From an uncultured Acidimicrobiales bacterium (lineage in GTDB: Bacteria; Actinomycetota; Acidimicrobiia; Acidimicrobiales; AC-14), in NCBI GenBank assembly GCA_902805665.1, contig CADCTB010000152.1:1-52218 (forward strand): a stretch of 52,218 nt of DNA. The letters are read 5' to 3'. This document shows positions 1-52,218 of the stretch, piece after piece. Both the position numbers and the translations under genes were made by a program. The notes beneath the pieces are model-generated. The model did no database searches. It was not told the DNA's origin and was given only the letters and a program-made list of their open reading frames with translations. Every line of letters begins with the position of its first letter. The first letter of the stretch is position 1.

Positions 1-1
1 T

Positions 2-1972
2 CCGGTCGAGGCCCTCGCCGCCTCGCTCGATGCGCTGGATGTCGGCGACGATCGCGTCGGTGCCCTTAGGGAGCACCTCGGCCGGCTTCCGGGCTGGGCC
101 GGGTACGCGCGCTGGAACGACGAGTGGGCTCCGCCCGACGACCATCGCCCCTCGTTGCGCCTCGTGGACCTGCTCGCCGCGCAGGTGGCTGCAACGGCAG
201 CGGCGGCCCATGGCGCCGCTGCTCAGCATCCCCCGCAGCTCCCGGACGAGGAGGCCGAGAACGAGAAGCTCCTCGAGGACCGGGTGGCGACGGTGCTCTC
301 CGCTCTCGGGAGCAATTCCGACGATCCCTTCGTCACGTCTGCCGTGCGGGGCGTCCTGCAGCAGGTGCCGCCGCCGCTGCGGAAGTCGATGTGGCTCGAG
401 GCGCAGGAGGGTAACTTCCGAGATCGTCTGCTGGGACTGATGACCCGCTTGGACCCTGGCCCGGTAACCGAGCGGCCGGACGCACAAGCGGTCTTCTGCA
501 TCGACGCCCGCTCGGAGGGCCTGCAACGGCACCTACAGGCATGCGGCCCCTACGACACCTTCGGGTTCGCCGGGTTCTTCGGCGTTCCCGTGCGCTGGAC
601 GCCGCTCGGCTCGACCGAGAGCGAGGCGCGCTGCCCGGTGCTGTTGAAGCCTGAACACGATGTCGCCGAGCGGCCGCTCGTCCCTGACGGTGCCCTCGGC
701 TACCTCACCGCGCAGCGAACCACCGGCGCAGGACAAGAGGCCTTCCACGCGGCCAAAGGGAGCCTGGTCGGTCCGTTCGCGCTGGCCGAGGCGGCGGGTT
801 ACCTCATGGGTCCGGCGGCCGCGGCCCGGACGCTGGCACCAGGCTTTGTCCGTCGCCTGAAAGGACTGACGGCGCGCCGAGTCGCCCCCCCGCAGACACG
901 ACCGGCTGTCGAGGCGGAGAACGACGACAGCTCCGGCTTGGCGCTCGAGGAGCGGGTCTCGTTCGGGAAGAACATCGTCGGCACCATGGGCATGACCCGC
1001 TTCGCCCGGCTCGTCGTGTTCTGCGGGCACGGCAGCCACAACGTCAACAACCCGCACGCATCCTCCTATGACTGCGGCGCGTGCGGCGGCGCTCCCGGTG
1101 GCCCGAGCGCCCGCGTGGCAGTGGCCATCCTCAACGACCCTGGGGTCCGCGCCGGCCTCAAAGAGCAAGGCATCATGGTGCCCGACGACACCCTCTTCGT
1201 TGCCGCCCAGCACGACACCGTCTCCGACGTAGTGACCGTTCTCGACCGCCAGGCCGTGCCGGACAGCCACGAGCCGCTGGTCGCGGCCTTCGAGCGCGAC
1301 GTGGCGGTGGCCGGCGAACGGCTCGCACGCGAGCGCGCCGGGCGGCTCCCGGGAAACCCGCAGACGGTCCGGGTCCGTGGGTACGACTGGGCGCAGGTGC
1401 GTCCCGAGTGGGGGCTCGCCGGCAATGCTGCGTTCGTTGTCGGGCCCCGCTCGATCACGGCCGGGCTCGACTTGGCTTGTCGCGTGTTCCTGCACGCCTA
1501 CGATGCCGAGGGCGATGACGACGGCAGCGCCCTGGAGACGATCATGACCGCGCCGCTCGTCGTCGGCCAGTGGATCTCCGCTCAGTACTACTTCTCTGCG
1601 GTCGACCCCGACCAGTTCGGCGCGGGAGACAAGACGCTGCACAACCCGGTGGGCGGCATCGGCGTCGTCCTCGGTGAGGGTGGCGACCTCCAGGTCGGCC
1701 TCCCCGCACAGGCGGTGGGTGTTGGCGACCGTCGCATGCATGAACCGCTGCGCCTGCTCGCGGTCATCCAGGCGCCCCTCGAGCGCATCGAGGCGATCAT
1801 CCAGCGCAATCAGGTGCTCCGAGAACTGATCGGCGGGAAGTGGATCACCGTGGCCGGCCGTTCGCACGGGGACGAGCACTGGTCCATCCGCAGCCCGGGC
1901 GGCACGTGGACAACGTGGCGTCCCGCCGACGACAGCGTGGATCACTCCAACGCCTCACTGGAGGTTCGCTGA
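2..1972 (+). CDS. dabA: DabA-like inorganic carbon uptake subunit (DUF2309), 5' truncated by window
   Basis: This is the C-terminal 656 residues of a DUF2309/UPF0753 protein. The frame is open to the window edge, so the true start lies upstream; the track's 605-aa start at 155 is internal. Family knowledge: DabA is a cytoplasmic, zinc-containing, carbonic-anhydrase-like subunit that works with the membrane protein DabB to accumulate bicarbonate. Visible support is the LPGWAGYARW stretch at the start, the FCIDARSEGLQRHL motif (Cys and Asp zinc ligands) and the GHGSHNVNNP...YDCGACGG motif (His and Cys ligands). All four ligand positions look intact. DabB is usually adjacent, and here it would lie upstream outside the window. 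A tRNA follows 134 bp downstream. Confidence 0.93.
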   Translation, partial: PVEALAASLDALDVGDDRVGALREHLGRLPGWAGYARWNDEWAPPDDHRPSLRLVDLLAAQVAATAAAAHGAAAQHPPQLPDEEAENEKLLEDRVATVLSALGSNSDDPFVTSAVRGVLQQVPPPLRKSMWLEAQEGNFRDRLLGLMTRLDPGPVTERPDAQAVFCIDARSEGLQRHLQACGPYDTFGFAGFFGVPVRWTPLGSTESEARCPVLLKPEHDVAERPLVPDGALGYLTAQRTTGAGQEAFHAAKGSLVGPFALAEAAGYLMGPAAAARTLAPGFVRRLKGLTARRVAPPQTRPAVEAENDDSSGLALEERVSFGKNIVGTMGMTRFARLVVFCGHGSHNVNNPHASSYDCGACGGAPGGPSARVAVAILNDPGVRAGLKEQGIMVPDDTLFVAAQHDTVSDVVTVLDRQAVPDSHEPLVAAFERDVAVAGERLARERAGRLPGNPQTVRVRGYDWAQVRPEWGLAGNAAFVVGPRSITAGLDLACRVFLHAYDAEGDDDGSALETIMTAPLVVGQWISAQYYFSAVDPDQFGAGDKTLHNPVGGIGVVLGEGGDLQVGLPAQAVGVGDRRMHEPLRLLAVIQAPLERIEAIIQRNQVLRELIGGKWITVAGRSHGDEHWSIRSPGGTWTTWRPADDSVDHSNASLEVR

Positions 1973-2106
1973 GCACATCGACTACACCATGCACTCCTAC
2001 GCGGCCGAGACGCCGCACGGCACGCGGTACCAGGGCAACGGATCGGGCCCCGAGCCCGACTCATCACGACCACGCCAGCCGCCGGTGCCACTAGACTGGG
2101 TGCGGC

Positions 2107-2178
2107 GGCGGCGTGGCCGAGTGGTTTAGGCAAGGGCCTGCAAAGCCCTGTACAGGAGTTCGATTCTCCTCGCCGCCT
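2107..2178 (+). tRNA. tRNA-Cys (GCA)
   Basis: A cloverleaf folds by eye. The acceptor stem is GGCGGCG with CGCCGCC, the anticodon stem AGGGC/GCCCT encloses loop CTGCAAA (anticodon GCA), and the T arm is AGGAG-TTCGATT-CTCCT. The discriminator base is T, as expected for tRNA-Cys. CCA is not encoded. A TAGACT -10-like box lies at 2092-2097. The tRNA 3' end borders a decayed integrase remnant, consistent with an old attachment site. Confidence 0.95.
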
Positions 2179-2195
2179 CAATACAGAAGTCCAGG

Positions 2196-2500
2196 TCAGG
2201 GGCATTCTTCAGGGGTGCCCCTGATTGACGTGTGGGCCCCTCCAGACCCCCCTTTTTGCGTCCTCTGTGTCCCCGGGTATACCGAGAGGCCTCGGGAAGC
2301 AGCGTCAGCGACCCCGGGAAGCGCGTCGTCGAGGCCCTCCGCGATGTCCGCGTCGAGATCCGGGAAGAGCTGGCCGTCGCGGTCGAGGGGTGACCTGGAC
2401 GCTCGAATGGCCCATGCGAGCCTGGATCGCCTTCGGCCGCGACAGTCGGGCCAGCGGGACATCAGCAGCGATGGACCACGGCCCGTTCCGACCCCGATGT
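2196..2500 (-). pseudogene. Tyrosine recombinase (phage-type integrase) C-terminal remnant
   Basis: Reading the minus strand in two frames recovers the signature C-terminus of an actinobacterial tyrosine recombinase. SRPKAIQARMGHSSVQVT lies in one frame, continued after a one-base slip by LDRDGQLFPDLDADIAEGLDDA in the other, which is the frame of the 136-aa track ORF. The GHSS box His is present, but the expected catalytic Tyr in the usual LDRYGHLFP context reads Asp (LDRDGQLFP). Only the last ~100 residues are recognisable, ending at a stop at 2196. Position directly 3' of tRNA-Cys fits an integrase left by an element that once inserted at the tRNA. The 5' limit is approximate. Confidence 0.72.
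2197..2223. repeat. Inverted repeat just 3' of tRNA-Cys
   Basis: CAGGGGCA and TGCCCCTG form a perfect 8-bp inverted repeat with an 11-nt loop, between the tRNA and the integrase remnant. It could be the integrase terminator, the tRNA terminator (a C6T5 run follows at about 2249) or an element-end structure. The sequence does not discriminate among these. Confidence 0.5.
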
Positions 2501-2550
2501 AGCCCCCCAGAACGGCTCCTATCAGGGGCCGAACTCGGTCTCGGCCCCGG

Positions 2551-2853
2551 TCAGACATGGCTGTGGTCATGGGCGACATCTTCGGCCTTGAGGTAGGCCT
2601 CCTCATCGATGGCCGCTACCGCCGCCTTCGCCGGTGCCATCAGCTGCAGCACGACGTCGAACCCCAGACGGGGAAGTGGAAGCGGAGGAGCAGTCACCGG
2701 CCGGTAGATGGCCGACTTGCCGGCGCCGGTGGGCCGCCGGCCGCGACGTCGCGGCCGGCGGCTGCGGCCCGGGTGGCCTCCTCCCGGCGGGGGCGGACTG
2801 CTCGAAGCCGAAGGTCTGGCGGGCCAGCCGGCGGAGGCTGGCAGTGGCCAGCC
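2551..2853 (-). pseudogene. RecQ-type helicase N-terminal remnant, frameshifted
   Basis: Three overlapping minus-strand frames together spell the start of a RecQ-like helicase. LATASLRRLARQTFGFEQ is in the first frame, then REEATRAAAAGRDVAAGGP in the second, then PTGAGKSAIYR (Walker A, motif I) in the third. Intact RecQ proteins read continuously through FGFEQFRPGQEEAI...AGRD...PTGAGKSA. After about 15 more residues similarity is lost, and the frame ends in AEDVAHDHSHV-stop. No DEAH box or helicase C-domain is present. The fragment is broken and truncated; frame boundaries are judged by eye. Confidence 0.62.
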
Positions 2854-3021
2854 CTACAGCCCCCGGACGGTGGGCTCGTCGCCCGGCAGGTCGTCCTCGA
2901 AGCCGTCGCCTTCCTCCCGGCCCTCCTCCGATCCGCGAATGAAGGCCTGCTCGGGATCGGTGCCGTGGCCCAGCATGACATCGAGGAGATCGTCATTTGG
3001 CCGACCGATGATGTGGCTCAT
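2854..3021 (-). CDS. Small acidic hypothetical protein (55 aa)
   Basis: The ORF runs from an ATG at 3021 and encodes MSHIIGRPNDDLLDVMLGHG followed by a Glu/Asp/Gly-rich tail (SEEGREEGDGFEDDLPGDE). It was too short for the supplied ORF track. A strong Shine-Dalgarno (GGGAAGGA, 8 nt spacing) precedes the ATG. Its stop abuts the RecQ remnant, so it may once have been the first gene of a two-gene unit. No family is recognised and there is no signal peptide or membrane segment. Because it sits in a decayed region, it may be a surviving gene or an N-terminal fragment. Confidence 0.5.
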   Translation of the reverse strand: MSHIIGRPNDDLLDVMLGHGTDPEQAFIRGSEEGREEGDGFEDDLPGDEPTVRGL

Positions 3022-3159
3022 GGCTTTGTTCCTTCCCGCCGGCGGCGCCTCCTAGACGCCCACGGCGGCGAGGACGGCGTCGACCAGGGCGGCGGGAGTG
3101 ACGGCGTGCTCCTGCGACCTCCAGGTAGCGCGGTCGGCGATCGGGTTCTGAGGGCCGGT

Positions 3160-3915
3160 TCACCCGAGGTCCAGTACGTCTCCAACTTCGATGCGTCCGG
3201 GTGTGTCCACCGACGCCCACACGCCGAAGGTCCCGGCGTGGTGGCGGGCGACCGTCCGGTACATGTCGACGTCGGAGTCCAGACCCGGTTGGGCTCTGGT
3301 CACCATGGTGCAGCGGGCACACGCCTCGGTCACCATGAGGCGGGCCTCGCCGACTCGAAGCATTCGGCCGCACCACTGATCTTCCACCCAGCCCTCGCCA
3401 TCGACCTCCACGACGAGGTTGGGGCGGAATCGCCGGACGTCCCAGGTGCCACTGGGAAATGCGGCTGCCCCGGCGCGGAGACTGGCGGTGGTGAGGACAT
3501 GCAGCGGGTAGGCGTCGACGAACCGGCCGGAGGGCATCGTCCACTCGATCACGGCGCTGGACTCGTCGGTCGGATCATCGAAGAACTCGCCGACCGCGGG
3601 AGTCTCCTGGTCCGAATGGACAAGGACCACCGGGCGTCCGAGCCACGAAGACAGAGCAGCGTCGGTCTCGGGGCCGGTGCCCCTCACCTCGCTCCCATCC
3701 GGTAGCCGCAACTCGGGCTCACCGGCACTATCCAGGCGGGCAGCGGCCAAGAGAAGCCGTCGTTCACGCCGGGCGGTGAGCACCTTCATCGTCCCGGTGT
3801 CTCGGATCGCCCACACCCGATCACCCTCGACGCCGTCAGTCTCGATCCAGGCTGCCGTCATTGACTCTCCCTGCAGCGACTTCACCGGATGGCGCCAGAT
3901 CTCGCCGAGTCGCAT
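3160..3915 (-). CDS. MOSC domain-containing protein (YcbX/mARC-like)
   Basis: This 251-aa protein begins MRLGEIWRHPVKSLQGES, the typical MOSC N-terminal barrel opening, followed by a MOSC domain over roughly residues 110-250. Family knowledge: these proteins bind molybdenum cofactor through a conserved Cys and reduce N-hydroxylated substrates or transfer sulfur. The visible TEACARCTMVTRAQPG segment carries the expected cofactor Cys, and FRPNLVVEVDG matches the family core. There is no C-terminal ferredoxin domain, so an external reductase would be needed. An in-frame stop lies immediately upstream of the ATG, fixing the start. The substrate is unknown. Confidence 0.88.
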   Translation of the reverse strand: MRLGEIWRHPVKSLQGESMTAAWIETDGVEGDRVWAIRDTGTMKVLTARRERRLLLAAARLDSAGEPELRLPDGSEVRGTGPETDAALSSWLGRPVVLVHSDQETPAVGEFFDDPTDESSAVIEWTMPSGRFVDAYPLHVLTTASLRAGAAAFPSGTWDVRRFRPNLVVEVDGEGWVEDQWCGRMLRVGEARLMVTEACARCTMVTRAQPGLDSDVDMYRTVARHHAGTFGVWASVDTPGRIEVGDVLDLG

Positions 3916-3918
3916 GCC

Positions 3919-4032
3919 TTATGAACGCATGGCACGCATCAGGGCTTCGATGGCGCTCCGTTCACCTGCGTCGGTCGCGACCCGGCGAACCACAATCCCG
4001 TCCCCTACGAAGGGTGCGGCTGACTGGGACAC
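3919..4032 (-). CDS. Very small hypothetical ORF (37 aa) upstream of MOSC gene
   Basis: A GTG at 4032, preceded by GGAGGT at 5-6 nt spacing, opens a frame reading VSQSAAPFVGDGIVVRRVATDAG...ALMRAMRS. Its TAA lies 3 nt before the MOSC ATG, suggesting translational coupling. A second stretch just upstream, in another frame, reads VTWTPEDGVETLRRLVDAAPRR and also looks coding-like. The pair may therefore be the broken halves of one older gene rather than an intact microprotein. No family is recognised. Confidence 0.3.
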   Translation of the reverse strand: MSQSAAPFVGDGIVVRRVATDAGERSAIEALMRAMRS

Positions 4033-4216
4033 AGGGACCTCCAGGCCCGCAGCGGGCGTTCCGCGGGATCACATCATGATTCACCCGTCGCGGAGCGGCG
4101 TCGACGAGTCGGCGGAGTGTCTCGACACCGTCCTCTGGCGTCCATGTCACGAGAGTGGTTGACGCCGACCGCCTGTTGCATGAGCATGGGAGCCTCAGTG
4201 AAAGCTGAGGCCCCTT

Positions 4217-4240
4217 GAGCCCTCGCCAAGGCGAGGGCTC
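4217..4240 (-). terminator. Hairpin downstream of GNAT gene
   Basis: GAGCCCTCGCC and GGCGAGGGCTC form a perfect 11-bp inverted repeat with AA between the arms, so a realistic 10-bp stem with a CAAG loop. It lies 13 bp beyond the GNAT stop. There is no clear U-tract, as is common for actinobacterial terminators. Confidence 0.6.
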
Positions 4241-4252
4241 TTGCGGTTGTGC

Positions 4253-4849
4253 TCAGGTACCCAGAGTGCGGCGCATGACCACTCGTCGCGCCGACGGCTC
4301 GGCGACACAGGTGAATCCGCATTCAGCAAAACGCCGCTGCTTGCCGACGTAGTCGTCCTGCGACTTGGGGTAGGCGTCGGCGATCGGGAACCCTTCGACG
4401 GCAGTGGCGCCGTGGGCCCTGGCCTGCTCCACGGCGGCGGCGATGAGCGCACGGGTCACGCCGGTGCGCCGGTGTCCGACCCGGACGAAGAAGCAGGGGA
4501 GGAGCCACACGTCGTCGTCCTCCCTCGCGTCGCGACCTCTGAGGATCGTCGCCCGCGGTCCGATCGCCCGGGGATACCGAGACCTCGGACCGGTCGCCAG
4601 CCATCCGATCGGTCGGTCCTCCTGGTACGCGAGAAGGCCGAGCGGAGGGTCGGCGGTTCCGGCCAGTGTCTCGAACGCATGGCGGTTGGAACCATCTCGC
4701 CAGCCGGCGCGAACCTCCTTCGCCGGGTTGATGAACCACATGCACCAGCACCCCCGGGTGGCCGAGTTGGTCTGGAAGAGCTCGGCCACGTCGTCGAGCC
4801 GATCGGCCGTAACGGGATGAACGTCCACCAGCCAGATCATCGCGAACAA
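4253..4849 (-). CDS. GNAT-family N-acetyltransferase
   Basis: The 198-aa protein has GNAT features: a VTADRLDDVAELF start, GCWCMWF in the N-terminal half, the beta4 segment DDVWLLPCFFVRVGHRRTGVTRALI with an RRTGVTRAL acetyl-CoA loop (Q/RxxGxG/A-like), and AVEGFPIADA near the end. The GCWCMWF motif is typical of a large uncharacterised GNAT subgroup. The track start is a TTG at 4849; an ATG three codons on (MIWLVDV) is an equally good start and neither has a strong ribosome-binding site. The acceptor substrate cannot be inferred. Confidence 0.85.
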   Translation of the reverse strand: MFAMIWLVDVHPVTADRLDDVAELFQTNSATRGCWCMWFINPAKEVRAGWRDGSNRHAFETLAGTADPPLGLLAYQEDRPIGWLATGPRSRYPRAIGPRATILRGRDAREDDDVWLLPCFFVRVGHRRTGVTRALIAAAVEQARAHGATAVEGFPIADAYPKSQDDYVGKQRRFAECGFTCVAEPSARRVVMRRTLGT

Positions 4850-4875
4850 TCGCCGCCGGCGCAGCGAGAGGCGGC

Positions 4876-5907
4876 TCAGCTCAGACTGTCGTACCAGGCG
4901 ACGAGACGTCGGGCCCGACCGCCATCAGCCAGGACATCGGTTGCGTCGACCCATTGGTCGACGGCTCCCACGAGCGGAAGTGACCGTAGGACGGGGTCGT
5001 CGATCGCCTCGACGCAGGCCTCGGCGAAGCGGTGGCCGTCGATGACCCGGAATGGCCGGTCGTGGAAGTGCCGCACCGTGGGCGTCTCGGGATGGCTGAT
5101 CCCCGACGCGTTGTGCCGCCGAGCCACCTCCTCGTACGCGCCGACCAGCGCCTCCTCGCGTGCCGGGTGGTCGTCGGCGGCCAGGGCGGCGGCCAGGAAC
5201 GGGCCAACGCTTGGGGCGGCAAGGAGACGGACGAACGCGGTACCCAGCCACTTGCCATAGGGGGCGTAGCTCCGTTCGAGGAGGAAGCACAGCCGCATGA
5301 GGTCGCGTACGAGCCGGGCCGCGACAATCCGCGATCCGAGGTCGTCACCGGCATCGGCTGTCCTCCCGACGAACGCCTCCTCCTGGGCGATCCGCCTCCA
5401 CTGGGAGGCCAGCAACCACCGCCAGACATCGACCGGATACCACGTCAGCGATGACCGGATGGACCCGAGCTCACGCAGGCCGTCATGGAACACCCGGCCC
5501 GACGTGGTCTCCAGCAACAGCTGCTGGGGCAGAGCCAGCCAGTCCATGGTCGACAAGCCTTGTCTTGGGTCGACGGCGAGCCTGTGGGTGAACCAGTCTC
5601 CGAGTGTCCAGACATCCACGTGCTTCCGGAAGGGGATCTGATCGGAGCCGATCGTCGTCGGCCATCCGAGATGCTCCGCGGGAAGCCCCTCGATCGCACG
5701 CCGCGCCGCATCGATGTCGCGCTCGTCGACGAACACCTGGAGTCGGGGGCCCCAGTAGTGATCGGTGGAGCGGATGTCGTCGTAGCCGAGGACGTCGGAG
5801 CCCGGACCGATCAGCGCGGCGGAATGGACGGTTCCCGCGAGACGCGGACCGACCTCGAGCTCGTAGAACGACTGCGCCAGGTCCAGCCCAGGGTGAAACG
5901 CCGGCAT
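4876..5907 (-). CDS. DUF4037 domain protein (nucleotidyltransferase-like)
   Basis: The 343-aa protein opens with MPAFHPGLDLAQSFYELEVGPRL and contains GPGSDVLGYDDIRSTDHYWGPRLQVFV. This is the GSD...D-H-x-WGPR pattern of DUF4037 proteins, which have a nucleotidyltransferase-like N-terminal fold and a helical C-terminus. Conserved helical blocks such as RLVRDLMRLCFLLERSYAPYGKWLGTAF are visible in the second half. No substrate is established for the family. It stands alone between GNAT and MetF-like genes on the same strand, with a 26-bp gap to the former. Confidence 0.85.
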   Translation of the reverse strand: MPAFHPGLDLAQSFYELEVGPRLAGTVHSAALIGPGSDVLGYDDIRSTDHYWGPRLQVFVDERDIDAARRAIEGLPAEHLGWPTTIGSDQIPFRKHVDVWTLGDWFTHRLAVDPRQGLSTMDWLALPQQLLLETTSGRVFHDGLRELGSIRSSLTWYPVDVWRWLLASQWRRIAQEEAFVGRTADAGDDLGSRIVAARLVRDLMRLCFLLERSYAPYGKWLGTAFVRLLAAPSVGPFLAAALAADDHPAREEALVGAYEEVARRHNASGISHPETPTVRHFHDRPFRVIDGHRFAEACVEAIDDPVLRSLPLVGAVDQWVDATDVLADGGRARRLVAWYDSLS

Positions 5908-6014
5908 GTCGAGGAGCCTACGGAGAACGAACGGCTCACCTGTCGTGGGCTCGTGGCTCGGTGCCTATCAGGCCCTCCCGACCAGACCCTCTTCGACCGA
6001 TCATCGGCGCCCGG

Positions 6015-6812
6015 TCAATGACGCCGGCTGTCCCTCTCCAGACGGGCTGCCGTCTCCCGGTAGCGGACGCCGGGGATGAAGTGGACACCGTCGAAGGCGC
6101 CGGTATCACCGATCGACTCAGCCAGTTGGCATGCCAGCTCCACGCCGGCATGTCGGTCGTGCTCGATTGCATCGATCCAACGCGCGGGGACGGTGATCTC
6201 CGGGATAGCAGCGGCGAGCTTGCGGGCCATAGGCGCGCTCGGCAGAACCATCACGCCCGCGTAGACCCGACCGTCGAACTCGATGGTGTCCCGCCAGGCC
6301 AGCAGCTTCTCGACGTCGAAGGACACCTGGACGAACAGGAAGTCAGCCTCGTGCTTCCATGCCGGCAGCGGCTGCAGCCGCGTCGTCACGCCGGCCCGAA
6401 AGCCGTCGGCGTGACCCTGGTGGGCCTGGCTGAACCGGCGGAGGTCCTCGATCATCGACCGCACTGTCAGTTGGCCGGTCCGCGCGCCCGACACCGGGGC
6501 GTCGCCGTAGACGAAGAGGAATTCGTCGACGCCGTAGGCGGCACCGGTGAGGAGATCCCGTTGGAACCCGAGCGCGTTGCGATCCCGGGCGTTCAGACAC
6601 GCGATGGACCGCCCGCCCATCCGGTCGACCTCGTGGGCGACGGCGACGCTGGACACCGTCGCCCGGCCCACGTGGTTGTCGGGGATCAAGTAGGCGGAGG
6701 CGATCTTGCTCAGGACCCCTATCTGATGACGGACGTGCATCAGGTCCGGCTTGGTCGGCGGCTCGATCTCGCAGATCCACTCGAACGCCCGGCCGCTCAC
6801 GCCGGCAGACAT
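6015..6812 (-). CDS. Methylenetetrahydrofolate reductase-family protein (MetF-like)
   Basis: From the ATG at 6812 the product is 265 aa. FEWICEIEPPTKPDLMHVRHQIGVL corresponds to the MetF N-terminal E-x-x-P-P strand with the catalytic Glu. DNHVGRATVSSVAVAHEVDRMGG and VDEFLFVYGD follow as later barrel strands of the FAD-binding TIM barrel. The expected role is reduction of 5,10-methylene-THF or a related one-carbon carrier. The track extension to 6920 crosses the divergent promoter and lacks family sequence, so I prefer 6812. The sequence departs enough from canonical MetF that an alternative substrate is possible. Confidence 0.78.
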   Translation of the reverse strand: MSAGVSGRAFEWICEIEPPTKPDLMHVRHQIGVLSKIASAYLIPDNHVGRATVSSVAVAHEVDRMGGRSIACLNARDRNALGFQRDLLTGAAYGVDEFLFVYGDAPVSGARTGQLTVRSMIEDLRRFSQAHQGHADGFRAGVTTRLQPLPAWKHEADFLFVQVSFDVEKLLAWRDTIEFDGRVYAGVMVLPSAPMARKLAAAIPEITVPARWIDAIEHDRHAGVELACQLAESIGDTGAFDGVHFIPGVRYRETAARLERDSRRH

Positions 6813-6899
6813 TATCCAGTGACACGCCGACCTCCGCTTCCAGAATCCGTCGGATGGCCCCAGTTTCCGGGTGGCCCCCGCGGGTAGGCGTTGTCGATC

Positions 6900-7694
6900 A
6901 TGGCGATTGCCGACCACCAACCGACCGTCTCACTCCCCGGGGGCGGAGCGCTGCCGCTGGTCGGCCTTGGGACGTGGGAGATGACCGGATCCCAGTGCTA
7001 CCGGGCCGTCCGTCATGCCCTTGACGTCGGCTACCGCCACATCGACACCGCGACCATGTACCGCAACGAGCGCGACGTCGGCCGGGCCGTACGGGACAGC
7101 GGCGTCCGACGTGAAGAGGTGTTCGTGACGACCAAGCTGCGCCCCAGCGATGCCGGGCGCGAGCGCAGCACGCTCGAGGGCAGCCTGCGGGCACTGGGAA
7201 TGGACTACGTCGATCTGTGGCTCATCCACTGGCCACCCGGCGGGACCGGAGCACAGGTGTGGAGGCGCTTCCTCGCTCTCCGTGACGAAGCGAAGGCGCG
7301 CGCCGTCGGCGTCAGCAACTACGCCACCAGCCAACTGGACGAGCTCGACCGCGCGACCGGCGAGCGTCCGCACGTGAACCAGATCCGCTGGGGCCCCGCC
7401 CTGCACGACCCGGAGGAGCTGCTGGCCCATCGCCGGCGCGGCGTTGTTCTCGAGGGCTACAGCCCGTTCAAGACCACCGACCTGCGTCACCCGGTGCTCG
7501 CCGAGGTGGCGGGGCGCCACGGGGTGACCCCTGCCCAGGTCGTGATCAGATGGCACATCGACCACGGAGTGGTGGTCATTCCCAAGTCGGGCACGCCCGA
7601 ACGGATCGCCGCCAACTTCGACGTCTTCCGCTTCTCGCTGGACGAGGAGGACCTGGACCGTGTCGACTCTCTCTCGAGAGTGGTGCGCCGGTAG
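6900..7694 (+). CDS. Aldo/keto reductase
   Basis: A 264-aa (beta/alpha)8 NADPH-dependent aldo/keto reductase. The catalytic tetrad can be read: Asp and Tyr in IDTATMYRNE, Lys in VTTKL, His in LIHWP. The C-terminal VIPKSGTPERIAANFDVF is the NADPH 2'-phosphate binding segment, and RWHIDHGVVVIPKS is diagnostic. The length is slightly short for the family but complete. The track begins at a TTG (6891); the ATG at 6900 is three codons later. It is divergent from the MetF-like gene with 87 bp between starts. Substrate unknown. Confidence 0.92.
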   Translation: MAIADHQPTVSLPGGGALPLVGLGTWEMTGSQCYRAVRHALDVGYRHIDTATMYRNERDVGRAVRDSGVRREEVFVTTKLRPSDAGRERSTLEGSLRALGMDYVDLWLIHWPPGGTGAQVWRRFLALRDEAKARAVGVSNYATSQLDELDRATGERPHVNQIRWGPALHDPEELLAHRRRGVVLEGYSPFKTTDLRHPVLAEVAGRHGVTPAQVVIRWHIDHGVVVIPKSGTPERIAANFDVFRFSLDEEDLDRVDSLSRVVRR

Positions 7695-7714
7695 ACGTTC
7701 ATCCTCGCCGGATC

Positions 7715-7734
7715 CCGCCGTCGTCCGACGGCGG
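7715..7734 (+). terminator. Hairpin terminator after aldo/keto reductase
   Basis: CCGCCGTCG and CGACGGCGG form a perfect 9-bp stem around TC, 20 bp past the reductase stop. There is no long U-tract. Confidence 0.6.
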
Positions 7735-7799
7735 TGCTTCACATCAGCGGGCGGGGCGAGTACCTTCCTCGGCGGTGAGTCGCGTGGGGGACGGGATCG

Positions 7800-8318
7800 T
7801 TGACTGAGAGATCAATCCCATTCAGTGAGCTGCTGGCCGGGTATGGCACCACGACCATCGGCGAAGGCATGGCCATCGAGTCCGTCTTCGCACTCCTCAA
7901 GGTCCGCGCCGAGGACGGCCGGGCCGAATGGTCGGTTCGCAGCGGTGGCTCGGCGCTGACCCTGGAAGAGCTGCTGGGGGTCCTTGACGGCCTCACGACC
8001 TCGCTGCGGGAGCGGCTGACCAGGGCGTGGAAAGGCTCGCTCCGCCCGGATCCGCCTGCCGCGACCACCAGCGACCAGCGGCCACCGGGACCCATCCCGT
8101 TCAGCGAGCTACTGGCCGGCCTCGAAACGCTGGGCGTCGCAGACGAGCATCTCATCGAGTCGGTCTTCGCCGTCATCAAGGCTCGCCGAGTCGACGGGGT
8201 GCCCGTGTGGTACGTCCGTTCCGCCGAGATGAGGCTCAGCTCAGAGGAGCTCCTGGGTGCTCTGGAGGGCTACGCAGCCACCGTCCGACAGGACCTGGCT
8301 GCGTCGTGGAGATGGTGA
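7800..8318 (+). CDS. Hypothetical protein with two tandem copies of a ~72-aa domain
   Basis: The 172-aa product is an internal duplication. IPFSELLAGYGTTTIGEGMAIESVFALLK...LEELLGVLDGL recurs as IPFSELLAGLETLGVADEHLIESVFAVIK...SEELLGALEGY, joined by a Pro-rich linker (RPDPPAATTSDQRPPGP). Each copy alternates helical (FSELLAG, SEELLGALEG) and strand-like (WYVRS) segments. Start is a TTG at 7800 after a GGGGGACGGG stretch; the beginning of repeat one fixes it near there. No signal peptide or membrane segment. I do not recognise the domain; it could be a small protein-protein interaction module. Confidence 0.7.
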   Translation: MTERSIPFSELLAGYGTTTIGEGMAIESVFALLKVRAEDGRAEWSVRSGGSALTLEELLGVLDGLTTSLRERLTRAWKGSLRPDPPAATTSDQRPPGPIPFSELLAGLETLGVADEHLIESVFAVIKARRVDGVPVWYVRSAEMRLSSEELLGALEGYAATVRQDLAASWRW

Positions 8319-8532
8319 CTGCATAGACAAGGTCGCAGGTCGGGGTGCCGGCTGGCCGTCTACGTCAGATGTCTCGTTCTGATCCGAGTCACTGGGCCGA
8401 TGCGCGGGCGCTCGGCCGTTGCGAGACTGCGGGCAGCGTCAAGGGGAACTGCGCCGTCACGCCTCGATTGGGGAGTGGGGGTGGCGGAGAAGCGCGCTCG
8501 TGTACGGACGCGCCGGTGAGGAGGAGGGTGTG

Positions 8533-10878
8533 ATGTTCGCAAAGCTCGGGTCCTGGTGCCACGACCGCCGGAAGCTCGTCCTCGGGTTCTGGCTGGTCCT
8601 CCTGCTCGTCGGCAATGGAGTCTCGAACGCGGTCGGCAACGGGTTCCGCGACGAGTTCAACCTCCCTGACAGCGAGTCGAGAGCCGGCTTCGACATCCTC
8701 GACGAGAACTTCGGGGGGCAGGGCACGGGACTGGTCGGCACGATCGTGTTCCGGGCTGAGCAGGGTGTTCAGGATCCGGCGGTCCGTCGGGCGATGGAGG
8801 CGCTGTTCGACAGGGCGGCGGCCATCGACGACGTCGTGCGGGTGCAGAGCCCGTATGCCGAGGGTGCGGCCCAGCAGATCGCGTCAAGGGGTCCGAACGC
8901 CGGCAAGATCGCCTTCGCCAACGTCGAGATGCCGGACGACACCGAGTTCAAGCGAGGGTTCGAGATCCGCAAGGAGATCCTTGCCGATGCACCACGCATC
9001 GACGGCCTGCGGGTCGAGTACGGCGGGGCCATCTTCGCCGAGTTCAAGGAGCCGTCGTCGGAGATACTCGGCGTCGCCTTCGCCGTCGTCATCCTCATTG
9101 TCGCCTTCGGCTCGGTGCTGGCCATGGGCCTTCCCATCGGCGTGGCGCTGTTCGGCATCGGCATCGGGACGGCGATCATCGCCCTGCTGAGCAACGTCCT
9201 GGCCATCCCCGACTTCACCACGTTCCTCGGCATCATGATCGGGCTCGGCGTGGGCATCGATTACGCCCTCCTGATCGCCACCCGCTACCGGGAGCAGCTG
9301 CGCGCCGGCCACACGGTGCGGGAGTCGGTCACGATCGCCATCGACACCGCCGGGCGGTCAGTTCTGTTCGCAGGTGTGACCGTCGTCATCTCGCTCCTGG
9401 GCATGCTGCTGATGGGAGTCGGGTTCATCGACGGCCTCGCCGTCGGCGCCGCTGCCGTCGTGACCGTCACCGTCGCCGCCTCGCTCACGCTGCTGCCCGC
9501 GCTGCTCGGCTTCGCCGGTCACCGGATCGAGCTGACGCGCTGGCGGGGGCTCATCGCCGCCGGCCTCGTCGCGGTTGCGCTGGTCGGAGTGGGCCTCAAG
9601 CTGACACCGCTCACCCTCGCCCTGCCCCTGGCGGCGATCGTGCTCATCGCCGGGTTCTTCTTCGCTCCGCTGAAGCGTGAGGTGCCCCGCCCGGCCCCCA
9701 AGCCGCTGCACGAGACCACCGCCTATCGCTGGAGCCAGGTGATCCAGCACCGGCCGTGGACGGCGGCCATCGCCGGTGCGGTGGTGCTGCTCGTGCTGGC
9801 CGTGCCCGTGTTCAGCCTGCGCCTGGGATTCGCCGACGAGAGCAACTACGCCGAGGACACGACCACCAGGAAGGCCTACGACCTGCTGGTCGACGGCTTC
9901 GGCCCCGGCTTCAGCGGGCCCATGATCCTCGCCGCCCGGCTGCCCCAGGGAACCGACCTCGCCCGGTTGAATGCCATCAACGAGGCGGTCAGCGCCGACT
10001 CGGGCGTCGCCTTCATCTCCCCGCCGCAGCCCAACGACCGGGCCAACCCGACGGCCGCGGTGTGGAACCTGGCCGCCACCACGGGACCTCAGGACGAGGC
10101 CACCACCGCGCTGCTGAAGCGGCTGAGGGGTGAGGTCATCCCCCGGGCCGAGGCCACCGCGGGGGTCGACGTGAAGGTCACCGGGACGGTGGCGGTCAAC
10201 AACGACTTCTCCAACTACCTCGAGGCCCGGCTGCCGTTGTTCTTCGGGGCCGTACTCGCGCTGTCGTTCCTCCTGCTGATGGCGGTGTTCCGGTCGGTGC
10301 TGGTGCCGGTGAAGGCCGTGATCATGAACCTGCTGTCCATCAGCGCGGCCTACGGCATCGTCGTCGCCCTGTTCCAGTGGGGTTGGCTGAGCGCCATCAC
10401 CGGCGTCCAGCCGGCGCCCATCGAGCCGTGGGCCCCGATGATGCTCTTCGCCATCGTCTTCGGCCTGTCCATGGACTACGAGGTGTTCCTGCTCTCCAGG
10501 GTGCGCGAGGAGTGGCGCCGGACGGGCGACAGCCGGAGCTCCGTCGCCGACGGCCTGGCCGCCACGGCCAAGGTCATCACCGCAGCGGCGGCCATCATGG
10601 TCTTCGTCTTCGGCAGCTTCATCCTCGAGCAGGACCGGGTGGTCAAGCTCATGGGAGTCGGGCTCGCCACTGCCATCCTGCTGGACGCCACCATCGTCCG
10701 CATGCTCCTCGTGCCCGCCACCATGGAGCTCCTCGGCGACCGCAACTGGTGGCTTCCTCGCTGGCTCGACCGGATTCTTCCCGACATCGCAGTCGAGGGG
10801 CACGCCGGTCCCGAGGAGCAAGGGGACATCACCGACGACACGGTGGAGCCCGCCCGCAGGACGAAAGCCCACGCGTAG
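8533..10878 (+). CDS. MMPL-family (RND-type) membrane transporter
   Basis: A 781-aa protein starting MFAKLGSWCHDRRKLVLGFWLVLLLV, with an extracytoplasmic loop and then blocks of hydrophobic helices, repeated once, as in MmpL/RND exporters (about 12 helices). The proton-relay-like segments GLGVGIDYALLIATRYREQL and FGLSMDYEVFLLSRVREEW, one per half, are diagnostic. The substrate is probably a lipid or other hydrophobic molecule by family analogy, but is not determined. ATG at 8533 (or GTG at 8530) follows a GAGGAGGAGG ribosome-binding site; the longer track ORF from 8419 is rejected. No adjacent lipid biosynthesis gene is seen. Confidence 0.92.
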   Translation: MFAKLGSWCHDRRKLVLGFWLVLLLVGNGVSNAVGNGFRDEFNLPDSESRAGFDILDENFGGQGTGLVGTIVFRAEQGVQDPAVRRAMEALFDRAAAIDDVVRVQSPYAEGAAQQIASRGPNAGKIAFANVEMPDDTEFKRGFEIRKEILADAPRIDGLRVEYGGAIFAEFKEPSSEILGVAFAVVILIVAFGSVLAMGLPIGVALFGIGIGTAIIALLSNVLAIPDFTTFLGIMIGLGVGIDYALLIATRYREQLRAGHTVRESVTIAIDTAGRSVLFAGVTVVISLLGMLLMGVGFIDGLAVGAAAVVTVTVAASLTLLPALLGFAGHRIELTRWRGLIAAGLVAVALVGVGLKLTPLTLALPLAAIVLIAGFFFAPLKREVPRPAPKPLHETTAYRWSQVIQHRPWTAAIAGAVVLLVLAVPVFSLRLGFADESNYAEDTTTRKAYDLLVDGFGPGFSGPMILAARLPQGTDLARLNAINEAVSADSGVAFISPPQPNDRANPTAAVWNLAATTGPQDEATTALLKRLRGEVIPRAEATAGVDVKVTGTVAVNNDFSNYLEARLPLFFGAVLALSFLLLMAVFRSVLVPVKAVIMNLLSISAAYGIVVALFQWGWLSAITGVQPAPIEPWAPMMLFAIVFGLSMDYEVFLLSRVREEWRRTGDSRSSVADGLAATAKVITAAAAIMVFVFGSFILEQDRVVKLMGVGLATAILLDATIVRMLLVPATMELLGDRNWWLPRWLDRILPDIAVEGHAGPEEQGDITDDTVEPARRTKAHA

Positions 10879-11001
10879 AACTCAGGGCAAGGCCCACGGC
10901 TGCGAGGCGGCTGTCCGAGGCCGATCAGCTCGACGCATCAGCGACCGCCCGCGGCGCTGACAGCTGTGCTGGACTTGTGACCTCTGACTGGGGGGTCGCA
11001 G

Positions 11002-11490
11002 GTGCACCCAACCGAGCTGGTCGGCCGAGGGGTCGAGCTCAGCATCCTCGGCGAATACCTCGACGCAGCCCTCCGTGGTGAGCCCCGGCTCGTGCTGTGC
11101 CGCGGCGAGCCGGGAATAGGCAAGACCCGGCTGGCCCAGGAGCTGGCCGCCCGGGCCACGGTGAGAGGCGTGCCCGCCGTGTGGGGCCGCGGTGTCGAGT
11201 CCGACGGGGCGCCTCCGTACTGGCCCTGGCGCCAACTCCTGCGGGCCACCGGCGAGGTGGTCGACCTGCGTCAGCCGGCCGATGACAACCGGCTGACGGC
11301 CGACCTCGGCCTCCTGGCACCGGATCTTTTTTCGACGAAAGAAGGTGTCGACACCGGGACGTCAGAGGACCGGTTCAGGCAGTTCGACGCAGTGGGTCGT
11401 CTGCTGCGGGCGGTCGCAGCCCGCATGCCCTTCGTGGTCGTCCTCGACGACGTCCACTGGGCCGATCAGCCCTCGCTCCTGCTCCGGCCC
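11002..11490 (+). pseudogene. Truncated AAA_16/LuxR-type ATPase regulator (N-terminal ~163 aa)
   Basis: A GTG start yields MHPTELVGRGVELSILGEYLDAALRGEP, then Walker A CRGEPGIGKTRLAQELA and Walker B VVVLDDVHWADQPSLLL. This is the beginning of the large (about 900-1100 aa) STAND/AAA_16 transcriptional regulators that end in a LuxR helix-turn-helix. Just after Walker B the sequence turns into unrelated low-complexity residues, and the frame closes at 11679 inside the next gene. All downstream ATPase, TPR and DNA-binding parts are missing, so it is a remnant. It has a GGGGGG ribosome-binding site, so a stub protein could still be made. Confidence 0.8.
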
Positions 11491-11569
11491 GACACCGGCC
11501 CGGCCGCCACGGCCGCGCCGGCCTCGTGTGAGGATGGTCCCCCACGACCGCGATTTTGGAGGACCCGAC

Positions 11570-12064
11570 ATGCCCAGGCGAGGCCAGCACGACCAGAGCC
11601 CCGGCGACGCACGAAAGCCCTTCTCCGACCAGGGAGGCCCCGAGGGTCGACACGCCGAGACCCACGACGTGGAGCGTGAGGAGGCAACCCGGCCCAAGGG
11701 GAGCGAGCCGGGGGAGGATTTCTCCCAGGACCTGGCTGAGGCGGAGCCGGTAGGCGGGGGCCACGTGGATGACAGCCAGCCCGCCGGCGCCGACAAGGAG
11801 CTGCGCCGGCAATTGGGTGCGCTCGACAGCGACGAGCTGGCCCGGCTGTCGGTCCTCACCATCGGTACCCGGCTGGAACAAGGCGGCACCTACGTGGATC
11901 TGAACGACCTCGGCCGCGGACCGTTCAAGGCCATGGGAAGCCAGGAGGCCGGTGCCGACAACAGCTACGTCGCCAAGCGGGACACCGACTACGAGCTGTG
12001 GAACCGCCTGGTCGGACAGGGGAACGAGCCGGAAGTGGAGCGCCCGTCGCCGGCGGGGGACTGA
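11570..12064 (+). CDS. Conserved hypothetical protein (164 aa)
   Basis: ATG at 11570 is preceded by GGAGG with good spacing. The first ~85 residues are hydrophilic, Glu/Asp/Gly-rich and probably disordered. The C-terminal half (LARLSVLTIGTRLEQGGTYVDLNDLGRGPFKAMGSQEAG...YVAKRDTDYELWNRLVG) is compact. I recall this kind of segment in uncharacterised actinobacterial proteins but cannot name a family. The start overlaps the tail of the truncated regulator frame, suggesting the deletion that truncated the regulator ended just upstream. Soluble; no signal peptide. Confidence 0.72.
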   Translation: MPRRGQHDQSPGDARKPFSDQGGPEGRHAETHDVEREEATRPKGSEPGEDFSQDLAEAEPVGGGHVDDSQPAGADKELRRQLGALDSDELARLSVLTIGTRLEQGGTYVDLNDLGRGPFKAMGSQEAGADNSYVAKRDTDYELWNRLVGQGNEPEVERPSPAGD

Positions 12065-12077
12065 CGCCCGATCCGGA

Positions 12078-12308
12078 CTAGAGCGGTTGTCCGGGGCAGA
12101 CCACGTGCGTCTGACCGCTCGGGGTCACGATGACCTTGCCCGTCCCCAACATGATGCGGTCGCCGGCAGAGCGGAAGCACACGAACTCTTCGATGGAGGC
12201 GCCTCCTCGTTCGCCGTGACCGCCAGCGAACGCCGGGGAGGCCGAGAGCGACATGGTCACCGCCGCGCCCGTTGCCGCCAGGAGCGCTCCGAGCCGCCGA
12301 ATTCGCAT
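12078..12308 (-). CDS. Small exported hypothetical protein (76 aa)
   Basis: A Sec signal peptide is clear: MRIRRLGALLAATGAAVTMSLSASPAFA with an AFA cleavage site, leaving about 48 residues starting GGHGERGG. The mature part has two Cys (FVCFRS, VVCPGQ) that could form a disulfide. ATG at 12308 has a GGAGGG ribosome-binding site 5 nt upstream. It is convergent with the 164-aa gene, 13 bp between stops. Function unknown; probably secreted. Confidence 0.75.
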   Translation of the reverse strand: MRIRRLGALLAATGAAVTMSLSASPAFAGGHGERGGASIEEFVCFRSAGDRIMLGTGKVIVTPSGQTHVVCPGQPL

Positions 12309-12420
12309 GGTTCCCTCCGTTGTCGGATCTTGGTGGGCGGCGCCTACCCCGGTGGCCGACTAGGGAAAACGTCCCGTTGCAGGGGAGCCGGAACGTGGTG
12401 GACTGCGGTGTGATGTCCGA

Positions 12421-12900
12421 GTGAGGAGTGAGCCGCGGTACCTGGAGTTCCAACCCGATCGCCCGGAGGAGGTCGTGACCATCCTGGTGGAGATGGCGGA
12501 GACCGGGAAAGGGTGGGTCAACTTCGAGCCTGCGGTCCAGGTCGAGGACGTCGCGGCGGAGGGGAGCGGGGCCTTCTCCTTGTTCTCCGGTCGGGGGCCG
12601 GTGGTGCCGCTGGGCACGTGGACGCCCGGATCGGTCACCCGCCGCGGGCGCCGAGAGCCGGTGATGCTAGGGCTCCAGCATCCGGCGGGGTCGAAGGCGA
12701 AGCCGCTTCTGACCGAACTGGGCCACGAGGTGCCGGAGGGCTGGGTCGTCGTGCAGGACCATGTCCGCAAGGGCCTGGTGGTCGCTGTACCGGGCGATGT
12801 CGGCGCTGATGTCGCTCTGGCCTGGCTCCTGCGGGCGGCCAGGCTGCTGTCGACGATCCCGCTCACCGGCGGCTGGCGGGCGGCGGTCTACCCCGGTTGA
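12421..12900 (+). CDS. Conserved hypothetical protein (159 aa)
   Basis: GTG start encoding MRSEPRYLEFQPDRPEEVVTILVEMAETGKGWVNFEPAVQVEDV, with a central FSLFSGRGPVVPLGTWTPGS and a C-terminal VALAWLLRAARLLSTIPLTGGWRAAVYPG. Codon use is typical of the window and the frame is uninterrupted, supporting a real gene. Soluble, mixed alpha/beta by appearance; no motif that I can name. It is divergent from the exported 76-aa gene, sharing a 112-bp intergenic region, and is followed by the GAF-ANTAR gene on the same strand. Confidence 0.68.
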   Translation: MRSEPRYLEFQPDRPEEVVTILVEMAETGKGWVNFEPAVQVEDVAAEGSGAFSLFSGRGPVVPLGTWTPGSVTRRGRREPVMLGLQHPAGSKAKPLLTELGHEVPEGWVVVQDHVRKGLVVAVPGDVGADVALAWLLRAARLLSTIPLTGGWRAAVYPG

Positions 12901-12994
12901 GACAGGGGGAAGCGTTCCCTGGCCCACGCCAGGTAGACTGGAGACCTCGTCGTCCTTCAGAAACAGGGATGGCCGCCCTGAAGGGAAGCCATCC

Positions 12995-13723
12995 ATGCTG
13001 TCCGATGCGCAAGCGCAAGCGCTGCGTGCCCTCTCCAATTTCCTCGTGGCCAAGACTTCCATGGGCGACACGCTGCTCGACGTCAGCCGGATCACGGTCG
13101 GGGCGGTGCCTGCAGCGGACATGGCCGGAATCTCACTTCTCGGCGAGAACGGTCGACCCACCACTGGCGTCTTCACCGACGACGAGGCCCCGGACATCGA
13201 TTCGGCTCAGTACGAGTCCGGTCGGGGCCCCTGTCTCGACAGCTGGCGGGAGGGGAGGGTCATTCGCGTCGACGACGTGGCAGCAGCGGGCGACGTCTAT
13301 CCCGAGTTCGCCGAGGCGGCGCAGGCCCACGGGGTCCGGAGCACCCTGTCTCTGCCCCTGATGGCCGGGGACGAGCGTCTGGGTGCCCTGAACCTGTACG
13401 CCCGGGTCGCCGGCGGCTTCACGAGCGACGACGAGGCCCTTGGCACCGACCTGGCCGCAGCCGCCTCCATCGTGCTGGCCAACGCCAGTGCCTTCTGGGC
13501 CGCCTCGGAGCTCAGCGACCAGCTGGGTCAGGCCATGCGGAGCCGGGCGGTGATCGAGCAGGCCAAGGGCGTGTTGATGGCTCGCTCGCCCCAGATGACC
13601 GCCGACGAGGCTTTCGACGTCCTGCGCAAGGCGTCACAGCGGGAGAACGTCAAGGTCCGCGACATCGCGCAGCGCATCGTCGACCGGAAACCTGCCGACG
13701 CAAGCAGCTCCGAACTGCGCTGA
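12995..13723 (+). CDS. GAF and ANTAR domain-containing regulator
   Basis: The 242-aa product has an N-terminal GAF domain (about residues 20-165: GISLLGENGRPTTGVFTDDEAPDIDSAQYESGRGPCLDSW...STLSLPLMAGDERLGALNLYA) and a C-terminal ANTAR domain (about 175-235: LGQAMRSRAVIEQAKGVLMARSPQMTADEAFDVLRKASQ). ANTAR domains bind paired RNA hairpins and prevent termination; GAF senses a ligand or redox cue. Start at ATG 12995 after AAGGGA; the longer track ORF overlaps the previous gene. No cognate sensor kinase is adjacent, so it is probably a one-component RNA-binding regulator. Confidence 0.92.
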   Translation: MLSDAQAQALRALSNFLVAKTSMGDTLLDVSRITVGAVPAADMAGISLLGENGRPTTGVFTDDEAPDIDSAQYESGRGPCLDSWREGRVIRVDDVAAAGDVYPEFAEAAQAHGVRSTLSLPLMAGDERLGALNLYARVAGGFTSDDEALGTDLAAAASIVLANASAFWAASELSDQLGQAMRSRAVIEQAKGVLMARSPQMTADEAFDVLRKASQRENVKVRDIAQRIVDRKPADASSSELR

Positions 13724-13768
13724 TCGGAGCAGGACCCCCGGCCCGCTGTCTCAGCGCTGTGGGAACAT

Positions 13769-14965
13769 GTGTTCGTGTCCGGCACGGCCACCATTCTGCA
13801 CGCCGACCTCGATGCGTTCTACGCCTCGGTGGAGCAGCGCGACCACCCGGCCCTGCGTGGTCGTCCGGTGATCGTCGGGCCGGGGGTGGTGCTGGCCGCC
13901 AGCTACGAGGCGAAGGCCTACGGCGTGCGGACGGCGATGGGAGTCGCGCAGGCCCGGAGGCTCTGCCCGGACGCGGTGGTCGTCGAGGCAAGGATCTCGG
14001 CATACTCCGAGGCCAGCAAGGCGGTGTTCGCGGTGTTCGAGGATACGAGCCCGCTGGTGGAGGGCCTTTCCATCGACGAGGCGTTTCTCGACGTCGGCGG
14101 TTTGCGCCGGGTGGCGGGCCCGGCCACCGAGATCGCCGCCCGGCTGCGGAGCGAGGTGCTCCGCCGGGTCGGGCTGCGCATCACCGTGGGGGTGGCGCGG
14201 ACCAAGTTCCTGGCCAAGGTGGCCAGCGGGGTGGCGAAGCCCGACGGGCTGCTGGTGGTGCCCCCGGAGCGCGAGCTCGACTTCCTGCACCCGCTGGCCG
14301 TGGAGCGGCTGTGGGGCGTGGGGCAGGTGACGGCGGCCAAGCTGCGGTCGCGTGGCATCGCCACGGTGGGCGACGTGGCCGAGCTGCAGGAGGCTGCGCT
14401 CGTGTCGATGCTCGGCCTGGCGTCAGGCCGGCACCTGCACGCCCTGGCTCACAATCGCGACCCTCGGCCGGTGGTGGTCGGCCGGCGCCGGCGGTCGATC
14501 GGGTCGCAGTGTGCACTGGGCCGGTCACGCCGGTCGCCGGAGGCGCTCGACGCGGTGCTTCTCGGGCTGGTCGACCGCGTCACCCGTCGCATGCGGGCTG
14601 CCGGGCGGGTCGGGCGCACCGTGACGCTGCGTCTCCGCTTCGACGACTTCTCCCGCGCCACCCGGTCCCACACCCTGCCCCGGGCCACGGCCGAGACCCG
14701 GGCGATCCTCGCCCCGGTTCGGGCCCTCCTCGCCGCGGCCATGCCGATCATCGGGCGCCAGGGTCTCACCCTGGTCGGCATCGCGGTCGGGAACCTCGAC
14801 GACGACGGCGCAGTACAGCTGGCCCTGCCGTTCGACCGGTGCAGCGGCGGTGCCCTCGATGCCGTGCTCGACGATGTCCATGAGCGCTTCGGGTCCGCCT
14901 CGGTCACCAGGGCCGTCCAGCTGGGGCGCCGCCCAGGGCTGACCGTGCCCCTTCTCCCGGACTGA
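13769..14965 (+). CDS. dinB: DNA polymerase IV (Y-family)
   Basis: The 398-aa enzyme performs error-prone translesion synthesis. Palm motifs are intact: LHADLDAFYASVEQ with the first metal Asp, and LSIDEAFLDV with the catalytic Asp-Glu pair. VGVARTKFLAKVASG..KPDG and the helix-hairpin-helix region ERLWGVGQVTAAKLRSRGIATVGDVA follow, then the little-finger domain. Near the C-terminus VQLALPF resembles a beta-clamp binding motif. The start is GTG 13769 or GTG 13775; neither has a clear ribosome-binding site. No imuA/dnaE2 partner nearby. Confidence 0.95.
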   Translation: MFVSGTATILHADLDAFYASVEQRDHPALRGRPVIVGPGVVLAASYEAKAYGVRTAMGVAQARRLCPDAVVVEARISAYSEASKAVFAVFEDTSPLVEGLSIDEAFLDVGGLRRVAGPATEIAARLRSEVLRRVGLRITVGVARTKFLAKVASGVAKPDGLLVVPPERELDFLHPLAVERLWGVGQVTAAKLRSRGIATVGDVAELQEAALVSMLGLASGRHLHALAHNRDPRPVVVGRRRRSIGSQCALGRSRRSPEALDAVLLGLVDRVTRRMRAAGRVGRTVTLRLRFDDFSRATRSHTLPRATAETRAILAPVRALLAAAMPIIGRQGLTLVGIAVGNLDDDGAVQLALPFDRCSGGALDAVLDDVHERFGSASVTRAVQLGRRPGLTVPLLPD

Positions 14966-14983
14966 GAAGTTCCAGGAAACCGC

Positions 14984-15014
14984 TTGACCTTGGAGTCGAC
15001 TCCAAGGTTTATCC
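14984..15014 (+). promoter_or_regulatory. MerR-type promoter/operator with 19-bp spacer
   Basis: -35 TTGACC (14984-14989) and -10 TTATCC (15009-15014) are separated by 19 bp, the overlong spacer that MerR regulators untwist. The spacer is occupied by a perfect 22-bp palindrome, ACCTTGGAGTCGACTCCAAGGT (14987-15008). The merR ATG is at 15022, 8 nt after the -10, so the transcript would be leaderless or nearly so. Confidence 0.9.
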
Positions 15015-15021
15015 TGGCTGC

Positions 15022-15498
15022 ATGAGCCAGTTGACCGTGTCGAAGCTCGCCGAACAGGCCGGCACCTCGGCGGACACCGTGCGCTACTACGAGCGCATCG
15101 GCCTGCTCCCGGAGGCCGAACGGAGCGCGTCGGGATACCGGCTCTACGGGGACGAGGCGGTGGAGCGACTCCGCTTCATCAAGCAGGCCCAGCGTTTCGG
15201 CCTGCGCCTCGAGGCCATCGGCGAGCTACTCGACGTCCGCCGTCGGGGGCTCTGCCCGTGCGGCCACACCCGCCGGATGCTCGAGGACCGGGTGGCCGAG
15301 CTGGACGAGGAGATGTCCTCCCTGGCCCGGCTGCGCGCCGGCATCGTCACCATGATCGACGAATTGCCCGAGTCCGTCACCCCGGGTCCGGGCTGGCGAT
15401 GCAGCTCCGAGCTGATCCAGATCGGCCCGGCAAACCCGGTTCGAGACCGACCGACCGACAACGACGACAACAACAACAACAAGAAGGAGATGCCATGA
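15022..15498 (+). CDS. MerR-family heavy-metal-type transcriptional regulator
   Basis: A 158-aa protein with the MerR winged helix (TVSKLAEQAGTSADTVRYYERIGLLPEAERSASGYRLYGDEAVERLRFI), a long dimerisation helix, and candidate metal ligands in LCPCGH (C78, C80) plus C127 in WRCSS. This three-Cys layout is like metal-sensing MerR proteins, though the metal cannot be named. It most likely represses and activates its own promoter through the palindrome immediately upstream. The C-terminal tail is an odd Asp/Asn/Lys run (NDDNNNNKKEMP) whose codons contain the AAGAAGGAG ribosome-binding site of the next gene. Its stop overlaps that gene's start (ATGA). Confidence 0.93.
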   Translation: MSQLTVSKLAEQAGTSADTVRYYERIGLLPEAERSASGYRLYGDEAVERLRFIKQAQRFGLRLEAIGELLDVRRRGLCPCGHTRRMLEDRVAELDEEMSSLARLRAGIVTMIDELPESVTPGPGWRCSSELIQIGPANPVRDRPTDNDDNNNNKKEMP

Positions 15499-15623
15499 GC
15501 GAGGACAGCTGCAACTGCGGCTGCTCGGCCAAGCCCGAGATCGAGACCCGGACCCCCGACGACTGCGGCTGCGGCTGCGGAGGAACGGGCGAGAAGGAGC
15601 CGAAGGAGGACGTGGTCGCCTAG
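15495..15623 (+). CDS. Six-cysteine metallothionein-like peptide (42 aa)
   Basis: The ORF is too short for the track. It reads MSEDSCNCGCSAKPEIETR... and ...DDCGCGCGGTGEKEPKEDVVA. Two CxCxC clusters (C6/C8/C10 and C24/C26/C28) are separated by 13 residues, and the rest is acidic and hydrophilic. It overlaps merR by 4 nt (ATGA), has a strong AAGGAG site and is followed by a hairpin terminator, so it is the last gene of a two-gene operon under a metal-type MerR promoter. The inferred role is binding soft metal ions (Zn, Cd, Cu or similar) in the cytoplasm. No homology to a named metallothionein family is claimed. Confidence 0.82.
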   Translation: MSEDSCNCGCSAKPEIETRTPDDCGCGCGGTGEKEPKEDVVA

Positions 15624-15641
15624 CCTGGGACCACCGACGGA

Positions 15642-15669
15642 AGGGCCGGCGCCACCGGGTGCCGGCCCT
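15642..15669 (+). terminator. Terminator hairpin of merR operon
   Basis: AGGGCCGGCGCC and GGTGCCGGCCCT pair as a 12-bp stem with one G-U pair around an ACCG loop, 18 bp after the peptide stop. It may also serve the convergent hydrolase gene. Confidence 0.7.
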
Positions 15670-15707
15670 CGCCGCGCCTCAGCGGTGACCGCGACGGCGC
15701 TCCTCTC

Positions 15708-16535
15708 TCAGGCGCCGTGCTCCGCGAGGACAGCGTCGCTCAAGAGGGGCCACGCCTCCTTGGCCCACGGGCCGAAGTCCCGCCCGCTGAGGACCGCGCA
15801 CGCCAAGCGCGCCGCAGGGTCCACCCAGAGGAAGGATCCACTCCGCCCGAAGTGGCCGAACGTGGCGGGGGAGTTGCCGCGTCCGGTCCAGTGCGGCGAC
15901 TTGGCGTCGCGGACCTCGAAGCCCAGGCCCCAGTCAAGAGGACGGTGGCGTCCGAACCCCGGCAACACGCCGCCGACGCCGGGGAAGGCCACGGTCGTCG
16001 CCTTCGCCAGGGTGACCGCGGACACGAGGGTGGGCTCGAGCAGCTCCCGGGCCAGGCGCACCAGGTCTTCCAGGGGACCGGCCAGCCCGGTCGCCGGAGA
16101 TCCCTCGAGGTGGGTGGCGGCCATGCCGAGGGGCGAGAGCACCCCCTCGGTGAGGTAGTCGGCGAAGGGCATGCCCGTACGGTCTCCCACCAACGCGCCG
16201 AGCACATCGAAGCCGGTGTTGGAGTAGATCCGCTGCTCACCGGGCTTGTCGAAGACACGGTCCTCGTCGAACGCCAGGCCGGAGGTGTGGGCCAGGAGGT
16301 GGCGCACGGTGGAGCCGGGCGGCCCTGCCGGCTCCTCCAGCGCGAGCGCCTCCTCCTCCACCGCCAGCAGCACGGCGAGGGCGGTGACCAACTTGGTGAC
16401 GGAGGCCCACTCCCCCCGCAGGGTGGGGTCGCCCCGGACCTCGAGCACTTCGACCGTCCGCCCTCCGCCCCTTCCGACGACGGCGGCCCGGGCGTCGGGC
16501 GCGCCCCAGCGATCGAGGTTGTCGAGCGCACTCAT
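15708..16535 (-). CDS. Serine hydrolase, beta-lactamase/esterase fold
   Basis: A 275-aa penicillin-binding-protein-like hydrolase. SVTK (SxxK nucleophile and general base) near residue 45, YSNTG (YxN) near 105 and HFGRSG (HxG-like) near 240 complete the class C active-site set. LLAHTSGLAFDEDRVF is the usual family segment after SxxK. There is no signal peptide, so it is probably cytoplasmic and more likely an esterase or peptidase than a resistance enzyme. At 275 aa it is shorter than most class C relatives (about 350). It lies 18 bp downstream of a same-strand aldo/keto reductase and is probably co-transcribed. Confidence 0.85.
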   Translation of the reverse strand: MSALDNLDRWGAPDARAAVVGRGGGRTVEVLEVRGDPTLRGEWASVTKLVTALAVLLAVEEEALALEEPAGPPGSTVRHLLAHTSGLAFDEDRVFDKPGEQRIYSNTGFDVLGALVGDRTGMPFADYLTEGVLSPLGMAATHLEGSPATGLAGPLEDLVRLARELLEPTLVSAVTLAKATTVAFPGVGGVLPGFGRHRPLDWGLGFEVRDAKSPHWTGRGNSPATFGHFGRSGSFLWVDPAARLACAVLSGRDFGPWAKEAWPLLSDAVLAEHGA

Positions 16536-16553
16536 ACGGTGAAGCGGTGCGCG

Positions 16554-17591
16554 TCAGACCGTGGTGTGGCGGTGGTCGTCGACCTGATCGGTGATCTTGC
16601 CCATGAACGACTCTCGACCGCCGGTGATGAAGTCGTAGGGGAACCCACGCTCGATGGCGCTGACCGTGTCGAGCCGGGCCATCTCCTCGGCGCCCAGGAC
16701 GACGTCGACGCACCCGATGTTGTCCACCAACTGGGCGGCCTTGCGGGCGCCGATCAGCGGGATCACCGTCGGCGACTGCTGACGGACCCAGCTCAGGGCC
16801 ACCTGGGAGGCACTGGCGCCGACGTCTTCGGCCACGGCCGCGACCTCGCGGGCGATCGCCATCTTGTGCTCCTCCAGGGAGCCCCAGCCCGCGGAGTGGA
16901 TGCGGCCGCCGTCGCCCGTGGGGTCGTCGTTGTACTTGCCGGTCAGGAGGCCGGCGCCCAGCGCCCCCCAGGCCGTGAAAGCGATGTCGAGGTTGACGCT
17001 CATGGGCAGGAGCTCACGCTCGGCGTTGCGCTCGATCAGGCTGTACTGGCTCTGCAGCGCGCTGAAAGGAGTCCATCCCCGCAGCTCGGCCACGGTGTTG
17101 GCCCGGGAGATCACCCACGCCGGCGCATCGGAGATGCCGACGTAGAGGATCTTCCCCGCTCGTACCTGATCGTCGAGGGCGCGCATCATCTCCTCGATCG
17201 GTGTGAACGGGTCCCAGATATGGGCCCAGTAGAGGTCGATGTAGTCGGTGCCGAGCCGCCTCAGGCTGGCATCCAGCGACTCCACCAGGCTCTTGCGGTG
17301 GTTGCCGCTGGCGTTGGGGTCGTTCCCGTCCCTGCTCAGCGTGTACTTGCTGGAGACGACGAAGTGACCACGGTCGCCAGCGACGAACTCCCCGACGAAG
17401 CTCTCCGCCGTGCCGTTCGTGTAGCGGTTGGCGGTGTCGATGAAGTTGCCGCCGGCGCCGGCGAAGGCGTCGAACATGGCCTTCGACTCGTCCTTGTCCG
17501 CACCCCAGCCCCAGTCGGGGCCGAAGGTCATGGTGCCGAGCGCCAGCTCAGAAACTCGGAGCCCGGAGCGGCCCAGAAGCTTGTAGCGCAT
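16554..17591 (-). CDS. Aldo/keto reductase (YajO/YghZ-like group)
   Basis: From ATG 17591 (ribosome-binding site GGGGAGAGGA) the product is 345 aa: MRYKLLGRSGLRVSELALGTMTFG. Tetrad residues are visible: Asp/Tyr in FIDTANRYTNG, Lys in VSSKYTL, His in WAHIWD. The IPLIGARKAAQLVDNIG segment is the cofactor-binding C-terminus of the long-form bacterial subfamily. The track ORF continues upstream to 17816 without family sequence. It forms an apparent operon with the hydrolase and is divergent from the secreted repeat protein. Confidence 0.93.
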   Translation of the reverse strand: MRYKLLGRSGLRVSELALGTMTFGPDWGWGADKDESKAMFDAFAGAGGNFIDTANRYTNGTAESFVGEFVAGDRGHFVVSSKYTLSRDGNDPNASGNHRKSLVESLDASLRRLGTDYIDLYWAHIWDPFTPIEEMMRALDDQVRAGKILYVGISDAPAWVISRANTVAELRGWTPFSALQSQYSLIERNAERELLPMSVNLDIAFTAWGALGAGLLTGKYNDDPTGDGGRIHSAGWGSLEEHKMAIAREVAAVAEDVGASASQVALSWVRQQSPTVIPLIGARKAAQLVDNIGCVDVVLGAEEMARLDTVSAIERGFPYDFITGGRESFMGKITDQVDDHRHTTV

Positions 17592-17689
17592 GTGCGTCCT
17601 CTCCCCAAACGACCGACTGTACGGCGGCCGGCGGGGACCGGCCCCCGGAATCGTGGCGCCCGCCGTCCGGGTTGGTAGGGTTGGCGAGC

Positions 17690-17702
17690 GGAAACGCTTT
17701 CC
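17690..17702. promoter_or_regulatory. Palindrome GGAAACGCTTTCC, candidate operator
   Basis: A perfect odd-length dyad (GGAAA-CGC-TTTCC) in the divergent region between the aldo/keto reductase and the secreted repeat protein, about 30 bp upstream of the latter's start. The shape resembles LacI-family operators, but no such regulator is in the window. Confidence 0.35.
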
Positions 17703-17731
17703 CCATGGCGGTGAACGAGGTGGATGTGACC

Positions 17732-18712
17732 ATGACTTCCAAGACAGCGGCCTTGTCGGCCACGGCCCGACGCCGGGCCGAGGTGGCTTTCGCCTTCGCC
17801 CTCGCGGCTGCGGCACTGGTCGGGGCGGTTCGTCCGGCCGAGGCCCAGCTCGTCAGCGGCACGGGTGGCAGCGGCGTGGCCACCGGCACCGCCAACGGCG
17901 GCAGCGGCGGTGGCTCCACCGTCACCGTCAACCCCACTGCCAAGTCGGGGAACTCGGGCGCAGCCACCGCCCAGTCGGGCGCCACCAACACCGGCGACAC
18001 CGGCCCCGCGGCGTCGACCGCGGCGGCCCAGCCCGTCGCCCAGTCCGGCGACTCCGGCCAGACCGGCGGCTCGGGGGTGGCCACCTCGTCGCCCACCGCC
18101 ACCAACTCCGCCATCCTGGGCTCGGCGACAGCCGTGGGCGGCACCGTCTCCACCGGCGGCACCGGCAGGTCGGGTTCCACGGGCGCGGCGATCGCCGCAG
18201 GCGGGGCCGACTCCTCGGCCAACAGCGGCGCCGGCTCCAACGCCGCCGCCCTCTCGGGTAACACCGGCGTGGCCGCCAACGACACCACGGCAGCGTCGGT
18301 GGGCGGCCAGGGCGGTCCCGCAGGCGTGGCCCTGCCCGTAACAGTCGGCGGCGGCCCGGTGATCAACCTGATCTCACTGCTGGCACCCGGCGGCCTGGTT
18401 GCCGCCAACGGCGGCGCAGGTGTCGGCTCTGCGGCGGCGGGCGGCGGTTCGGGCGGCACGTCGATCCTCTCGGCCATGCCCTTCGCCACGTCCGGCAGCA
18501 GCGGCTTCACCACCGCCGGTTCCAGCTCCAGCAACTTCGGGCGCACCGGTCCGGCCACCAGCGCATCGCTGTCCGGGCCGCTCACCCTCACGGGCGGGTC
18601 CGGCCCCACCGGTCCTTCCGGCTCGGGCCCGTCGGCGTCGACCCCCTCTGCGACCAACACCGCCATCCTCGGCAGCGTGCTGGTCCTCGGAGGCACGGCA
18701 CCGCTTCCCTGA
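17732..18712 (+). CDS. Secreted Gly/Ser/Thr/Ala-rich repeat protein
   Basis: From ATG 17732 the product is 326 aa. Signal peptide: MTSKTAALSATARRRAEVAFAFALAAAALVGAVRPAEA, cleaved before QLVSG. The mature chain is low complexity with loosely repeated SGNSGAATAQSG / SGDSGQTGG / SGNTGVAAN units. A longer repeat occurs twice: SPTATNSAILGSATAVGGT mid-protein and TPSATNTAILGSVLVLGGT at the extreme C-terminus. There are no Cys residues and almost no charge in the mature part, suggesting an extended or surface-coating protein. Its stop is 30 bp before the Thr/Asp-rich peptide gene. Upstream in-frame starts (GTG 17726, ATG 17705) are possible. No named family. Confidence 0.75.
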   Translation: MTSKTAALSATARRRAEVAFAFALAAAALVGAVRPAEAQLVSGTGGSGVATGTANGGSGGGSTVTVNPTAKSGNSGAATAQSGATNTGDTGPAASTAAAQPVAQSGDSGQTGGSGVATSSPTATNSAILGSATAVGGTVSTGGTGRSGSTGAAIAAGGADSSANSGAGSNAAALSGNTGVAANDTTAASVGGQGGPAGVALPVTVGGGPVINLISLLAPGGLVAANGGAGVGSAAAGGGSGGTSILSAMPFATSGSSGFTTAGSSSSNFGRTGPATSASLSGPLTLTGGSGPTGPSGSGPSASTPSATNTAILGSVLVLGGTAPLP

Positions 18713-18730
18713 GCGCCCGCATCGGCGGTT

Positions 18731-18736
18731 TATAGT
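18731..18736 (+). promoter_or_regulatory. -10 box TATAGT for leaderless Thr/Asp peptide transcript
   Basis: TATAGT ends 6 nt before the ATG at 18743, placing the expected transcription start on or next to the ATG. The -35 region is weak (CCTGAG-like). The arrangement supports the 77-aa ORF start and a leaderless mRNA. Confidence 0.6.
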
Positions 18737-18742
18737 GCCGCG

Positions 18743-18976
18743 ATGACCAATCTCGTGACAGGGCTGACGGACACCGACATCACCACGCGCCGCGCCGAGG
18801 GCACCCGCATGGCGGCCGACACCGACTCCACGGACGCGCCGGCCACCGACTCCACCGACACGAGCGACTCCACCGACACCACCGACCAGAGCGACGCGCC
18901 CGGTACCGACACCGACGCCACCGACGCTGACTCGGACAGCACCGACGCCACCGACGTCGACGGCACCGACGCCTGA
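18743..18976 (+). CDS. Thr/Asp/Ser-rich small protein (77 aa), candidate substrate peptide
   Basis: The first ~27 residues (MTNLVTGLTDTDITTRRAEGTRMAADT) are mixed; the remaining 50 are almost only Asp, Thr, Ser and Ala in irregular STD/TDA/DTD repeats, with no Cys and no hydrophobic core. A -10 box immediately upstream supports expression. The stop lies 13 nt before the conserved N-terminus of a JmjC/cupin oxygenase in the +1 frame. Such a leader-plus-repetitive-core layout next to a 2-oxoglutarate oxygenase suggests a modified peptide. Alternatively it is an acidic N-terminal extension joined to the oxygenase by +1 frameshifting at TGAC. No homologue is recognised. Confidence 0.6.
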   Translation: MTNLVTGLTDTDITTRRAEGTRMAADTDSTDAPATDSTDTSDSTDTTDQSDAPGTDTDATDADSDSTDATDVDGTDA

Positions 18977-18989
18977 CCACGCACCGGGC

Positions 18990-20177
18990 CTGGCCCGGTG
19001 CGTCGGCGACGTCGCCGAGTTCCTCGACCATTACTGGACCAGGGCGCCGCTGCACCGCGCCGGGGCCGACCCCGCCGCGTTCGCCGACCTGTTCTCGGTC
19101 GACGACGTCGACCGGTTCGTCTCCTCGTCTTCGCCCCGCCTGCCCACCTTCCGGCTGGTCCGTGACGGCCGCCCCCTCGACCCGTCGCGCTACACCCGCA
19201 CGGCCAAGGTCGGTGGCCAGTCGGTGGCCGGCATGGGCGACCCAGGCCGCATCTTCGACGAGTTCAAAGCGGGGGCCACCATCGTCTTCCAGGGGCTGCA
19301 GCGGTCGTGCCCGCCGCTTACCCGCTTCTGCCGCGCCCTGGAGCTGGAGCTGTCCCACGGGGCCCAGGCCAACGCCTACGTGACCCCGGCCGGCGCCCGT
19401 GGCCTTGGCGTGCATTACGACACCCACGACGTCTTCGTGCTCCAGCTGGCCGGCACCAAGGCGTGGTCGATCCACGAGCCGGTCCTCGCCGATCCGCTGG
19501 CGTCCCAGCCGTGGAAGGGCACCGCCGCCGACGCCGGCCCGCCGATCCTGTCGGTGGAGCTGCCGGCGGGCGACTGCCTGTACGTGCCCCGGGGCTTCCT
19601 CCACTCGGCCCGGGCCCAGGAGGCGCTTTCGGCCCACCTCACCATCGGGATCGTCACGACGACCTGGCACGACGTCGTGCGGGAGGTGGTGGCCGGTGTC
19701 GCCGACGAGCCCGAGTTCCGTCGCTCGCTGCCGCCGGGGTACGCCGCTGACCCCGCCGGCCTCGCCGCCGGCGTGGAGGAGACGGTGGCCGGGCTGCGGA
19801 AATGGCTCGACGGCGTCGACGCCGAGGCGGTGGCGGAGGCCACGGCCCGCCGCTTCCTCGCGGCCCGCCCGCCGGTCCTGGCCGGGCAGCTCCACCAGCT
19901 CGGCATGCTCGACCGGCTCGCCGACCGCTCGCTCCTGCGCCGCCGTGAGGGCTCCGTCTGCCATCTGGCGGGCACAGGGGATCGCCTCATCGTGGTCCTG
20001 GGCGGGGGCCGGGAGCTCGACATGCCGGCCGCGCTCGAGCCGGTGATGGCTCGGATCGCCGCCGCGGGCCCTTTCCGCCTGAGCGAGCTGGAGGACCTCC
20101 TCGACGGCCCCAGCCGCCTGGTCCTCGCTCGCCGCCTGGTGGGCGAAGGGTTGTTGGAGATCGTCGACCTTGGCTGA
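18990..20177 (+). CDS. JmjC/cupin-fold 2-oxoglutarate oxygenase (ribosomal-oxygenase-like), start codon unclear
   Basis: Conserved family sequence begins LARCVGDVAEFLDHYWTRAPLHRAG at about 18990, but this frame has no ATG, GTG or TTG between a stop at about 18762 and the GTG at 19224. I give 18990, a CTG, as the best-fitting start (395 aa). Starting at 19224 would lose about 78 conserved residues, including TAKVGGQSVAGMGD. Iron ligands are readable as HYD (H142, D144) in GVHYDTHDVFVLQLAG and the distal His (H205) in YVPRGFLHSA, the JmjC pattern of YcfD/NO66-type hydroxylases, followed by a helical dimerisation and winged-helix-like C-terminus. The product is probably a protein or peptide hydroxylase. 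The stop overlaps the next gene by 8 nt. Confidence 0.82.
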   Translation: MARCVGDVAEFLDHYWTRAPLHRAGADPAAFADLFSVDDVDRFVSSSSPRLPTFRLVRDGRPLDPSRYTRTAKVGGQSVAGMGDPGRIFDEFKAGATIVFQGLQRSCPPLTRFCRALELELSHGAQANAYVTPAGARGLGVHYDTHDVFVLQLAGTKAWSIHEPVLADPLASQPWKGTAADAGPPILSVELPAGDCLYVPRGFLHSARAQEALSAHLTIGIVTTTWHDVVREVVAGVADEPEFRRSLPPGYAADPAGLAAGVEETVAGLRKWLDGVDAEAVAEATARRFLAARPPVLAGQLHQLGMLDRLADRSLLRRREGSVCHLAGTGDRLIVVLGGGRELDMPAALEPVMARIAAAGPFRLSELEDLLDGPSRLVLARRLVGEGLLEIVDLG

Positions 20178-21069
20178 CCCCGTCTGCTCGGCGGTGTCGA
20201 TCGCCCATCACGAACCACTCCAGGCCACTGCGTCGATCGTGCGCAACTGGTTGCTGGTCGAGCACCCGGGCGCATGGGGCCCGGATGCCCTGACCCAGAG
20301 CGGGCTTCCGGCCGGACTGGCTGCCGGTCTCGCCGAGCGGTCGCGCCGGCACGGGTTCCGCACCCTGCTCCTGCGCCGACCGGAGCGGCCCTCCGACGGC
20401 TCCCGCCAGTGCTTCGTAGCCCACTCCGGCCGGGACAAGCGCTGGATCGAGGAGGGCGTGCTGGCGAACGTCGAGGAGCTGCTCGACCTCGACTTCGGCC
20501 CACTGGCCCAGGGCGACCCGGTCGGGCTCGGCACCATGCGGGCCGCCCCCCTGTACCTGGTCTGCACCAACGGCCGCCACGACCCGTGCTGTGCCAACCT
20601 CGGGCGGCCGGTGGCCCGGGCCTTGCACGGCCGGGCCGATGGCGCAGTCTGGGAGTCCTCGCACTACGGAGGCGATCGCTTCGCCGGCAACCTGGTCTGC
20701 CTGCCCCATGGGATGTACTTCGGGCGCCTGTCGCCCACCGACGCAGTGAGGGTCGTCGACGCCTACGAGGCGGGGATCGTCGACCTCGACCACTACCGGG
20801 GCCGGTCCGGGGAGCCGTTCGCGGCCCAGGCCGCCGAGCACTTCCTTCGCCGCCAGGAGGCGCTGCTGGGCGTCGACGACCTTGTCGTCTCGGGGTACAA
20901 CCGGCAGGCCGAGGGGGTGGTGGAGGTCCGGTTCGACGGCCCCGGTGGGCGGGCCTACCACGTGAGGGTCCAGGTGCAACCGGCCTCCGAGGCCCGGCTC
21001 CTGAGCTGCGGTGCCGGCACCGAAGGCCGCCCGCCGACGTATGCGCTGGTCGACGTGAACGGCGCTTGA
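20170..21069 (+). CDS. Sucrase/ferredoxin-like protein
   Basis: A 299-aa protein of the Suc/Fer-like family, with a thioredoxin-like ferredoxin domain. The signature is LVCTNGRHDPCCANLGRPVARAL (three Cys available for an iron-sulfur cluster), followed by WESSHYGGDRFAGNLVCLPHGMYFGRL with a fourth Cys. The family is poorly characterised; an electron-transfer role is inferred. The TTG start at 20170 overlaps the oxygenase stop (TTGGCTGA), showing translational coupling, so it may supply electrons or assist iron chemistry for that oxygenase. The N-terminal AHHEPLQATASIVRNWLLVEHPGAWG is typical of the family. Confidence 0.88.
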   Translation: MADPVCSAVSIAHHEPLQATASIVRNWLLVEHPGAWGPDALTQSGLPAGLAAGLAERSRRHGFRTLLLRRPERPSDGSRQCFVAHSGRDKRWIEEGVLANVEELLDLDFGPLAQGDPVGLGTMRAAPLYLVCTNGRHDPCCANLGRPVARALHGRADGAVWESSHYGGDRFAGNLVCLPHGMYFGRLSPTDAVRVVDAYEAGIVDLDHYRGRSGEPFAAQAAEHFLRRQEALLGVDDLVVSGYNRQAEGVVEVRFDGPGGRAYHVRVQVQPASEARLLSCGAGTEGRPPTYALVDVNGA

Positions 21070-21086
21070 ACAGCGTCGGGCGGGCT

Positions 21087-21102
21087 TGTGAAATGAATCA
21101 CA
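21087..21102. promoter_or_regulatory. Crp-type site TGTGA-N6-TCACA
   Basis: TGTGAAATGAATCACA matches both half-sites of the Crp/Crp-Mtb consensus exactly and sits in the 164-bp intergenic region, 132 bp upstream of the HAD-like gene. The AT-rich patch stands out from the surrounding GC-rich sequence. TTGTGA could double as a -35 element with TAGAGG near 21111. Confidence 0.6.
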
Positions 21103-21233
21103 TAGTGGGGTAGAGGCTGGTAAGGTGCGCGTACAGCCACTGACAACAGGTCCTCCGTCCGTCCGCTCCGAACAGCCGAGCCCGACGACCAACCAACCTG
21201 CGGTGCCGCACCTTTCACGAAGGGATCTTCCCC

Positions 21234-22415
21234 ATGCCCAACTTCATCGGCGCGCCTGAACCCGAGGCGCCTCCACCCAGACAAGCCAACCAGCGGGCCG
21301 CCTTCTTCGGCCTCGACACCTTGATCCCCGGCTCCAGCCTGTACCTGCTGGCCCAGGGCCTGCAGCGGCGGCACTTCTACGGCCGGGCCGACCTCCTGGC
21401 CTTCGCCTGGCAGCGGCTGGTGTTCCGGGCCGGCCCGGCGAGCGAACCGCAAGTGCGCACGTCGCAGGACGCCGCGCTCTCGTTCGTGGCCGGCAAGCAC
21501 CGTCCCGAGCTGCGGGCCCTGGCCCGGGAGATCGCCGACGAGCGCATCGTGCCCCAGGTCTATCCGGACCTCGCTGATCTCATCGAGTCCCACATGGCCG
21601 CGGGCGCCCTCACCTTCGTCACCACCGCCGCGCCGGCGGAGCTGGCCGAGATCGTCGCCCACGGCCTGGGCATGACGGGCGGGCTGGGCACGACGGCCGA
21701 GGTCGACGACGAGGAGCGCTACAGCGGGCGGCTGACCGGCACCGTGCTTCAGGGCACGGCCAAGGCGGGCGCCGTCCACGCCCATGCCATGGCGGCCGGC
21801 ATCGACCTGTCGGCCTCCGTCGCCTATTCCGACTCGATCAACGATCTGCCCCTCTTGGAGCTGGTCGGCTGCGCCGAGGTGGTCAATCCCGACCGCCAGC
21901 TGCGCAAGGTGGCCCAGCGGCGGGGATGGCGGGTGCACGACGTACGGCCCGCCGCCCGCCGGCCCATGGAGCCGGGCGCGGCCCCGGTGCCCAACCGCCT
22001 GGCGGCGCTCGGACTGGCCTCGCCGGTGGAGTCCGACGGCGCCCCTGTCCGCCGGGGTGCGGCCCACCACTTCACCACCGACGACCCCGCCGCCCTGCTC
22101 CGTGAGCTCGAGGACAGTGGCCGGTTCCGCCGGGACACCCGACTGGGCGCCATCTTCCACCGCGGCCAGGTCTCCCTGCGAGAGGTGTCACCGACCCACA
22201 GCCTCCACATCACCGTGGGCAAGGGCAACCGGGTGTCGGCGCACGTCGACCGGTACTCGCCGTTGGCCAACCACCAGCCGGAGCAACTGGCCCGCTACGC
22301 CCTCCACCGCATTGCGGCGCACAATGTCGCCGGGATCGCGGGCGGGCTGTTCCGCCTCATCCCCGGCCCACGGCGGCGCGCTCGGTCCTGCGCTCGCCAG
22401 ACGCCCCGCTCCTAG
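21234..22415 (+). CDS. HAD-IB-like protein with altered catalytic motif I and extra C-terminal domain
   Basis: A 393-aa protein. Residues 20-235 follow the HAD-IB (SerB-like) fold: LIPGSSLYLLAQGL, motif II-like TFVTTAAP, and a sound motif III/IV AYSDSINDLPLLELVG. Motif I, normally FFDLDNTL, reads FFGLDTL: the nucleophilic Asp is replaced by Gly and one residue is lost. It may therefore be inactive as a phosphatase. From about residue 270 an extra domain (GAAHHFTTDDPAALLRELEDSGRF...HSLHITVGKGNRVSAHVDRYSPL) is present that I cannot name. ATG at 21234 has an AAGGGATC site. Its 3' end overlaps the convergent gene by 59 bp. Confidence 0.75.
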   Translation: MPNFIGAPEPEAPPPRQANQRAAFFGLDTLIPGSSLYLLAQGLQRRHFYGRADLLAFAWQRLVFRAGPASEPQVRTSQDAALSFVAGKHRPELRALAREIADERIVPQVYPDLADLIESHMAAGALTFVTTAAPAELAEIVAHGLGMTGGLGTTAEVDDEERYSGRLTGTVLQGTAKAGAVHAHAMAAGIDLSASVAYSDSINDLPLLELVGCAEVVNPDRQLRKVAQRRGWRVHDVRPAARRPMEPGAAPVPNRLAALGLASPVESDGAPVRRGAAHHFTTDDPAALLRELEDSGRFRRDTRLGAIFHRGQVSLREVSPTHSLHITVGKGNRVSAHVDRYSPLANHQPEQLARYALHRIAAHNVAGIAGGLFRLIPGPRRRARSCARQTPRS

Positions 22416-23178
22416 CCGCGGTGAGGCGCGCAGCCCCCGGCCGCGGGCGCCGGCTGAGGACCAGGGCGGTCGCCGCCGCCGAGCCGAGGACCAGAGCGGT
22501 GGGAAGCGGCCAGGACATGTCGTCCGACACCCGCGCCCGCGCCGGCGCCGGGGTCGCGGGCCCGGCCTCGGGGGTCGCGGCCGCCGGGGCCGCCGGGGGC
22601 GTGGGCGCCGGGGTAGGACGGGCCTGAGGGGCTCGCAGGTCCCCGGCCGTGACTTGGAAGCCGGGGCCGACGAGCAGTGCGCCGGGTGCCAGGTTGGCGA
22701 TCTCGGGCTCGTCGGGCGCCCATTCCCGCACGATCCGGCGGGCGGGATCGACCCCGATGCTCAGAGGGCTGGAGACGATGTCGCCGACCACGGGGATGGA
22801 GCACGGGTCGTCGCAGTAGATCACCTCGTACTCACCGGGGACGAGGTCGCCCGGCACGTCGAAGGTGAGGCTCACCCGTAGCTGGAGATACCCGAGGTGG
22901 GCCGTCCGCTCCACGACGAGCTCGCCCAGGTAGATGTCGGAGCGGAGCAGGGGGACACCAGGGGCGTCGCCCGCCGGCCGGAGGTACGCGTAGAACGGTT
23001 CGCCGGCGGCGGCGGGCGTCGACGCCCCGGTGTAGCCCACCATGGTGGCCGTCTGGCCCGGCTCGTAACGGTCCTGTACCGGCGACAGACGGCCCCCGCC
23101 GGCCGAGGCGGGAGCAGCCGAGCAGGCGAGCACGACGACCAGCACGGCGAACAGCGCCAGTGCCCGCCTCTCGACCAT
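22357..23178 (-). CDS. Exported, membrane-anchored hypothetical protein
   Basis: From ATG 23178 the product is 273 aa. It has a signal peptide (MVERRALALFAVLVVVLACSAAPASA), a beta-rich mature domain beginning GGGRLSPVQDRYEPGQTATMVGYTG with YCDDPCS near its end, a Pro/Ala-rich linker (PTPAPTPPAAPAAATPEAGPATPAPA), a transmembrane helix (SWPLPTALVLGSAAATALVL) and a basic tail. This is the layout of a cell-surface protein tethered to the membrane. No family is recognised. It is 11 bp from the stop of the SpoIID-like gene upstream, so probably co-transcribed with it. Confidence 0.78.
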   Translation of the reverse strand: MVERRALALFAVLVVVLACSAAPASAGGGRLSPVQDRYEPGQTATMVGYTGASTPAAAGEPFYAYLRPAGDAPGVPLLRSDIYLGELVVERTAHLGYLQLRVSLTFDVPGDLVPGEYEVIYCDDPCSIPVVGDIVSSPLSIGVDPARRIVREWAPDEPEIANLAPGALLVGPGFQVTAGDLRAPQARPTPAPTPPAAPAAATPEAGPATPAPARARVSDDMSWPLPTALVLGSAAATALVLSRRPRPGAARLTAARSGASGERRTERAAVGRG

Positions 23179-23189
23179 GCCGACGGATG

Positions 23190-24197
23190 TTACGCGGCCC
23201 GCCGCTGGGGAAGGCGGACGGCGGCGGTGCCCGCGCCGACGACGAGGGCGAGGGCCACCAGTCCCCACAGTCCGGGCGAAGGGCGGGGGCCGGACGCGGT
23301 GACCACCCGGGCCGGCCGGCGAGCCGCGGCAGGCTCGGCCGCCACGGCCACCTCAGTCGCCACGACGGGCATTGGGGGCGCAGACGGGGGCTGGTAGTCG
23401 TCAGGGGGCATCACCCGAACGCCGTCGCCCGCCGGCGCGAGCCGCCAGTCGCCGGTGCCTGAGGCGGCCAGCTCCCTGCCCGTGCCGTCGACCACCCGGA
23501 AGGCGCCCCCGGAGGAGACGCGGACGCTGGCTGCGCTCATGACCAGCGCCACCTTGATCGTGCCCGGGAGCCGCCCACGAGCCGGAGTCGGGCGCAACCC
23601 GTAATACGACTCGAGGATCTCGCCTGCGGACCGGCCCTCGTTGGCCATGGCGAGAGCGCCGTTCTGGCTCATGGCCAGCGGCCCGTTGGCCGTCGAGGAG
23701 TAGCTGGCCATGATGGGGCTGCCTCCGGACAGGAGGGCCCGCCCGGCCGTGGCCTCTACCGCCGGCAGCCAGCCGTACCCCTGGGCCCTGCGTTCGGCAT
23801 CGAGCCCGCGGTAGACCTGGCAGGTGGGGGTGGCGCAGATGTCGGCGCCCACCGCCCGCCAACGGGCCTCCTTGCTCATGACCTTGTGCGCCGCATAGGT
23901 CCGGGCCGCGATGGCCTGGGCCTGCAGGGCGGCCGCCGGCCAGCTGGGAGGCACCTCGTCGATGCCCCGGACGTAGTCCTCGAGGGGGAGCTCGTTGACC
24001 ACCGCCACCCCGCCGCCGTTGCGGCGCACCTCGATGGTCCCCCGGAAGGTGCCGGTGCCGGCCACGGTGAGGCCGGCCGAGCCGGACAGGGGTTCCAAGC
24101 GCACCACTCCGGCTGTCCACGCTTGGCCGGCGGTGCCGTCGTCGATGCCCCATGCCATCCCGGGACTGACGGCGACGACTGTTGCGGACAGGGCCAT
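23190..24197 (-). CDS. SpoIID/LytB domain protein
   Basis: About 335 aa from ATG 24197. The SpoIID domain spans roughly residues 30-230: GTIEVRRNGGGVAVVNELPLEDYVRGIDEVPPSWPAAALQAQAIAARTYAAHK, then CQVYRGLDAERRAQGYGWLPAVEATAGRALLSGGSPIMASYSSTANG. SpoIID proteins are lytic transglycosylases acting on peptidoglycan stem-less strands; the Glu in LPLEDYVRGIDEVP is the catalytic candidate. A C-terminal transmembrane helix (LWGLVALALVVGAGTAAV) follows a Pro/Ala linker. The N-terminal hydrophobic segment is short from this ATG, so a longer non-ATG start may exist. The organism need not sporulate, since LytB homologues are common. Confidence 0.85.
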   Translation of the reverse strand: MALSATVVAVSPGMAWGIDDGTAGQAWTAGVVRLEPLSGSAGLTVAGTGTFRGTIEVRRNGGGVAVVNELPLEDYVRGIDEVPPSWPAAALQAQAIAARTYAAHKVMSKEARWRAVGADICATPTCQVYRGLDAERRAQGYGWLPAVEATAGRALLSGGSPIMASYSSTANGPLAMSQNGALAMANEGRSAGEILESYYGLRPTPARGRLPGTIKVALVMSAASVRVSSGGAFRVVDGTGRELAASGTGDWRLAPAGDGVRVMPPDDYQPPSAPPMPVVATEVAVAAEPAAARRPARVVTASGPRPSPGLWGLVALALVVGAGTAAVRLPQRRAA

Positions 24198-24304
24198 GAG
24201 CCGGAACGTGCGCGACGGAACGCGTGAGCAGGCGAGAATGTGATCCCCCAGAGATCGGTGGCTACGGTCCGAGGCAAGGTAGTCGACTCTGACACCTATT
24301 TCCA

Positions 24305-24316
24305 CTATTCGAATAG
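24305..24316. promoter_or_regulatory. Palindrome CTATTCGAATAG near DUF5995 start
   Basis: A perfect 12-bp AT-rich dyad in the divergent SpoIID/DUF5995 intergenic region, 8 nt before the GTG start at 24325. Its placement suits an operator or part of a promoter. Confidence 0.35.
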
Positions 24317-24324
24317 ATGCGGTC

Positions 24325-25068
24325 GTGCACCAGCTCGACGACGCAGTGGCCGCCGCCCGCGCCCGAGGGGACCGGCTCGGGTGGTTCGCAGCGATGTACC
24401 GCCAGACCACCCGGACGGTGCGAGCCCAGGTGGCGGCCGGGCTCTTCGACGATCCGGAGCGGATGGGCCGGTTCGTCGCCCTGTTCGCCGGCCGCTACCT
24501 CGGCCCGCTCGAAGCCTGGGGCAACCACCAGCCAGTGCCCCGTAGCTGGCGGGCGGCCTTCGAGGCGGCCGCTTCGGGGGACACGATCGTCCTCCAGCAT
24601 CTGCTGCTCGGGATCAACGCCCACGTCAACCTCGACCTCGCCGTGGTGGCCGCCGAGCTCTGCCCCGGCCAGGAGATCCACGCCCTGCACGACGACTTCA
24701 TGCGGGTGAACGCCATCCTCGGTGCGCTCCTGCCCAGGGTGCGGGCCTGCATCGGCCGGTTCTCTCCGCTCCTGGACGTCATCGACCGGGTCGGGGGCGC
24801 CGACGACGACGAAGTCCTGAACTTCAGCATCCGGGTAGCCCGCGACGAGGCGTGGGGCCAGGCGGTGATGCTGGCGTCGACCGTCGACCACGCCCTCCGC
24901 GCCGAGCTCGTCGATTCCCTCGACCGGCGGGTCGCCGTCCTGGCCAAGGTCGTGGCCCACCCGGGCGGCCTGCTGCAACGGGCGGTCGACCTGGTGGCGG
25001 CCACCGAGTCCGACGATGTGGCCAAGGTGATCGACGCATTGGGCAACGTAGTGCTGGAGTCGCCGTAA
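24325..25068 (+). CDS. DUF5995 family protein
   Basis: A 247-aa helical protein with the DUF5995 hallmarks FAAMYRQTTRTVRAQVAAGLFDDPERMGRFVALFAGRYLGPLEAW and LLLGINAHVNLDLAVVAAEL, then HALHDDFMRVNAIL. The conserved His and Asp residues (INAHVNLDL, HDDF) suggest a metal-binding hydrolase-like site, but no activity is known to me. GTG start; no signal peptide. The stop is 10 bp before putA, so the two may be co-transcribed. Confidence 0.82.
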   Translation: MHQLDDAVAAARARGDRLGWFAAMYRQTTRTVRAQVAAGLFDDPERMGRFVALFAGRYLGPLEAWGNHQPVPRSWRAAFEAAASGDTIVLQHLLLGINAHVNLDLAVVAAELCPGQEIHALHDDFMRVNAILGALLPRVRACIGRFSPLLDVIDRVGGADDDEVLNFSIRVARDEAWGQAVMLASTVDHALRAELVDSLDRRVAVLAKVVAHPGGLLQRAVDLVAATESDDVAKVIDALGNVVLESP

Positions 25069-25078
25069 CGTCGGAGGT

Positions 25079-28060
25079 ATGGCGACCCCGATCGACAAGG
25101 CCACGACCGCCCTCGCCCGGCACCTGGCGGAGCTCGGTGGGGAGGAGCGGTCCGGCATCGTCTCGTCCTCGTGGTGGAACGAGCGGATGCTCGAGTGGGC
25201 CATGTCGCACCCGTCGTTCAAGACGCAGCTGTTCCGCTTCGTCGACGTCTTTCCGGCCACGACCGGCGACGACGACGTCGTCCGCCACCTCGACGAGTAC
25301 CTGCACGGCGGGACCGACGTCCCCCGGTTCCTCGACCTCGGCCTCGACGTGGCCGAGCACGTGCCCCTCGGCAAGGCGGCGGCGGCCACCCTGGCCCGGC
25401 GCAGCATCTCCCGGGTGGCTGAGCAGTTCATCGTCGGACAGACCCCGGGCGAGGCGGTGCCCGGGCTCTCGCGGCTGTGGGCGAACGGCAGCGCGTCCAC
25501 GGTCGACCTCCTGGGCGAGAAGACCCTCACCGAGGTCGACGCCGACCGCTATGCGGCCCGGGTGGGCGAGCTCCTCCGGACGCTGGTGGCCGCCGCCCCC
25601 CGGTGGGCGCCCGATCCCCGTCTCGAGAGCGACGACCTCGGGCCGCTGCCCAGGGTCAACATCAGCGTCAAGCCGACGGCCCTGGCCACCCGTTACAGCC
25701 CCCTCACCCGGGCCGACGGGCTCGAGGGGGCGAAGGCCCGGCTCCGCCCGCTGCTGGCGGAGGCGGCGGCCGCCGGCGCCTACATCCACTTCGACGCCGA
25801 GCACTACGACGTCAAGGACCTCACTCTGCAGCTCTTCCGGGAGCTGCTCGACGAGCCCGAGCTGGCCGGCCTCCACGCCGGCGTGGTCATCCAGGCCTAC
25901 CTGAAGGACTCCCGTGACGACCTGGCCGACCTCATCGCCTGGGGGTCGGGGCGGGCCCAGCCGATCACCGTCCGCCTGGTCAAGGGGGCGTACTGGGACA
26001 CCGAGACCGTGCTCTCCGAGGCCGAGGGCTGGCCGGTGCCGGTGTTCTCCGACAAGGTGGAGACCGACGCCAACTACGAGCGCTGCACCCGGCTGCTGCA
26101 CGAGAGCCACGGCGCGGTCCGGGCCGCGTTCGGCACCCACAACCTGCGCTCCCTGGCCTATGCGGTCGAGTGCGCCCGGGCGGCGGGCATCCCCGACAAC
26201 GGCTACGAGATCCAGCTGCTGTACGGGATGGCCGAGCCCCTGCACGCCGCGGTGCGCAAGATGGGCCTGCGGTTGCGGGTCTACGCGCCGGTGGGCGAGC
26301 TGGTTCCCGGCATGGCGTACTTGGTGCGGCGGCTGCTCGAGAACACCGCGAACGAGAGCTTCGTCCGCCGCCGGTTCGTGGAGGGCCAGGACCTCGAGGC
26401 CCTGCTGGCCCCGCCCAAGGTGGACCACATCCCCGAGCGGGACGATCGGGCCCACCGGACCGCCACCGACCCCGCAGCCCCGGGGGAGTACGACCCCGAG
26501 CCGGTGGGGGAGTGGCGGCGGGCAACCGTCCGGGCAGCCATGGCTGCCGCGGTTGCGAGTGCCGGTGACCGGCACGACGTGATGGCGGTGCCGGCGGTCA
26601 TCGGCGGCCGTCCCGTGGCCACCGCAGGCGAGATCGAGTCTTACGACCCGGCCTGCCCGTCGACCACGTTGGCCCGCTCCGCCCGGTGCGGACCGGCCGA
26701 GGCCGAGGAGGCGCTCGAGGCGGCCCGCAAGGCGTGGCCGGCGTGGCGCCGGATGTCCGCCCGCCAGCGGGCCACGGTGCTGTTCCGGGCGGCCGAGTGG
26801 ATGCGCCGGCGCCGCAACGAGCTGGCTGCGCTCGAGGTGTTCGAGGCCGGCAAGCCGTGGCGGGACGCGGATGCCGACGTGTGCGAGGCCATCGACTTCT
26901 GTGAGTTCTACGGGCGGGAGGCCATCCGGCTCGACTCCGGCGCCCCGGTGCAGTCGCCGCCGGGCGAGCACAACGACCTCCGGTACCAGGCCCGGGGGAT
27001 CGGCGTGGTGATCGCCCCGTGGAACTTCCCCCTGGCCATCCCCACGGGCATGGTCGTCGCCGCCCTGGTCACCGGGAACGCAGTGCTGTTCAAGCCGGCC
27101 GAGCAGACGCCGGCCGTCGCCTCCAAGTTGATCGAGGCGCTCACCGCCGGTGGGCTTCCGGACGGGGTGCTCGCCTTCCTGCCCGGGCTGGGCGACGAGG
27201 TGGGCGCGTACCTGGTGCAGCACCCCGACGTCTCCTTCGTGGTCTTCACCGGCTCCAAGCCCGTGGGCCTGGGCATCGTCGACGCCGCGGCCAAGGTGCG
27301 CAACGGGCAGCGCCACGTCAAGCGGGTGATCGCCGAGATGGGCGGCAAGAACCCGCTGATCGTCGACGCCGACGCCGACCTCGACCAGGCCGTGCCCATC
27401 GCGGTCGCCTCCGCCTTCGGGTACTCCGGCCAGAAGTGCTCGGCCTGCTCCCGGCTGATCGTCCTCGACGAGGTCTACGACCAGCTGGTCGAACGCCTGG
27501 TGGGGGCGACCCGGCTGCTCCGCGTCGGCCACCCCCGAGAGATGAGCGTCGACATCGGGCCGCTCATCGACGCGGAGGCCCACGAGCGGGTGCGCTCCTA
27601 CGTGGACCTCGCTCCGGAGGAGGGCGAGGTGGTCCTTGCCGTGGACGACATCCCTGAGACGGGCTACTTCGTGGGCCCCACGATCGTCTCCGAGGTGCGG
27701 GCCGGCGGGCGACTGGCGAGCGAGGAGATCTTCGGCCCGGTCCTCAGCGTGTTCCGTGCCGGCTCCTTCGACGAGGCCCTGGCCATGGCCAACGACACGG
27801 AGTTCGCCCTGACCGCGGGGCTCGTCTCCCGGTCGCCGGTCCACATCCGCCACGCCGCGGACGAGTTGCGGGCCGGCAACGTCTACATCAACCGGTCCAT
27901 CACCGGCGCGGTGGTCGGTCGCCAGCCCTTCGGCGGCTACGGGATGTCTGGGGTCGGGTCCAAAGCCGGCGGGCCCGACTACCTCCTGCAGTTCCTCGAG
28001 CCCCGCACCGTGAGCGAGAACACGCTGCGCCAGGGCTTCGCGCCCGTCGAGTCGCGGTAG
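25079..28060 (+). CDS. putA: Bifunctional proline dehydrogenase / L-glutamate gamma-semialdehyde dehydrogenase
   Basis: A 993-aa enzyme converting proline to glutamate in two steps. Residues ~130-430 form the FAD-binding proline dehydrogenase barrel (NISVKPTALATRY, ITVRLVKGAYWDTE, GYEIQLLYGMAE). Residues ~500-985 form the aldehyde dehydrogenase, with GIGVVIAPWNFPLAIPTGM, the Glu in IAEMGGKNPL, the catalytic Cys in GYSGQKCSACSR, and EEIFGPVLSVF. There is no N-terminal DNA-binding RHH domain, so it should not autoregulate as in E. coli. At about 990 aa it matches the minimal bifunctional PutA group. ATG at 25079 follows GGAGG closely. Confidence 0.97.
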   Translation: MATPIDKATTALARHLAELGGEERSGIVSSSWWNERMLEWAMSHPSFKTQLFRFVDVFPATTGDDDVVRHLDEYLHGGTDVPRFLDLGLDVAEHVPLGKAAAATLARRSISRVAEQFIVGQTPGEAVPGLSRLWANGSASTVDLLGEKTLTEVDADRYAARVGELLRTLVAAAPRWAPDPRLESDDLGPLPRVNISVKPTALATRYSPLTRADGLEGAKARLRPLLAEAAAAGAYIHFDAEHYDVKDLTLQLFRELLDEPELAGLHAGVVIQAYLKDSRDDLADLIAWGSGRAQPITVRLVKGAYWDTETVLSEAEGWPVPVFSDKVETDANYERCTRLLHESHGAVRAAFGTHNLRSLAYAVECARAAGIPDNGYEIQLLYGMAEPLHAAVRKMGLRLRVYAPVGELVPGMAYLVRRLLENTANESFVRRRFVEGQDLEALLAPPKVDHIPERDDRAHRTATDPAAPGEYDPEPVGEWRRATVRAAMAAAVASAGDRHDVMAVPAVIGGRPVATAGEIESYDPACPSTTLARSARCGPAEAEEALEAARKAWPAWRRMSARQRATVLFRAAEWMRRRRNELAALEVFEAGKPWRDADADVCEAIDFCEFYGREAIRLDSGAPVQSPPGEHNDLRYQARGIGVVIAPWNFPLAIPTGMVVAALVTGNAVLFKPAEQTPAVASKLIEALTAGGLPDGVLAFLPGLGDEVGAYLVQHPDVSFVVFTGSKPVGLGIVDAAAKVRNGQRHVKRVIAEMGGKNPLIVDADADLDQAVPIAVASAFGYSGQKCSACSRLIVLDEVYDQLVERLVGATRLLRVGHPREMSVDIGPLIDAEAHERVRSYVDLAPEEGEVVLAVDDIPETGYFVGPTIVSEVRAGGRLASEEIFGPVLSVFRAGSFDEALAMANDTEFALTAGLVSRSPVHIRHAADELRAGNVYINRSITGAVVGRQPFGGYGMSGVGSKAGGPDYLLQFLEPRTVSENTLRQGFAPVESR

Positions 28061-28072
28061 TCTCCTGGCCGA

Positions 28073-28145
28073 GGGCCGTTAGCTCAGTTGGCAGAGCACC
28101 TGCATGACGCGCAGGGGGTCAGGGGTTCAAATCCCTTACGGCCCA
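28073..28145 (+). tRNA. tRNA-Val (GAC)
   Basis: Acceptor GGGCCGT/ACGGCCC, D arm GCTC-AGTTGGCA-GAGC, anticodon arm CCTGC-ATGACGC-GCAGG (anticodon GAC after U33), T arm AGGGG-TTCAAAT-CCCTT, discriminator A. CCA is not encoded. It begins 12 bp after the putA stop. Confidence 0.95.
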
Positions 28146-28290
28146 CCCTCAGCATCGCAGTCCGAGGACGTGGCCCGGGGCTCGGGCGGTCGTCCTTGCG
28201 GTGTTCCGTTGGAGGCGGGCGACCGGTCCGTCCGCTCGACGCCTCGAGTCTCGAGCAGTCCGCGTCCTCAGCGAGCGCCCGCTCACCTGT

Positions 28291-28479
28291 TCAGTGCGGC
28301 GGGCTGTCCGTGCCCCCGTCGGCCCAGGCGTAGCCGGTCCAGTAGCGGAGTGGCTCCGAGCCGGCGGGATCGCCGTACCAACCACGGGGCGGAAGCTCCG
28401 GCGGTGGGAAGTCGTCGACGATGGAGCGGGCCCGTTCGACGATGACCGGCGCCAACGGCCGGAAGTCGAAGTCGATCAT
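28291..28479 (-). CDS. Small DUF2510-like protein (62 aa)
   Basis: MIDFDFRPLAPVIVERARSIVDDFPPPELPPRGWYGDPAGSEPLRYWTGYAWADGG. The GWYGDPAGS...RYWTGYAWAD half matches the short DUF2510 module (GWYxDPxGxxxxRYWDGxxWT), which normally precedes membrane segments in actinobacterial proteins; here it ends the protein. ATG at 28479, no strong ribosome-binding site. It is complete and uninterrupted. Function unknown. Confidence 0.7.
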   Translation of the reverse strand: MIDFDFRPLAPVIVERARSIVDDFPPPELPPRGWYGDPAGSEPLRYWTGYAWADGGTDSPPH

Positions 28480-28560
28480 GCCCGTAGCTATCGACCGCGG
28501 GAACGCCCCACTTGAGACGCCCGACGAACGGGCTGGCAGATTCCTGGCGAGAGGGGCTGG

Positions 28561-28659
28561 CTACTTACCCTTGCCCATGGACACGGCCACGACGACGCCC
28601 ACCAGCAGGATGGCGAAGATGACCAGGGCGACTATCCCGTCTGAAACTTCCGCAAGCAT
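28561..28659 (-). CDS. Single-pass membrane microprotein (32 aa)
   Basis: Not in the track because of its size. It reads MLAEVSDGIVALVIFAILLVGVVVAVSMGKGK-stop: a short polar N-terminus, a ~20-residue hydrophobic helix and a Lys/Gly tail that predicts a cytoplasmic C-terminus. A good promoter ends 7 nt before the ATG, so it is likely read from a leaderless mRNA. This resembles regulatory transmembrane microproteins in general form only. No partner is evident, though the DUF2510-like gene lies 81 bp downstream on the same strand. Confidence 0.62.
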   Translation of the reverse strand: MLAEVSDGIVALVIFAILLVGVVVAVSMGKGK

Positions 28660-28666
28660 GGCGGGG

Positions 28667-28694
28667 AGCATATCGAACTGGTCTCCGCCGTCAA
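28667..28694 (-). promoter_or_regulatory. Sigma-70-type promoter for membrane microprotein
   Basis: Reading the minus strand: TTGACG (28694-28689), 16-nt spacer, TATGCT (28672-28667), then 7 nt to the ATG at 28659. Near-consensus elements rise out of a GC-rich background. The expected start point coincides with the ATG. Confidence 0.65.
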
Positions 28695-28724
28695 GGGTTC
28701 GTCAAGAGACGTCGGCGGCGATGT

Positions 28725-30044
28725 TCAGCGGCGTCGACGCCGGCCCGCCCCGCCGCCCATGCGGCGGGCGATGGTATGGGTGGCTTGGACTGCGGTGCTC
28801 TCGGTGCCGGTGGCCGCCTCGTCGAGCGGGCCCCACACGTCGGCGGCCAGTGTGCGCAGCCGCACGTCGTTCGAGAACGCTTCGACGAGGGGCTGGCGGA
28901 TGCCCAGTCGCTTGCGCAGCTTCTCGGCCTCCGCGACCTGGTCCCACAGGAGCAGGCTGACGGCCACGCCCGTCTCGCCGGCGCGGGCGGTGCGGCCGGA
29001 ACGGTGGAGGTAGGCCTTGTGGTCCTCGGGCGGGTCGTAGTGGACGACCACGTCGACGCCGTCGATGTCGAGGCCACGGGCGGCCACGTCGGTGGCGACC
29101 AGGATGCCCACGTCGCCGGCGATGAACTTCTGCAGGGCCCGCTGGCGGGCGCTCTGGGTCAGGTCGCCGTGCAGCACCTCGGCCTTGACCCCTTCCTTGC
29201 GCATCTGGAGCACCAGCCGGTCGGCGCCCCGCTTGGTGCGGACGAACACCAAGGTGCGGAACACGCCCTGGGCGATGGCGGAGGCCACCTTGACCTTGTC
29301 CATCTGGTGGACCTTGAGGAAGCGGTGCTCCATGCTCTCGACCGTCGGGGCCTCGGACATGACCTCGTGGCGGGCCGGGTTCCGGACGTAGGTCTGGACC
29401 AGGTGGTCGACGTCGCGGTCGAGCGTGGCCGAGAACAGCAGGGTCTGGTGCGACTCGGGAAGCCGGCGCAGCACCCACTCGACCTGGGGGAGGAAGCCCA
29501 TGTCGACCATGCGGTCGGCCTCGTCGAGGACGAGCATCTCCACGTCGGACATCGAGATGTCGCCCCGGTCACCGAGGTCGATCAGCCGGCCGGGGGTGGC
29601 CACGACGATCTCCACGCCGCGCTTCAGGGCCTTCACCTGGCGGTCCATGGGGGCGCCGCCGTAGACGGCGCTGAGGCTCAGGCCACGTGAGGCGGCAAGG
29701 GGGGTGAGCACCTCCTGGACCTGATGGGCCAGCTCACGGGTGGGGACGAGGATGAGGGCCTTGGGCCGGTGGGGCTTGGCCTCGGTGGTGCGCATGATGA
29801 CCGGGAGCCCGAAAGCCAGGGTCTTGCCCGAGCCGGTCTCGGCCTTGCCGCAGACGTCGCGCCCGGCAAGGGCGTCGGGAATGGTCAGGCTCTGGATAGG
29901 GAAGGGCGACGTGATGCCGGCGGCGGCCAGGGCGGCCGAGAGATCGGGCGCCACGCCGAGCGCGGCGAAGGATTTGGTTGCGATGATGTGCTCCTGAGTT
30001 CTCGAAGGTGGCGGGCCGAACCCGCCAACTCGTCGCCCGGGCAT
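28725..30044 (-). CDS. DEAD-box RNA helicase (RhlE/CsdA-like)
   Basis: A 439-aa helicase with Q motif (FPIQSLTIPDAL), motif I AETGSGKT, Ia PTRELAHQV, motif II VLDEADRMVDMGF, motif III SATLD, and C-terminal motifs including VATDVAARGLDIDGVD and HRSGRTARAG. A short Arg-rich tail (GGGAGRRRRR) could bind RNA. It should unwind or remodel RNA in ribosome assembly or cold adaptation. ATG 30044 is the canonical start. However, a Shine-Dalgarno CAGGAG lies inside the ORF, 6 nt before an ATC at 29984 that begins the conserved IATKSFAALGV, so translation may start there. A TATGCT box at 30116-30121 (minus) could be its promoter. Confidence 0.93.
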   Translation of the reverse strand: MPGRRVGGFGPPPSRTQEHIIATKSFAALGVAPDLSAALAAAGITSPFPIQSLTIPDALAGRDVCGKAETGSGKTLAFGLPVIMRTTEAKPHRPKALILVPTRELAHQVQEVLTPLAASRGLSLSAVYGGAPMDRQVKALKRGVEIVVATPGRLIDLGDRGDISMSDVEMLVLDEADRMVDMGFLPQVEWVLRRLPESHQTLLFSATLDRDVDHLVQTYVRNPARHEVMSEAPTVESMEHRFLKVHQMDKVKVASAIAQGVFRTLVFVRTKRGADRLVLQMRKEGVKAEVLHGDLTQSARQRALQKFIAGDVGILVATDVAARGLDIDGVDVVVHYDPPEDHKAYLHRSGRTARAGETGVAVSLLLWDQVAEAEKLRKRLGIRQPLVEAFSNDVRLRTLAADVWGPLDEAATGTESTAVQATHTIARRMGGGAGRRRRR

Positions 30045-30157
30045 CTGTGAACCCGGTGCTCAGGAGGAAGGAAAGGCCCCGACTCGAGGTGCCCAATGCA
30101 CCCCGTCGCGCTTCCAGCATACCTGAGCAGGTGTTCCGAGCGGGTAACCGGCCATGC

Positions 30158-30181
30158 GTCTGGGTACGTACCGCTCCAGAC
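30158..30181. promoter_or_regulatory. Nested dyads upstream of DUF6458 gene
   Basis: GTCTGG and CCAGAC flank a perfect GGTACGTACC palindrome (30163-30172) in the divergent helicase/DUF6458 intergenic region, 24 bp before the DUF6458 ATG. The position suits an operator or a 5'-UTR structure. Confidence 0.35.
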
Positions 30182-30204
30182 ACACACGAGTTCGGAGGGA
30201 TTTG

Positions 30205-30486
30205 ATGGGCATCGGCGTCAGCATTTTTCTGATCGCACTCGGCGCGATCCTCGCGTTTGCGGTCAACGTCTCCTCGGGGGGGATCGACCTGAACACGATC
30301 GGCGTGATCCTGATGGTCGTCGGCGTGATCGGCCTGGCCGTGACCATGCTGATCCTGAACGGCGGCGGTGGCGGCTGGTACGGCGGTGGGCGCCGGACGA
30401 CCGTGGTCGAGGACGGCTACGTCGACGAAGTCGATCCCGCACCCGTCAGCCGGCGTCGGGTCACCCGTCGCCGCGACGTCATCTGA
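30205..30486 (+). CDS. DUF6458-type small membrane protein (93 aa)
   Basis: MGIGVSIFLIALGAILAFAV...GVILMVVGVIGLAVTMLIL gives two hydrophobic helices joined by VSSGGIDLNTI, followed by a Gly-rich turn (NGGGGGWYGGG) and an Arg/Asp/Glu-rich tail. This matches the actinobacterial DUF6458 pattern, with the conserved MGIGVSIFLIAxGAILxFAV opening. ATG 30205 is preceded by GGAGGGATTTG. The function of the family is unknown to me. The CooC-like gene follows 76 bp later. Confidence 0.8.
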   Translation: MGIGVSIFLIALGAILAFAVNVSSGGIDLNTIGVILMVVGVIGLAVTMLILNGGGGGWYGGGRRTTVVEDGYVDEVDPAPVSRRRVTRRRDVI

Positions 30487-30562
30487 GAGACGACGTTCGG
30501 GAAGGCGGCGTAACCCTCGCGTTGTTGGCAGACTAGGGGTGCCACCAGGAAAGGGAGATCGC

Positions 30563-31384
30563 ATGAAGATCGGGGTCGTGGGCAAGGGCGGGGTAGGCAA
30601 GACCTCGCTGTCCGGACTGCTGTGCCAGGCCTACGTGGCGCGCGGCAAGAAGGTCCTGGCGGTCGACACCGACTCGAACCCCAATCTGGCCATGAGTCTC
30701 GGGCTCGACGAGAAGACGGCGAACGAAGCCCCGCTGGTCCCCCGCAAGCTGGTGGTCGGCCTGGGCGATGGCACGCTGTCCCCCGGCGCCCTGATCAAGG
30801 AGTACGGCCTCCCCACCCCTTCGGGCGTCACCCTGCTGCACGCCATGCGCGTCGACCAAGCCGGGGCCGGCTGCAGCTGTGCCGACCACTACATGGTCCG
30901 CAGCCTGCTCGGTACGGCCATCGAGGAGGAGGCCGACGTCACCCTCGTCGACATGGAGGCCGGCCTGGAGCACCTCAGCCGCTCCGGCGGCACCCTGGCG
31001 TACGCCGACGTGCTCCTGATGGTCATGGAGCCCACCCACAAGTCGGTCATGACGGCCGGGCGCACCGTCCCCCTCGCCCGTGAGCTCGGCATCCCCCGCA
31101 TCTACGGCGTGGGCAACAAGGCCAAGGGCGAGCGCGACTTCGAGTTGTTCGACCGCCTCTCCGAGGAGTACGGCGTGCCGCTGGCCGCGGTCGTCCCGTG
31201 GGACGCCGACGTGCCGAAGTGCGACCGCCGGGGCGGCCAGCTCTTCGAGGGCGAGGCCCAGCCGGTGCGCGACGCCGTCCAGCGGATCATCGCCGTCATC
31301 GAGTCGGAGGACGAGGAGCGCGAGGCCCTGCTGGCCGAGCGCAAGCGCATCGACGCCCGCATCACCGAGCTGCAGCAGAGTTAG
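30563..31384 (+). CDS. CooC-like ATP-binding maturation factor
   Basis: A 273-aa SIMIBI/MinD-type ATPase with deviant Walker A GKGGVGKTSLSGLL, AVDTDSNPNLAMSLGL, and the GAGCSCADHYMVRSLLG segment whose CxC pair is the metal-bridging dimer motif of CooC/AcsF. It also has VTLVDMEAGLEHLSR (Walker B/switch). CooC proteins insert nickel into carbon monoxide dehydrogenase; no CODH genes are in this window, so the client is unknown. A C-terminal coiled-coil-like tail (EEREALLAERKRIDARITELQQ) is present. ATG 30563 has AAGGGAG. It is followed in the same frame by a cystathionine gamma-synthase-like gene after one TAG. Confidence 0.85.
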   Translation: MKIGVVGKGGVGKTSLSGLLCQAYVARGKKVLAVDTDSNPNLAMSLGLDEKTANEAPLVPRKLVVGLGDGTLSPGALIKEYGLPTPSGVTLLHAMRVDQAGAGCSCADHYMVRSLLGTAIEEEADVTLVDMEAGLEHLSRSGGTLAYADVLLMVMEPTHKSVMTAGRTVPLARELGIPRIYGVGNKAKGERDFELFDRLSEEYGVPLAAVVPWDADVPKCDRRGGQLFEGEAQPVRDAVQRIIAVIESEDEEREALLAERKRIDARITELQQS

Positions 31385-31387
31385 CGC

Positions 31388-32515
31388 CTGACCTCCGGTT
31401 TCTCCACCCGGGCCATCCACGCCGGGCAGGAGCCCGATCCGGCCACGGGCGCAGTGACCACGCCCATCTACCAGACGTCGACCTTCGCCCACGACGGGCT
31501 GGGGGGCGACCGCGGCTACTCCTACGCCCGGGTGTCGAACCCCACCCGGACAGCGCTCGAGACGTGCCTGGCCTCTCTGGAGGGGGCGGCCCACGGGCTG
31601 GCCTTCGCCAGCGGCATGGCCGCAGTCGACACCGTCGTCCGCCAGCTCGATCCGGGTGACCACATCCTGGTCAACGCGGACGGCTACGGCGGCACCCACC
31701 GGCTGCTGACCCAGGTCCACCAGGCCTCCTTCAGTCCCGTCGACCTGGCCGACCTGGACGCAGTCGCGGCGGCGTGGACCGACCGGACCCGGCTGTTGTG
31801 GGTGGAGTCGCCCACCAACCCGGGCCTGGGCGTGGTCGACATCGCCGCCCTCGCCGCCATGGCTCGGGAGCGGGGAGCCTGGTGCGCGGTCGACAACACC
31901 TTCGCCACTCCGTGGCTGCAGCGCCCGCTCGAGCTGGGCGCCCACCTCGTCGTCCACTCCACGAGCAAGTACCTGGGCGGCCATTCCGACGTGATCGGAG
32001 GGTTCGTCGCTACCGACGACGACGCCCTGGCCGCCGCCCTGACCCTGGTCCGCAACGCCGCCGGTTCGGTGCCCGGCCCGTTCGACACCTTCCTGGTCCT
32101 ACGAGGCGTGAAGACGCTCGCCGTCCGCATGGACCGCCACTGCTCGAACGCCCTCGCGGTGGCCGCCTTCCTGCGATCCCATCCGGCGATGGCCCAGGTC
32201 CGCTATCCCGGTCTGGCCGACGACCCGGGCCACGCCCTCGCCGCCCGCCAGATGCACGGCGGCTTCGGTGGGATGGTGGCTTGTGTGCTGCACGGAGGTG
32301 AGGAGGCGGCGGCCGCCTTCGTGGCCCGGACCCGGTTGTTCACCCTGGGCGAATCGCTGGGCGGCGTGGAATCGCTCATCGGCTACCCCGCCCGCATGAG
32401 CCACGCCAGCCTGGCCGGCACGCCTCTGGCCGCCGACCCCGGCCTGGTCCGGCTCTCCGTGGGCATCGAGGACGTCGACGACCTGCTGGAGGACCTGGCC
32501 CAAGCGCTCGGCTAG
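31388..32515 (+). CDS. Cystathionine gamma-synthase/lyase-type PLP enzyme, non-canonical start
   Basis: A fold-type I PLP enzyme of the Cys/Met metabolism family: FSTRAIHAGQEPDPATGAVTTPIYQTSTFAHDG at the start, YSYARVSNPTRTALE, and the PLP lysine in HSTSKYLGGHSDVIGG, ending GVESLIGYPARMSHASL...LVRLSVGIEDVDDLLEDL. The natural N-terminus (TSGFSTRAIHAG) begins right after the CooC TAG, where only a CTG (31388) is available; the track GTG at 31454 would delete about 22 conserved residues. With CTG it is 375 aa, normal for the family. Likely makes or cleaves cystathionine. The stop overlaps the convergent gene by 4 bp. Confidence 0.88.
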   Translation: MTSGFSTRAIHAGQEPDPATGAVTTPIYQTSTFAHDGLGGDRGYSYARVSNPTRTALETCLASLEGAAHGLAFASGMAAVDTVVRQLDPGDHILVNADGYGGTHRLLTQVHQASFSPVDLADLDAVAAAWTDRTRLLWVESPTNPGLGVVDIAALAAMARERGAWCAVDNTFATPWLQRPLELGAHLVVHSTSKYLGGHSDVIGGFVATDDDALAAALTLVRNAAGSVPGPFDTFLVLRGVKTLAVRMDRHCSNALAVAAFLRSHPAMAQVRYPGLADDPGHALAARQMHGGFGGMVACVLHGGEEAAAAFVARTRLFTLGESLGGVESLIGYPARMSHASLAGTPLAADPGLVRLSVGIEDVDDLLEDLAQALG

Positions 32516-33945
32516 GACTGGAAGGCGGCGACGACCGGGGCGAAACCGGCGATCGACTCCTCGTCGAGGGTGTCCAGGCGCACCATCTCGGTCTGGACGC
32601 CGGCCTCGGCCAGCTCCCGGTAGCGGCCGATGTGCTCCTCGACCGTGCCGGCGACGGCCCGGGCCTGAAGGGCGGCGCCCGCGTCGTCGCTCACGAGCGC
32701 CGAGGCCAGGTGGGTCACTTCTACCGCCGCGGGGTCGCGGCCGACGTCGGCGCAGTGGGCACGCAGCACCTCCACCTTGTGACGGACAGTGGCGGCGTCG
32801 CCGAAGAGGTTGCACGCGTCGGCGTACTGGGCCACCAGCCGCAAGGTCCGCCGCTCACCCGAGCCGCCGACGAGGATCGGTATGCGCTCCTGCACCGGTC
32901 GCGGGTAACAGAGGGCTTCTGACACGGTGACGACCTTGCCCTCGAACGGCGGCGCCCCCGGCCCCCACATCAGCGGCAGGACCTGCAGGGCGTCCTCGAG
33001 CATCTCGAACCGCCGGCGTCGGGGCGGGAAGTCGAAGCCGTAGGCCTTGTGCTCGCGCTCGAACCAACCGGCGCCGATGCCGCAGACGGCCCGACCCCCC
33101 GAGAGGACGTCGAGCGTGGCGACGATCTTGGCCAGGTGACCGACGTTCCGGTAGGTGATGCCCGTCACCAGTGTGCCGAGCGTGGCCCGGCTGGTGTGCC
33201 CGGCGAGGAACCCGAGGGTCGTCCAGCTGTCGAGCATGTTGTCCCAGTGCCGGCCCACCTGGGGGATCTGGATGAAGTGGTCCATCACCCACAGGCTGGT
33301 GAATCCGGCGTCCTCGGCGGCCCGGGCCACCGAGGCCAGCCGGGCGCCGATCTCCACCGGACCGCCTGGCCAGTCGAACGTGGCGATCTGCAGGCCGAAC
33401 GACAGGGCCATGGGGTCCTCCTGTTGACGGATGGCGGCGGCGGGCGCCGGAAGAAGCTCCGGGTGCACGATGCGCACGGGGCCAGGGGAGTGGACGGCGT
33501 CGAAGCCGTCGTCGGCCAGCTCTTCGCGCACCGCGGCCCACCGGCCGAGCTGGCCGGCCAGAACCTTGGGGGGCACCGGCCGGGCCCGCTGGGCGTTCCG
33601 GGCCCGGCACTCGGCCGCAGGAACGTCGTCGAAGGCCACGGCCACCACCGGCACGCCGTGGCGCCGGGCCAGGGCGACGTAACTCCGACGGCGCTCGCGC
33701 TCGAGGCCCAGCGTGTCGACGACCGTCAGCAGCCCGCGGCGCAGCCGGCGCTCCAGCACCAGGTCGAGGACGGCGAACGCGTCGGTACCCGCCCGCTGGT
33801 CGTGCTCCCCCTCGCCCACGAGCGCTCGGAGCCGGTCGGCGGAGACGACCTGCTCCGCCGGGAACCACTCCTCGGCCCACGTGGACTTGCCGCTCGCCGA
33901 CGGCCCGACCAGCACCACCAGGCAGCTACGGGCCAGGCGGAGCAC
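32512..33945 (-). CDS. P-loop kinase fused to F420-type LLM-class oxidoreductase
   Basis: A 477-aa continuous frame. Residues 1-~165 are a polynucleotide-kinase-like P-loop domain (VVLVGPSASGKSTWAEEWFPAEQVVSADRLRALVGE; VVDTLGLERERRRSYVALARRHGVPVVAVAFD). Residues ~179-477 are a luciferase-like monooxygenase domain (MALSFGLQIATFDWPGGPVEIGARLASVARAAEDAGFTSLWVMDHF; ILVGGSGERRTLRLVAQYADACN) of the TIGR03560 type, presumably F420-dependent. A strong AGGAGG lies 6 nt before an internal ATG at 33411, so a separate 299-aa LLM enzyme is probably also made. GTG start at 33945. It lies 23 bp from the S18 gene on the same strand. Confidence 0.87.
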   Translation of the reverse strand: MLRLARSCLVVLVGPSASGKSTWAEEWFPAEQVVSADRLRALVGEGEHDQRAGTDAFAVLDLVLERRLRRGLLTVVDTLGLERERRRSYVALARRHGVPVVAVAFDDVPAAECRARNAQRARPVPPKVLAGQLGRWAAVREELADDGFDAVHSPGPVRIVHPELLPAPAAAIRQQEDPMALSFGLQIATFDWPGGPVEIGARLASVARAAEDAGFTSLWVMDHFIQIPQVGRHWDNMLDSWTTLGFLAGHTSRATLGTLVTGITYRNVGHLAKIVATLDVLSGGRAVCGIGAGWFEREHKAYGFDFPPRRRRFEMLEDALQVLPLMWGPGAPPFEGKVVTVSEALCYPRPVQERIPILVGGSGERRTLRLVAQYADACNLFGDAATVRHKVEVLRAHCADVGRDPAAVEVTHLASALVSDDAGAALQARAVAGTVEEHIGRYRELAEAGVQTEMVRLDTLDEESIAGFAPVVAAFQS

Positions 33946-33968
33946 CGGCCTGGGATCAGCCGGTGTGG

Positions 33969-34427
33969 CTACTCGCTGTAAGCGGGAACGGCGAGGTCGT
34001 CAGCGGCGACATCGTCGCCGGCGGCCTCGGCGTCGGGTGCCGCGTCGGGAGCGGCGGCGCCGTTGTCGGCGTCACGGGCGGCGTCGGGCCGGGGCCCACG
34101 CGGTCCGCCACGGCCTCCGCCTCGACCGTCACGACCGCCGGCCTTGTCGCTCACCGTGCGCTGGGTGTACGGCAGCAGGGCGACCTCACGGGCCGTCTTG
34201 ATGGCGACGGCGACGTCGCGCTGGTGCTGCAGGCACGTGCCGGTGGTGCGGCGGGCCTTGATCTTGGCCCGGTCGCTGATGAACCGGCGCAGGACGTTGA
34301 CGTCCTTGTAGTCCACGAAGGTGACGTGGTCGCGGCAGAAGACGCAAACCTTGGGCTTGCCGCGTCGATTTGTGTCTCGGACCGGCGTTCGCTTCTTGCC
34401 GCGGTCGCGGTCGTTGTTCCGTGCCAT
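33969..34427 (-). CDS. rpsR: 30S ribosomal protein S18 with long C-terminal tail
   Basis: Residues 1-~90 are S18: [66 protein letters not shown]. The CVFC pair and the later Cys make this a zinc-ribbon (C+) form. A further ~60 residues are unusual: a Gly/Arg patch ([18 protein letters not shown]) then an Ala/Asp-rich acidic stretch ending VPAYSE. Typical S18 is 75-95 aa. It is not in the common rpsF-ssb-rpsR-rplI order here, so it may be the only copy or a paralogue. ATG 34427. Confidence 0.9.
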
Positions 34428-34479
34428 CGCCAGTCAGTGTAGCGGTTGAGGTCGCACCTACCGGTTCCCGGGCCCGAGA

Positions 34480-36741
34480 TCAGCGTCCGAAGTGCTGCCG
34501 GATGAGGTTGAGGGCGCTCCCCGCCCGGTACCACGCGATGTGCTCTTCGCTGAGGGTGTGGGTGCACGTGAAGTCGAGCGTGGAGCCGTCGGGACGGTGG
34601 AGCCGGCAGGCCACGGGCTGGTCCGGGGCGAGGGTGTCGAGGCCCAGGATCGAGATCCGATCCAGCTCGCCGACCTCGTCATAGGTGGCCGGGTCGGAGA
34701 AGACCAGGGGCAGGACCCCCTGCTTCTTCAGGTTCGTCTCCGCGATGCGGGCGAACGACCGCACGATGACCGCTTTGCCGCCCATGAACCGCGGCTCCAT
34801 CGCCGCGTGCTCCCGTGACGACCCCTCGCCGTAGTTCTCGTCACCCACCGCCACCCAGGCCAGACCGGCCTCCCTGTAGTGGCGCGCCACCTCGGGGAAC
34901 GGCTCCCGGGTCCCGTGGACCTCGCACCAGCCCACGCCCGACTCACCGGTGAACGCGTTGGTGGCCGCCGCGTAGAGGTTGGCGCTGATGTTCTCCAGGT
35001 GGCCGCGGAAGCGCAGCCACTTGCCGGCGGCGGAGATGTGGTCGGTCGTGCACTTGCCGCGGGCCTTGAGGAGCACCCGGAGCTCGGGGAGGACGTCGTC
35101 GGTGTTCGGGGGGAAGGGTTCCAGGCGCTGGAGCCGGCTGCTGGCCGGGTCGATCACCACCTCCACCGCGGCTCCGTCCTCCCGGGGAGCGACGAACCCG
35201 GCGTCGCCCGCCGCGAAACCGCCCCTCGGCAGCTCCGCGCCCTCGGGCTCCTCGAGAGGGTCCTCCCCGATGGGGTCGGTCAACGGGTTGAAATCGAGCG
35301 TGCCGGCCAGGGCGTAGGCCACGGTCGTCTCAGGCGACGCGATAAAGGCAAGGGTCTCCGCGTTGCCGTCGTTGCGCTTCGGGAAGTTGCGGTTGAACGA
35401 GGTGATGATGGAGTTGGTCTGGCCCTTGACCACGTCGGACCGGGCCCACTGGCCGATGCACGGGCCACACGCGTTGGCCAGCACCGTGGCGCCGACCGCT
35501 TCGAGGTCGCCCAGCAGCCCGTCGCGCTCCACAGTGGCCCGTACCGAGTCGGATCCGGGCGTGACCAGAAGAGGGGTCCGGACCTTCAGGCCGCGGGCCG
35601 TGGCCTGGCGGGCCACGCTGGCGGCCCGGCTGATGTCCTCGTACGACGAGTTGGTGCACGAGCCCACCAGGGCCTGGGACAGCTCCAGTGGCCAGCCCTG
35701 CTCCCTGGCCTCGGAACCGAGGGTGGAGACGGCGCGGCCCAGGTCGGGCGTGTGGGGGCCGACCACGTGAGGCTCGAGGGCGGAGAGGTCGATCTCGATG
35801 AGCTCGTCGAAGAACGAGGCCGGGTCGGCCAGGACCTCGTCGTCCGCTCGCAGGTGGACGGCCACCGCGTCGGCCGCCTCGGCCAGTGCGGCCCGGCCCG
35901 TGGCGGTCATGTACGCCCGCGACCGGTCGTCGTAGGGGAAGATCGACGTGGTGGCGCCGATCTCGGCGCCCATGTTGCAGATGGTGGCCTTCCCGGTGGC
36001 GCTGATGGCCGCCGTTCCGGGCCCGAAGTACTCGACGATGGCCCCGGTGCCGCCGCGCACGGTGAGCACCTCGGCGACCTTCAGGATCACGTCCTTCGGC
36101 GCCGCCCACCCCGACAGGGCGCCGGTGAGGTGGATGCCGATGAGGCGGGGCCAGCGCAGCCCGAACGTGCCACCGGTCATCACGTCGACCGCATCGGCTC
36201 CGCCCACACCGATGGCGATGGTGCTCAGGCCGCCGGCGTTGGGGGTGTGGCTGTCGGTGCCGATGATCATCCCGCCCGGGAAGGCGTACCGCTCGAGGAC
36301 GATCTGGTGGATGATCCCGGCGCCGGGCTTCCAGAAGCCGATGCCGTACCGCTGCGACGCGGTGCAGAGGAAGTCATAGACCTCGCGGTTCACGTCCTCG
36401 GCTACGGCCAGGTCGGCCGCGGCGCCGTCCTGGGCCAGGATCAGGTGGTCACAGTGGATGGTGGTCGGCACCTGCACGGTGGGCAGGCCGGCGGTCATGA
36501 ACTGGAGGACGGCCATCTGGGCGGTGGCGTCCTGCATGGCCACCCGGTCGGGCCGCAGCTCGACATAGGACCGGCCCCTGACCGGGGGCTCGACGCCCGG
36601 ATCAGCCAGATGGGCGACCAGGACCTTCTCGGCCAGGGTCAGCGGACGGCCCAGGAGGCGACGGCCGACCGCCACCCGGTCGTCCAGCTCCGCGTACAGC
36701 CGCTGGACCAGCTCAACTGGGGTACTGGCGGTGATGGTGAT
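34480..36741 (-). CDS. acn: Aconitate hydratase (AcnA/mitochondrial-type)
   Basis: Interconverts citrate and isocitrate in the TCA cycle through a [4Fe-4S] cluster. Cluster ligands are in LVGSCTNSSYED and NACGPCIGQW; active-site segments include IIGTDSHTPNAGGL, NFPKRNDG and GEGSSREHAAMEPRFMGG. The track start is GTG 36675 (731 aa). The conserved N-terminus TPVELVQRLYAELDDRVAVGRRLLGRPLTLAEK extends further upstream, where no ATG/GTG/TTG exists. A perfect AGGAGG (36748-36753) sits 6 nt before ATC 36741, giving 753 aa. I annotate the longer form with that reservation. It is divergent from the septum-formation-like gene. Confidence 0.9.
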   Translation of the reverse strand: MTITASTPVELVQRLYAELDDRVAVGRRLLGRPLTLAEKVLVAHLADPGVEPPVRGRSYVELRPDRVAMQDATAQMAVLQFMTAGLPTVQVPTTIHCDHLILAQDGAAADLAVAEDVNREVYDFLCTASQRYGIGFWKPGAGIIHQIVLERYAFPGGMIIGTDSHTPNAGGLSTIAIGVGGADAVDVMTGGTFGLRWPRLIGIHLTGALSGWAAPKDVILKVAEVLTVRGGTGAIVEYFGPGTAAISATGKATICNMGAEIGATTSIFPYDDRSRAYMTATGRAALAEAADAVAVHLRADDEVLADPASFFDELIEIDLSALEPHVVGPHTPDLGRAVSTLGSEAREQGWPLELSQALVGSCTNSSYEDISRAASVARQATARGLKVRTPLLVTPGSDSVRATVERDGLLGDLEAVGATVLANACGPCIGQWARSDVVKGQTNSIITSFNRNFPKRNDGNAETLAFIASPETTVAYALAGTLDFNPLTDPIGEDPLEEPEGAELPRGGFAAGDAGFVAPREDGAAVEVVIDPASSRLQRLEPFPPNTDDVLPELRVLLKARGKCTTDHISAAGKWLRFRGHLENISANLYAAATNAFTGESGVGWCEVHGTREPFPEVARHYREAGLAWVAVGDENYGEGSSREHAAMEPRFMGGKAVIVRSFARIAETNLKKQGVLPLVFSDPATYDEVGELDRISILGLDTLAPDQPVACRLHRPDGSTLDFTCTHTLSEEHIAWYRAGSALNLIRQHFGR

Positions 36742-36907
36742 GGCCTGCCTCCTCTCGGTCAGTCATTGTCGCACCGAGACGAGCCGTACCACGTCCGCGT
36801 CCTTCCGGGGCCTGACCGACCGCACCCTATGCTGGTCTGCGCACGGGACCGCACGGCCTGACGGCGTGCCGGAGGAGGCCTGGCGACCGACCGCTCTGGA
36901 GGAGGAC

Positions 36908-38263
<1,356 letters not shown>

Positions 38264-38280
38264 CCCCGCACGAGGGAGCC

Positions 38281-38838
38281 ATGCCCGGACCTGCACGCTC
38301 CTCGGGGGACGGGATCGGACGGTCGAGCAGCCCGGCGGCCGAGCGGGTCAGCGCCGACCTGCGGCTGGGCACCGGAGCCGACCTTCGCCGCCGCCGGCGG
38401 GTGAGCGCGATGGCGCTGGGGGCCGCCGGTTCGATGGGTGTCGTCGCGGCCTACCAGATGGGCCTCGTGAAGCACCTGCCCGAGCCGCCCATCGGTCTCT
38501 TCGACGCCGACAAGGTCGACGCATCCGGGGAGGCATACCAATACCTCAAGACGCCCGACGCGGCCCTCGGCCTGGCCAGCTATGCGGGCACCCTCGTGCT
38601 GGCCGGAATGGGATCGGCCCACCGAGCCCAGGAGCGGCCGTGGATCCCCCTGGCCCTGGCGGCCAAGGTCGCGCTGGACACGGCATCGGCCCTGTACCTC
38701 ACGGTGGAACAGGGCTCGAAGCACCGCCGGTTCTGTTCGTGGTGCGTACTGGCGGCGGGCCTCAGCGCCGCGATGGTCCCCCAGGTCGTCCCCGAGGCGC
38801 GGACCGCCTGGGGCTACATCCGCGGCCGGCGATCCTGA
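38281..38838 (+). CDS. Vitamin K epoxide reductase-like membrane protein
   Basis: A 185-aa protein starting 17 bp after the previous stop with a CGAGGGAG site. Hydrophobic segments are VSAMALGAAGSMGVVAAYQMG, AALGLASYAGTLVLAGMG, WIPLALAAKVALDTASALYL and WCVLAAGLSAAMVPQVV, giving four helices. The active-site CxxC is FCSWC at the start of the last helix, as in VKOR homologues that regenerate disulfides for DsbA-like partners. Loop cysteines of classic VKOR are not evident. The neighbouring protein has extracytoplasmic Cys, so a disulfide role is plausible. Alternative: a related VKOR-fold protein with other redox partners. Confidence 0.78.
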   Translation: MPGPARSSGDGIGRSSSPAAERVSADLRLGTGADLRRRRRVSAMALGAAGSMGVVAAYQMGLVKHLPEPPIGLFDADKVDASGEAYQYLKTPDAALGLASYAGTLVLAGMGSAHRAQERPWIPLALAAKVALDTASALYLTVEQGSKHRRFCSWCVLAAGLSAAMVPQVVPEARTAWGYIRGRRS

Positions 38839-38882
38839 CCCACGCAACGCAGCACCGGCCTGCACTCGGGGGCCACCGCCTG

Positions 38883-40676
38883 ATGAGCAACGGCCGCTCC
38901 ACTGCCCTGGTCGGAGCAGCCGCCGAGGTCGACTGGTGGTGCGGGCCCGAAGTGGACTCACGCCCGCTGCTCTGGTCGCTCCTCGACCCCACCGGGGCCG
39001 CGGCCCGCTGGCCCGATGTCGAGCAGGTCGATCGGTCGGAGGCGCCCACCGGTCCAGTGGTCCGGACGGTCCTGCGTCGAAACGGCTCGACGGTCGAGTG
39101 CCGGGACGCGCTGGTGGAGGAGGGTCTTGTCCGCATCATCCGGTGTGCGGACGCCGAATTGGACATCATCCACGAGCTGGCACTGGGTGGCTTCGACCGG
39201 CCGTGGGGCGATTGGCATGGTGCCGGCTACTGCCGTCTCGCCGGAGCGATCGTCACCGTCTCCGGCGGCGTGTCGTCGGCCGACGGACCGTGGCTCACGA
39301 CCAGGCTGCACGCGCCAAGAGGTGGCTGGGCCGCGCTGGTGATCGCAGTCGACGTCGATCCCCCCGAAGCCGACGGGGAGCGGCTGGCCCGTCGGCTCCA
39401 CGCGCTGGAAGCGGAGAGCCGGGACACGCAGGATCAGGCCCGGCTGCCCCGCCACCATCCCGAGCGGGCGGCCGACGCCCTGGCGGTCCTGAAGGCGTGC
39501 ACGTACCGGCCGACGGGCGCGGTCGTGGCCGCGCCGACCACATCACTGCCCGAGGCGCCCGGCGCCGACCGGCAGTTCGACTACCGCTACAGCTGGCTAC
39601 GTGACGCGTCCCTCGGTATTTCCGTCGGGGCATTGCTCGGCAAGCGAGCGGCGGCCGACCGCTATCTGCGTTTCGTGCTGAGCCTGGCAGAGGACGGCAG
39701 GGCCCCCGCCACGCCGCTGACCGACGTCCGTGGGGGACGGGTACCGAAGGAGCGTGAAGTCGACGGCGTGGCCGGCTGGGCCGGCTCGCAGCCGGTCCGG
39801 GTGGGCAACGACGCCGTCGACCAGGTCCAGCACGACTCGCTCGGCCTGCTCCTCGAGGGAATCTCCGTGTACCTGCAGACCGGCGGCAGTCTGGACGACG
39901 AGACGTGGCGCCTGGTCGAGGCTGCGGCCGAGCGGGCCGCATCGGCGGAACGGGGACCGACCAGCGGCATCTGGGAGCTCCGGCAACCTCGCGACCTGGT
40001 GAGCGCCGACATCGGACGGTGGATATGTCTCGACCGGGCGATCTGGATCGCACGGGGTTGGCGGCCCCGTGCTCACCGCCGCCACTGGAAGCAAACTCGA
40101 GACGACCTGCGCGAGCGCGTGCTCGGCGCCATCCTGCCCGACGGCGGCCTCCCGCAGGCATACGACGGCAAGCCGGAGCCCGATGCGTCGGCGTTGATGG
40201 CCGTGGTGTTCGGCATGCTGTCGCCACGCGATCCGAGGGCGGCCCGGCTCGTGCGGGCCACCATCGACCGCCTGGGCTCAGGGCCGTTCCTGTACCGCTA
40301 CCTCCCGGGCGGCGACGACGGCTTCCAGGGCAGGGAGGGCGCGTTCCTGCCGGTGTGCTGGTGGGCGGTGTCGGCGCTGGCCACGGTCGGCCAGGTCGAA
40401 GAAGCCCACCGGCGGGCCGACGAGCTGTGCGCCGTGCTTCCCCGCCTCATGTCCGAGGAGATCGATCCCGACACGGGGGAGATGCTCGGCAACACCCCGC
40501 TCGTGTGGTCGCACGCCGAGGCGGCGCGAGCCATGTACGTGCTGGACGCGGCCACACTGAAAGCACGCTTCGGTGGGGCGGCCCTCTGGGTTTGGCGGAT
40601 CGTCAGGTACCTGCGGCTGCGCTGGCCGCACCACGACACATCACGGACGGAGGCAGGCATGGAGATGGCGCGTTGA
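38883..40676 (+). CDS. Glycoside hydrolase family 15 protein (glucoamylase/trehalase-like)
   Basis: A 597-aa enzyme with an N-terminal beta-sandwich (about 1-220) and a GH15 (alpha/alpha)6 barrel. QFDYRYSWLRDASLGISVGALLG is the family hallmark, PTSGIWELRQPRDLVSADIGRWICLDRAI carries the general-acid Glu in GIWE, and REGAFLPVCWWAVSALATVGQVEEA has the second catalytic Glu region. The substrate (maltodextrin, trehalose or glucosylated product) is not determinable. ATG 38883 is preceded only weakly. Its stop TGA overlaps the TTG start of the SDR gene, so the two are coupled. Confidence 0.9.
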   Translation: MSNGRSTALVGAAAEVDWWCGPEVDSRPLLWSLLDPTGAAARWPDVEQVDRSEAPTGPVVRTVLRRNGSTVECRDALVEEGLVRIIRCADAELDIIHELALGGFDRPWGDWHGAGYCRLAGAIVTVSGGVSSADGPWLTTRLHAPRGGWAALVIAVDVDPPEADGERLARRLHALEAESRDTQDQARLPRHHPERAADALAVLKACTYRPTGAVVAAPTTSLPEAPGADRQFDYRYSWLRDASLGISVGALLGKRAAADRYLRFVLSLAEDGRAPATPLTDVRGGRVPKEREVDGVAGWAGSQPVRVGNDAVDQVQHDSLGLLLEGISVYLQTGGSLDDETWRLVEAAAERAASAERGPTSGIWELRQPRDLVSADIGRWICLDRAIWIARGWRPRAHRRHWKQTRDDLRERVLGAILPDGGLPQAYDGKPEPDASALMAVVFGMLSPRDPRAARLVRATIDRLGSGPFLYRYLPGGDDGFQGREGAFLPVCWWAVSALATVGQVEEAHRRADELCAVLPRLMSEEIDPDTGEMLGNTPLVWSHAEAARAMYVLDAATLKARFGGAALWVWRIVRYLRLRWPHHDTSRTEAGMEMAR

Positions 40677-41674
40677 CCGACAGGCGGGTGGTGGTGATCA
40701 CGGGCGGCTCGGCCGGGGCCGGTCGGGCCGCGGCGCGGGCCTTCGCCCACAAGGGCGCCCACGTGGCATTGCTGGCCCGGGGCGAGGAGCGGCTGGCCCA
40801 GGCGCAGCGGGAGGTCGAGGGCGCAGGGGTGCGCTGCCTCGCCATCCCTGCCGACGTGGCCGACGCGGCGGCCGTCGAGGAAGCGGCGACCCGCATAGAG
40901 GAGACTCTCGGTCCCATCGACGTGTGGGTGAACAGCGCGATGACGTCGGTCTTTTCGCCGGTCCACGAGCTGCAGGCCGACGAGGTCCGCCGGGTCATCG
41001 AGGTCACCTATCTGGGCAGCGTGAACGGCATCCTGGCCGCGCTCCGCCGCATGCGCACCCGTGACCGCGGCACGATCGTCCAGGTCGGGTCGGCCCTGGC
41101 CTACCGGGCGATCCCCCTTCAGGCCAGCTACTGCGCGTCGAAGTTCGCCATCCGCGGCTTCGTGGACTCCCTGCGCTGTGAGCTGCGGCACGACAGGAGC
41201 GGTATACGGGTGACGAGCGTCCACATGCCTGCGCTCAACACCCCGCAGTTCGGATGGGTCCGCAGCCGCCTGCCGTTCCATCCTCAGCCCGTGCCGCCCA
41301 TCTACCAGCCCGAAGTCGCGGCCCGGGCCATCGTGTGGGCGGCCGACCATCCCCGCCGTGAGTACTGGGTCGGCTATCCCACCGTGGGGGCGATCGGCGC
41401 CAACCTGTTCGTGCCCGGTCTGCTCGACCGCTACCTGGCCCGCACGAACTTCGAGGCCCAGCAGACCGACCAGCCGGTTTCTCCCGACCGGCTTGACAAC
41501 CTCGACAAGCCCGTCCCGGGGGCCCATGGGGCCCACGGCATCTTCGACGCCAAGGCCAAGCCCCGGAGCATCCAGAGCCAGCTCAGCATGCACCGCCGGC
41601 TGGCGGCGGGAACGGTTTCGGGCGTGGCCCTGGCGGCCATGGCCGCCCGCCGGAGGCGCGAAGCCGCCGGGTGA
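40673..41674 (+). CDS. Short-chain dehydrogenase/reductase with C-terminal extension
   Basis: A 333-aa SDR beginning TDRRVVVITGGSAGAGRAAARAFA (cofactor TGxxxGxG-like), with NSAMTSVF replacing the usual NNAG, active-site VGSALAY...YCASK (Ser, Tyr, Lys) and a typical MPALNTPQFGW after it. Beyond residue ~250 an extra 80 residues (YLARTNFEAQQTDQPVSPDRLDNLDKPVPGAHGAHGIFDAKAKPRS) end in an Arg-rich, mildly hydrophobic tail. This larger SDR type often sits near GH15 genes in actinobacteria (recollection). TTG start overlaps the GH15 stop. Convergent with gltB, 9 bp apart. Confidence 0.9.
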   Translation: MTDRRVVVITGGSAGAGRAAARAFAHKGAHVALLARGEERLAQAQREVEGAGVRCLAIPADVADAAAVEEAATRIEETLGPIDVWVNSAMTSVFSPVHELQADEVRRVIEVTYLGSVNGILAALRRMRTRDRGTIVQVGSALAYRAIPLQASYCASKFAIRGFVDSLRCELRHDRSGIRVTSVHMPALNTPQFGWVRSRLPFHPQPVPPIYQPEVAARAIVWAADHPRREYWVGYPTVGAIGANLFVPGLLDRYLARTNFEAQQTDQPVSPDRLDNLDKPVPGAHGAHGIFDAKAKPRSIQSQLSMHRRLAAGTVSGVALAAMAARRRREAAG

Positions 41675-41683
41675 GGAGCTGCG

Positions 41684-46081
<4,398 letters not shown>

Positions 46082-46207
46082 GCGTCACCTCGGCGACAGA
46101 GTCATACAGCTGGGGAACCGGGACGCTTCCTCGTCGAAGGTCTTTGAGCGAAGAGGCGCCGTTGCCCCTGCCCCGGTGGAGTGCGGCGCCAATGTACATC
46201 AGGACGG

Positions 46208-47635
46208 TCAGTTGTCCCCCGGTGGTTTTTCGAGCCGGGAGACGTGGCCCAGGCGGGGGCTCACGGTCGCCGACACCGCCGAGCCCTGGCCGACGCCAGC
46301 GCCGTCGAGCACCGCCGGCGGCACGATCCACGCCTTGATCTCCGAGCGGGTGCCGTCGTCGACAGCCACGTAGGCGTACTTCTCCTCCCGCCGGATCCGT
46401 AGCACCACGCCCTCCACTTCCTGGCGGACGAACAGGTCGGGAACCGCGGCTCGGAGCATCAGCGCGGCCCGGAGGAGCCACACGGCGGTGAACGCGGTCG
46501 GAATCCCGATGAGGACCACGGCGAGGAGGTCGAGCGGCTCGAAGCCGTCGTCGAGAGAGTCGAACAGGTCCGACAGGGTGTCGCCCATGAGCGGGAAGAA
46601 GATCCGGGCGACGAAGAGCCCGCCCAGCAGGCTGGCCAGGCCGATGGCGGTGGCGAGGAGGGGCAGGCGACCCCAGCCCGGGGGGATGCGCTTGGGATAG
46701 TCGATCTTCACCATGCGCCACCCGCCTCCATAGGAGGTCCAGGCGATCTTGTCGGACTCGCTGCCGAGGGGAAGGGCCCGGACGGCTCCGGCCGCCACGC
46801 CCAGGGCCGCCCCGTAGGAGAGGTACCGGTCCCAGATGGCCACCGCCGCGGGCGGGGCGTCGGTGAACCCTCCGCTGCCCTCCAGGTGCTCACGCAGCCC
46901 CAGCCACCGGGCCGCCGCCTCCCGGCCGGCGGGCGTTTCGCGCTCGGCCCGCAGCTTGCCCGGAACCGCCATGAGCGGGAACCACGCCATCGCCGTCAGG
47001 CCGATGAAGGCGCCGATCGGGTTCTCCTCCTCGGCGTTGTCCTCGGGCGGCACCGCCACGAGGGCGGCGGCGGCCAGGGCGGCGGGCACCACCGCCGCGG
47101 CACCGAGCAGGAGCAGCATCCAGGGGCTCCAGCGACTGCGCGACAGCCCCCGCTCCCGGGCGTCCTTCACGACCGCCTTCTCGAAGGTCGACCACCAGTT
47201 CCTCGAGTCTCCTTCCGGGCCTGTCGTCAGCGCCTCGCAGGGCACCGTGCCATCGGACGCCGCCAGCCCGCGGACGTGGTCCAGCACCTGCCGTTCGTAG
47301 GGCTCGAGGTCTGTCGGGTTGGCCGACGCCGGCCGCAGGCGAACGACGAAGCGGTCGAGCCCCACCGACTCGATGGCCAGGATCTTCCGGGCGGCCATGT
47401 CGATGAGGGTCGCGGGCACCGCTTCACGGCCCACTGCCCAGTCGTCGGTGAGCATGGCGACCACCGCCGGAGGCTCCTCCCCTGGCAGCTCCAGCGCCTC
47501 GGGGCCGGGGCTCGGCGTGCGGGCCCGGGTGGCCACCGCCAGCAGGCCGAGCAACGCCAGCCAGGCGGCCAGGGCAATGGCGGCGGCGATGCCGAATCGG
47601 GCGGCGTACTCGGCACGGGTCAGAGCGAGCAGCAC
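46208..47635 (-). CDS. DUF2207-type membrane protein
   Basis: A 475-aa protein with an N-terminal helix (FGIAAAIALAAWLALLGLLAVAT), a conserved cytoplasmic part (PPAVVAMLTDDWAVGREAVPATLIDMAARKILAIES) typical of DUF2207 proteins, then helices at about 180-205 (WMLLLLGAAAVVPAALAAAALVA) and 225-245, and a pair near 340-410. The C-terminal ~75 residues form a soluble domain (VEGVVLRIRREEKYAYVAVDDGT). The usual large N-terminal extracellular DUF2207 domain is missing, so this is a short form. GTG start. Function unknown. Confidence 0.72.
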   Translation of the reverse strand: MLLALTRAEYAARFGIAAAIALAAWLALLGLLAVATRARTPSPGPEALELPGEEPPAVVAMLTDDWAVGREAVPATLIDMAARKILAIESVGLDRFVVRLRPASANPTDLEPYERQVLDHVRGLAASDGTVPCEALTTGPEGDSRNWWSTFEKAVVKDARERGLSRSRWSPWMLLLLGAAAVVPAALAAAALVAVPPEDNAEEENPIGAFIGLTAMAWFPLMAVPGKLRAERETPAGREAAARWLGLREHLEGSGGFTDAPPAAVAIWDRYLSYGAALGVAAGAVRALPLGSESDKIAWTSYGGGWRMVKIDYPKRIPPGWGRLPLLATAIGLASLLGGLFVARIFFPLMGDTLSDLFDSLDDGFEPLDLLAVVLIGIPTAFTAVWLLRAALMLRAAVPDLFVRQEVEGVVLRIRREEKYAYVAVDDGTRSEIKAWIVPPAVLDGAGVGQGSAVSATVSPRLGHVSRLEKPPGDN

Positions 47636-47700
47636 GGCGGCATTCTGCCGTCTTTGTCCTCCTGGCTACCGGGGCGGTCGTTCAGCCGACAAAGAACCGG

Positions 47701-48600
47701 CTACGGCCAGGCCCGACGGCCGGACCGGGAAGAGGCGTCGGCGTCGAGCGCCCAAGCCCGCCGCCACGCCCCGCCGGACGGACCGGTGAGGCCCGGGGTG
47801 GTCCCGGTGGCGGCGCGGCGCCGGGCCGACCACCAGTCGGTCGACCACTCGTCGGCCAGGGCGGCGACGGTGTTCTCGACGCGGGCCGCCAGCCGGCGGG
47901 CGTCCTCGCCCTCCTCCGGCCAGACCGGCGACCCGAAGACCAGATGCACGCCCTCGCCCCGCTTGGCCACCTTCGGCCACTTCTTGCCCCGCCGCCACAG
48001 GCGGCCCGTGCCTTCGATGTACAGGGGGACGACCGGCCGCCCGCAGCGCAAGGACAGGTAGGCGGCACCGCCCCGGAACGCCCGTCCCCATCCGTCGGGG
48101 CTGCGCCCGCCCTCGGGGAACATGATGAGGTTCCAGCCGTCGTCGAGCAGCTCGGCGGCCATGTCGGCGGACCGGCGGCCCACCTTGGTCCGCTCCATGG
48201 GGATGGCGCCGATGGCCAGGGCGGACATCGCCCCCTTGGCCCGGGTGGTGAAGAAGTAGTCGGCCGCGGCGGCGACCACCGCCTTGTGGCGGAACGGCTC
48301 CGGCAGCGAGGTCAGCAGGACCGATGTGTCGAGGTGGCTGTGGTGGTTGGCCACGAAGATGGCCGGGGCCTCCAGCCCCACGAGGCGGTCCTCGCCGTGC
48401 ACGGTGGGGGAGGCGATGAGGTGGAGTGCCGGGCGGAGCACGTCGTCCACGATCACGGCCCGCGCCACGCGGGCGGCAGGCTTCCGGGCCCAGTCGGTGT
48501 CGTAGTCCACGCCGGTACGGCGCTCGAGCGCCGGCCGGGGCACCGATGACGGCCAGTTCGGCTTCCCGAGCGGAAACCGGGCCCTCACCGGCACTCTCAT
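47701..48600 (-). CDS. Lysophospholipid acyltransferase (PlsC-like)
   Basis: A 299-aa 1-acylglycerol-3-phosphate acyltransferase-type enzyme. Block I is FVANHHSHLDTSVL (HX4D catalytic pair), block II is AIPMERTKVGRR, block III is IMFPEGGRSPDGWGRAF, and block IV is VPLYIEGTG. The C-terminal 60 residues are Arg/Ala/Gly-rich and not conserved. ATG 48600. It is the last gene of the minus-strand cluster with the LarA-like, dehydrogenase and HAD genes; the 100-bp gap from the LarA-like stop contains nothing that I recognise. The acyl acceptor is unknown. Confidence 0.9.
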   Translation of the reverse strand: MRVPVRARFPLGKPNWPSSVPRPALERRTGVDYDTDWARKPAARVARAVIVDDVLRPALHLIASPTVHGEDRLVGLEAPAIFVANHHSHLDTSVLLTSLPEPFRHKAVVAAAADYFFTTRAKGAMSALAIGAIPMERTKVGRRSADMAAELLDDGWNLIMFPEGGRSPDGWGRAFRGGAAYLSLRCGRPVVPLYIEGTGRLWRRGKKWPKVAKRGEGVHLVFGSPVWPEEGEDARRLAARVENTVAALADEWSTDWWSARRRAATGTTPGLTGPSGGAWRRAWALDADASSRSGRRAWP

Positions 48601-48700
48601 CGTGTCTCCTGGTCGCTGCGCACGCCGGCCCTCGAGGGCCTTCCGGCGGGGCCTGCGCTGCGCTCCGGCTGGGCCGGCAGGCCCGGCCGGCGTTCTCCGC

Positions 48701-50284
48701 TCACGTGACGTCGGCCAGGAAGATCGGGGGGTTGTGGATGTGGGTGATCGACGGGTTGCGGCCGACCACGTCCTCGGCCATCTCCAGGGCGTCGCGGAGC
48801 GTGGACGCGGGCTTGAAGCCCAAGCGGCGCACGGCCCGCGGCTCGCCGCCCACGATGATGACCTGGCCGACGTGCTGGAGGGCGTGCGCGCCCCAGTACC
48901 ACATGTAGAAGGCGTGAACGCCGTGGTAGGCGTAGCTGTTGCGGTACAGGTGGATGTACCAGGGATCGGTGGCGAAGTCCTCTTCGAACTTCTTCTCGAT
49001 CTCGAGGGGGTCGGTGGTCTCGGCCAGCACCTGCTCGAAGAAGTCGATGTAGCTGGGGTGGTGGACGGGGTGGAACTCCCAGCGGGTGGGGTGGCTCAGG
49101 ATGACCACGCCACCCTTCCGCACCAGCGGCTTGCCGCGGTACAGGTTGAAGAAGTAGCCGAGCCCGAGGCACATGACCAGCAGCGGGTTGAGGATGGAGT
49201 TGACGTTGTAGGGGCCGAGGTACGGCAGGCCCATGGTGAGCACGTCGGCCTGTCCCTCCACCGGCACGAGGTGCTGGCGGTGCAGGTTGGCAAGGGTGAG
49301 CTGGTGGACGGCCTCGACCTCGCCGGCCTGGACGCTCGTCATCCGCTGCGGTGACTTCATGCCGTGGAAGATGCTGCGGGCCATGCGGGGAGGCACCCGG
49401 TCGAGGCTCTTCGACGTGGCCAGGAACGCGGCCCGGTCGCGGGCCGACCACTCCCACTCCCGCTTCTGCAGGAAGGAGAACTGGCTGGGAAAGGTGTCGG
49501 TGTTGAGGGTGGTCTCGATCTGGAAGATCTTCACCGCTCCGGCCAGCAGCCGGCCCATGCGCCACGTAGAGTTGTGCAGCTCCGAGTTGGGCGGGTCCAT
49601 GAACGACCGGCTGTGCTGCATGCCGGTGACGTTGTGGTGGTGCTTGAGGCTCCGGTACGACGAGATGCCGGTCATCGTCGACTTGTGGCCGCCGTCCATG
49701 GCCACGAGGTTCACGTTCACGTAGATCAACAGGTCGCTGGTGACGGCCCGCTTGTTCAGCTCGACGTGCTCGCCCTGCTCCGTCCGACCGACGAGCACCA
49801 GGTTGTCGTGGTCCTCGGCGTCGTGCTGGGTCAGGAGGCCATGCGGGGCGAAGGAGTCGTAGATCCGGTCGCCCAGGATGTGGCGCAGCTCGGGCTCGGT
49901 CATGCGCCGGTGCAGCCCGTGGGCCACGATCAGCTCGACGTCGTCGACGCCGGCGGCCGCCGCCATGTCGAGGACGATCTCGATGACCCGCTGGCGGTTG
50001 TCGGGTCGCTGCATGGGAGGCAGGGGCACCGCCTGGTTGTCCATGGCGATGGTGAGCTTCATGCCCGAATGCAGCAGCGACGGCAGGGGCTGGCTGTCGC
50101 CGACCGGGTTGAGCAGGGCATGGCGGATGGCCGCATCCGGGTCCTTCAGCGGCGCCACCGGCTCGGCGGGGTACACCACCCGGCTGCCGGCCGGCAGCTT
50201 CTCCAGCCGGAAGCCCTCGCCGTGGTGGAAGAGGATGGGCGGCGTCGACCGGTCGACCTCTAGAACAAAACCCGGGCGGCTCAC
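48701..50284 (-). CDS. LarA-like (lactate racemase N-domain family) protein
   Basis: A 527-aa member of the LarA/DUF2088 superfamily, whose founder uses a nickel-pincer nucleotide. Family landmarks are visible: TIAMDNQAVPLPPM (substrate-site Asp region), ELIVAHGLHRRMTEPELRHILG (catalytic His of the HG-x-H-R type), HDAEDHDNLVLVGRTEQG, and VAMDGGHKSTMTGISSYRS, with the Lys positioned like the cofactor-anchoring lysine. The second half (YFFNLYRGKPLVRKGGVVILSHPTRWEFHPVHHPSYIDFFEQVL) is longer than in lactate racemase. It is probably a racemase or epimerase of a 2-hydroxy acid or sugar acid. No larB/C/E cofactor genes are in this window. GTG start. Confidence 0.82.
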   Translation of the reverse strand: MSRPGFVLEVDRSTPPILFHHGEGFRLEKLPAGSRVVYPAEPVAPLKDPDAAIRHALLNPVGDSQPLPSLLHSGMKLTIAMDNQAVPLPPMQRPDNRQRVIEIVLDMAAAAGVDDVELIVAHGLHRRMTEPELRHILGDRIYDSFAPHGLLTQHDAEDHDNLVLVGRTEQGEHVELNKRAVTSDLLIYVNVNLVAMDGGHKSTMTGISSYRSLKHHHNVTGMQHSRSFMDPPNSELHNSTWRMGRLLAGAVKIFQIETTLNTDTFPSQFSFLQKREWEWSARDRAAFLATSKSLDRVPPRMARSIFHGMKSPQRMTSVQAGEVEAVHQLTLANLHRQHLVPVEGQADVLTMGLPYLGPYNVNSILNPLLVMCLGLGYFFNLYRGKPLVRKGGVVILSHPTRWEFHPVHHPSYIDFFEQVLAETTDPLEIEKKFEEDFATDPWYIHLYRNSYAYHGVHAFYMWYWGAHALQHVGQVIIVGGEPRAVRRLGFKPASTLRDALEMAEDVVGRNPSITHIHNPPIFLADVT

Positions 50285-50357
50285 CGGACCTCTGCCTTCG
50301 GCAGCCGTCCCGTCGAGCCGGGCGCTGTGTTCGCCTGGTCGCTCGCCAAAGGCTCGC

Positions 50358-51521
50358 TCACCTGTTTCGCTCTCCTCGTAGATCGAAGACCACTTTCACC
50401 GCTCCCCGGGAACCGGCGTGGGCGGCGTGGTCGATTGCGTCACGGTAGCGGTCGAGGGAGTAGGTGGCCGAGACGAGGCGGCCCAGATCGGCCTGGGCCA
50501 CGAGCTCGAAGGCCAGTTCGAAAGTCCGCTCGCCGGTCTTCTCCCGCCCGTAGGCGTAGGCCCCGACGAGACGGATCTCCTTGTGCCAGAGGCCGGTCAG
50601 ATCGACCGAGATCCGACCCGGCATGCCCACCAGCACCACCTGCTCGCGAGGCCGGACGATGGCCAGCGCGTCGTCGACGCTGTCCGCCGTGCCCACACAG
50701 TCGAAGACGACCTCGGCGCCCTCGCCCACCCCGTCGCCCACCATCGGCGACCGGCTCATCCGGCGGACCGCCCGACGGACCTCGCCCGGCTCGACCACCA
50801 CGTCCGCCCCGAGGTCGAGGGCGAGCTTCCGCTGCTCGGGGTGCTTGGCGGAGGCGATCAGCGTGCCGGGACGAAGGTGGGTGCGAACGGCGGCGATGGT
50901 GCAGAGGCCGACGGTGCCGGCGCCGAGCACGACGACCGTCGAGGGCTGGTCGACATCCGGGCGACAGGCAGCATGGACGGCGCAGGCCGCAGGCTCCACC
51001 ATGACCGCCGCCTCGTCACTCATGTCGTCCGGCACCGGATGAAGCTGGCTCTCGTGGGCGACCATGGCGGTCGACCACCCCCCACCGGTATCGGCGCAGT
51101 AGCCGGTCTGGAGGCCCGGCTCCAGCGAGCCGAGCGCGATGTTCTGGCAGCTTCCGGTGAGACCGGTCGCGCAGAAGGAGCACGGCGGGTCGATGCCGCG
51201 CGGGATGCAGTTCAGAACCGGCTCGACGACCACCCGGCCGCCGTCGCGGTCGGCCACGATCTCGTGCCCCGGCACGAAGGGGAAGGACACGATGGGCTCG
51301 AAGTACCGCGACGACTTCCCGTCGATCGTCGACAGGTCGGACCCGCAGATCCCGGCGAGGCGGGGCCGGATGCGCTGCCAGTCGGGACCGGGAAGGTCGG
51401 GCTCTTCGACGTCGGCCAGGCGCAGCGGCCCCACCCGGGCGCCGAACCCGGGCATCACGCCGCCCGCCACCATGGCGGCCGCGTATTTGGGAACCGATCG
51501 CCGGAACTGGAGGGCCCTCAC
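50358..51521 (-). CDS. Zinc-dependent medium-chain dehydrogenase
   Basis: From GTG 51521 (387 aa; the GTGA overlaps the stop of the HAD gene). Catalytic zinc site: GICGSD with Cys, and VPGHEIV with His-Glu. Structural zinc lobe: CIPRGIDPPCSFCATGLTGSCQN, four Cys. Rossmann motif: VVVLGAGTVGLC. It resembles threonine/sorbitol-type alcohol dehydrogenases that oxidise secondary alcohols. The track start at 51599 lies inside the HAD gene and is rejected. Tight coupling with HAD upstream and the LarA-like gene 73 bp downstream suggests a shared pathway on a hydroxylated substrate. Confidence 0.92.
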   Translation of the reverse strand: MRALQFRRSVPKYAAAMVAGGVMPGFGARVGPLRLADVEEPDLPGPDWQRIRPRLAGICGSDLSTIDGKSSRYFEPIVSFPFVPGHEIVADRDGGRVVVEPVLNCIPRGIDPPCSFCATGLTGSCQNIALGSLEPGLQTGYCADTGGGWSTAMVAHESQLHPVPDDMSDEAAVMVEPAACAVHAACRPDVDQPSTVVVLGAGTVGLCTIAAVRTHLRPGTLIASAKHPEQRKLALDLGADVVVEPGEVRRAVRRMSRSPMVGDGVGEGAEVVFDCVGTADSVDDALAIVRPREQVVLVGMPGRISVDLTGLWHKEIRLVGAYAYGREKTGERTFELAFELVAQADLGRLVSATYSLDRYRDAIDHAAHAGSRGAVKVVFDLRGERNR

Positions 51522-52218
51522 CGGGCCAGCCCACGGGGCGCCAGCGGCAGGACGGGCACCGGCGCCCCCGGGGCCTTGGTCCACTGTTCGATGTGCCACC
51601 CGCGCTTCCGGGCGATGGCGGCGAGCTTGGGCTCGGCGTTGACGGCCACCGGATGTCCGACCGCTTCCAGCATGGGAAGGTCACTTGCCGAGTCGGCGTA
51701 GACCACCGACTCCGACAGCAGAAGGCCCTCGGCGGCGGCGTAGTCGGCGATGACGATGGCCCGGGCCTCGCCCGTGGGTGGGGCGTCGATCATCTCGCCG
51801 GTGAGCAGGCCGTCGCGCTCGGCCAGGCGGGCGCACACCACGTCGTCGAAGAGCGGCCGCAGGGGCTCCACCACGAAGTCAAGGGCGCCGGTGATGAGCA
51901 GCGTGCGGTGGCCGAGGGCCCGGTGCTCCCGGACCCGGCGGATGCCGGCCGGGAAGGACTTGCTCAGCAGGAGGCTGAAGAGCTCCCAGGCGTCGGCGCG
52001 GATGCGGTCGGCGGGAGCGCCGTCGTAGCGACGGTAGAAGTGGCGTAGGAAGTCGCCCCGGTCCCGGCGGTCGAGGGCGAGCAGGCCGGGGCCCTGGCGC
52101 AGCATGTCCAGGGTGAAGCGGGCCCGCTCGTCGTCGGGGAGCCGCCGGGACGCCAGGAAGGAGTACGACTCCACCACGTTGGAGGCGATGAGGGTGTTCT
52201 CGAGGTCGAAGGCGGCGA
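51518..52218 (-). CDS. HAD-IB family phosphatase, 5' truncated by window
   Basis: At least 233 residues, running off the window edge. Motif I is AAFDLENTLIASNVVES at the very end of the window (nucleophile Asp present, second Asp replaced by Glu as in some HAD-IB members). Motif II is LLITGALDFVVEPL, and motif III/IV is VVYADSASDLPMLEAVG. The C-terminal PKLAAIARKRGWHIEQW is typical of the PSPase-like subgroup that often accompanies acyltransferases and acyl reductases. The track start at 52177 is internal. Overlap with the dehydrogenase start implies an operon continuing upstream beyond the window. Confidence 0.88.
   Translation of the reverse strand, partial: AAFDLENTLIASNVVESYSFLASRRLPDDERARFTLDMLRQGPGLLALDRRDRGDFLRHFYRRYDGAPADRIRADAWELFSLLLSKSFPAGIRRVREHRALGHRTLLITGALDFVVEPLRPLFDDVVCARLAERDGLLTGEMIDAPPTGEARAIVIADYAAAEGLLLSESVVYADSASDLPMLEAVGHPVAVNAEPKLAAIARKRGWHIEQWTKAPGAPVPVLPLAPRGLAR

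Follow-up and report, generated by a model that had tools for sequence, protein, structure and literature searches.

Organization of the Locus

The window, which is the whole stretch of DNA analysed, is 52,218 nucleotides long and comes from an uncultured Acidimicrobiales bacterium (contig CADCTB010000152.1). Four ORFs are located on its forward strand, at the positions given by the first-pass annotation: a repeat protein gene (17732-18712), a gene of a 77 aa Asp/Thr-rich peptide (18743..18976), a JmjC oxygenase gene (18990..20177, 395 aa) and a gene of a Suc_Fer-like protein (20170..21069), which overlaps the JmjC stop codon by 8 bp. The first two intervals are 30 bp and 13 nt. The second stands as measured, with the qualification that it requires a CTG start for the JmjC gene, since homology begins at 18990 but the first ATG, GTG or TTG in this frame is not found before 19224. 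L013, L004 and L015, three other genomes of this family, likewise lack a usual JmjC start codon, and most homologues have an ordinary one.

A -10-like box, TATAGT, is located at 18731..18736 (+), 6 nt 5' of the peptide ATG. Boxes of the TATAGT/TAGAGT/TAAGAGT type are found at about the same distance in four relatives (L013, L014, L015 and L004), which suggests that the peptide transcript is probably leaderless and starts at the peptide gene. Sigma-70 promoter and terminator scans of positions 17500-22600 returned no match and did not pick up the TATAGT box, so it is regarded as putative. In the whole window, Rfam detected two tRNAs only. PADLOC gave no meaningful match.

The repeat protein had been counted as a member of the system by the first-pass annotation. 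It has no match in Pfam, and its relatives were found only in loci of the same genus (L002, L003, L013 and L014), so that it is considered a neighbour. A four-gene operon including it was rejected, as it is not co-conserved with the JmjC gene, and a HAD hydrolase, likewise confined to the genus, was also rejected as a member.

The JmjC Oxygenase

The JmjC protein matches the JmjC_2 family (PF08007) with an E-value of 1.1e-24. By analogy with ROX enzymes, the metal ligands would be His142 and Asp144 of the HYD motif (19413..19421) and the distal His205 (19602-19604), and Lys157 (19458-19460) is likely to bind 2-oxoglutarate. All four residues are invariant in 30 homologues. The AlphaFold2 model (mean pLDDT 92.6) has a double-stranded beta-helix fold; the closest solved structure is NO66, MINA53 is also among the closest, and the fold alignment with NO66 shows 22-25% identity. 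Judging by its family, modelled fold, metal site and lysine, the protein is a ROX-like 2-oxoglutarate oxygenase, and its earlier description as an oxygenase with an intact HxD...H site holds.

The C-terminal part (19932..20174) is predicted to fold as a winged helix, with strands followed by three helices. The fold matches that come after ROX proteins are PqqD, the PbtF RiPP recognition element (RRE), the McbB complex and ThcOx (E 0.19-0.27, probability 0.93-0.95). The domain can thus be called RRE-like in the model, although these RRE matches are weak (E ~0.2) and the winged helix of NO66 is matched more strongly. Likeness to RREs is common to NO66 and MINA53, which act on ribosomal proteins.

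The Asp-Rich Peptide and Its Association with the JmjC Gene

Of the 81 loci of a GTDB scan, 80 have, next to the JmjC gene, an ORF that combines the leader motif L-x-D-x-[DE]-I with an Asp-rich core; the exception (L034) is N-masked. An automatic rule, requiring the leader motif and an Asp-rich tail, recognised the peptide in 75/81 loci as against 0/287 other genes of the same loci, which served as the background. Apart from L034, the six misses of the rule proved on inspection to be near-misses or divergent peptides. In a separate actinobacterial sample, the peptide is present at all 29 loci (27 by the rule and two by eye). The pair occurs in five phyla, and in several loci the peptide is encoded on the opposite strand. 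In the tree, all 62 labelled rows are inside one group of 71 and none elsewhere. In the scanned flanks of distant RoxA-like PF08007 proteins (L140-L151), the peptide was not found. The JmjC family itself is patchy, being present in 58 of 397 actinobacterial genomes. The pairing is real, widespread and far beyond chance. The search for JmjC orthologues without an adjacent peptide, proposed in the first-pass annotation as a refutation, gave the opposite outcome; the 77 aa ORF is a real, conserved gene with a leader part, and it recurs next to its predicted enzyme as a predicted substrate should.

The leader contains the motif LTDTDI (18764..18781), whose DNA occurs only once in the whole 3.5-Mb genome and whose consensus across the family is [LI]-x-D-x-[DEQ]-I. 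Among the representative peptides, D occupies position 3 in 30/31 and I position 6 in 28/31, and this conservation makes the motif a candidate recognition sequence. The Asp-rich core (18815..18973) is the proposed modified region. When it is compared with the core of L013, 13 of the 48 aligned columns differ, but none of the 17 Asp columns does (P = 0.0011). Asp sparing gave P = 0.0011, 0.0022 and 0.0086 in the non-independent pairs of three genomes and P = 0.012 and 0.023 in two others; it was non-significant in most other pairs, which are mostly near-identical, and the aligner itself is biased towards Asp-Asp matches. No residue other than Asp and Ala occurs in all 31 cores, and the remaining residues vary freely. 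As only Asp of these two carries a functional group, it is the candidate site. Codon changes between the two closest peptides are mostly nonsynonymous (20 vs 5), indicating that the spacers evolve freely. The constancy of Asp could also be explained by what the peptide itself does, and not by its modification.

A small gene, a conserved leader and a variable core are traits of RiPP precursors, and a tailoring-enzyme gene next to the precursor gene is usual in RiPP pathways; the present loci show these traits, with the JmjC protein as the predicted tailoring enzyme. The peptides of the family are highly acidic, with a variable number of repeats. In acidobacterial and proteobacterial homologues, including alphaproteobacterial loci, the same leader is followed by a Tat signal and an Asp core. 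Searches of the peptide against Pfam and NCBIfam, even at E 5, revealed no family model beyond low-complexity noise.

The Suc_Fer-like Protein

The last gene, a single copy in the genome, encodes a protein of the Suc_Fer-like family (PF06999, E 1.3e-16; 61.7 bits vs the curated cut-off of 34.9). Cys132, His137, Asp138, Cys140, Cys141, His165 and Cys280 are invariant in 23 homologues, as is the ligand motif C-x4-HD-x-CC; Asp169, at the HxGG-D position, is conserved in 22 of them and replaced by E in one. The family and a conserved Cys/His set are shared with the [2Fe-2S] proteins Apd1 and Aim32. Apd1-type proteins have a bis-His/Cys ligand set with a second His ligand; in the protein studied here, HxGGD takes the place of this His, and the Apd1 set is not matched. 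A PDB sequence search gave no match.

The linkage of this gene to the JmjC gene, noted earlier in the window, is recurrent, as it adjoins the pair in 25/29 actinobacterial loci. It is, however, absent from nine of the ten Micromonosporaceae genomes tested that carry the peptide and JmjC genes, so the protein is not strictly required and is regarded as accessory. No description of a link between Suc_Fer proteins and 2-oxoglutarate oxygenases was found in the literature.

Proposed Pathway and Alternative Explanations

The reading that we favour, with a probability of about 0.58, is a RiPP-like cassette in which the JmjC enzyme binds the leader and hydroxylates the core Asp residues many times. 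The peptide gene would have a transcript to itself, probably a leaderless one. The leader of the peptide (L-T-D-x-D-I) would dock on the oxygenase, most likely on the C-terminal RRE-like winged helix, and the Fe(II)/2-oxoglutarate site would hydroxylate side chains of core Asp residues, C-beta being the likeliest position, and proceed along the many sites. Where present, the Suc_Fer protein, with a putative [2Fe-2S] cluster, may keep the iron of the oxygenase reduced or supplied. In acidobacteria and proteobacteria, the product would then be exported by the Tat route. The expected product is an acidic peptide with abundant 3-hydroxyaspartate, which could plausibly bind cations or metals.

The strongest competitor, clearly less probable but to be taken seriously, retains the leader-guided pathway with another oxidation: the JmjC protein would crosslink or macrocyclise the peptide, desaturate it, cleave its backbone, or hydroxylate Thr, Ser, Ala, Pro or His. 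The 2-oxoglutarate oxygenases of RiPP pathways are indeed chemically diverse, with backbone cleavage described for HEXXH enzymes (PMC12636437) and macrocyclisation also reported (Xia et al. 2025, as cited in PMC12710340), and Ala, too, is present in every sampled core. However, residues other than Asp vary freely, Asp is spared in the closest comparison, and the HxD...H...K site fits hydroxylase-type ROX enzymes.

It is rather unlikely that the Asp-rich protein is itself the working part, a repeat protein binding cations or minerals, which the JmjC enzyme merely tunes by few or regulatory hydroxylations, so that no RiPP is made. Its acidity, variable repeat number and Tat export in Gram-negative bacteria would suit such a role, as would the fact that no conserved leader protease was recognised among the recurrent neighbours, where annotated; it is possible that the protease is encoded elsewhere, unlinked. 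The strict leader across phyla and the constant adjacency to the JmjC gene suggest, on the contrary, obligatory processing.

Given that NO66 and MINA53 are the closest solved structures, the oxygenase might have a ribosomal protein as its substrate, with the peptide gene lying beside it by chance, but an association that spans phyla against a zero background, together with a distribution too patchy for a housekeeping ribosomal enzyme, makes this very improbable. Least credible of all, and largely ruled out, is that the Asp-rich stretch is the JmjC N-terminus, split by an assembly error or a programmed +1 shift at GCC-TGA-C: the missing usual start in the window and three relatives would agree with it, but the offsets between the peptide stop and JmjC homology (-14, -11, -18, -27 and -46) give three frame relations in close genomes, most homologues have an ordinary start, and several peptides are encoded on the other strand.

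Comparison with Known Systems

The first-pass annotation knew of no described system of this composition. This holds for the combination of the peptide, JmjC and Suc_Fer genes and for the precursor family, which were not found in the open-access literature, but not for the enzyme type. Bacterial PF08007 JmjC proteins with RRE-like domains, of the same Pfam family and with the same strand-then-helix C-terminal domain, were placed in RiPP-like contexts by Bregman et al. (2025, PMC12710340), in whose results on the RRE data set a precursor family, a leader motif, an Asp core and a Suc_Fer partner are all absent. In the biphenomycin pathway, the JmjC enzyme BipG hydroxylates an ornithine of the RiPP precursor (PMC12707348). 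BipG/BpmG are thus likewise JmjC 2-oxoglutarate enzymes acting on a RiPP core, but they modify one ornithine within a multi-enzyme pathway (PMC12707348, PMC12257519), whereas in the present loci usually no second modifying enzyme is apparent beside the JmjC protein, and the peptide core is densely filled with Asp. The residue proposed here, 3-hydroxyaspartate, is made in RiPPs by PesHI (PMC13060819) and by SmaO (as cited in PMC13097080); PesHI is, however, an MNIO enzyme acting on one defined residue, Asp21, and not on tens of sites (PMC13060819). NO66, MINA53 and YcfD/RoxA share the fold, the HxD...H site and the C-terminal winged helix, but their substrates are His or Arg of ribosomal proteins, and RoxA-like loci differ in that the Asp-rich partner gene was not found there.

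The broader proposal, which we hold tentatively and at somewhat less than even odds, is that these loci represent a widespread undescribed RiPP class. A single RRE-guided JmjC enzyme, helped by a Suc_Fer [2Fe-2S] protein, would hydroxylate repetitive precursors at many Asp residues to give poly-hydroxyaspartyl peptides, with Tat export following cytoplasmic modification in Gram-negative bacteria.

The analysis proposes a natural substrate for a large JmjC branch otherwise annotated just as 'cupin domain-containing' and defines a peptide family for which Pfam and NCBIfam have no model. It would also tie the ROX fold, including human NO66 and MINA53, to RiPP-type substrate recognition, suggest a use for Suc_Fer ferredoxins, and point to a possible source of poly-hydroxyaspartyl, potentially metal-binding peptides.

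Gene Organization and Starts

The draft genome holding the window is 3.5 Mb in size, and its closest named relatives are Acidimicrobiia MAGs. The first-pass annotation had proposed a hydroxylation system of four genes, encoding a repeat protein, an Asp/Thr-rich peptide, a JmjC oxygenase and a Suc_Fer protein. The four ORFs and their gaps of 30, 13 and −8 nt are confirmed in the window sequence; the reading frames are supported by third-codon-position GC, and the strong GC position shifts from the peptide to the JmjC gene at about 18920–19040. The cassette comprises the 77-aa peptide gene (18743–18976, + strand), the JmjC_2 (PF08007) 2-oxoglutarate oxygenase gene (18990–20177, +) and the gene of a putative [2Fe-2S] Suc_Fer-like protein (PF06999; 20170–21069, +). 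The whole genome encodes one JmjC_2 and one Suc_Fer protein, the neighbours at this locus.

The Gly/Ser/Thr-rich, secreted-looking repeat protein (17732–18712, +) has no match in Pfam or NCBIfam and is confined to same-genus loci, where it is conserved beside the cassette. A HAD-IB family hydrolase (TIGR01490; 21234–22415, +) with an extra C-terminal region lies downstream, also in same-genus loci only. At 15022–15623 (+), the gene of a MerR-like regulator containing a CPCGH motif precedes a tiny, metallothionein-like ORF rich in Cys (MSEDSCNCGCSAKPEIETRTPDDCGCGCGG...).

No ATG, GTG or TTG precedes the conserved LARC/LSRC start of the JmjC frame in the window or in the related genomes L013, L004 and L015; all four have CTG at that point, and the offsets from the peptide stop to it are −14, −11, −18 and −27. 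The related L014 has an offset of −46 and a GTG start codon. A conserved frameshift joining the peptide and JmjC is excluded by three different frame relations. In the simplest reading, JmjC would start at CTG, with initiation coupled to translation termination of the peptide; most other JmjC homologues have ordinary start codons. TATAGT occurs at 18731–18736 upstream of the peptide gene, with similar boxes at about equal distance in four relatives; this conservation suggests a leaderless peptide transcript. Most inspected distant homologues have a purine-rich, Shine-Dalgarno-like sequence in its place.

Distribution of the Peptide Gene

GTDB species genomes were scanned with the JmjC protein, and 80 loci were kept. 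Almost every locus has a small ORF upstream of JmjC with an LTDEDI, LNDDDM or LSDDDI-type motif, followed by an Asp-rich, often repetitive stretch. An automatic rule (upstream same-strand ORF of 30–260 aa, motif within the first 30 residues, remainder with ≥10% Asp and ≤18% hydrophobic residues) matched 75 of 81 loci versus 0 of 287 other genes of those loci; an earlier version, whose motif differed slightly, gave 70/81 versus 1/287. Since the rule was tuned with sequences already seen, independent samples matter: in a later-fetched actinobacterial sample, 27 loci pass a similar rule and the remaining two are clear by eye (29/29). The adjacency on which the first-pass annotation depended holds, and the peptide gene is real.

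A tree built from 86 JmjC proteins places all 62 rows that bear the peptide within one group of 71, with four changes of the peptide label versus 18.1 when labels are shuffled. Two rows of this group labelled as lacking the peptide (L024, L125) were found to have it on later inspection. No such peptide was found in the scanned flanks of RoxA-like distant PF08007 proteins (L140–L151). The actinobacterial genome G1066 has four JmjC homologue matches, scoring below the peptide-bearing group.

In eight acidobacterial and four alphaproteobacterial loci, the peptide carries a Tat signal and is divergent from JmjC or nearby; three more proteobacterial loci encode Asp-repeat proteins, with a Tat signal visible in two. 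In the acidobacterial L105–L112, the precursor is divergent from JmjC and its Tat signal is immediately followed by Cys (ACPGGTDSD), so it may be a Tat lipoprotein. In L126 (G641, Pseudomonadota), two different leader-Tat-Asp precursors adjoin one JmjC gene, possibly representing one enzyme with two substrates.

Leader Motif and Core

The leader consensus is [LI]-x-D-x-[DEQ]-I, with Asp at position 3 in 30 and Ile at position 6 in 28 of 31 representative peptides. A degenerate DNA pattern of the motif has a single match across the genome, at 18764 (LTDTDI, 18764–18781). Core sequence depends on the lineage. Acidimicrobiia and Chloroflexota share DGTDA/DGTDG; Micromonospora, Actinoplanes and Agromyces carry EGPADGGANPxGHDGGADGSA units; and acidobacterial and proteobacterial cores have repeats of DPDKKPA, TDSDQA or TDADNG. 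Only Asp and Ala are common to all sampled cores. Compared with its nearest relative, the window differs in 13 of 48 core columns, none of them among the 17 Asp columns (P = 0.0011); as the aligner prefers Asp–Asp matches, this sparing is supporting evidence only. The same sparing is seen in two comparisons within a set of three genomes that includes this pair, and in two additional pairs; the remaining, mostly nearly identical pairs are uninformative. Spacer codon changes are mostly nonsynonymous.

JmjC Oxygenase and Suc_Fer Protein

The JmjC model (mean pLDDT 92.6) is nearest in fold to human NO66 (TM 0.72), then MINA53 and YcfD, and His142, Asp144, Lys157 and His205 are kept in 30/30 aligned homologues. 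Its C-terminal 80 residues are modelled as strands followed by three helices. The best PDB matches of this domain are again NO66, MINA53 and YcfD; PqqD, the peptide-bound PbtF RRE, the microcin B17 synthetase complex and ThcOx come next, with probabilities of 0.93–0.95 and E-values of only 0.19–0.27. The fold agrees with the published account of PF08007 proteins, which can have legitimate RRE-like folds and whose bacterial homologues occur in RiPP-like contexts (PMC12710340).

Suc_Fer lies directly downstream of JmjC on the same strand in 26 fetched loci (23 without duplicates), from Acidimicrobiia, Nitriliruptorales, Chloroflexota, Frankiaceae, Agromyces, Brachybacterium, Nakamurella and others, and follows JmjC in 25/29 loci of the independent actinobacterial sample. 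It is missing from 9/10 Micromonosporaceae and several Gram-negative genomes tested. The coupling proposed in the first-pass annotation stands as recurrent adjacency, and Suc_Fer, given these absences, is a putative helper rather than a requirement. Putative ligand residues of Suc_Fer are conserved, HxGGD taking the place of a second His.

Proposed Function

JmjC enzymes in RiPP pathways and RRE-JmjC fusions are already known. Neither a precursor family with the L-x-D-x-D-I leader and Asp cores, nor the Suc_Fer link and Tat-exported relatives, was found in the open literature searched or in family libraries. The gene pairing, leader, intact active site, RRE-like fold, Suc_Fer linkage and Tat signals in other loci are observed; beyond them, we propose that the leader would bind the JmjC C-terminal domain, the enzyme would hydroxylate Asp at multiple sites, Suc_Fer would act as a reductant or iron helper, and the product may bind metal. 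BipG is a JmjC enzyme that hydroxylates a RiPP core (PMC12707348), and 3-hydroxyaspartate is known from RiPPs in which enzymes of other types form it (PMC13060819, PMC13097080). The main rival to Asp hydroxylation is that JmjC carries out alternative oxidative chemistry.

Another JmjC-modified RiPP is probable at L130 (G661): a Nif11-like precursor (ending GCGIKGYTYSFPGCSLSGN) lies upstream of a more distant JmjC homologue. On a Streptomyces clavuligerus plasmid (L093), a 48-aa annotated hypothetical protein (MDDKKTSLEPDEIEVI...DNDPSDPPIAIADPDPFDPVI) is encoded upstream of a JmjC; it is a short, single-core version, convenient for chemistry.
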